In this document: piece after piece, positions 1 through 33,560 of the stretch
Position numbering within the stretch: position 1 is the first letter of the stretch
Layout: every line of letters starts with the position of its first letter
Assembly: GCA_021324685.1 (NCBI GenBank)
Contig: JAJPIQ010000037.1
Coordinates: forward strand, 1-33,560
DNA: 33,560 bases
Source: Bacteroidota bacterium
Lineage (GTDB): Bacteria > Bacteroidota > Ignavibacteria > Palsa-1295
Direction of reading: 5' to 3'
Notes under the pieces: model-generated
Database searches by the model: none
What the model was told of the DNA's origin: nothing
What the model saw: only the letters and a program-made list of their open reading frames with translations
Made by a program: the position numbers and the translations under genes

Positions 1-29
1 GCAATCCGGATACGCCGTATTTTTGCAGC

Positions 30-1043
30 ATGGAGAAAGTCAAACTCGCTCTCGTCGGATGCGGTAACGTCGCACAGGTCGTCCATTTGCCCGTGCTGGA
101 ACACATGCCGGATGTGGAAATCGTTGCCGTCGTCGACCCCGATCGTCGAAAAGCGCAGGCGGTGGCTGCGCGGGGGAATGTTCCCACTTCGTTCACTTCC
201 CTTGAGGCGTTACTCGCTTCGCCGATTTCCGAAACGCTCGATGCGGTCGATATCTGCACTCCAACGGATACACACCTACCGCTTGCCAAGCAGGCGATGG
301 AAGCAGGCAAGGACGTCTTTGTCGAAAAACCGATCGCTCGGACCGCCAAAGAAGCGAAGGAAATGGTCGAATGCGCCACGAAGTACGGCAGGAAACTTAT
401 GGTCGGCATGAACAACCGGTTCCGTCCCGATACGATGTTGCTCAAGACGTTCATCGAAAAAAAGGAACTGGGAAAGATTTTCTACATCAAGTCCGGCTGG
501 CTGAAGCAACAAGCGGATGTTGCAAAGTGGCAGCAGCAACAGGCGAAGTCCGGCGGCGGGGTGATTCTCGATCTCGGAATTGTGATGCTCGATATGGCGC
601 TGTGGCTGCTCAACTACCCCGAAGTCGAAACCGTAAGTGCGGCAACGTATAAGCAATACACGAAGACGGTCGAAGATTCGGCAGCGATCTTCGCGCGTTT
701 AAAAGGAGACGTGACGTTCACGACAGAAATAAGCTGGACCTTCCAGCGTGAAGGCGACTTTTTTTATTGTAACGTCTTTGGGGATGACGGCGCGGCCTTT
801 ATCAATCCGCTCAAGGTGATGAAGCGCGTGCATGGAAGCCTGATCAATCTTACGCCCGCGAAATCGCAAACGCCCGTAATGCTCTATAAAAAATCGTACG
901 AAAACGAGTTACGATATTTCATCAACTCGATAAAAGGGATCGTCCCCATGATCTCGACCGGGGAGGAAGCGGCGAAACGGATGACGGTGGTCGAAGCGAT
1001 CTATCGTTCGGCTGCCAAAAAGAAGGAAGTCGCCGTAAAATAA
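30..1043 (+). CDS. Gfo/Idh/MocA-family NAD(P)-dependent oxidoreductase
   Basis: The 337-residue protein starts with a Rossmann fold: the dinucleotide motif GCGNVA is at residues 10-15 and the acidic end of the second strand is at VVDPD (34-38). The family signature VEKP is at residues 98-101, followed by the C-terminal alpha/beta substrate domain. Members oxidise or reduce sugar or cyclitol substrates in the cytoplasm. The motif that normally reads DxGxHxxD is DLGIVMLD here (181-188), so the usual catalytic His is Val185. The fold is therefore secure, but the chemistry may differ or the protein may be a non-classical member. The ATG at 30 gives a full-length family N-terminus. The stop codon abuts the stop of the convergent M16 gene with no spacer and no visible terminator. 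The substrate cannot be told from sequence. Confidence 0.88.
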   Translation: MEKVKLALVGCGNVAQVVHLPVLEHMPDVEIVAVVDPDRRKAQAVAARGNVPTSFTSLEALLASPISETLDAVDICTPTDTHLPLAKQAMEAGKDVFVEKPIARTAKEAKEMVECATKYGRKLMVGMNNRFRPDTMLLKTFIEKKELGKIFYIKSGWLKQQADVAKWQQQQAKSGGGVILDLGIVMLDMALWLLNYPEVETVSAATYKQYTKTVEDSAAIFARLKGDVTFTTEISWTFQREGDFFYCNVFGDDGAAFINPLKVMKRVHGSLINLTPAKSQTPVMLYKKSYENELRYFINSIKGIVPMISTGEEAAKRMTVVEAIYRSAAKKKEVAVK

Positions 1044-2417
1044 TTATCTCGAGTCGAGCAGCGCACGGTCGATGCCGGTGGTATCTCCGACGATCACCCA
1101 ATTAAAGTTCCTAAGATATTTGTTGGCCGCTCGATTGAGCTGGTCGGATGTCACGCTGGCGAGTTTATCGTAATTGAAGAACGCATTACGCCAGTCGCCC
1201 GTCATGACCGCCGCACGCCCTAAGGCGGCGGCTTGCTCGCCCGTCGTTTCGACGCTTAAATAATTCCTCGTGGCCCATCCGGCGACCCCTTCTCGGATCG
1301 CCGACTGGCGAATCCGGTTTTCCTGAAAGAAATCGACATCGTCATAAATAATATGAATGGCGCTATCCACGTACGGCGTTTGCAGGGTGATCGTTCCCAC
1401 GGAAATACGGCTTTCGCGGTCGTCGACATCGGGTGCATAAGCAAGATTATGTTGTACACGAATGTGATTGAAGACGAACCCCCCGAAGAAGTTTCGAAGA
1501 CGCAGGTATGGATAATAATCGGAATCGCCTGTGGACGGTGTCAGGAAGTAGCCGACGATATAACGCGTAGGCAGCGGCCTTGGGAAGGGAAGTAAGTAGG
1601 CGCCGGGCGAGAACGCTTTTGCCGGAGGCGTCAGCGGGACCGGTGTGTAGTTTCCTTCCGGAAGTTGGCCGATGGAAGCCTGGATTTTGTTCGTCAGTTC
1701 CTCCTTCGAAATATTGCCGACGACGCAGAGCAGAAATCGCGATTTCACCATCAGGTCCCGGAATCGTTTTTGGAGCACGGGAATGGATTCGCGAGCGATG
1801 TCGGCAGAGTCCATAATGCGGCCGTATGGATGGCCGGCAAAATAGATCGAGTCCATTTCGACGCTGGAATAGACGTCGGCGTCGCTATTGCGAGAATCGA
1901 TCCCCAGCAGCACGCTTTTTTTGAAGTTATCGAATTCGACCGGATCGAACGCCGGGTGCAGCATCATGCCGGTAAAATAGTCCCAGGACGTGTCGAAATT
2001 TTCTCGAAGGCACTCCATGCTCATCGCGGAAAAATCTTCGCCATTGTCGCCACCGATCGAAGATCCCATCCGCACCATTTTTCGCCGGAACCACGATTTG
2101 CTGACGTTCTGGTTCCCACTGGCGGTCACGACTTTCATCGTAAAATATTCGGCGGAGATCGGCTCGTCCTTCGGAGCGTAGCTTTCGCCGCCCTTGATGA
2201 AGAGGATCGCACTCACGACCGGAGCGGCCGTCGATTGCCGCATGATCACATGAACGCCCGAGACGTCGAACTCCTGGACGTCGCTTACGATCGTACGGTT
2301 ATATGTCGTGGAAGAAGAACTGCCACAGGAGGCAACAGAGAATGCCGAGAAAAGTACGAGGAGAGTTGGGAAGAACCGTGAATTCGTCATTCGTAATGTA
2401 GGATTCGTCATGCTCAT
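1044..2417 (-). CDS. Non-catalytic M16 (insulinase-like) peptidase subunit, lipoprotein
   Basis: A 457-residue M16-family protein. An N-terminal hydrophobic segment ends in a lipobox-like SVAS-C with Cys31, so it is probably a lipoprotein. The zinc motif HxxEH is missing: the segment aligned with HLYEH of the neighbouring subunit reads AEYFTMK. The C-terminal half keeps the family Arg...Tyr pair in RVQHNLAY. In known heterodimeric M16 peptidases one subunit carries the zinc and the other supplies substrate-binding residues, and this gene fits the second role. Its start overlaps the stop of the catalytic subunit by 4 bp (ATGA), which supports translational coupling and the start at 2417. The first 13 codons (reading MTNP...MTNS) are encoded by a heptameric repeat tract. 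An alternative start is Met10. Confidence 0.86.
   Translation of the reverse strand: MSMTNPTLRMTNSRFFPTLLVLFSAFSVASCGSSSSTTYNRTIVSDVQEFDVSGVHVIMRQSTAAPVVSAILFIKGGESYAPKDEPISAEYFTMKVVTASGNQNVSKSWFRRKMVRMGSSIGGDNGEDFSAMSMECLRENFDTSWDYFTGMMLHPAFDPVEFDNFKKSVLLGIDSRNSDADVYSSVEMDSIYFAGHPYGRIMDSADIARESIPVLQKRFRDLMVKSRFLLCVVGNISKEELTNKIQASIGQLPEGNYTPVPLTPPAKAFSPGAYLLPFPRPLPTRYIVGYFLTPSTGDSDYYPYLRLRNFFGGFVFNHIRVQHNLAYAPDVDDRESRISVGTITLQTPYVDSAIHIIYDDVDFFQENRIRQSAIREGVAGWATRNYLSVETTGEQAAALGRAAVMTGDWRNAFFNYDKLASVTSDQLNRAANKYLRNFNWVIVGDTTGIDRALLDSR
2382..2409. repeat. Heptameric tandem repeat tract
   Basis: Four consecutive 7-mers on the + strand read ATTCGTC, ATTCGTA, ATGTAGG and ATTCGTC. The tract lies inside the first codons of the M16 lipoprotein gene on the minus strand. 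It has the same period as the tracts at 15713, 26130 and 26965 but a different unit. Confidence 0.6.
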
Positions 2418-3802
2418 GGCTGGGTTTGCATTCTCGGATTACCAAGTTTGGCGAGCGTCGGCTGTTCGGTCGCGATTCCATCCCTGCTCATCGCAACACC
2501 GAGCACGTAGGGCCTATTCTGAATATAGCGATGAACGTAATCGGCAATGTCCTTGCGCGTGACCTTGCTCAGGTCGTCGAGATAATGGCCGTAATAGTCC
2601 AGCCCTGCGGCGGCCCACCAAAAGGCAAGATCGTGCGAAAAAGAACTTAATTTCTCGCTCCGAAACAGCGTTTGCGTTCGCAATACACTCTTGGCGGTCT
2701 CGAGTTCTTCGTCCGAGATATAGCTGGGATCGTCGAACTTGGCGACCTGTCCCCAGAAAATTTGCATCACATGGTCTAAGTTCTGTGGGGTGGTGACGAT
2801 GTCGGCGGTAATCGGCCCTACATAGCGTTGTGTGTAATACCAGAAATTAATTCCCTGCGCCAGGCCGCTTTCTTCGAGCGTTTTCGTAAATTCGTGCTCC
2901 GGCTGTGTAATGATGTAGCTGAAGACATCGGCAACATACGTTCCCTTGTCGTCAACACCGATCGAAGGACCGTGCCATTGCACTTTTACGATCGCGCGTG
3001 GCTCATCGACGGTGTCCAGCACAAATGCCGGTGCCGTCAGCGGTGGGCACCGTTGCGGCGGATCGACGAGGAACGGATCCGGCCCATGCTGCCAGCGGAG
3101 AAAATATTTGGCGGCAAGGGCCTTGACGTCCTCGGCATGCACGTCTCCGGTCACGATCAGGAGGGAATTATTCGGGATATAGTATTTGTGCTGGATCGTG
3201 TGCATCATATCCTGCGTAGCAGCGTAGATGGCCGGCCGCTCGCCAAGGGGTTCTTTGCGGGACATCCAGCCATCCCACATTGCCTTTTCCATTTTCCGGC
3301 CAAACTTGAAGAGCGGTTCGGCTTCGTCGCGATCGAACTCCCCTAATACGACTTCCTTCTGTTTGTGTAATTCGTCCGGCTTAAATAGCGGGGACGTAAT
3401 GGCCCATGCCATAAAGTCCATGCCTTCTTCCAAATTTTGTTTGGGGAGCGTGAAGTAATATTCGACTTGCTCTTCATGGGTTTCGCCATTATAAACGATG
3501 CCAAGGTCGTCGACGCGTCCCAGAAAGTCGTCTTCCGTCGTATCCCGTGCATTCGCAGTGAAGAACATGTGTTCGTAGAGATGCGAAAGACCATTGTACT
3601 CCGGGTTTTCCGTGAATGAGCCGTTCTTGACGGCAATCTCGATCGTGACGATCGGCGTCAGGTGATTTTCGACCACGAGTACTTCAAGGCCATTATCGAG
3701 CTTGAACCGCGTCCACGGCGGAAGCTGAGCGGAAGCGCGAAATGGAGTGAAAATCGTGAAAAGAAAGCAGAAAAAGAGGAGAATTCGAACGGGTGGTTTC
3801 AT
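2414..3802 (-). CDS. Catalytic M16 zinc peptidase (insulinase-like)
   Basis: The 462-residue protein has a cleavable signal peptide ending near AQ (25-26). The inverted zinc motif HLYEH (His74, Glu77, His78) is followed after exactly 76 residues by Glu155 in VVLGE, matching the HxxEH(x76)E spacing of the M16 family. The C-terminal half forms the second, non-metal domain. It should degrade peptides outside the inner membrane together with the non-catalytic subunit encoded immediately downstream (4-bp overlap). A PBP4-type carboxypeptidase gene lies 78 bp upstream on the same strand, so the three may be co-transcribed. The substrate is unknown. Similar pairs are common in Bacteroidota and Proteobacteria. 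Confidence 0.92.
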   Translation of the reverse strand: MKPPVRILLFFCFLFTIFTPFRASAQLPPWTRFKLDNGLEVLVVENHLTPIVTIEIAVKNGSFTENPEYNGLSHLYEHMFFTANARDTTEDDFLGRVDDLGIVYNGETHEEQVEYYFTLPKQNLEEGMDFMAWAITSPLFKPDELHKQKEVVLGEFDRDEAEPLFKFGRKMEKAMWDGWMSRKEPLGERPAIYAATQDMMHTIQHKYYIPNNSLLIVTGDVHAEDVKALAAKYFLRWQHGPDPFLVDPPQRCPPLTAPAFVLDTVDEPRAIVKVQWHGPSIGVDDKGTYVADVFSYIITQPEHEFTKTLEESGLAQGINFWYYTQRYVGPITADIVTTPQNLDHVMQIFWGQVAKFDDPSYISDEELETAKSVLRTQTLFRSEKLSSFSHDLAFWWAAAGLDYYGHYLDDLSKVTRKDIADYVHRYIQNRPYVLGVAMSRDGIATEQPTLAKLGNPRMQTQP

Positions 3803-3880
3803 GCGTGCATGCTCGTTACGTGAAGGCGTTCGGAAGGTAACAGCTAAGACCGGAAGAGAAATTCAGTCCTATCGCTTGCT

Positions 3881-5440
3881 TTATTGGCGGGAAAAACCGA
3901 CCAACCGCAGTAGCACTTCGTCCTCCAATTTCCCGATGTCGCTGCCGGGGCAGGTGTAATTATTGAGGAGAATGGAAAACGCAACAGGTTCGCCATCACG
4001 TGTGGTGAGATAACCGGAAATAGAGCGTACCCCGGTCATGGAACCGGTCTTGGCGTGGACGTTCCCTTGAGCGGGCGTACCTTTAAGGCGCTTTTCAAGC
4101 GTGCCATCGACTCCCATGATCGGGAGCGAATTGTAAAATGCCGAATCGAATGTTGGGTTCGAGCGCATAACGCGCAGAAGTGTAACTATTGCATCCGGCG
4201 TCACCAAATCCATCCGCGAGAGGCCGGAGCCATCGGTGAATTGAAGGCGCGTGGTATCGATGCCGAGGGAATCTAAATATCTTCGAATTTGTGTCGTTCC
4301 CTGCTCCGGATATCCGTTCGCACGTTCAATGCCGGCAGTGCGGAACAAACATTCGGCATACAAATTATCGGATTCTTTATTCATGGTCCGGACGAGAGCG
4401 GTTAGAGGATGACTTTTGAAATATAGTATTCTCGTGCCGTCATCCGAGTCCTCGTCGCTGAACGCTTTCCTCTGTGGCGTCTGCGAATATCCGACATGGA
4501 TTCCCGATTCGTTGAAGAGGGAACGAATTGCGTGAGCAGCAAAGGACGCGGCATCGTGAACGGCAAAACGCTCAACAACAGGTTTGCGATATGCGACCGG
4601 CCCCCACACTTCGATGGAATTATTTAAAAAATCGTCGCTGATGTAAAGCGGCGGGACAGAATCTTTCAGCGTTGTTTTTGTAAGGTCCGGCCAGAGATGA
4701 GCCTGGCAATATCCAAAATTTGTACTGTCGAAAACCAGTCGCGCCGTTGCTCCGATTGTATCCGAGGGTAGAATAAACAATGCAACTTGATTCTCATCGA
4801 AATTTAAATGCTGGACTTCCGGAGCATAGTCGTGCCACATGTCTTCGATTTCCCATCCATCGGGATATAATTCGGCTGGCATGGTGCCTTCGACGCTGAG
4901 CCCTCCAATCGAATCGATATGCATTTCATGCAAAGAGTCAATGACGGTCCTCAACACGTTAAAGCGACCGCTATCGCCATACTCCACAGTTGCACAAAAC
5001 GACGGGTCGCCATTGCCAATAACCGTGATATGATTATCCGGTGGTGAAATAACGAACATGGTTCGATATTGGTAATCCAATCCCATCGTTGCCAACGCCT
5101 CCGCCGTGGTGAAGAGCTTCATGTTCGAAGCCGGGACCAGGCTCTTCTTTTCATTCCGCCGGTAAAAATATTCGCCGGTCTTCAGCGATTGAATTTCCAC
5201 ACCGGACGTTGCATTCGAAAATGCCGTGTCAGAAAAGAGGCTGTCGAGCGCATGGCGAAGGTTTTCGGTCTTTTGAGCGCGAGCTTGTGATGTCATTCCC
5301 GCGAATGCGGGAATCCAGAGGATGAGCATCAGGCAGAGCATTCGCGTTGCCGAACGCGCCGGATTCCCGCATTCGCGGGAATGACAGAAGGAAAGTTTCT
5401 TTGTCCTGCCTTCGATCGCGCACCGAAATAAATATCGCAT
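3881..5440 (-). CDS. dacB: D-alanyl-D-alanine carboxypeptidase/endopeptidase (PBP4, peptidase S13)
   Basis: All three penicillin-binding motifs are present: SNMK at 105-108 (nucleophile Ser105), SDN at 357-359 and KTG at 464-466. A long insert lies between the first two, as is typical of the S13/PBP4 class. The enzyme trims or cleaves peptidoglycan peptides in the periplasm. The N-terminus is odd. A pair of palindromic repeats (5292-5385) lies inside the reading frame and encodes FCHSRECGNP and the hydrophobic WIPAFAGMTS of the signal peptide. From the first ATG (5440) the signal would be unusually long, and the start would be only 30 bp from the divergent hpd start. Met34 (5341) gives a normal-length signal peptide. 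Neither start has a clear ribosome-binding site. Confidence 0.9.
   Translation of the reverse strand: MRYLFRCAIEGRTKKLSFCHSRECGNPARSATRMLCLMLILWIPAFAGMTSQARAQKTENLRHALDSLFSDTAFSNATSGVEIQSLKTGEYFYRRNEKKSLVPASNMKLFTTAEALATMGLDYQYRTMFVISPPDNHITVIGNGDPSFCATVEYGDSGRFNVLRTVIDSLHEMHIDSIGGLSVEGTMPAELYPDGWEIEDMWHDYAPEVQHLNFDENQVALFILPSDTIGATARLVFDSTNFGYCQAHLWPDLTKTTLKDSVPPLYISDDFLNNSIEVWGPVAYRKPVVERFAVHDAASFAAHAIRSLFNESGIHVGYSQTPQRKAFSDEDSDDGTRILYFKSHPLTALVRTMNKESDNLYAECLFRTAGIERANGYPEQGTTQIRRYLDSLGIDTTRLQFTDGSGLSRMDLVTPDAIVTLLRVMRSNPTFDSAFYNSLPIMGVDGTLEKRLKGTPAQGNVHAKTGSMTGVRSISGYLTTRDGEPVAFSILLNNYTCPGSDIGKLEDEVLLRLVGFSRQ
5292..5385. repeat. Paired REP-like palindrome (perfect 25-bp inverted repeat)
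   Basis: The arm at 5292-5316 is the exact reverse complement of the arm at 5361-5385. Each arm is itself a hairpin, with ATTCCCGC and GCGGGAAT around the loop GAAT. The spacer is 44 bp. The layout is that of a doublet of REP-type elements of the GTCATTCCCGC... kind that is dispersed in many bacterial genomes. The whole element lies inside the 5' end of the PBP4 gene, and its translation is in frame with the protein. A diverged single copy is at 23369-23397. Confidence 0.85.
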
Positions 5441-5470
5441 TGTTACAAATTTACAACTTACTCTACTACT

Positions 5471-6607
5471 ATGTCTGATGTTTTAACGGCACCTGCACGG
5501 GCCCCTCGCACAAAAGAAAACGATTTCCTTCCGATTCGCGCGATCGATCATATTGGCTTCATTGTCGGCAATGCCAAGCAGTCGGCTTATTATTATCGGG
5601 CTGCGTTCGGCTTTAAGATCACCGGCTATGCCGGACTCGAAACCGGCGTGCGCGACCGTGCGAGCTACGTACTCGAACAGGGCAAGATCCGCTTCGTGCT
5701 TACGACACCGCTCGTTCCGCAGCACTCCTATCAGGAAGATCTCCGCAAACATGGCGACGGCGTGATCGATATTGCGCTGGAAGTGGACGATGTCGAAAGC
5801 GCGTATCGTGAGACCACGAAGCGCGGGGCCAAGGGCGTCCAGGAACCTCGCGAGATTACGGATGAAAATGGGACCTTCCGTCTTGCCTCGATCCGAACGT
5901 ATGGGGATACGGTCCACAGTTTCATCAATCGAAAAAATTATCGCGCCTTCGCGCCCGGCTTCAAAAACATTACCACGGAAGATCTCATTGCGCGACCAAC
6001 GGGCCTCGCCGCGGTCGATCATATCGTCGGCAACGTCGGCTGGAACCAAATGAACGACTGGGTGAAGTGGTATGAGGAAATCATGGGGTTCCATGTCTTC
6101 GTTTCGTTCGACGATAAGGATATTTCGACCGAATATTCCGCGCTGATGTCGAAGGTCATGGCCTCCGGGTCGGAAAAAATCAAGTTCCCGATCAACGAGC
6201 CGGCCACCGGGCGGAAAAAATCCCAGATCGAAGAATATATCGAGTGGTACCAGGGCCCCGGCGTGCAGCACATCGCGCTCGCCACCGGGAATATTATCGA
6301 CGCGGTGACGAAGCTCTCCGCGCAGGGCGTCGAATTCCTGCGGGTTCCCAGTTCCTACTACAAGGAATTGCAGGACCGGGTCGGCAAGATCAACGAACCG
6401 ATCGACGAATTAGAGCGCCTCGGCATCCTGGTCGACCGCGATGACGACGGGTACATGCTCCAGATTTTTACGAAGCCGGTCGAAGACCGTCCGACGCTCT
6501 TTTTCGAGATCATCCAGCGCCGCGGTGCCCGCTCGTTCGGCAAAGGAAATTTCAAAGCGCTCTTCGAGTCCATCGAACGCGAGCAGGAATTGAGGGGGAA
6601 TTTGTAG
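5471..6607 (+). CDS. hpd: 4-hydroxyphenylpyruvate dioxygenase
   Basis: The 378-residue protein has two vicinal-oxygen-chelate domains. The C-terminal domain carries the iron ligands His184 (VDHIVGNV), His267 (GVQHIAL) and Glu346 (FFEIIQR), and the family C-terminus GKGNFKALFESIE. The enzyme converts 4-hydroxyphenylpyruvate to homogentisate with O2 in tyrosine catabolism, which implies at least some aerobic metabolism. Length and motif spacing are typical. No other tyrosine-degradation gene (hmgA, fahA, maiA) is in the window. It diverges from the PBP4 gene with very little space, so its promoter must overlap that gene's 5' end. The structured RNA region follows it. Confidence 0.96.
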   Translation: MSDVLTAPARAPRTKENDFLPIRAIDHIGFIVGNAKQSAYYYRAAFGFKITGYAGLETGVRDRASYVLEQGKIRFVLTTPLVPQHSYQEDLRKHGDGVIDIALEVDDVESAYRETTKRGAKGVQEPREITDENGTFRLASIRTYGDTVHSFINRKNYRAFAPGFKNITTEDLIARPTGLAAVDHIVGNVGWNQMNDWVKWYEEIMGFHVFVSFDDKDISTEYSALMSKVMASGSEKIKFPINEPATGRKKSQIEEYIEWYQGPGVQHIALATGNIIDAVTKLSAQGVEFLRVPSSYYKELQDRVGKINEPIDELERLGILVDRDDDGYMLQIFTKPVEDRPTLFFEIIQRRGARSFGKGNFKALFESIEREQELRGNL

Positions 6608-6645
6608 CCATCGATTTTGCAAAATATCTTAAGTTTTCCATAAGT

Positions 6646-6674
6646 TTTGCTATCGCTGTAGAAAGCTAGATTTT
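6646..6674 (+). promoter_or_regulatory. Possible Bacteroidota-type promoter of the structured RNA
   Basis: TTTG at 6646-6649 and TAGATTTT at 6667-6674, 17 bp apart, resemble the Bacteroidota -33 TTTG and -7 TAnnTTTG boxes. The last base of the -7 box is off consensus. The pair sits just ahead of the hairpin series starting at 6711. Confidence 0.3.
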
Positions 6675-6710
6675 TACCACCGATTATGAACTCTTCCTCA
6701 TGGTCTTTTT

Positions 6711-6976
6711 GTAGTTTTACTACTTCTTTCGTCTAGTACGAAAGTCTTTACACGAGGTCTGCCTGGGTTGTACTCAGGTCCGTCGGGATAGAAAGATCCC
6801 GTCCTTGCCGCAAAGGTCGCGTGCGCCAAAGCGGTTTTCCAAGCGCACAGACCTTTCCGGTACTAACGTGAACGAACATGAGTAAGCGTTCACCGGAATG
6901 ATCGTGGTTGAAGTCGATGAATCAGAACCCATTCTCCGTGGCACCCAGCTTGCAAAAAGCTGGGTGTTACTCTTTT
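6711..6976 (+). ncRNA. Unidentified multi-hairpin RNA or leader with terminal terminator
   Basis: This stretch has no convincing reading frame but holds a chain of hairpins. They are GTAG/CTAC (6711-6723), CTTTCG/CGAAAG (6726-6744), CCTGGGT/ACTCAGG (6762-6778), GGGAT/ATCCC (6785-6800), a long arm AAAGGTC + GTGCGC / GCGCAC + GACCTTT (6812-6856), GTGAACG/CGTTCAC (6868-6893) and a 10-bp terminator-like stem (6942-6966). AGGTCTG at 6755-6761 can alternatively pair with CAGACCT at 6848-6854, which would disrupt the long arm, so a switch between two folds is conceivable. I do not recognise it as tmRNA, RNase P RNA, SRP RNA or a named riboswitch: no GAGGAAAGTCC, no tRNA-like domain, no B12 or TPP box. 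It could be a free small RNA or a cis-acting leader of the gene at 6990. Confidence 0.45.
6942..6976 (+). terminator. Rho-independent terminator-like hairpin before the secreted-protein gene
   Basis: CACCCAGCTT (6942-6951), loop GCAAA and AAGCTGGGTG (6957-6966) form a perfect 10-bp stem followed by TTACTCTTTT. It ends only 13 bp before the ATG at 6990. CTCTT within the tail can also pair with AAGAG of the ribosome-binding site. It is either the end of a small RNA or an attenuator controlling the next gene. Confidence 0.7.
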
Positions 6977-6989
6977 AAGAGGTATCATT

Positions 6990-7373
6990 ATGAAAACACT
7001 ATGCTTAATCCTGTTGGCGCTTGGGCTGAGTTATACTTCGCCTCGGGCGCAGGTGGGGGTCATTACTCGTACACGGAATGGGCGTGTCGTCTCTACGCAA
7101 GTTCTTCCAGGGACACGTATTCGGACGCAAACCTATAATCCGTTGACGCAGACGTACACCACGCGAGTCTATGGACGCCGGTTCTATCGAGAACGGCGAG
7201 ACCGGTCCTTCAATAACGGAACCGTCTATTCGACTCCGGGCGTGACGATCACAACACCAGGCTATTATAATAATTATAACAACAACGGCATTTTAAATGC
7301 TCGTTTACATGGCGGTGTGGCACACGCGTATGGCCTTCGCCACCGTTACGCACGAATGATGCGTGAGCGGTAA
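6990..7373 (+). CDS. Small secreted, Arg/Tyr-rich protein of unknown function
   Basis: The 127-residue protein has a clear signal peptide ending at SPRAQ (about residue 21). The mature part is rich in Arg, Tyr, Thr and Asn, with an Asn/Tyr run (YYNNYNNNG) and a basic C-terminus (RHRYARMMRER). No known domain is visible. A good ribosome-binding site (AGAGG at 6978-6982) sits 7 nt before the ATG, which supports the start. The gene is the only one between the structured RNA and a strong terminator at 7391, so it is probably monocistronic and perhaps governed by that RNA. It could be a small envelope or matrix protein, but no function can be assigned. Confidence 0.68.
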   Translation: MKTLCLILLALGLSYTSPRAQVGVITRTRNGRVVSTQVLPGTRIRTQTYNPLTQTYTTRVYGRRFYRERRDRSFNNGTVYSTPGVTITTPGYYNNYNNNGILNARLHGGVAHAYGLRHRYARMMRER

Positions 7374-7390
7374 ATAATGTATTGCTATTT

Positions 7391-7423
7391 GGCGCTCTGC
7401 TTCTGGCAGAGCGCCTTTTTTTT
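7391..7423 (+). terminator. Strong rho-independent terminator
   Basis: GGCGCTCTGC (7391-7400), loop TTCTG and GCAGAGCGCC (7406-7415) form a perfect 10-bp stem followed by eight T residues. It terminates the small secreted-protein gene. It is oriented for + strand transcripts only, because the other side lacks a T run. Confidence 0.92.
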
Positions 7424-7427
7424 ATTC

Positions 7428-8018
7428 TTATGCAAGGACCAGCGATTCTTCGCGAATATGATTTTCCGTGGGTTGGCCGGTGAAGCGTTCGATATGCGTG
7501 CGGATCGTCGCAAGATCGAAGAAATGTTTGCCTACGGCATTGCGAAGTTCTCGCGCGACGGTCTCTTGTGTGGATGCGACAACGACTCGCTTTCCGTAGC
7601 TTCGAAGCAGTTCGACAGCGCGTTCAAAATCGCCATCGCCCGTCACAAGGACGGCAGTGTCGTATTGCGCGATCGTGGTGAAAAGGTCGATCGCGAGTTC
7701 CAAATCGAGGTTCGCTTTACGAGTGAGTTCTCCGGAGGCTTCATCGCGGAACGATTTAATGGTCTTGACTCGCACCGTATATCCGGCGTGGTTCAGATAG
7801 CCATAAAAACTTGTTTCGCGTGGATCGGGCGGCATCTTTTGCGAGGCATACCAAAACGCATCGCCGATCACGCAGCCTTCGGTAAAAAAGTCGAGCAATT
7901 TTCGAGGATCGAAGAACCAGCCGAGCGAACGTTGTGCGTAGTAGGCGTTCTCGCCATCGACAAAGAGAGAAATGCGGTTCGTTTCGTGTCCATTTAATAA
8001 AGGATTTTGTGGGTGCAT
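7428..8018 (-). CDS. NYN-domain (LabA/DUF88-type, PIN-like) protein
   Basis: The 196-residue cytoplasmic protein has the NYN nuclease-like core: strand 1 with the acidic motif LFVDGEN (Asp21), a middle acidic helix (LDLELAIDL, Asp105/Asp111) and VLVTGDGDF with Asp128 and Asp130, followed by a Rossmann-like strand (KRVVVAS). These clustered acidic residues bind metal in PIN-like ribonucleases, so an RNA-processing or RNA-degrading role is likely by family, but the substrate is unknown. It lies 73 bp downstream of the ABC ATPase gene on the same strand and ends beside the convergent terminator at 7391-7423. Confidence 0.85.
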   Translation of the reverse strand: MHPQNPLLNGHETNRISLFVDGENAYYAQRSLGWFFDPRKLLDFFTEGCVIGDAFWYASQKMPPDPRETSFYGYLNHAGYTVRVKTIKSFRDEASGELTRKANLDLELAIDLFTTIAQYDTAVLVTGDGDFERAVELLRSYGKRVVVASTQETVARELRNAVGKHFFDLATIRTHIERFTGQPTENHIREESLVLA

Positions 8019-8091
8019 ATCAATCGAATTTAAGAAAAATTTAAAGTTTGTTCGCGCCTGAATTACAATCGTGGAATGACTAAAGTTTAAG

Positions 8092-9225
8092 TTATGCCAA
8101 AATCCTTTTTTCGCTTTCGCGATCGAAGAGGTGAATAGAATCGGCTGGAATGCGAAACGTCATCGCTTCACCGAGTGCCGGCTCGGCACCTGGTGTTTCC
8201 GCGCCATGCGAAACACTTGCCACGAACGTCCCACTGAAGGCATCTTCCCGTTCGATATAATAATGGGTCACGCTTCCGACCGGCTCGATGAGTTGCAATT
8301 TGCCCTTAACAAGGTCGGCACCCTCATGGGAAGCCGGTGCATTCGGCTGGGCCCACTCGATCCGTACCGCTTCCGGACGAATACCCAAATGGACATTGCC
8401 CGGCCGAATGGACCGGCCAACCGGGATTCGCAGCGGAAGCGGGCCGCTCGTCGAGACAAAATACGATTGGTTCCACTCGTTGACGATCCCACCGGGAAGG
8501 ATATTCATCGCCGGCGAACCTAAAAACCGGGCCACAAATACGCTGGCGGGCCGGCTGTAGATCTCTGCTGGCGCCCCAAATTGTTCGAGTTCCCCCTGGT
8601 GCATCACCGCGATCTTATCGCCCATGGTCATGGCTTCGATCTGGTCGTGTGTCACATAGAGCATCGTGGCACCGAGCCGGCGTTGAATGCGCTTTAGTTC
8701 GGCACGCATCTGCGTACGTAGCGCCGCGTCCAGATTCGAGAGCGGTTCGTCGAAAAGAAATACTTTTGGTTTGCGAACGATGGCCCGCCCGACCGCCACG
8801 CGCTGACGTTCACCGCCAGAAAGTTCTTTTGGCTTTTTCTTCAGATGTCGCTCGATACCGAGGAGCGTTGCGGCTTCCTCCACCTGCGTTTTGATTTGCG
8901 CCTTTGGAACTTTCCTCATTTTAAGAGGGAATGCCATGTTCTCGAAGACGGTCATATGCGGATACAGCGCATAATTTTGAAAGACCATGGCAACGTCGCG
9001 GTCTTTCGGTTCGCGATCGTTGACCCGCTCACCATCGATGAGAAGATCTCCGGAGGTTATTTCTTCGAGTCCTGCCACCATGCGAAGCGTGGTCGTTTTT
9101 CCGCACCCGGAAGGGCCGACCAGAACGACAAACTCGCCATCGTGCGCGGTAAAGGTCACTCCCTTCACGGCGTGCGCTTCATTCGTGTAGCGTTTTTCGA
9201 GTTTCCGAAGTTGGACTTCCGCCAT
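8092..9225 (-). CDS. MalK/UgpC-type sugar ABC transporter ATP-binding protein
   Basis: The 377-residue ATPase has Walker A GPSGCGKT (37-44), the Q-loop Gln83, the signature LSGGE (135-139), Walker B VFLFDE (155-160) and the switch His193. A C-terminal TOBE/OB-like regulatory region (about 240-370) places it in the CUT1 sugar-importer class (MalK, MsmK, UgpC). It would energise uptake of a sugar or glycerol-phosphate from the cytoplasmic face. No permease or binding protein is adjacent, so it may be a shared ATPase serving transporters encoded elsewhere. It diverges from the SRPBCC gene across a 114-bp region that holds a 7-bp-stem hairpin. Confidence 0.93.
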   Translation of the reverse strand: MAEVQLRKLEKRYTNEAHAVKGVTFTAHDGEFVVLVGPSGCGKTTTLRMVAGLEEITSGDLLIDGERVNDREPKDRDVAMVFQNYALYPHMTVFENMAFPLKMRKVPKAQIKTQVEEAATLLGIERHLKKKPKELSGGERQRVAVGRAIVRKPKVFLFDEPLSNLDAALRTQMRAELKRIQRRLGATMLYVTHDQIEAMTMGDKIAVMHQGELEQFGAPAEIYSRPASVFVARFLGSPAMNILPGGIVNEWNQSYFVSTSGPLPLRIPVGRSIRPGNVHLGIRPEAVRIEWAQPNAPASHEGADLVKGKLQLIEPVGSVTHYYIEREDAFSGTFVASVSHGAETPGAEPALGEAMTFRIPADSIHLFDRESEKRILA

Positions 9226-9264
9226 CAGACGTTACGTTCAGGATATTAAAAAACCGTTGTCTTT

Positions 9265-9286
9265 GGCAGGCAGTTCGAAGCCTGCC
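9265..9286. promoter_or_regulatory. Inverted repeat in a divergent promoter region
   Basis: GGCAGGC (9265-9271) and GCCTGCC (9280-9286) are perfect inverted copies around AGTTCGAA. The site lies between the divergent ABC ATPase and SRPBCC genes. It could be an operator or a small hairpin, and it is followed on the + strand by GATTTT. Confidence 0.35.
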
Positions 9287-9299
9287 GATTTTCATGTCC

Positions 9300-9307
9300 T
9301 ATATTTG
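9300..9307 (+). promoter_or_regulatory. TAnnTTTG promoter box for the SRPBCC gene
   Basis: TATATTTG matches the Bacteroidota -7 consensus exactly and lies 32 bp before the ATG at 9340. No clear TTTG -33 box is at the expected distance. Confidence 0.35.
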
Positions 9308-9339
9308 CAACCAATCATCTAGACCTCAATCATTGAACG

Positions 9340-9732
9340 ATGGAAAAAACCTTACGGCAAACACGAACTTTTCGGGCCACGGCGAAAGAACTTTACGATC
9401 TGCTGATGGACTCCAAACAGCATAGTGCCGTGACGGGCGCGCCGGCGAAGATCAGCGCGAAAATCGGCGGAAAGTTTACGGCGTTCGGCGGAGACCTGGA
9501 GGGCACGACATTGGAACTCACCCCCAACAAAAAGATCGTTCAATCCTGGCGTTCGAGCGACTGGCCCCCGGGCGTCTATTCACGCGCCACGTTTGCTTTC
9601 TCGCCTGCCGGAAAAGGAAAGACGAAACTGACCTTCACGCAGTCCGGAATTCCCGAGGGCCAGTATGAGGACATTCGGCAGGGCTGGATCACTTACTATT
9701 GGGAGCCGATGGCACAACAGTTGGCTTCGTAG
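9340..9732 (+). CDS. AHSA1/SRPBCC-domain protein
   Basis: The 130-residue protein spans one START/Bet v1-like fold. It has the AHSA1-type opening (RTFRATAKELYDLLMD), the central GGKFTAFGGDLEGTTLEL and KKIVQSWRSSDWPPGVYS segments, and the closing GWITYYWEPM helix. Members bind hydrophobic ligands or act as Hsp90 activator-like proteins, and the ligand is unknown here. Length and motif order suggest an intact gene. Its last 44 bp overlap the 3' end of the convergent XRE regulator gene. Its own promoter is probably the TATATTTG box 32 bp upstream. Confidence 0.82.
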   Translation: MEKTLRQTRTFRATAKELYDLLMDSKQHSAVTGAPAKISAKIGGKFTAFGGDLEGTTLELTPNKKIVQSWRSSDWPPGVYSRATFAFSPAGKGKTKLTFTQSGIPEGQYEDIRQGWITYYWEPMAQQLAS

Positions 9733-9997
9733 TACGCTTTGAGGGGCGTGCAACGTTCTTTTCCGTTCCCGTGGACGCGGGCTCGATCGGCTCGAACGTG
9801 ATACCGTACCCAAGACCGCGCAGGAACCGTTCCAGTGCGGGTACGGACAAGTTCCGTCGTTTGGAAAAGACATTCGAGATCGTTTGTTCGGTAATGCCAA
9901 TGCGCTTGGCCAGACGGTATTGGGAGAGGCCCTCCTGGCCACGCACTTTCTGGAAGACCTCCTGCAACATATCTCTATAATCGGACGAAGAATTCAT
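9689..9997 (-). CDS. XRE-family helix-turn-helix transcriptional regulator
   Basis: The 102-residue protein has a Cro/C1 HTH in the middle: LSQYRLAKRIGITEQTISNVF, with the recognition helix starting after ITEQ, then the stabilising helices to LRGLGY. A charged, probably disordered Lys/Thr/Pro tail follows. It should bind DNA as a dimer; its target is unknown. I chose the ATG at 9997 because the five extra upstream codons begin with TTG. It is the last gene in the leftward run after the two methyltransferases, 57 bp downstream. Its 3' end overlaps the convergent SRPBCC gene by 44 bp. The domain is similar to antitoxin-type regulators, but no toxin is adjacent. Confidence 0.82.
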   Translation of the reverse strand: MNSSSDYRDMLQEVFQKVRGQEGLSQYRLAKRIGITEQTISNVFSKRRNLSVPALERFLRGLGYGITFEPIEPASTGTEKNVARPSKRTTKPTVVPSAPNSK

Positions 9998-10054
9998 GAT
10001 GACTGTCCGCAAATATACACTTTTTTTTGGGGCGTGTTTGAATTTGCCCGAGAC

Positions 10055-10912
10055 CTACTTTTTTCGGAGCAAATAGGCCGCTTCGAGCGATGCGAGTTCG
10101 CGAACTCCCGGTATCGTACGCAGCACGTTTACGCGCAGTGCTGGAAGCCCGAATTTTAGCTTAAAGACTGGTCGAAGTAAATATAGCTCCTCGTCCAATA
10201 GTTCGAGGCCAACGGCGTCTACGGCTTTTCGGAATTTTCCGATCGTAAGGCGAATACCCCGCAGCCGGGTAACTTCTTCAATGTCGATCGAACGGCCACT
10301 CCGAATCAATGGCTGAAACAAAGCATCCGGCAGAAAATGAAGAAACGGAAGTTTTCCCCATAGGTTGGCCAGCGCGTGCTGGTGACCGCCATACGGAGAA
10401 TAATATGGTGGAAAGACCACATACAGATACCCACCCGGACGAAGGAAATCGAGGACGTGCTGCAAGCTACCCTGCGTGTCGTCCAAATGTTCCATCACGT
10501 CACGCAACGTAACAAAATCGAACTGTTCCCGCCATTCCGGAGGTGTCGCTTGACGGGTGACATCATGGATACGAAAATCCCAGCGCACGTCGCGTGGCCC
10601 TGGCTCGAAACGGGAAGGGAACAACGCTCGAAAAATCTTTTCGGCGCGGTCCGTGGCTTCCGTTCGAATATCGATTCCCAGGGCATAACTCACACCCTGG
10701 TCGGCCAGCGCTGCGAGAACGCCTCCTTCGCCACAACCGATCTCGCAAATATGTTTCCCGGCGAATGGAACACCTTTACTGCGAAGGTAAGGAACAATAT
10801 GCTGTACACCCAGCCCGTATTGATAGCCGAAGTAATAACGGTCGTTGGCGGTAATGCCTTCAACGCCTTCCAGTTCGCGGACGCGGGCTTGTTGGGTTGC
10901 GGTTTCGAGCAT
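10055..10912 (-). CDS. Class I SAM-dependent methyltransferase
   Basis: The 285-residue protein has motif I as ICEIGCGEGG (about 55-64), the acidic end of strand 2 at GIDIR (79-83), motif IV-like TLRDVMEHL and a post-motif LRPGGYLYVVFPP. This is a class I Rossmann methyltransferase of the broad UbiE/SAM-11 type. It ends in a region without a known domain. Together with the next methyltransferase (9 bp apart) and a family 4 glycosyltransferase it suggests modification of a glycan or lipid. The actual methyl acceptor cannot be inferred. It appears cytoplasmic, with no signal peptide. Confidence 0.87.
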   Translation of the reverse strand: MLETATQQARVRELEGVEGITANDRYYFGYQYGLGVQHIVPYLRSKGVPFAGKHICEIGCGEGGVLAALADQGVSYALGIDIRTEATDRAEKIFRALFPSRFEPGPRDVRWDFRIHDVTRQATPPEWREQFDFVTLRDVMEHLDDTQGSLQHVLDFLRPGGYLYVVFPPYYSPYGGHQHALANLWGKLPFLHFLPDALFQPLIRSGRSIDIEEVTRLRGIRLTIGKFRKAVDAVGLELLDEELYLLRPVFKLKFGLPALRVNVLRTIPGVRELASLEAAYLLRKK

Positions 10913-10921
10913 GAAAAAGTA

Positions 10922-11662
10922 TCAGGGTTTTTGCGCGACGATCATTACGGAAGTCGAAAGAAAAGGAATTTGCGTCTCATCGTTCCTAAAGAATGCTCGA
11001 CGAACGAGGCGTTGCAATCTTATGGGACGGACCATATCCATTGGTGCCGTAATATAGAAGCTTTTTTGGATCCGGAAACCGGCCGCCTGAACAAGCGCTT
11101 CGATCTGTGCCCTCCGATAGATGCGCGCTTTCGCATATTTGGAATGAATGCGTTTCGGAAGCCACGAAAAAAACGGGACGCGGTTCCAGGGCAATAGCGG
11201 AAGGTTCGCTCCATGAGTTTCGAATACCCACCATTTGTTCGGAACGGTAATAATCGCTGTCGCGCCCGGCTTGAGCACCCGATACAGTTCCCTAACGGTC
11301 TCTGAATCGTTCCGGGTGTGCTCGATCACTTCGATGCAGGTAAGAACGTCGAAATAATTATCTTCCACCGGAATTCGCTCGCCATCGTACCGAACGATCT
11401 CGTGCATGTTCCGGGCCGCCGGGTACACTCCTCTTTGGAGTTCATTGCGAAACTCCCGGAGCCGGCCATCCTCAACATCGATGGCCATCCAACGCTCGAA
11501 ATGCTGTGCGAAAAGGACGGTCTGTGCCCCATTGCCGCAGCCGACATCGAGGTATGCCCCTCCGCGGGCGAACGCGTCTCGGGCATACGCTTTCGCGAGT
11601 TTGTATCGGCGCTCTAAAATAAATTGCCCATATTCGGCGGGCTTGCCAAGTTCGATGGGCAT
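10922..11662 (-). CDS. Class I SAM-dependent methyltransferase
   Basis: The 246-residue protein has motif I YLDVGCGNG (37-45), the acidic strand-2 end AIDVEDG, and motif IV to post-I segments CIEVIEHT and LKPGATAIITVPN. It is a distinct subfamily from its downstream neighbour, with little similarity outside the SAM-binding core. It lies between the family 4 glycosyltransferase (54 bp upstream in transcription) and the second methyltransferase (9 bp downstream). The order GT-MT-MT is common in surface polysaccharide or glycolipid clusters, so sugar or lipid methylation is the best guess. Confidence 0.87.
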   Translation of the reverse strand: MPIELGKPAEYGQFILERRYKLAKAYARDAFARGGAYLDVGCGNGAQTVLFAQHFERWMAIDVEDGRLREFRNELQRGVYPAARNMHEIVRYDGERIPVEDNYFDVLTCIEVIEHTRNDSETVRELYRVLKPGATAIITVPNKWWVFETHGANLPLLPWNRVPFFSWLPKRIHSKYAKARIYRRAQIEALVQAAGFRIQKSFYITAPMDMVRPIRLQRLVRRAFFRNDETQIPFLSTSVMIVAQKP

Positions 11663-11716
11663 GCTCAGTGTTGAATGATCAATGAGAAGTGAAATAAGTG
11701 GAAGCGCACCATAAGA

Positions 11717-12877
11717 CTAATTTGCAAAGTTCTCGATTCCCTTTGCAAACGCATCCCATGAATACTTTTGCTTCTCCTGAACCACACCTTCCCTGAGAGG
11801 TTCTTCGAGATTCCGATCAAAAAAATCGATCACTTTCGCTGCGATCGCTTCCGGCGTTGGGTCGCGAGCGATAAGTCCGCTCACGCCATCTTTTACAATT
11901 TCGGCAAGTCCGCCAACATCCGTAGCAATCACCGGTACATCGAAATTGTAGGCGATCTGCACGATGCCGGATTGAGTTGCGCTTCGGTACGGCAAAACGG
12001 CTGCATTCGCGGCGCTAAAATACAGAGCCACTTCTTCATTCGGAATATAATCTGTCGCGAGCACCAAATTTTTTGCGGGAATTTTCAGGTCCGCGATGAG
12101 CGAACGATATTCTTTTTCGTCGCCATAAAACTCTCCGGCTACCATCAGTCGAAGTTCGGGAAGCCGTTGCAGCATCGTTGGCATCGCTCGCAATAAAATA
12201 TCGAGCCCTTTGTATTTTCGAATATAACCAAAAAAAAGAATGGCAGGCGCATCTTCGGGAATGTTGAGCTTTGTTCGTGACTGACGACGCTCCTCACGCT
12301 GTCCGAAAATTTCATAGATCGGATGCTCGAGCCGAAGGAATTGCGCTTTTGGGTCGAGTCGAAGCAGGTCGCGCTCCACTGCATCGGACTGAACGATAAA
12401 ATAGTCGACTGCCCGAAATGCAAATTTTGTAAAGGCTAAGTCGCCCGGACGCTTCTCGTGGGGCAGGACGTTATCGGCGATGAAGGCAATGCGGCATTGT
12501 TTGCCGTGTTTACGCGCCAGACGCTTCGCGGTTCGAGCAATCACTCCATACGCCGGTGCAAAAAACGGAATCCAGTATTTGAACAAAATGAGATCGGGCT
12601 GAAAACTTGCGGCACGAGCGCCAGCCGTCATCCACGTAATCGGGTTGATTGAATCGATGATCTGCTCCGCAGACGGGCCTGTGGTTGGTACCTCGTTATG
12701 AAGATTGGAACGTTCTTCCTGTGATTTACCGGGGAAAAGAAATTTTGGATATTGCCGCTTGAACGTGATAACTTTGACGTCATGCCCGCGACGCACGAGC
12801 GTTTGCGCGAGCAGCGAAACATAATGTGCGATTCCGCCTCGCAAAGGATATGCTGTTCCGACAATGACGATCCGCAT
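11717..12877 (-). CDS. Family 4 glycosyltransferase (GT-B fold)
   Basis: The 386-residue protein has the GT-B N-terminal opening IVIVGTAYPLRGGIAHYVSL, a middle linker, and the Glycos_transf_1 domain with GYIRKYKGLDILL and VIATDVGGLAEIVKDG. The first Glu of the usual E(x7)E motif is not evident (SATQSGIVQIAY), so the nucleotide-sugar site may be atypical. It probably transfers a sugar from a nucleotide donor to a lipid or glycan acceptor on the cytoplasmic face. It follows the ABC-2 permease gene by 22 bp and precedes two methyltransferases in the same operon. The donor and acceptor are unknown. Confidence 0.88.
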   Translation of the reverse strand: MRIVIVGTAYPLRGGIAHYVSLLAQTLVRRGHDVKVITFKRQYPKFLFPGKSQEERSNLHNEVPTTGPSAEQIIDSINPITWMTAGARAASFQPDLILFKYWIPFFAPAYGVIARTAKRLARKHGKQCRIAFIADNVLPHEKRPGDLAFTKFAFRAVDYFIVQSDAVERDLLRLDPKAQFLRLEHPIYEIFGQREERRQSRTKLNIPEDAPAILFFGYIRKYKGLDILLRAMPTMLQRLPELRLMVAGEFYGDEKEYRSLIADLKIPAKNLVLATDYIPNEEVALYFSAANAAVLPYRSATQSGIVQIAYNFDVPVIATDVGGLAEIVKDGVSGLIARDPTPEAIAAKVIDFFDRNLEEPLREGVVQEKQKYSWDAFAKGIENFAN

Positions 12878-12899
12878 AGTTTAGAATGAACGCTCGGTG

Positions 12900-13700
12900 T
12901 CAGGAAACGGTCTCCGCGCTATAGCTCGCAACTAAGCCTGTACGCACTGCATGGAGATACATCCTTCGGAAAAAATATGACGCTAGTACGACATAGACCG
13001 CCGCAAGCACGCAGCCGATAAGGATAGAACCATCTGGAACCGACTGCCCGTGGACGACCGCTCGAAGCGCTTCGAAAAGGTACGAAGCGGGCAGGACACG
13101 GGCCACTGGTTGTAACCACACCGGCAGTACCGCAACAGGATAAAATACCGCCGCGACCGGCGCGAGTACTGCCGGCATCGGCCAGATAAACCATTCTGCT
13201 GCCGGACCCAGGCGCAGCACGATCCCGATTGCAAAAATCCCGAAAGCAATCCCGAACAAAAACAATCCGAGGACGATAATCACGACAAGTATCCCATACG
13301 AGAAAATCCAGAGCCCAAACACGAACGTGGCGAGCGCCAGCATGACGGCTAATCCGACGATACTCGTCATCATGCTCGCCAGGACAAGGCCGCCCAGATA
13401 TTCGGAGATACGGAGTGGTGTGGCGAAGATATTTAAAAAGTTACGAGACCAAACATCCTCGAAAAACGAAGTCGAAATGCCGAACATTGCGCGTGTAAAA
13501 AAATCCCACAGGAGCACGGCTCCCAGCATCGTAGAAACGAAATTAAAACTCGATTGCACGGTATCGAGATAGCGCGTAATAAAACCCCAGAGGATGATAT
13601 CGATTGCTGCCCAGGCAAAAAGAGGGAAAATACGAGTAAAACTTCCGCGCATCAGATAGATAATGCGGAGTACGATCGCGAATGCACGGCGGGGGTTCAT
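12900..13700 (-). CDS. ABC-2-type transporter permease
   Basis: The 266-residue protein has about six hydrophobic segments, typical of ABC-2 permeases. The conserved C-terminal part reads YPVAVLPVWLQPVARVLPASYLFEALR, the usual loop near the fifth and sixth helices. Its start overlaps the end of the ATPase gene by 4 bp, so the two form one exporter. Such exporters move polysaccharides, lipids or drugs across the inner membrane. The adjoining glycosyltransferase and methyltransferases favour a glycan or glycolipid substrate, but this is inference. Confidence 0.88.
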   Translation of the reverse strand: MNPRRAFAIVLRIIYLMRGSFTRIFPLFAWAAIDIILWGFITRYLDTVQSSFNFVSTMLGAVLLWDFFTRAMFGISTSFFEDVWSRNFLNIFATPLRISEYLGGLVLASMMTSIVGLAVMLALATFVFGLWIFSYGILVVIIVLGLFLFGIAFGIFAIGIVLRLGPAAEWFIWPMPAVLAPVAAVFYPVAVLPVWLQPVARVLPASYLFEALRAVVHGQSVPDGSILIGCVLAAVYVVLASYFFRRMYLHAVRTGLVASYSAETVS

Positions 13701-14464
13701 GCGGCGGGTGCCTCCAGTGCTAACGGTTCTCGTGCCACCGTCACGAAGAGCTCCTCAAGCGAACTTTTTCCATGGGCTTCCGGCAACTTTTTTGGATCGC
13801 CCTCCAGCAAAATTTTGCCTTTGGAGAGGAAGAGCACCCGATGACACACATCCGTTACTTCATACATATTATGCGACGTCCAGAGAACGCCGACAGAAGC
13901 CTTTGCGACATATTCGACGATCGTTTCCCGAATATATCGGGCGGCGGATGGATCGAGCGAGGCCGTTGGCTCATCGAGCAGCAATAAAGCCGGTTCGTTC
14001 AACAGCGCCTTCGCGAGGCTGGTGCGCGTTTGCTCGCCAGAGGAAAGCACCCCGCATTTCGTGTCCCGGAATCGTTCCAAATCGAAGGTTTCGATCATCT
14101 GGTCGATCCGTTGGGACACATTGGGAACATCATAGAGCAGCCCGAATACACGTAAATTTTGGACGACCGTCAGATTTCCCGGCAGCGGCGCATACACAGC
14201 GGCAAAATTCGTGTGCTCCAGAGCGCGCGAGCGGTTTCGAGCAACATCGATCCCATTGATCGAAATCGTACCTTCCGTCGCTTCGAGGACTCCAAGGACC
14301 ATATTGATCGTCGTCGTTTTTCCGGCGCCGTTAGGTCCCAGCAAGCCGACAATTTCGTTGGGATTCACGTGGAACGAAATGCGGTCGACCGCAACGGTCT
14401 GGCCATACACTTTCCGAAGGTTCTGTACGTCGAGCGGACGAGACATTTCCGTGAGGGACCCCAT
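13697..14464 (-). CDS. ABC-2 exporter ATP-binding protein
   Basis: The 255-residue ATPase has Walker A GPNGAGKT, the signature LSSGEQ (a variant of LSGGQ), Walker B LLLLDEPTASLD and the switch His in LWTSHN. It lacks a C-terminal extension, unlike wzt-type O-antigen ATPases with carbohydrate-binding domains. It pairs with the permease that overlaps it by 4 bp. Its start immediately abuts the stop of bshA (14465), so it is almost certainly co-transcribed with that gene. Confidence 0.93.
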   Translation of the reverse strand: MGSLTEMSRPLDVQNLRKVYGQTVAVDRISFHVNPNEIVGLLGPNGAGKTTTINMVLGVLEATEGTISINGIDVARNRSRALEHTNFAAVYAPLPGNLTVVQNLRVFGLLYDVPNVSQRIDQMIETFDLERFRDTKCGVLSSGEQTRTSLAKALLNEPALLLLDEPTASLDPSAARYIRETIVEYVAKASVGVLWTSHNMYEVTDVCHRVLFLSKGKILLEGDPKKLPEAHGKSSLEELFVTVAREPLALEAPAA

Positions 14465-15643
14465 TTATGCGGGAGTGACAAGTTCGTAGCTCATTGCGGG
14501 CTGGGGGTGTAAAACGCGCTCGTATAACGCCTCATACCGAGGGACGATCCGTTCTTTGTCGAAATCTTCCGTGGCGCGTCGATACGCCGCTGCGGCCATG
14601 TGTGCGTAGAGGTCCCGGTCCAAAAGGAGTTCCATGGTGCGTTCGGCAAGCGCTTCAACGTCGCCAACCGGAACGACAAAACCGGTTTCGCCATCGAGGT
14701 TGAGCTCTGGCAATCCGCCGACATCGCTGGAAAGTACCGGAATTCCGCATGCCATCGCTTCGAGCGCCGAGAGGCCAAAACTTTCATTACCGGAGGGGAT
14801 GAGGAATACATCGCTTGCCGAAAGGAGGGATGCCAGTTCACTTTGCTTGCCGAGAAATCGTGTTTGCTGCCAGATCCCAAGTTCCCGTGCCAGTGCCTGA
14901 CACTCGCCTCGGTCGGGTCCGTCTCCGATCAGCAGCAGCTTTGCCCGCACCCCCCGATCGAGAATGATCTTAAGCGCGCGGATGGCGTCCGTGACACGCT
15001 TGACCTCGCGAAAATTCGAGGTATGGACGAGCAGCTTTTCACCGTTTGGTGCGAGCAGGCGTTTCAAATTTTTCGAGTCGATCGGCCGGAACGTGTCGGT
15101 GTCGATAAAATTCGGGATCACATCGATCTCTTTTTCGACGCCATAATTATCGATCGTTTCATCTCGAAGAAATTTCGAGACGGCCGTCACGGCATCGGAC
15201 GATTCGATCGAAAATTTCATCAGCGGCTCGAAACTTGGTTCCAGCCCTACCAAAGTGATATCGGTTCCGTGGAGGGTCGTTACGATTTTGATGTCCCGCT
15301 GTAAAATCTGTTTCGCAAGCACCGCCGCCGTCGCGTGAGGGATCGCATAATGGGCATGGATCAGATCGAGCTTTTCGAAACGAGCGACTTCGACCATTGC
15401 GCTGGTGAGCGCCATCGAATAGAGTGGAAATTCGAAGAGCGGATAGGTCGACATCTCGACTTCATGATAAAAAATATTATCGAGATAGGGAGCATCCTCA
15501 TGCCCGGCGCCCGTGAGGCGCATGGGAAGAGCATAGGTAATAAAATGGACATGATGCCCTCGCTCGGCAAGGGACTTCCCAAGTTCCGTTGCGACCACAC
15601 CCGAGCCGCCGTACGTGGGATAACAGGTAATACCAATATTCAT
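14465..15643 (-). CDS. bshA: N-acetyl-alpha-D-glucosaminyl L-malate synthase
   Basis: The 392-residue GT-B glycosyltransferase opens with MNIGITCYPTYGGSGVVATE, the recognisable N-terminus of BshA. It continues with HVHFITYALPMRL and the C-terminal motif ESFGLSALEAMACGIPV, which holds the E(x7)E pair. BshA joins GlcNAc from UDP-GlcNAc to L-malate, the first step of bacillithiol synthesis in the cytoplasm. bshB and bshC are not in the window. It is the first gene of the leftward operon (ABC-2 exporter, glycosyltransferase, two methyltransferases) and diverges from yigZ across about 100 bp. Assignment rests on family recognition, and a related malate- or sugar-specific enzyme is the main alternative. 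Confidence 0.9.
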   Translation of the reverse strand: MNIGITCYPTYGGSGVVATELGKSLAERGHHVHFITYALPMRLTGAGHEDAPYLDNIFYHEVEMSTYPLFEFPLYSMALTSAMVEVARFEKLDLIHAHYAIPHATAAVLAKQILQRDIKIVTTLHGTDITLVGLEPSFEPLMKFSIESSDAVTAVSKFLRDETIDNYGVEKEIDVIPNFIDTDTFRPIDSKNLKRLLAPNGEKLLVHTSNFREVKRVTDAIRALKIILDRGVRAKLLLIGDGPDRGECQALARELGIWQQTRFLGKQSELASLLSASDVFLIPSGNESFGLSALEAMACGIPVLSSDVGGLPELNLDGETGFVVPVGDVEALAERTMELLLDRDLYAHMAAAAYRRATEDFDKERIVPRYEALYERVLHPQPAMSYELVTPA

Positions 15644-15712
15644 AGAATTAAAAGCTGTACCCTGGGAATTAATGTGTTATGATTCTGACCGAATTTTTCG
15701 AGATTGTTGAAC

Positions 15713-15740
15713 ACTCGTTACGGGTTACTCGTTACCCGTT
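15713..15740. repeat. Heptameric tandem repeat tract before yigZ
   Basis: Four consecutive 7-mers read ACTCGTT, ACGGGTT, ACTCGTT and ACCCGTT. The tract ends 6 bp before the yigZ start codon. Confidence 0.6.
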
Positions 15741-15746
15741 CTTCGC

Positions 15747-16379
15747 ATGTCGGAGGACTATTATATCACGATCGAAGCAGCGCTACGCGCCCCGGAATTC
15801 CGCGTCAAAGGGTCGCGCTTTATTGCCAATGCCATTCCCGTTGAGAACAAGGCGGAGATCGATCGTGCGCTCGCCGAGATCCGTAAGGAATTTCACGACG
15901 CAACGCACCACTCGTTTGCATACCGTCTTGGGCCGGAAGGCCTATTGCTTCGTGCGGCAGACGATGGCGAACCGAATGGAACGGCCGGGAAGCCGATCTT
16001 ACTCGTTCTTACGTCGCGAAAATTAACGAACGTGCTGCTGGTTGTCACGCGCTTTTTCGGAGGCACGAAATTGGGTACTGGCGGCCTTGCGCGAGCCTAC
16101 GCGGAAGCTGCCCAACAGGCCGTCTCCATGGCAAAGGTCGTGAAAATCTATCTTACGAAAACGGCACGGTTGGAAGTCCATTATGAAGATCTTCCCGCCT
16201 TCGAACGGCTGCTCCAGGCGTATGAAGGTGAAATTCGCGAGTCGACGTACCTTGAAAGCGTGTCGATGACAATTGCCGTTCGAGAGTCGAAGTTGGAACC
16301 GTTCCTTGCCGCCGTTATGGATTCGTTCCACGGGCGCGTTCGACTGGACTTCGTCGAAGGAATTGCCACTCCGCATTGA
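15747..16379 (+). CDS. yigZ: YigZ/IMPACT-family protein
   Basis: The 210-residue protein has the IMPACT domain with KGSRFIANAIPV, the HHSFAYRLG segment, DDGEPNGTAGKPIL and the RFFGGTKLGTGGLARAY motif, followed by the C-terminal ferredoxin-like DUF1949 domain. Members are cytoplasmic and linked to translation control in eukaryotes; the bacterial role is not settled. Length matches the family. The last 65 bp overlap the 3' end of the convergent membrane-peptidase gene. The start lies directly after the heptameric repeat tract. Confidence 0.92.
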   Translation: MSEDYYITIEAALRAPEFRVKGSRFIANAIPVENKAEIDRALAEIRKEFHDATHHSFAYRLGPEGLLLRAADDGEPNGTAGKPILLVLTSRKLTNVLLVVTRFFGGTKLGTGGLARAYAEAAQQAVSMAKVVKIYLTKTARLEVHYEDLPAFERLLQAYEGEIRESTYLESVSMTIAVRESKLEPFLAAVMDSFHGRVRLDFVEGIATPH

Positions 16380-18552
16380 TTTCATCCGCTATCGCTCGGG
16401 CTGCCCTCTGGTATTTTGCGGGGCAAAACGTCGTCCCTTCCGGTCCCTCTTGTATCGTAGCAATTTGCCGCAGGTATAAGGAAACGGCGAGTGAATCTTC
16501 TGACGTTCTTACAATCGATGCAAAAGAGTCCATCGAGATCGCTTGTTGCTGTGCTTTCTGCAACATTCCATCTCGGAGCAGACCGTCTGTTTGAAAAATC
16601 TGAAGCGCAAATCTTATCCGGTTAGACCCCGTTCCGTATGTCGCAATAAGGCGGTCGAGAAGGGAAGTGTCGTCCGAACCGCCCATAAATATATGCTCAA
16701 GATATCCTTTCCATTCCGCATCGGGTAACGTATGCAGCAATGTTTGACTTGCGTAGCTAAAAAGAAATCGTTGACTGTTTAATTTGATCGCTTCCGCATC
16801 GCCATAGAGGGTATCTGCAAGAGTACTATCGCCATTGATCGTATGTAAGTCAGCACGCTGCAGATCGAGCGCGGAAATTTGCTTATAAATCGCGGGCGTC
16901 CGGGTGGTGTCCAGTGCCGAGAGCGCCGCACGCCAGTTCCCGAGTCGAAGTAAGGCAGCTTCTTCACCGAACAATGCAGAGATTCCACCTCCCGCTGCGA
17001 CCGCTTTACGATAGTCGCCGGTCGCTTTGTTGTATTCGCGATTTCGCATCGCTTCAGCTCCATCCCTTTCCAGTTTACCGATTCGCCGCAGGCATGGTTC
17101 ATAAATGATCGAAGAACGTTCGTAATAATACCGGAAATGTTCGGAATCGGAAGCGTCCATCGGCGTCATGAGCGGAACGAGCCATCGTCTCCATTCGGCT
17201 TCGAGTGTGTCGAGCGGCTTGCCGTACGCTTTTTGCCAATCGAGCGAAGCATACACGCGATCGAACGGCTGCGGTCCATACGCCGAAAGCAGATAGCGTG
17301 AGAACGATCCCGCAAGCACGTAACTTTTTTGAGAGGCACTCGAAGCAAAACCCGTGAAGGACATGATTTGCCGAACGCCAGTGGCATAATGCATTTGTAA
17401 AATTCGGGCCGCATGTTCATCCAGCGTATATATTCCGTCATATTCGGGCTCGACGGACATTGCCGCACCCTCCGTAATGCCAGTCGACCAACTCGCATAG
17501 AACGGGAACACTCCTTTCTCGCGAAGCAGAACATGTGTCAATTCGTGCTTAAGGGATTCCAGGTTCCCTTTCGCAATATGGACTTCTCCAAGCCACGGCT
17601 TCGCGATCGAAGCGACACGTGTCCCGATCGACTCGAACATCGCATCGCTCGACGGATAGAGATAAATGCGAACTGGTTTTGGGTCGTGGTCCAGTGCAAA
17701 ACGTCGTTCGATATCGTGGAAATACCAACGGACGTCCCGCTCGATCTTTTCTTGTTCATCGGTCGTCAGCGAACCGGCTGCGTAATAAATCGTACAATTC
17801 GGAAGCGGTTTCAGCGTGTTTTGAAGAGTATGTTCGATCGCATCGTGCGAGCTCGTTATTTGCAGCGAATCGTTAAACCCGAACAGAGCAAGTGCAAGGA
17901 TACCCGGAATGACGAACCACATTTTTGGCTTTCGTGGAAGTACAATTTCGTAGCCTAACGAAAGCGCAAAGACGAGCCATATGATATTCTCAAGACGAAA
18001 GGCAAGATAGGGATTGGTTAGCTCCAGCGATTCATCCCAAATGATTCCCGGAAAAAATCCATATTGCCATCCATATGCAAAAAGCTGTGGATTATAATAA
18101 CCCGGAAGTAATGAAAGAAATAGTGTAACACACCAGAAGGTAAGGAATAAGACCAGTGCGCGCCTCCGATTTCGACGCATGATCCAAAAACAGGAAAGTC
18201 CAAAAAAACCACCGAGAAGAGCGGAAGGAAACGCAATTTCCAAATAGAAAAGAAGACCATCCCAGAAGGCGCAGTTCGGAATCCAAATTAAAGAGAAGAT
18301 CGAAAGGATCAATGGGACAAGCGTAAGAATGATCGAATTTCTGCCAACGCCAACAATATCGGCTGCTATCGATCGGGTAGACCGTTGGGGAAGCACTGCG
18401 GAAATTCCGCAGGCCATGCTTAATACAAAGCCCTGGAGTGTCGAATATTCAAAACCGAGTACCGCAAAAAGCGGACTCGAAAAGACAATATTGAAGAGCG
18501 CGAGTATACCGACGACTCCTGCCGTGACTCTGGGAATGCCCAATCTCCTCAT
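16315..18552 (-). CDS. Polytopic membrane protein with gluzincin-like HExxH domain
   Basis: The 745-residue protein begins with about seven hydrophobic helices (10-30, 40-58, 72-92, 98-124, 132-152, 187-204, 211-227). A soluble domain follows with HELTH at 336-340 and a downstream ITEGAA glutamate (Glu361), the zinc-ligand pattern of MA-clan peptidases. The remaining C-terminal part is rich in Ala and Leu helices that look like TPR-type repeats. It is probably a membrane-bound metallopeptidase with its active domain outside the membrane. The substrate is unknown and I do not recognise a named family. It diverges from the ABM-fold gene (77 bp) and overlaps yigZ at its 3' end by 65 bp. Confidence 0.72.
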   Translation of the reverse strand: MRRLGIPRVTAGVVGILALFNIVFSSPLFAVLGFEYSTLQGFVLSMACGISAVLPQRSTRSIAADIVGVGRNSIILTLVPLILSIFSLIWIPNCAFWDGLLFYLEIAFPSALLGGFFGLSCFWIMRRNRRRALVLFLTFWCVTLFLSLLPGYYNPQLFAYGWQYGFFPGIIWDESLELTNPYLAFRLENIIWLVFALSLGYEIVLPRKPKMWFVIPGILALALFGFNDSLQITSSHDAIEHTLQNTLKPLPNCTIYYAAGSLTTDEQEKIERDVRWYFHDIERRFALDHDPKPVRIYLYPSSDAMFESIGTRVASIAKPWLGEVHIAKGNLESLKHELTHVLLREKGVFPFYASWSTGITEGAAMSVEPEYDGIYTLDEHAARILQMHYATGVRQIMSFTGFASSASQKSYVLAGSFSRYLLSAYGPQPFDRVYASLDWQKAYGKPLDTLEAEWRRWLVPLMTPMDASDSEHFRYYYERSSIIYEPCLRRIGKLERDGAEAMRNREYNKATGDYRKAVAAGGGISALFGEEAALLRLGNWRAALSALDTTRTPAIYKQISALDLQRADLHTINGDSTLADTLYGDAEAIKLNSQRFLFSYASQTLLHTLPDAEWKGYLEHIFMGGSDDTSLLDRLIATYGTGSNRIRFALQIFQTDGLLRDGMLQKAQQQAISMDSFASIVRTSEDSLAVSLYLRQIATIQEGPEGTTFCPAKYQRAARAIADEINAEWQFLRRSPVERARGTNP

Positions 18553-18580
18553 TTTTCAGGCGTTCGCACGATTCCGTTCG

Positions 18581-18588
18581 TAACTTTG
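18581..18588 (+). promoter_or_regulatory. TAnnTTTG promoter box for the ABM-fold gene
   Basis: TAACTTTG matches the Bacteroidota -7 consensus exactly and lies 41 bp upstream of the ATG at 18630 in the divergent spacer. No clear TTTG -33 box is at the expected distance. Confidence 0.33.
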
Positions 18589-18629
18589 CATAAATTTAAG
18601 ACGCGAGCCGATCTACTATCTCTTAACTC

Positions 18630-18935
18630 ATGGCATCGAATATTCTCGTAACGATTACTTACACGGTTGCTGACGCAAAACGGCGCGAACTCGAAGGCAT
18701 TCTTCGCGATCTCGTCGAGCGTATTAATTCCGCGCAGCAGGGCGTTCGTTGCACGATTTATCAGGATGAAGAACATCCTTCGACCTTCGTCGAAGTGTAC
18801 GAGTGCGAATCTTCCGATGCATTTGAAAACCTCGAAGATTCGCTCGATGAAGAGACGAGCCAGCAAATTCGACGCATTGCGACGGATTACGCGCAGGCAC
18901 GGCAGTCTGTCATGACGCTTCAAAAGCTTACCTAA
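18630..18935 (+). CDS. ABM-like dimeric alpha/beta-barrel protein
   Basis: The 101-residue protein has the strand-helix-strand pattern of the antibiotic biosynthesis monooxygenase (ABM) or quinol-monooxygenase fold: ILVTITYTVADAKRRELEGIL, GVRCTIYQDEEHPSTFVEVYE, then a long helix. Members are usually small cytoplasmic dimers that oxidise quinols or degrade haem. Motif conservation is too weak to choose a substrate. It is likely single-gene, with its own promoter box upstream. It ends 21 bp from the stop of the convergent 1058-residue gene, with no obvious terminator between them. Confidence 0.65.
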   Translation: MASNILVTITYTVADAKRRELEGILRDLVERINSAQQGVRCTIYQDEEHPSTFVEVYECESSDAFENLEDSLDEETSQQIRRIATDYAQARQSVMTLQKLT

Positions 18936-18956
18936 CACTCCAAAGCGCCGGCAGGA

Positions 18957-21900
18957 TTAAAAGTCTTCTCCGAGCGAAATGATATAGACCGGGTTCGACC
19001 AGGTCTCGAGATTGGTTGTCCACGCCAGATCGAAATGGATATAAAATCCGAACAAATACGTGCGGATGCCGGTCCCGGTCGATAACAGAAGATCTCGCGT
19101 TTGCCAATTTCCGGTCGATAGGTCGCGTTGGAAGAGATAGACCTGATGGTCCCACGCCGTTCCAGCATCGATGAAGGAATCGCCGAAAAAGGCGAGTGGA
19201 AATCCGCCGAGTAATATAGGGAAAGGATACCGAAGTTCGATATTGCCGATCGCGTAGTGCGTTCCGATCTTTGCATCGTAGGCAAAGCCCCGGAGTGGAA
19301 GTCCGGGCGTAAAGAATGCAAAGTCCTGTGGACTTGTGATGGGAATACCCTGTGTCTGATAGAACCGGTTGATCCAGCTATCGACACCACCGATAAAAAA
19401 GCGCTGTGGCGTGGGCCCAAAGCTCGCAGCACCCGAAATGCGCGTTGCGAGCGAGAGCAATCCGGTAATCTTGAAGTAATGCCGAATGTCGGCCATCGGC
19501 GTGACGAATCCGAGCCAGTTATCGGCGATCTTCGGCGCCATCGATAGGCTGAGGTTCAATCGTGATCCATCGATCGGATAAAAATAGCTCATAAGTGCAT
19601 CGTCGTGCACGTAAGAAATTTCCGGGAAGATCGCGTAGGCCGATTTCGTCGGTACATTTTCGTTTACCAGCAGATCTTTTTGAAAGATCGCTCCTGTGAC
19701 CGACATATCGAACCGCGAAAACCGCGTCAGTGGATAGGAAGCCACGCCTGCGACGCCGGTCGAAGTGAACCGCGCAATCGGGTATCCTTCAGTTGGTGCG
19801 TCTGGATCGCTTACTTCCTGAATAAAGGCAGCACTATGATATCCTTGTAAACCCCAGTTTACTCGGTCGCCAAGATTGTAATAAGCAAGCAGGTAATCGG
19901 AATTGCGTAAGTCAAGAATGAGGTTCGTCGCGAAGAAGATCTGCTGGTTCCCAAGTTCATCGGAAAAGAGCATTTGCGTCGTTCCCTGCAGGCCGTAAAA
20001 TCCGGAATAGCCTGCCGAACCGATAATCACGTCCGGGGAAAAGACCGTCCGATATGGATGCACGATATAGCGGCCGCTCGTATCCTTATAATTCGTTACG
20101 ACTTCCGCTGCGGGGCGGTTCAGGCCTGCGGGATGCTCGCTTCGGTTCTCGCCAGGATTGCTGCCATACACATAATCATGAAGATCGACGCCGACATTAC
20201 CGTAACCTTTGGCCGTGTCCGCATTCACATTCCTGAGCGAGGTATCGACATGTGCGACGAGGCGGCCACCTTCGTTTTTGCGGTATTCTGTAAGCGGAAG
20301 CGAATCGATATGCCGTTCCAGCGGATTCCGCAGGAGGAAGAGATCGTAACCACCGTTGTGCATCGTCGAAAAACAGAGCTTCGTGCCATCGTTCGACACA
20401 GAGATCTGATCGATTTTCGAAACCGAATTCGTAATGGGATGTGCGTTCGAGCCGTCCGCATTCGCTTCGTAAATATTGTTGATGCCGTTGGCGTTGCTAA
20501 TGTAGAATAACTTGTTGTCGGCCGTGAGCGCAGGATAAAATTCGTCGGCGTTCGGGGTCGAAGTAATTCTGGTGAGCGCGCTCGTTGCCAGATCGTACCG
20601 ATAGATGTCGCGGTTTGGGCTTTCGAAATTTACCGGACTTGGATAGGTGCTCGGATACTGTCCGGGAACCAAATAATTTTCCCGCTCGCTCGTGAAATAA
20701 ATAGACTTCGAGTCCGAAGTCCAGGTCGGTTCGTGATCGGAAAAAACGTCGTTCGTTATGTTTCTCGCTTCCTTTTTATCGAGATCGTAAAGATAAAGAT
20801 CGGACTGACCGTTCTTGGTGCCGATAAATGCAATATATTTCCCATCGGGCGACCACTTGAGACCCTGAATTCCGTCCGCATCGATGTTCGGCAACCGTTC
20901 CTGCGGCCCTTCGCCGTTTACATCGAGAATAAAGATCGCATCGGTTTCGCCCGCTTTGGAGGCAAGCGCAACATGCTTTTCGTCCGGGGCCCAGCTAAGG
21001 CCCGGAGTTAAAAGGTGCAGTTCCTCGAAGTTCGCGCTTGCGCCGCCGCCATTCAGGATTTTTTTGATGCGCCCGGGATGCGTCAGGCTCTGGACATACA
21101 CATCGTAATAATCGCTGCGATCACTGATAAAGGCGACCTGGTCCCCCTGAGGGGATACTTCGGGCGAGACATTCATAAAATCGCCCAACTTTTTATGATC
21201 GGCGAGCGCTTCCGCATAATCGTTCGGGTCCTCGAACCGAGCGATATCGGGATAGTAGAGCTTTTTGAGCGCATCCAAAAATTTTTCTCCGAACTCGCCA
21301 ACCGACAGCCCGAACGTGGAGCGAAATCCTGCTTCGACCGAACGGCTCGTCCGAATGCGCTGTAATAATTCCCCTACCTTATCCGGCCCGTACCGTTGGG
21401 AGATATACCAATACATCGTCTGCCCCACACGGTATTGCACGTAACCTCCCAGGCGGTCGAGGGGAGGCACGGCATCGTTCAGGGTCGCATCGCGCATGAA
21501 CATGTCGGTTTCGAGATCGAGGCCATGCAGGGAATTATATTCGGCGAGGCCCTCATTCATCCAGGAAGGAATCTCCATCCCGCCGCCCGTGAGCAACGAT
21601 TGGTAAGTCCCTCCAATGAACATATCATTTACGACGGCATGAGTAAGCTCGTGATGAATGACATGCCGGAAGAGCTCGAAATCGCCTTCATACGGAATAA
21701 TAACTCGGTTCTTGAGCAACTCGGTGACGCCACCGACCCCTTCCGGTAAAAATTCGCCTACCGCATTCGTCTGCTGAAAATCGTTGTGGGAATTATACAC
21801 AAGGATCGCAACGCGATTGGTAATGTCGTACTTCATTACCCGTTCGATCGAGTCGAGCGCCTGCTCTGCGTGGTCCGCAACAAACTGCGCCAGATTCCGA

Positions 21901-22133
21901 CCGCCCTGGTAAAAATAGACATCGAAATGGGGCGATTGAATGTACTGCCACTGGAAGTCCTTATACTCGACCTTGTTTTTTCCAAAGCTCGCACCCACTT
22001 GAGCCTGAGCCGCAGGAATAAAGAAAGTAGAAAAAAGAAGAATAAATACGATCAGGCCGGACGATGCAATTCGCGACTCGGAACCGGCGGATCCCCGGGC
22101 AGAGAGAGTCAAAAAGGAAATTCGCTCTTCCAT
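18957..22133 (-). CDS. Secreted HExxH peptidase, TolB-type propeller and Omp85-like barrel fusion
   Basis: The 1058-residue protein has a signal peptide ending at AAQAQ (about 45), then a gluzincin-like domain with HELTH at 161-165 and NEGLAEY (Glu195). PD40/TolB-like propeller blades follow over about 310-600, with repeated W(S/T)PDGK...AF or DSK...YF motifs. The C-terminal region (about 720-1058) has alternating strands, PLRGF followed by GNIELRYPFP, and a GTGIR...FDLAW ending, as in the Omp85/D15 surface-antigen barrel. The likely location is the outer membrane, with the peptidase in the periplasm or at the surface. Similar fusions occur in Bacteroidota but their function is unsettled. The N-terminal RIASSG (21-26) resembles the repeat-derived segment of the GH16 protein. 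The barrel assignment is less certain than the peptidase. Confidence 0.78.
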   Translation of the reverse strand: MEERISFLTLSARGSAGSESRIASSGLIVFILLFSTFFIPAAQAQVGASFGKNKVEYKDFQWQYIQSPHFDVYFYQGGRNLAQFVADHAEQALDSIERVMKYDITNRVAILVYNSHNDFQQTNAVGEFLPEGVGGVTELLKNRVIIPYEGDFELFRHVIHHELTHAVVNDMFIGGTYQSLLTGGGMEIPSWMNEGLAEYNSLHGLDLETDMFMRDATLNDAVPPLDRLGGYVQYRVGQTMYWYISQRYGPDKVGELLQRIRTSRSVEAGFRSTFGLSVGEFGEKFLDALKKLYYPDIARFEDPNDYAEALADHKKLGDFMNVSPEVSPQGDQVAFISDRSDYYDVYVQSLTHPGRIKKILNGGGASANFEELHLLTPGLSWAPDEKHVALASKAGETDAIFILDVNGEGPQERLPNIDADGIQGLKWSPDGKYIAFIGTKNGQSDLYLYDLDKKEARNITNDVFSDHEPTWTSDSKSIYFTSERENYLVPGQYPSTYPSPVNFESPNRDIYRYDLATSALTRITSTPNADEFYPALTADNKLFYISNANGINNIYEANADGSNAHPITNSVSKIDQISVSNDGTKLCFSTMHNGGYDLFLLRNPLERHIDSLPLTEYRKNEGGRLVAHVDTSLRNVNADTAKGYGNVGVDLHDYVYGSNPGENRSEHPAGLNRPAAEVVTNYKDTSGRYIVHPYRTVFSPDVIIGSAGYSGFYGLQGTTQMLFSDELGNQQIFFATNLILDLRNSDYLLAYYNLGDRVNWGLQGYHSAAFIQEVSDPDAPTEGYPIARFTSTGVAGVASYPLTRFSRFDMSVTGAIFQKDLLVNENVPTKSAYAIFPEISYVHDDALMSYFYPIDGSRLNLSLSMAPKIADNWLGFVTPMADIRHYFKITGLLSLATRISGAASFGPTPQRFFIGGVDSWINRFYQTQGIPITSPQDFAFFTPGLPLRGFAYDAKIGTHYAIGNIELRYPFPILLGGFPLAFFGDSFIDAGTAWDHQVYLFQRDLSTGNWQTRDLLLSTGTGIRTYLFGFYIHFDLAWTTNLETWSNPVYIISLGEDF

Positions 22134-22137
22134 CTTT

Positions 22138-22986
22138 TTATAGGTTTTTCATCCCTTTTATCGGTTCGTCTTTTCTTTTAGGCGCCTGCGCAATTATCAC
22201 ACCAGCAATAATTAGTACCGCTCCTAACGCATCGAGAAAACTAATTTGTTCTGTAAGAAAAACTTCAGCGATAAGCATCGCTACGACCGGTTCGATCATA
22301 TAAATCACCGCCGCCTGGGACGGAGTGACCACATTTTGATAGCGGGCCTGTAAGTACGCCGTCGCCCCGGTCGCAATAAGCGCCGTAAAAATCAAGGCGC
22401 CGATACTGAACGGTGTTGCGGAATAATGAGGAGTTTCCATTACCGGCAAGAACACAAGAATGAGCAACGTGGCTGCAACAAGCTGTGTGGAGGTGACCAT
22501 AAGCGACGCGGCATGGCCGTTTCCCGTGATTTCTCGCGCATGCAGCATGACCCGGTCGATCCAGACGATATAGACACCGAATGCAATGGCGCATCCGATC
22601 GTAAGCAGATCGCCAATTGCCATTCCTCCCTGCGCGGCTCGCCAGGCTTGTGTCAGTAGTAGAACCCCGACAAGCGTCAGCATCACTGCCGAGCCGAGTT
22701 TAGCAGTGATTTTTTCCCGGCCAATAAAAAAGGAAATGATCGGGGTCCATACCACCGCGGTCGAGGTCAAAAATGCCGATTTAGAAGTGGTCGTCGTGAG
22801 CAGTCCCGCAGTTTGGAGAATGTATCCTAAACCAATAGAACCGCCTACGATAAGGATATCACGCCGAAAAAGCCGTTCTTCTTTTGTGCGGGCCGTGAAG
22901 AGCAACTTCGTTCCGCGCCTCGCAACGCTCGAGACGACAAGAAAGACCAGGCTGATAAGTCCAAACCGTGCGACGACGAATGCCAT
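22138..22986 (-). CDS. DMT-superfamily (EamA) transporter, 5' end unresolved
   Basis: From the first ATG the protein has 282 residues and about nine hydrophobic segments, with two EamA repeats and family features such as MIEPVVAMLIAEVFLTEQ near the C-terminus. This is an inner-membrane metabolite or drug exporter of unknown substrate. The ATG at 22986 falls inside the canonical second-helix opening (MAFVVARFG). The missing first helix is encoded in frame upstream (22987-23127), but no ATG, GTG or TTG start exists there. The real protein is therefore probably about 30-45 residues longer and starts at ATT, ATC or CTG, or the start codon has been lost. It ends 4 bp from the 1058-residue gene's start, so the two are probably co-transcribed. 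Confidence 0.85.
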   Translation of the reverse strand: MAFVVARFGLISLVFLVVSSVARRGTKLLFTARTKEERLFRRDILIVGGSIGLGYILQTAGLLTTTTSKSAFLTSTAVVWTPIISFFIGREKITAKLGSAVMLTLVGVLLLTQAWRAAQGGMAIGDLLTIGCAIAFGVYIVWIDRVMLHAREITGNGHAASLMVTSTQLVAATLLILVFLPVMETPHYSATPFSIGALIFTALIATGATAYLQARYQNVVTPSQAAVIYMIEPVVAMLIAEVFLTEQISFLDALGAVLIIAGVIIAQAPKRKDEPIKGMKNL

Positions 22987-23127
22987 CGGGCTCGCATCCG
23001 CCAGCGCACGCTGTACGATGGCAAACGTCGTTCCCCAAATAACAGGGATGGAAAAAATAGAGATCAGGCCAATCGTGCGATGGTCTGATGTGTTCTGCGG
23101 TCTGTGAGCTACGGAATTAATTTTGAT
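22987..23127 (-). other. In-frame coding extension of the DMT transporter without a standard start
   Basis: The frame is open from 22986 up to a TAA at 23128-23130. It reads a canonical EamA first helix, IFSIPVIWGTTFAIVQRALA, then DASPM joined directly to the ATG-started protein. Candidate starts are ATT at 23073 or 23121 and CTG at 23067. Confidence 0.75.
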
Positions 23128-23130
23128 TTA

Positions 23131-23463
23131 TATGTTATGACAAAAACAAAGTTCATCGATTGGCAGAACCCAACAGAACATTCGACTAATAAATCAAAAA
23201 AATCACTGGATCACACCCTTGATATTTAATCGACGATGATGGAACCGCTCGCACCGTCCCATACATCGCTAATGCACACTCATAGATTCTATTGGGAATT
23301 CCTTCGGGAACGTTCCATTGGATCGGCGGCGAGCCGGAAACGTGCCCTGCCCGAGCCTTCAAAAAAAATCTGGACCTCCGGACTTCTCGGGAATGACAAG
23401 TCCGTAATTCGAAGTTCTTACTATAAAATGTCGTTAGTCTTTACTTAATTGTCTTAGGCCATA
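23131..23463. other. Gene-free spacer before comM
   Basis: No convincing gene is visible. A 70-codon frame at 23236-23448 lacks composition or motif support. The spacer holds one diverged REP-like half (23369-23397) and must contain the comM promoter, for which I see no clear boxes. Confidence 0.6.
23369..23397 (-). repeat. Diverged single REP-like unit
   Basis: On the minus strand this begins GTCATTCCCG and ends GTCCAGA, the same ends as the palindrome at 5292, but the central stem is degraded. It is likely an old copy of that element. Confidence 0.4.
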
Positions 23464-25044
23464 ATGTTTTCACGTTGTTATACTGCAACAACCCAGGGGA
23501 TTGAGGCATACACCGTCGAGATCGAGACGCATGTCGAAGCGCATGTGCCGGGGTTTGCGATTGTCGGCTTGCCGGATTCAGCCGTGCGCGAAAGTAAGGA
23601 GCGGGTGCTTTCAGCGATGAAGAATTCGGCTCTCACGTTCGATCCCAACCGGAAGATCACGATCAATCTTGCACCTGCCGATATTCGAAAAGAGGGAAGC
23701 GGATTCGATCTTCCGATCGCAATGGGAATGCTGGCGACGGGTGGCGTGGTCGATGGCGACCGTTTGAAAGAGTTCGTTCTGCTGGGGGAACTTGCGCTCG
23801 ATGGGACCGTGCGGCCGGTGCATGGGGCGCTGAACGTGGCGCTGCACGCGAAAAAGATGCGTGAGAAGTTCCCGCAGATCAAGGGAATGATCGTTCCGGC
23901 CGCAAATGCCGGCGAAGCGGGCCTGGTCAATGAGTTGGAAGTTTATGCGGTAACCTCACTCCGCCAAGCGGTCGATCTCATGAATGGTTTGCTGGCTCCC
24001 GACCCCGTGCGCGTCGATGTCGAAAAGATTTTTCGGGAAGATAGTGAGCATTCGCATTTCGATTTTGCCGAAGTAAAAGGGCAGGAGGCCGTGAAACGGG
24101 CGCTCGAAGTTGCGGCCGCGGGCGGCCATAATTTGATCATGGTCGGTTCGCCGGGTTCCGGCAAGAGCATGCTCGCAAAACGGTTCCCGTCGATCCTGCC
24201 GCCACTGACCTTCGACGAAGCATTAGAAACGACGAAGATCCATTCGGTCGCCGGGACGCTGCCGCCACACACGGCGCTGCTTACGACCCGTCCGTTCCGC
24301 GCCCCGCACCATACGATCTCGGATGCCGCGCTCGTGGGCGGCGGAATGGTCAATATTCGTCCCGGTGAAATATCGCTCGCCCATCATGGCGTTCTGTTCC
24401 TGGACGAACTGCCGGAGTTCCAGCGCAATGTGCTCGAAGTGCTGCGGCAGCCGCTGGAAGACGGCGCGATCACGATCTCACGCACTCGGATGACCGTGGA
24501 ATATCCTGCGAATTTTATGCTCATTTGTGCGATGAACCCTTGTCCCTGCGGGAACTTCGGCTCGGCCATCCATGCCTGCACGTGTGCCGAAGGCGCGATC
24601 CAACGGTACATGAGTAAGATTTCCGGCCCGCTGTTGGATCGCATCGATATTCACGTTGAAGTTCCCAGCGTGAAGATCGAAGAGTTGGCGAAGAAATCGT
24701 CCGGAGAACCTTCCGGAAAAATCCGCGACCGTGTCCTTGCGGCGCGAGAGCGCCAGCAGGAACGATATAAAGGGATACTACAACCTGGCAGCAAGCGCAG
24801 GATTTTCAAGAACTCAGACCTTCCGCCGAAATTGCTCCATGAATTTTGTGAGATCGGCGAAGAAGGCCGCTCGATCCTCAAAATGGCGATGTCTCGCATG
24901 GGCTATTCCGCTCGTGCTTACGACCGCATCCTCAAGGTTTCTCGAACGATCGCCGATCTTGCCGGTTCGGAAGTTATTACACCCGCGCATCTCAGCGAGG
25001 CGATCCAATATCGGAACCTCGACCGGCAATTCTGGAACGCATAA
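23464..25044 (+). CDS. comM: YifB/ComM-family AAA ATPase
   Basis: The 526-residue protein has the N-terminal ChlI-like domain (VEAHVPGFAIVGLPDSAVRE), Walker A GSPGSGKS (228-235), Walker B LFLDELPEFQR, and the CPCG...CTC cysteine cluster, ending with the C-terminal Mg_chelatase_C helices. In Vibrio and Haemophilus ComM is a hexameric helicase that promotes branch migration during natural transformation. The gene is widespread outside competent species, so competence should not be inferred. The start at 23464 matches the family N-terminus. No competence genes are nearby. Confidence 0.95.
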   Translation: MFSRCYTATTQGIEAYTVEIETHVEAHVPGFAIVGLPDSAVRESKERVLSAMKNSALTFDPNRKITINLAPADIRKEGSGFDLPIAMGMLATGGVVDGDRLKEFVLLGELALDGTVRPVHGALNVALHAKKMREKFPQIKGMIVPAANAGEAGLVNELEVYAVTSLRQAVDLMNGLLAPDPVRVDVEKIFREDSEHSHFDFAEVKGQEAVKRALEVAAAGGHNLIMVGSPGSGKSMLAKRFPSILPPLTFDEALETTKIHSVAGTLPPHTALLTTRPFRAPHHTISDAALVGGGMVNIRPGEISLAHHGVLFLDELPEFQRNVLEVLRQPLEDGAITISRTRMTVEYPANFMLICAMNPCPCGNFGSAIHACTCAEGAIQRYMSKISGPLLDRIDIHVEVPSVKIEELAKKSSGEPSGKIRDRVLAARERQQERYKGILQPGSKRRIFKNSDLPPKLLHEFCEIGEEGRSILKMAMSRMGYSARAYDRILKVSRTIADLAGSEVITPAHLSEAIQYRNLDRQFWNA

Positions 25045-25048
25045 CGGG

Positions 25049-25148
25049 GATTACGCTGATTTTTACTGATCACACTGATTCGTTTTTCAAATGTTTTTGG
25101 AATTTCCCAAAATCGCATCATTCCCGAATATAATCAATCAGCGCAATC
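25049..25148. repeat. Imperfect inverted repeat after comM
   Basis: GATTACGCTGATT (25049-25061) and AATCAGCGCAATC (25136-25148) are inverted copies with one mismatch. CTGAT is repeated at 25056, 25066 and 25075. The arms bracket an AT-rich spacer. It resembles a dispersed intergenic repeat rather than a terminator. Confidence 0.5.
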
Positions 25149-25223
25149 AAATCGATCATCGCAAGGCAGATCTGGCATTGACATTGCACCTTAAAAGAAA
25201 AAATTATTTTCTACGAGGTCACT

Positions 25224-25649
25224 ATGCCATCAACACGAACAGCATCGAGAAACGGCCATGATTCTCATTCGAGAAACGGGCACGATACACCATCTTCCTC
25301 TCATTCACGGAACTCGTCGCGGCGATCGCATTCGCTTGCGGCGGAAACGAACCGCCATGTGATTCGTCCGGCCAAGCGGGCGGTGCGATCGGTCACCCGA
25401 AGCCTTCCCGAGTGGGTGCCGTGGGCAGTTGGGGCTCTCGGAGTCTGTGCAATTATTTATGGTCTGTTTCAAATTGAATCCGTACGCAATTTTGCCAGCG
25501 ATATTACCGAACCCATCGGTGATTTTCTTTCCGGCGATGAATTCGATGAAAATGGCGGGTATACGCCACGGGAATACGAAGATGAGTCGGATTTTGGCGC
25601 CGGGGATTTTGGGTCGAGCGCCAGCGACCGTATGCGAAGCCGCCTCTGA
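25224..25649 (+). CDS. Small single-pass membrane protein with disordered N-terminus
   Basis: The 141-residue protein opens with a Ser/Arg/His/Asn-rich region that repeats SRNGHD (8-13 and 16-21). It has a basic stretch RPAKRAVRSVTRS (48-60) and one hydrophobic helix at 63-83, then an acidic Gly/Asp/Glu tail. No family is recognised. The basic residues before the helix suggest the N-terminus is cytoplasmic and the acidic tail outside. A GAGG ribosome-binding site lies 6 nt before the ATG, and TTGACA at 25178-25183 may be a -35 box. The N-terminal half could bind nucleic acid, but this is speculative. Confidence 0.62.
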   Translation: MPSTRTASRNGHDSHSRNGHDTPSSSHSRNSSRRSHSLAAETNRHVIRPAKRAVRSVTRSLPEWVPWAVGALGVCAIIYGLFQIESVRNFASDITEPIGDFLSGDEFDENGGYTPREYEDESDFGAGDFGSSASDRMRSRL

Positions 25650-25705
25650 TACTTACAACGGGGCGTTGGCATTCTTTTTGGGAAACAAATTTCATCCCTT
25701 GATGT

Positions 25706-25730
25706 GCGCCAGTCACAGTGTGGCTGGCGC
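25706..25730. repeat. Strong 11-bp-stem hairpin of unknown role
   Basis: GCGCCAGTCAC and GTGGCTGGCGC pair around AGT, with one U-G pair. No T run follows, so it is not a standard terminator. It stands alone between the small membrane protein gene and tRNA-Ala. Confidence 0.55.
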
Positions 25731-25892
25731 CAGTCCCGTTTCCATTTTGCCGAATACTTCCAGTGCAGGTTTATATGTGTATAAGGTGTGCATGATTTCT
25801 TTGGGGGAACCGCGCTTCGATGCAACCCGTTTGTCCGGCCACGATTTATCCGAGACACTCTGAAAGCCAGATGCTCGGGTAGAACAAAGGCC

Positions 25893-25965
<73 letters not shown>

Positions 25966-25969
25966 CCGA

Positions 25970-26038
25970 ACAATTGTGAATTAGGGAGAATTTGCGGCTA
26001 TGATTTCCGCCTCTTACAGAATCCTAATTTATAATTGT
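25970..26038. repeat. Inverted repeat filling the spacer between the two tRNAs
   Basis: ACAATTGTGAATTAGGG (25970-25986) and TCCTAATTTATAATTGT (26022-26038) are inverted copies with a few mismatches. GCGG/CCGC pairing lies inside. It occupies almost the whole 78-bp tRNA spacer and could be a small hairpin element or a processing structure. Confidence 0.5.
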
Positions 26039-26043
26039 CATCC

Positions 26044-26117
26044 GGAGCGGTAGTTCAGCTGGTTAGAACGCCTGCCTGTCACGTAGGAGGTCGCGGGTTC
26101 GAGTCCCGTCCGCTCCG
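26044..26117 (+). tRNA. tRNA-Asp (anticodon GTC)
   Basis: A 74-nt cloverleaf: acceptor GGAGCGG/CCGCTCC, D-arm GTTC/GAAC, anticodon stem CCTGC/GTAGG with loop CTGTCAC, T-arm CGGGT-type with TTCGAGT. The discriminator is G, as expected for Asp. CCA is not encoded. Confidence 0.97.
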
Positions 26118-26129
26118 CAAAATTTTATG

Positions 26130-26157
26130 AGTCCTAAGGGCTGAGTTCTTAGTCCTA
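26130..26157. repeat. Heptameric tandem repeat tract after tRNA-Asp
   Basis: Four consecutive 7-mers read AGTCCTA, AGGGCTG, AGTTCTT and AGTCCTA. The first and last are identical, with period 7 throughout. Confidence 0.55.
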
Positions 26158-26295
26158 CCGTCTTGTTCCTAAGTAATTTTTATTACTAGGCAATGGGGTG
26201 TGATACGTCAATGCCGTTGGCTTAGTTTTTTCTCACGAAACACTCGGTTCATTGCGCCGTCGATTTTCATGTATTTATCTTTTTTCGGAAATCTT

Positions 26296-26928
26296 ATGAA
26301 GCGGTTCAAATTATCTGGTTTTTTGGGTGCCATCGCAGCGTTGGCCATTGGCGCCGGAGTTATATCGGCAAGTCTTACGTCGTGCTCCGCCATCAACGCG
26401 CTTACCGGGCTTTCGCGTATTCAGTTCAAGCTCAATAATGTGCAATCGGTCCGCCTTGCAGGCATTGACATCACGAATAAACGGAGCGCCTCCGATTTTA
26501 GCGTAATGGACGGGATCAATCTTGCTTCCGCGTTCGCGTCCGGGCAATTTCCGCTTACGTTCACACTTAATGTAGTGGCGCAGAATCCGAACCCTCCTTC
26601 GGCAATTTTGAGCGCGCTGCAGGTGACCGATTTTCCCTGGCAGCTTTTGCTGAATGGGCAGCAAACGATCACGGGCAATATCGGGGCTCCGATCGGTGTG
26701 CCGCCCGGTGGAGCGACGACGATCATTCCGCTTCAGGTCTCGCTCGATCTAAAGCAATTTTTCGCGAATCAGGGCTATAATCAAATTATCCAGCTTGCAC
26801 TGGCCCTTGCCGGACAAGGTGGCGTATCGCACGTCCAGCTTCTGGCAACGCCTACGATGTCGGCCGGTGGCTTTAGTCTTCGCTATCCTGGTCAGCTCAC
26901 GATCGTCAATACGCAGTTTACCAGTTAA
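26296..26928 (+). CDS. LEA-2/WHy-like lipoprotein
   Basis: The 210-residue protein has a hydrophobic N-terminus ending in the lipobox LTSC, so it is probably an anchored lipoprotein. The body looks like the LEA type 2 (WHy) immunoglobulin-like fold: FTLNVVAQNPNPPSA, then FPWQLLLNGQQTITG, then VPPGGATTIIPLQVSLDL. Members are small beta-sandwich proteins often linked to desiccation or stress tolerance, but their bacterial role is unclear. I chose the ATG at 26296 because it gives a normal lipoprotein signal; the 32 extra upstream codons do not. cmk follows 64 bp downstream on the same strand. Confidence 0.75.
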   Translation: MKRFKLSGFLGAIAALAIGAGVISASLTSCSAINALTGLSRIQFKLNNVQSVRLAGIDITNKRSASDFSVMDGINLASAFASGQFPLTFTLNVVAQNPNPPSAILSALQVTDFPWQLLLNGQQTITGNIGAPIGVPPGGATTIIPLQVSLDLKQFFANQGYNQIIQLALALAGQGGVSHVQLLATPTMSAGGFSLRYPGQLTIVNTQFTS

Positions 26929-26954
26929 TTCGATTCGCCGGCAAGGTACGCTGA

Positions 26955-26990
26955 ACGACTCATGAGTCGTTGCTCGTTAGTCGTTGCTCG
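26955..26990. repeat. Palindrome plus heptameric tandem repeats before cmk
   Basis: ACGACTCATGAGTCGT (26955-26970) is a perfect 16-bp palindrome. It runs into the 7-mers AGTCGTT, GCTCGTT, AGTCGTT and GCTCG (26965-26990). The tract ends 2 bp before the cmk ATG, where a ribosome-binding site would normally be. Confidence 0.65.
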
Positions 26991-26992
26991 AA

Positions 26993-27661
26993 ATGCGTCC
27001 GAACGGCATTATTATCGCGATCGACGGCCCAACGGCCTCTGGCAAAAGCACAACGGCTAAACAGGTCGCGGCTCGGCTTGGCTACCTGCACCTCAACACC
27101 GGGGCGATGTATCGCGCGTTTGCGCTTCTCGTCCGGCGCCGCGATCATCACGGCCACGATCCGCAGCGCGTCCATGATCTCCTTTCCGAGGCGGAAATCG
27201 GCTTCAATTCAGCCGGCAATATCCTCCTCAATGGCGCGGACGTTTCCCGAGAAGTCCAGGAACCCGATATCGCGCTTTTAGCCAGCGAGCTTTCGACCGA
27301 TCCGGAGGTCCGTGCAAAGCTGGTCGAAAAACAACGGACCATTGGCAGTAATGGCGGGGTCGTCCTGGAGGGCCGCGATATCGGGACAGTCGTCTTTCCG
27401 GACGCCGAACTCAAGATCTTTTTAGTTGCCGATGCCGGAGTTCGTGCCGAGCGCCGCCAGCTCGAATTCGAGAAGATGGGCACGCATATCCCGCTCGAAG
27501 AGTTACGCCAGCAGCTCGAAGAGCGCGACAAGCGCGATCGCGAACGGACGATTTCTCCGCTCCGCAAAGCTGCCGATGCCGTCGAAGTCGATACCACGAA
27601 TTTGACGATCGAGGGGCAGGTCGAGCGGGTCTTCGAGTTAGCAAAAGCAAGGATCGTATAA
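26993..27661 (+). CDS. cmk: Cytidylate kinase
   Basis: The 222-residue protein has the P-loop GPTASGKST, the CMP-binding NTGAMYRA motif, VVLEGRDIGTVVFPDA and the lid region with RDKRDRER. It phosphorylates CMP and dCMP to the diphosphates in the cytoplasm. The ATG at 26993 gives the usual N-terminus; a TTG nine bases upstream is less likely. A Shine-Dalgarno sequence is absent because the heptad repeat occupies that place. The stop overlaps the ispH start by 1 bp (TAATG), so the pair is translationally coupled. Confidence 0.95.
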   Translation: MRPNGIIIAIDGPTASGKSTTAKQVAARLGYLHLNTGAMYRAFALLVRRRDHHGHDPQRVHDLLSEAEIGFNSAGNILLNGADVSREVQEPDIALLASELSTDPEVRAKLVEKQRTIGSNGGVVLEGRDIGTVVFPDAELKIFLVADAGVRAERRQLEFEKMGTHIPLEELRQQLEERDKRDRERTISPLRKAADAVEVDTTNLTIEGQVERVFELAKARIV

Positions 27662-28608
27662 TGCTCGTAACCGTCGATAAAAATTCGGGATTTTGCTGGG
27701 GCGTCGTCCGGGCGGTCAATATTGCCGAAGCCGAACTTTCGGGACAGGACGTTCAAAAACTCTACGTCCTCGGCGATATTATCCATAATCCGGTCGAAGT
27801 CAATCGCCTTCAGGCCGAAGGACTCCATACCGTTACGCACGCGGATTTCGACCGCATTGCCGAGGAAAACAAGAGTTACAATGCGCCGGCAAAGATCCTG
27901 ATCCGCGCGCATGGCGAACCGCCTTCGACCTATACCCGGCTCCGCGAACTTGGGATCGAAGTGGTCGATGCCACATGCCCGGTCGTCGCCAAAGTTCAGG
28001 AGCGGATCCGGAAATTTTACGATAAAGGTTACCAGATCGTGATCTTCGGAAAAAAAGAACATGCGGAGGTCGTCGGATTGCGCGGCGTCGTGAACGACGA
28101 AGCCATTGTCATAAAGTCGGTCGAGGAAGCGCTTGAAAATATTACCTTCGACCGCCCCACCGTCCTTTTTTCTCAAACGACGATGGACCGTCCGACCTTT
28201 CGCGAAATTCGCGACCGCCTGAAAGAACGCATTGCCGATCTGGTTGTCGATACGATGGAGGAGACTGCGGTGGAATTCCAGGCGAAGGATACGATCTGCG
28301 GCCAGGTCTCGGGGCGGGAAGCAAAGCTGGTCGATCTGGCCCGCTCGCAGGACGTGATGGTCTTCGTGGCCGGGCGCAACAGTTCCAACGGTAAAGTCCT
28401 CTTCCACATCGCGCATGACGCCAACCCGCATACCTATTTTATCGAAGACGAGCGAGAGCTCGATCGAGCGTGGTTCGAGAACGCCCAAACCGTCGCCGTG
28501 ACCGGTGCCACGAGCACACCGCAGTGGCTCATGCAGCGCGTGGCCGATGCCATCTATACCCTCTGCGGCGAAGCAGAAAAGGCAGAATTACTCCCGATCG
28601 TTGCCTGA
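27661..28608 (+). CDS. ispH: 4-hydroxy-3-methylbut-2-enyl diphosphate reductase
   Basis: The 315-residue protein has the three iron-sulfur ligands Cys12 (GFCWGV), Cys106 (DATCPVV) and Cys213 (DTICGQ), and the substrate-binding histidines His42 (DIIHNPVEV), His84 (RAHGEPP) and His134 (KKEHAEVVG). It performs the last step of the MEP isoprenoid pathway, giving IPP and DMAPP. The length is normal. It is translationally coupled to cmk (1-bp overlap), a gene pair seen in many bacteria. recQ follows after 123 bp and probably has its own promoter. Confidence 0.96.
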   Translation: MLVTVDKNSGFCWGVVRAVNIAEAELSGQDVQKLYVLGDIIHNPVEVNRLQAEGLHTVTHADFDRIAEENKSYNAPAKILIRAHGEPPSTYTRLRELGIEVVDATCPVVAKVQERIRKFYDKGYQIVIFGKKEHAEVVGLRGVVNDEAIVIKSVEEALENITFDRPTVLFSQTTMDRPTFREIRDRLKERIADLVVDTMEETAVEFQAKDTICGQVSGREAKLVDLARSQDVMVFVAGRNSSNGKVLFHIAHDANPHTYFIEDERELDRAWFENAQTVAVTGATSTPQWLMQRVADAIYTLCGEAEKAELLPIVA

Positions 28609-28661
28609 TGTTGTGGCTTTCGGAAGAGAAAAAAATCGAACGTTGCATGGACTGAATAAAC

Positions 28662-28692
28662 TTTCTGTCTCTCGCTGGTCGTCGTATATTAG
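28662..28692 (+). promoter_or_regulatory. Possible recQ promoter
   Basis: TTTC (28662-28665) and TATATTAG (28685-28692), 19 bp apart, resemble the Bacteroidota -33 and -7 boxes with one mismatch each. The -7 box lies 39 bp before the recQ ATG. Confidence 0.3.
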
Positions 28693-28731
28693 TGAATCGG
28701 GTGATAGGCACCTATCCAAAGACCCGCACTA

Positions 28732-30891
28732 ATGTTGCAGGACGCGCTTAAAAGATATTTCGGGTTCGATGCATTTCGGCCGCTTCAGCGCGAGATCGTG
28801 GAAGCGGTCATGGCGCGGAACGACGTCTTCGCCCTCATGCCGACCGGCGCGGGCAAATCGCTCTGCTTTCAACTTCCGGCCGTGTTGCTTCCCGGGCTCA
28901 CGATCGTTATCAGCCCGCTCATTGCGCTCATGAAGGACCAGGTCGATGGCCTGAACGCGTCCGGTATTCCCGCGACCTTTATCAATAGCTCTTTGGACGG
29001 CCGCGAACTGCACGACCGGATGCGCGCGCTCGAAGCGAACGAATATAAATTGCTCTATATCGCGCCGGAACGATTTGCGGTACCCGGTTTTCTACCCTTT
29101 CTTCAATCGCTCGAGGTCTCGCTCTGCGTGGTCGATGAAGCGCATTGTATTTCGGAGTGGGGCCACGATTTTCGAGAGGATTACCGGAAGCTGAGCGTCC
29201 TTAGAAATTCCTTTCCCGGTTCCCCGATCATGGCCGTCACCGCGACGGCGACGAAGCGCGTAGAAGCGGATATTCTCTATCAGCTCCAATTGCGCGCGGA
29301 CACGAACATCTTTCGCGCCAGCTTCGACCGAAAGAATTTATTGTATCAGGTCTGGCCCAAGCGCGCGGCCATGGCACAGCTAAGCGGATATCTAAGTAAG
29401 AAAAAAGGCGAATCGGGAATTATCTATTGCCTCAGCCGATCGAGCACCGAACGCATGGCCGCCGCGCTCCAGGCCGATGGGCATCATGCGATGCCGTACC
29501 ATGCCGGCCTTGAAAAGAACCTTCGGACCAAAACGCAGGAATTATTCGATCGCGACAAGGTCGATATTATCTGTGCGACGATCGCATTCGGAATGGGCAT
29601 CGACAAGTCGAATGTCCGTTTCGTTATTCATTACGATCTTCCGAAAAGTATTCCCGCGTATTACCAGGAGACCGGGCGCGCCGGTCGTGACGGCTTGCCC
29701 AGCGATTGTATTCTCTTCTATGGCCCCGGCGACCGCCAAAAATATATGCCGTTCTTCGATGGAAAATCGCCCGAAGAACGGACACGCGCGATCGAAGAGC
29801 TCGATAAGCTGGTCGATTTGGTAGAAACACAAAGCTGCCGGCGCAGGGCGCTGCTCGAATATTTTGGCGAGCGATATCCCCAATCGAATTGCGGCTCCTG
29901 CGATCACTGCCTCGCCACGCAGCATGCCGAGACCTTCGATGGAACGCGGCTCGCGCAGATGTTCCTCTCGTGCGTCGTCCGAGTGGAACAAAAATTCGGC
30001 ATGGTCCATATCATCGATGTTCTCAAAGGATCGCGCGCACAAAAAATAGAGGACGTTCGCCATCATCTGTTATCGACGTACGGCATTGGTAACGAATACT
30101 CGAAAGCGGAATGGAAACATTACGCGAATGAATTCCGGCGGCAGGGCCTCATCCTGCAGGACCACGATCATTTCAGCGTTGTAAAGATCACGCCCAACGG
30201 CTGGGACGTATTGCGTAACGGCCGCACCGTCATGCTGAGCCGTCCGAAGCACATCGAAGCCGAAGTGAGCGAAGCGGTCGATCTTCCGCCGGCCAATCGC
30301 GAATTGTTCGAAGAGCTTCGCCAACTGCGCCGGCGCCTTGCCGAAGCAAAGAACGTTCCTCCGTATGTGATCTTCAACGATTATACCCTGAAGGAGATCG
30401 CGGCTCGAGTTCCCACCGATGGCCAGGCGTTCCTCACGATCTCCGGAGTGGGGGAGATAAAGGCGAAGCAGTATGGCACCGAGTTTATGACGGTGACCCG
30501 AAACTTTCGAACGCTGCATCCGGAGCTTTCAACGCCGGCGGAAATACATCATGCGCCGCGCGAGCCGAAAGGCGGCGACAGTGCCTACGAAACGCTCGCG
30601 TTGTTCCGTCAAGGGCATGACCCGAAAAAAATTGCGGAGCTTCGAGGACTTTCCGCAAGCACGGTCTCCGGCCATCTTGCTTCGTTGGTTCAAAGCGGCC
30701 ACATCGCTTCGCTCGACCGCCTGGTGGACGGCTCCAAACTCGCGCCGATCCGCGCGGCCTTTGCAACATTCGGATACGCCACGCTCACGCCCGTAAAAGA
30801 ACACTTGGGCGAAGCCTTCTCCTACGAAGACCTGCGCTACGTTCGGGCATACGACGAGAGGAAGAAATTCCCGATCGTTGCCGGAGACTGA
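28732..30891 (+). CDS. recQ: ATP-dependent DNA helicase RecQ
   Basis: The 719-residue protein has Walker A PTGAGKS (37-43), DEAH (135-138) and the motif VI QETGRAGRDG. The zinc-binding Cys369, Cys387, Cys390 and Cys393 and a winged-helix RQC region follow. An HRDC domain is at about 515-590, and a C-terminal helix-turn-helix (HTH_40 type) is at about 620-690 (GLSASTVSGHL). It is a 3'-5' helicase for recombination and repair of stalled forks. Length and domain order match the long RecQ class common in Bacteroidota. It appears to be a single-gene unit in the + direction. Confidence 0.96.
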   Translation: MLQDALKRYFGFDAFRPLQREIVEAVMARNDVFALMPTGAGKSLCFQLPAVLLPGLTIVISPLIALMKDQVDGLNASGIPATFINSSLDGRELHDRMRALEANEYKLLYIAPERFAVPGFLPFLQSLEVSLCVVDEAHCISEWGHDFREDYRKLSVLRNSFPGSPIMAVTATATKRVEADILYQLQLRADTNIFRASFDRKNLLYQVWPKRAAMAQLSGYLSKKKGESGIIYCLSRSSTERMAAALQADGHHAMPYHAGLEKNLRTKTQELFDRDKVDIICATIAFGMGIDKSNVRFVIHYDLPKSIPAYYQETGRAGRDGLPSDCILFYGPGDRQKYMPFFDGKSPEERTRAIEELDKLVDLVETQSCRRRALLEYFGERYPQSNCGSCDHCLATQHAETFDGTRLAQMFLSCVVRVEQKFGMVHIIDVLKGSRAQKIEDVRHHLLSTYGIGNEYSKAEWKHYANEFRRQGLILQDHDHFSVVKITPNGWDVLRNGRTVMLSRPKHIEAEVSEAVDLPPANRELFEELRQLRRRLAEAKNVPPYVIFNDYTLKEIAARVPTDGQAFLTISGVGEIKAKQYGTEFMTVTRNFRTLHPELSTPAEIHHAPREPKGGDSAYETLALFRQGHDPKKIAELRGLSASTVSGHLASLVQSGHIASLDRLVDGSKLAPIRAAFATFGYATLTPVKEHLGEAFSYEDLRYVRAYDERKKFPIVAGD

Positions 30892-30928
30892 AGGTCTGTA
30901 TGTTGCAGGCACCGCTCTTACCCATGTG

Positions 30929-31065
30929 CTATTCCCTCACGATCTTTCGACCGACGTTCCCGTTCCCGGTTTCGATGCTTAAAAAGTAAGTTCCGGCTCG
31001 TTCCATTATGCACTGCACAGGATAGCAGTAAAGACGATCCCAATTCTAAAGAAGAGTTGTTCCAT
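30929..31065 (-). pseudogene. Eroded gene: signal peptide joined to the end of a type IX sorting domain
   Basis: A ribosome-binding site (GGGGG) and ATG at 31065 begin a 19-codon frame reading MEQLFFRIGIVFTAILCSA, which looks like a signal peptide and stops at 31006. A second frame starts at that stop (TAATG overlap) and reads MERAGTYFLSIETGNGNVG, then RKIVRE and a stop at 30929. This tail matches the end of the sorting domain in the gene at 33180 (SAGTYFLEIETINGIVLRK). The likely history is an internal deletion that removed the body of a secreted protein and left a frameshift. It lies 13 bp downstream of the GH16 stop codon. Confidence 0.55.
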
Positions 31066-31078
31066 AAATGCCCCCTTT

Positions 31079-33178
31079 TTATTGGGGAAAATCCGGAACG
31101 ACAACGTCTTTCGGAACGTCCCAGACCTTGACATAATCTATCAAGTGATGGGCAGCGTGTTGACCGTTAACGTCCCAGAATCCGAGTCCCGTCGTCGTGG
31201 CGAGCGCGCGAAACCAGCTTTGCTCATCGGCCACTCGATTGTCGCTGACAAGGCTGCCGGGAATGAGATTCACCCCGCCCCGAGCCATGGAGCTGACATA
31301 ATCGTAAAATGGACTATTGAGCGGAATTAACCTGTCCGGAAGACGCCGGACGACAACACTGTCGTACAAAATCCGAACTTCGTGCGGTAACCATTCCATC
31401 GCAAAGGTATGGTACCGGTAGGGCTCCGCGACATACGCGGCGGAGTCCACGGAATATATCCCGCTCGTGTCGGCCCCAAAAAGGACCGGAGCTACAACAT
31501 GCTCCGGCTCGCCATCGTAGGCGTCGGCCAGGTCGTAAAGGAACTGTTCCGTATTCGATTTGAAATCTCCGGATGCGAGCGGATCATCCATGTATAGAAT
31601 CCCATTATTCGTGGGATTATTCAAGGAATAAACCCAATGGCAGCGATAGCTTTTCTGGATCGTATCGCCTTTTGGGCCTATTGTATCGCTTAATGTTAAG
31701 ACGACCGGTTGATAGGCTTTTTCAAAATAAATCGAGTCCCCGCCTCGAAAATGATACGGCGCATGAAAAAGCCGGTATTGACTGTCGCTTGCCTTGGTAA
31801 CGTACCATCGGGCGGAATCGGATGAAAGTTGATTCCAGCGGCAATAATAAAACGTAAATGTATCCGAAGAATTGATGTAAGAGAGGGGCCATTCGCCGGA
31901 CAGCAATGCCTTGAACGTATCTTTGGGCCAACCTAGAAATCCGGGCTCACCCCACGGGTTCACACCATACCCGATTTTATTGATTATGATATCGTTCGGA
32001 TGACCGGTCGGACGATAATCGCTCGTTGCTGCCGTATCGTCATGACTGATAAACAACGTGTCGTTATATGGGGCGCCACGAAATTTGAAAAAGCCATGGC
32101 ACGGCCCGAACGTGCGGCTATGACCCCAGTTAGCGTGCCGTATTCCCATTTGGCCGTTGAAGGTCTCATCGAGGTCGTATTCGAATACCTGCCCTCCGCC
32201 AATACCCCAATCGTTCACATGAAAATGCGCGATCGGAGTTTTGTCCCGGTATTCGTATTTCCCATAGGGCGCATGCTGGTACGCAGGAGGATTGAGCGGG
32301 GAATTATAAGCGTAAGGAAACGGGCAACTCCGCACAAACGCCGTCGAGGCTGACGTATCGTAAACTTTCGGAAGGCCATGACTTAATCCGATCGAGTCAA
32401 TACAACTTACGCTCGATTCGAAAACGCTATCGCAGGAACAGCTATCGAACCGATAGATAAGGTCGAGCGCCCATCCATCGTGCGCGCCGTGAATGCCGGT
32501 ATCGTTCCAAATCCGCACGTTCGAATCGAAGGAGCATTCGGAAATCTTATACCCTCCTTTGGCGGTAATGCCATTGTATATCGACCATTTGCTTGTACCG
32601 CTGTCGAATTCTTCCGAAAAAACGGCAGTGTCCCAGTGGGGGTCGGTGTACGCATGAAAAAAACAGCCTGGCTTTGCATGGAACCCGCTCTTTAGGATCA
32701 CGCGTCCGCTTGCCCGAAAATCGACGTCTTCGTTTTTGCTGATCGTCACTCTGCCACCGGTATCGCCTCCGGCAATAATATTGGTCGGCGTTCCATCGGC
32801 TTTGGGCAGCGCCTGGAAGAGCCGCTGCCACTCCGTATAGGGGCCGATCGGAATACCCTTCGGAGCCCAATTTTGTAATGTGTCGAACCGGTGGTGGACG
32901 TTATCGTAAACGAGCGGCACATAGACGTCGCCCGTTCCGACGCCATTCGGGTCCTGATAAAAATTGCTCATGTCGCACAGGTTTTGACGCGTGTCCGAAT
33001 CTCCCGGCGGAGCGAAGGGAGCATAATAGACATCGGAATCTCGCAGAATGATATTCGCGTGCTGCTGGATGTTGTACGGGTTGATCGAGTCCTGAGCATG
33101 TGCAAGAATCGCGACCGTCATTGCGAGGAGGGCGAAGCCCGACGAAGCAATCCGTTGGATAAAATTACGTCGTTTCAT
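31079..33178 (-). CDS. Secreted GH16-family glycoside hydrolase
   Basis: The 699-residue protein has a signal peptide (about 1-28), part of which (RIASSGFALLAMT) is encoded by a captured palindromic repeat. Residues 157-180 hold the ASGRVILKSGFHAKPGCFF motif common in type IX-secreted proteins. The GH16 domain starts near 187 (FSEEFDSGTSKWS), includes YGKYEYRDK (305-313), and carries the catalytic E-x-D-x-x-E as Glu333, Asp335, Glu338 (FEYDLDE). It closes with YHTFAMEWLPHEV and LIDYVKVW. Such enzymes cut beta-glucans or galactans; the exact target is unclear. It ends without its own sorting domain, so how it is exported is uncertain. AAGGAG (33183-33188) is its ribosome-binding site. Confidence 0.75.
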   Translation of the reverse strand: MKRRNFIQRIASSGFALLAMTVAILAHAQDSINPYNIQQHANIILRDSDVYYAPFAPPGDSDTRQNLCDMSNFYQDPNGVGTGDVYVPLVYDNVHHRFDTLQNWAPKGIPIGPYTEWQRLFQALPKADGTPTNIIAGGDTGGRVTISKNEDVDFRASGRVILKSGFHAKPGCFFHAYTDPHWDTAVFSEEFDSGTSKWSIYNGITAKGGYKISECSFDSNVRIWNDTGIHGAHDGWALDLIYRFDSCSCDSVFESSVSCIDSIGLSHGLPKVYDTSASTAFVRSCPFPYAYNSPLNPPAYQHAPYGKYEYRDKTPIAHFHVNDWGIGGGQVFEYDLDETFNGQMGIRHANWGHSRTFGPCHGFFKFRGAPYNDTLFISHDDTAATSDYRPTGHPNDIIINKIGYGVNPWGEPGFLGWPKDTFKALLSGEWPLSYINSSDTFTFYYCRWNQLSSDSARWYVTKASDSQYRLFHAPYHFRGGDSIYFEKAYQPVVLTLSDTIGPKGDTIQKSYRCHWVYSLNNPTNNGILYMDDPLASGDFKSNTEQFLYDLADAYDGEPEHVVAPVLFGADTSGIYSVDSAAYVAEPYRYHTFAMEWLPHEVRILYDSVVVRRLPDRLIPLNSPFYDYVSSMARGGVNLIPGSLVSDNRVADEQSWFRALATTTGLGFWDVNGQHAAHHLIDYVKVWDVPKDVVVPDFPQ
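33116..33153. repeat. Palindromic repeat in the GH16 signal-peptide coding region
   Basis: The + strand begins CGTCATTGCGAGGAGGGC and ends GACGAAGCAATCC, a hairpin with outer ATTGC/GCAAT and inner GGGC/GCCC pairs around GAA. It is of a dispersed type known from many bacterial genomes. It is read in frame as residues 9-21 of the GH16 protein. Confidence 0.8.
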
Positions 33179-33179
33179 A

Positions 33180-33560
33180 TTACTCCTTCACGAATTTTCG
33201 TAATACGATCCCGTTTATTGTTTCAATCTCCAAAAAATACGTTCCCGCAGAAAGTTTCGAAAGATCGATTCGAAGCTCCCCCTCCTCTACAAGAGGAGGG
33301 GGCTGGGGGGTGGTGTAAGCGGCTTCGCCCAGCACATTCAAAACCTGCACACCGAGAACCGGTGTGCCACCCGCAAGAATGGTTACCATCCCCGTTGCAG
33401 GATTCGGATATATCTCGATGGAATCGGCAGCGGGTATATGGACCGCCTGCACGCCGCTCTTCGTAGTATCTAAAACGTCCCGTATCGGACGATGATAGGT
33501 ACGGTGATACGTCGTGCCCGTTGCCGAAACAGAAATTCGAAGCATGGTATCGAAAGTGAC
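33180..33560 (-). CDS. Type IX-sorted protein, N-terminus beyond the window
   Basis: Only the last 126 codons are present; the frame is open to the window edge. The end is a type IX secretion (T9SS) type A sorting domain: EIYPNPATGMVTI, VQVLNVLGEAAY, then DLSKLSAGTYFLEIE and a basic tail RKFVKE. The protein is probably delivered to the cell surface or medium. A repeat hairpin inserted into the domain adds TPQPPPLVEEGEL where related domains have a short loop. The stop is 1 bp from the GH16 ATG, so the two genes are co-transcribed. The body of the protein and its function are not visible. Confidence 0.82.
   Translation of the reverse strand, partial: VTFDTMLRISVSATGTTYHRTYHRPIRDVLDTTKSGVQAVHIPAADSIEIYPNPATGMVTILAGGTPVLGVQVLNVLGEAAYTTPQPPPLVEEGELRIDLSKLSAGTYFLEIETINGIVLRKFVKE
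33278..33302. repeat. Palindromic repeat inside the T9SS sorting domain
   Basis: CCCCCTCCTCT and AGAGGAGGGGG form a perfect 11-bp stem around ACA. A GC-rich tail (CTGGGGGGTGGTG) follows. It is a dispersed repeat type, read in frame inside the sorting domain. Confidence 0.8.

Follow-up and report, generated by a model that had tools for sequence, protein, structure and literature searches.

QrrX is an RNA sponge of the small RNAs Qrr1-4 in Vibrio cholerae, described by Hfq RIL-seq, which destabilises the Qrr RNAs (PMC9732341), and CJnc180/CJnc190 form an antagonist pair in Campylobacter jejuni (PMC8687705). Judged by complementarity only, these would be the functionally closest systems to a candidate RNA, hereafter RNA1, that we have characterised in a window of 33,560 nucleotides (the whole stretch of DNA analysed) from an uncultured member of the Kapabacteria. 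Like QrrX, RNA1 is a separately encoded RNA complementary to a conserved small RNA (RNA2), which it is proposed to inactivate by pairing; however, QrrX was established by experiment whereas RNA1 is placed beside it by its sequence, and no sequence relation between the two is claimed. With the Campylobacter pair it would share the antagonism of one small RNA by another via pairing, but CJnc180 lies in cis opposite its partner whereas RNA1 and RNA2 occupy separate loci, with an 18-nt complementary stretch and possible short sites between them. A further comparison is with attenuators and riboswitches, which RNA1 resembles in being a structured RNA with, in this genome, a terminator-like hairpin just before a start codon. 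It differs from them in that a dependent gene is missing in four of seven homologues, the candidate switch pairings are not conserved and no Rfam family is matched. RNA1 and RNA2 are thus two candidate regulatory RNAs, neither of them in Rfam, from a poorly studied lineage for which a full-text literature search combining Kapabacteria with 'small RNA' found nothing. If our proposal is correct, they would make up a small-RNA/anti-small-RNA pair defined at the sequence level, with an older regulated RNA and a younger antagonist, and would be useful for understanding the origins of sponges.

The region containing RNA1 had first been singled out for its structure (6711-6989), and this impression is borne out by the folding energy: positions 6700-6999 reach -106.3 kcal/mol against -81.2 +/- 4.4 kcal/mol in 200 dinucleotide shuffles, none of which equals it (z -5.74). 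The predicted transcript itself (Table 1) has a z of -4.8, falling to -2.3 for the body without its last 40 nt, and the seven predicted transcripts, one for each genome of the genus, range from -1.3 to -7.7 in full and from -0.2 to -4.2 when shortened in the same way. Much of the fold signal is therefore supplied by the terminator, which had likewise been correctly recognised in front of the secreted-protein gene as a terminator-like hairpin. The 3′ hairpin is present in every homologue; in G001 and G002 the T tail behind it is poor. No family of Rfam 15 was matched by RNA1 at the gathering score, and at E values up to 10 there was a chance match of mir-971 to the terminator and otherwise nothing credible, in agreement with the original failure to assign the RNA to a known class. 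A 6S RNA was considered and rejected, as RF00013 had no match on RNA1 or anywhere in the genome.

Table 1. Coordinates of RNA1, its parts and neighbours in the window, and of the proposed partner RNA2
Feature	Position	Strand	Remarks
RNA1 promoter-like block	6687..6715	+	TGAACT (-35, within invariant TGAACTCTT), 17-nt spacer, TGTAGT (-10)
Predicted RNA1 transcript	6722..6976	+	about 255 nt; start inferred from -10 block, end from terminator
RNA1 5′ hairpin	6726..6744	+	minimum-energy fold; sequence not conserved
RNA1 invariant core CGAGGTCTGCCTGRGTTG, proposed RNA2-binding site	6753..6770	+	18 nt; 7/7 in genus, 0/287 others; complementary to RNA2 in 7/7
Hairpin CCTGGG-TTGTA-CTCAGG, contains core 3′ half	6762..6778	+	kept in this genome, G004, G005 and G006
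RNA1 variable middle with hairpins	6779..6899	+	from homologue alignment; much of it inserted in this genome alone
TGGTTGA, perhaps a weak second site of complementarity to RNA2	6905..6911	+	7 bp, one G-U
RNA1 terminator-like hairpin and T-rich tail	6938..6976	+	terminator scan; hairpin 6938-6970, 14 pairs
Sigma-54-like -24/-12 block TGGCAC-N5-TTGCA	6939..6954	+	within terminator left arm and loop
Short secreted-protein ORF adjoining RNA1	6990..7373	+	signal-peptide-like start; no Pfam match
RNA2	this genome (G000), contig C13:82022-82144	-	candidate undescribed small RNA, outside the window
RNA2 stretch CAGACCTCG	facing RNA1 core	-	stretch expected to pair with core

The comparison that follows is based on seven genomes of the genus, namely this one and G001-G006. 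DNA-level matches among 60 relatives were weak, and those in each of the six other members of the genus coincided on a single stretch. Read side by side, the seven copies have a common layout consisting of the promoter-like block, a changing 5′ part, the core, a changing middle and the 3′ hairpin; to these conserved features may be added the hairpin at 6762-6778 (in four members) and a GRTTGA motif found in most homologues and missing from G001. The extended -35 element TGAACTCTT is identical in all seven, and TGTA stands at -10 with equal spacing in five; a simple sigma-70 consensus scan did not score this block. The gene upstream is HPPD-like in five genomes, dapA-like in G003 and divergently oriented in G005, and the promoter-like block is kept in all seven although its upstream neighbour differs in the last two. 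Downstream there is a convergent gene in four genomes (G001, G002, G003 and G004), and a same-strand ORF for a secreted protein follows RNA1 in the other three only (this genome, G005 and G006). Given these differing neighbours on both sides, RNA1 is best understood as a gene in its own right, not as a leader belonging to the gene at 6990, and its identification from sequence comparison as an autonomous small-RNA gene with its own promoter-like block and terminator is well supported. Of the possibilities raised in the preliminary description, it is that of a free small RNA outside the known classes which gains from these results.

RNA1 appears to be restricted to this one genus. The core 18-mer CGAGGTCTGCCTGRGTTG is present as one copy in each of the seven genomes and, allowing up to one mismatch, in none of 287 other genomes of the class. 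Among 20 exact matches in a collection of named genomes, five are from the genus and are intergenic, with GAACTCTT lying 50-100 nt upstream; the remaining 15 fall within open frames and were discarded as chance. In sister genera the region beside the NYN gene is coding-like (uvrA-like by eye), and the RNA1 motif was not found there. The 3′ half of the core is contained in the hairpin at 6762-6778, in which one pair varies between GU, AU and GC among the four genomes that keep it and is never broken, weakly favouring a conserved structure. The predicted folds place part of the core in pairs internal to RNA1, such that binding of RNA2 to the free RNA would need this pairing to be opened.

The proposed partner emerged when the complement of the core, with up to three mismatches, was looked for in all seven genomes. 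Besides the core itself, this search returned one orthologous place per genome, with the letters CAACTCAATCAGACCTCG or, in G001 and G002, CAACTCAATCAGGCCTCG. On the RNA2 strand the site is flanked on one side by a hairpin, AGCCGGGGTCTAGGGACAACCTCCGGCT, and on the other by a strong terminator, CCTCGGGTAACTCTCACCACCCGGGG, which is followed by at least five T. Four RNA2 loci compared with Rfam at E values up to 1 gave no match. A covariance model built for RNA2 finds it in all seven genomes of the genus and in G007, G008, G010 and G011, which represent three other genera of the family (E values of 9e-6 to 6e-10), and an exact match from a pattern search of sister genera also points to RNA2 in G012. 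The 19-nt seed, AAGACACAACACAACTCAA, is identical across four genera, and in the terminator the loop CTCTCACC is nearly constant across genera and the stem letters change. A fixed seed joined to a changing terminator stem is what marks out a small RNA that works by base pairing, and RNA2 may be of greater importance than RNA1. Matches of the seed to possible mRNA targets did not clearly exceed the control, and a shared or conserved target was not found. In this genome and G006 the site complementary to the core is also found in a second tandem copy; the two genomes have a second, shortened module of hairpin, seed and terminator directly behind the first (G000:C13:81870-81990 and G006:C202:14614-14731). 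Well upstream of RNA2, a TTGGCCYG-N2-AATTG-like block is conserved in all seven genomes, the spacing of which resembles a degenerate sigma-54 site.

The core and RNA2 can form a duplex with helices of 9 bp and 7 bp on either side of a 2x2 loop, in which CGAGGUCUG-CC-UGRGUUG of RNA1 faces CAACUCA-AU-CAGACCUCG of RNA2, with energies between -25.2 and -26.7 kcal/mol over all allele combinations. This complementarity is found in each of the seven genomes and involves part of the RNA2 seed together with the genus-specific arm of the RNA2 terminator. Two positions vary, an A/G in the core and an A/G in RNA2, each leaving a standard or G-U pair; with only these two variable positions in seven genomes, two-sided compensatory change between core and RNA2 was not seen. 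A search of those sister genera which have RNA2, for a counterpart of RNA1 whose core had changed to compensate, led only to pattern matches that were RNA2 itself or open frames. Elsewhere in RNA1 there is a hint of a second site, complementary to CACAACTCAATCAG of RNA2 over 11 bp in G005, 10 bp in G006 and 7-8 bp in the other genomes. Compared with shuffles as ungapped helices against the narrow seed, this site has a p of about 3e-4 for the sum over genomes, in a post hoc test on related genomes, and a p of 0.16 in this genome alone, and gapped duplex energies outside the core showed no excess.

Based upon these observations, we propose that RNA1 acts in trans on RNA2 as a sponge or antagonist and is encoded by an autonomous gene restricted to one genus, and we put the probability of this reading at about 0.5. 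The sequences show the homology, the conserved layout and the complementarity in seven of seven genomes; a sponge function, the expression of both RNAs, their meeting in the cell and the direction of the effect are inferred. In this model RNA1 would sequester RNA2 in trans: the 5′ half of the core would pair with CAGACCUCG, a stretch reaching into the foot of the RNA2 terminator stem, and the 3′ half with the CAACUCA that closes the seed, so that binding would cover part of the single-stranded seed and invade the stem foot, possibly with assistance from the weaker second site. The seed would then be inaccessible to the mRNA targets of RNA2, or RNA2 would become prone to decay or read-through, or both. 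Because the pairing site combines a genus-specific stem foot with a family-wide seed, RNA1 has the look of a component added at the level of the genus to a regulator of greater age. The fuller picture, in which a young, genus-specific RNA1 controls an old, family-wide RNA2 through its seed and terminator foot, and the terminator arm of RNA1 may double as a sigma-54 promoter, is more tentative.

The strongest alternative retains RNA1 as an autonomous, trans-acting RNA and holds either that its match to RNA2 is coincidental, the true partner being an mRNA or a protein, or that RNA2 represses or processes RNA1. The layout evidence for RNA1 is independent of RNA2, and by our estimate chance alone would supply an 18-mer site with two mismatches about 0.15 times in each genome, which means that the genome-wide match alone is not decisive. 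Set against this, in all seven genomes the place matched is the seed and terminator arm of a small RNA that is conserved, which chance would rarely achieve; a chance match landing on the seed of a conserved small RNA is far less likely than one to any two-mismatch site. We consider this explanation unlikely, while giving it appreciable weight.

Somewhat more doubtful, and compatible with the action of RNA1 as a sponge, is the idea that the 3′ hairpin is (also) a sigma-54 promoter of the gene at 6990, with a start near 6965. The motif TGGCAC-N5-TTGCA is exact at the RNA1 locus in four of the seven genomes (this one, G001, G005 and G006), with a differing N5. It is therefore exact in all three genomes that have the secreted-protein gene, and of the four that lack this gene three have a degenerate copy or none; a sigma-54 gene is present in all seven, and a transcript beginning at about 6965 would have a leader of 25 nt carrying AAGAGG (6977-6982). 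However, G001 retains the motif without the gene, the exact motif occurs at about control frequency (seven found genome-wide and a similar number in the control, hence no enrichment), and no activator site was identified.

A role for RNA1 as a cis-acting attenuator or riboswitch of the gene at 6990, as entertained in the preliminary description, now seems very improbable. It would account for a terminator-like hairpin that ends 19 bp upstream of the start codon and for the ORF that follows RNA1 in two further genomes, and alternative pairings are indeed available in this genome: the letters of the two mutually exclusive helices are present as described, AGGTCTG (6755-6761) with CAGACCT (6848-6854) and AAAGGTC (6812-6818) with GACCTTT (6850-6856). 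The strands at 6812-6818 and 6848-6856 are, however, within an insertion that is unique to this genome and absent from the six homologues, which removes the support for a conserved switch. The conservation that was sought extends to the promoter-like block, the 18-nt core and the 3′ hairpin, and not to the proposed switch strands. The suggested pairing of the terminator tail with the ribosome-binding site fares similarly, in that CTCTT (6970-6974) can pair with AAGAG (6977-6981) near the start codon here but this is absent in G005 and G006. Together with the convergent gene that stands in place of the secreted-protein gene in the majority of homologues and the lack of an Rfam match, these findings leave the attenuator unsupported. 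The reading of the core as a DNA site or protein-binding motif common to both loci, suggested by the 15-16 of 18 letters that are equal between them, is just as implausible, because the letters of RNA2 are explained by its family-wide seed and its terminator stem, the stem half differs in sister genera, and the core, which does not form a dyad, falls within a transcript-like unit.

To return to RNA1 as an autonomous gene, the ORF at 6990 is probably best regarded as a neighbour. A search for relatives of its product among the proteins of named genomes found none; the product is repeat-rich with a conserved NAR-HGG-AHAYG-like C-terminal part, and similar proteins are encoded behind RNA1 in G005 and G006. 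As a possible regulon motif, TGAACTCTT occurs at about twice the control count, but its matches are scattered and mostly contain two mismatches. Finally, the extended -35 block (6686-6701) forms a dyad, TGAAC-TCTT-GTTCA, in G005 and G006, being less symmetric in the others, and by eye this dyad is like GAAC-N4-GTTC repressor sites.
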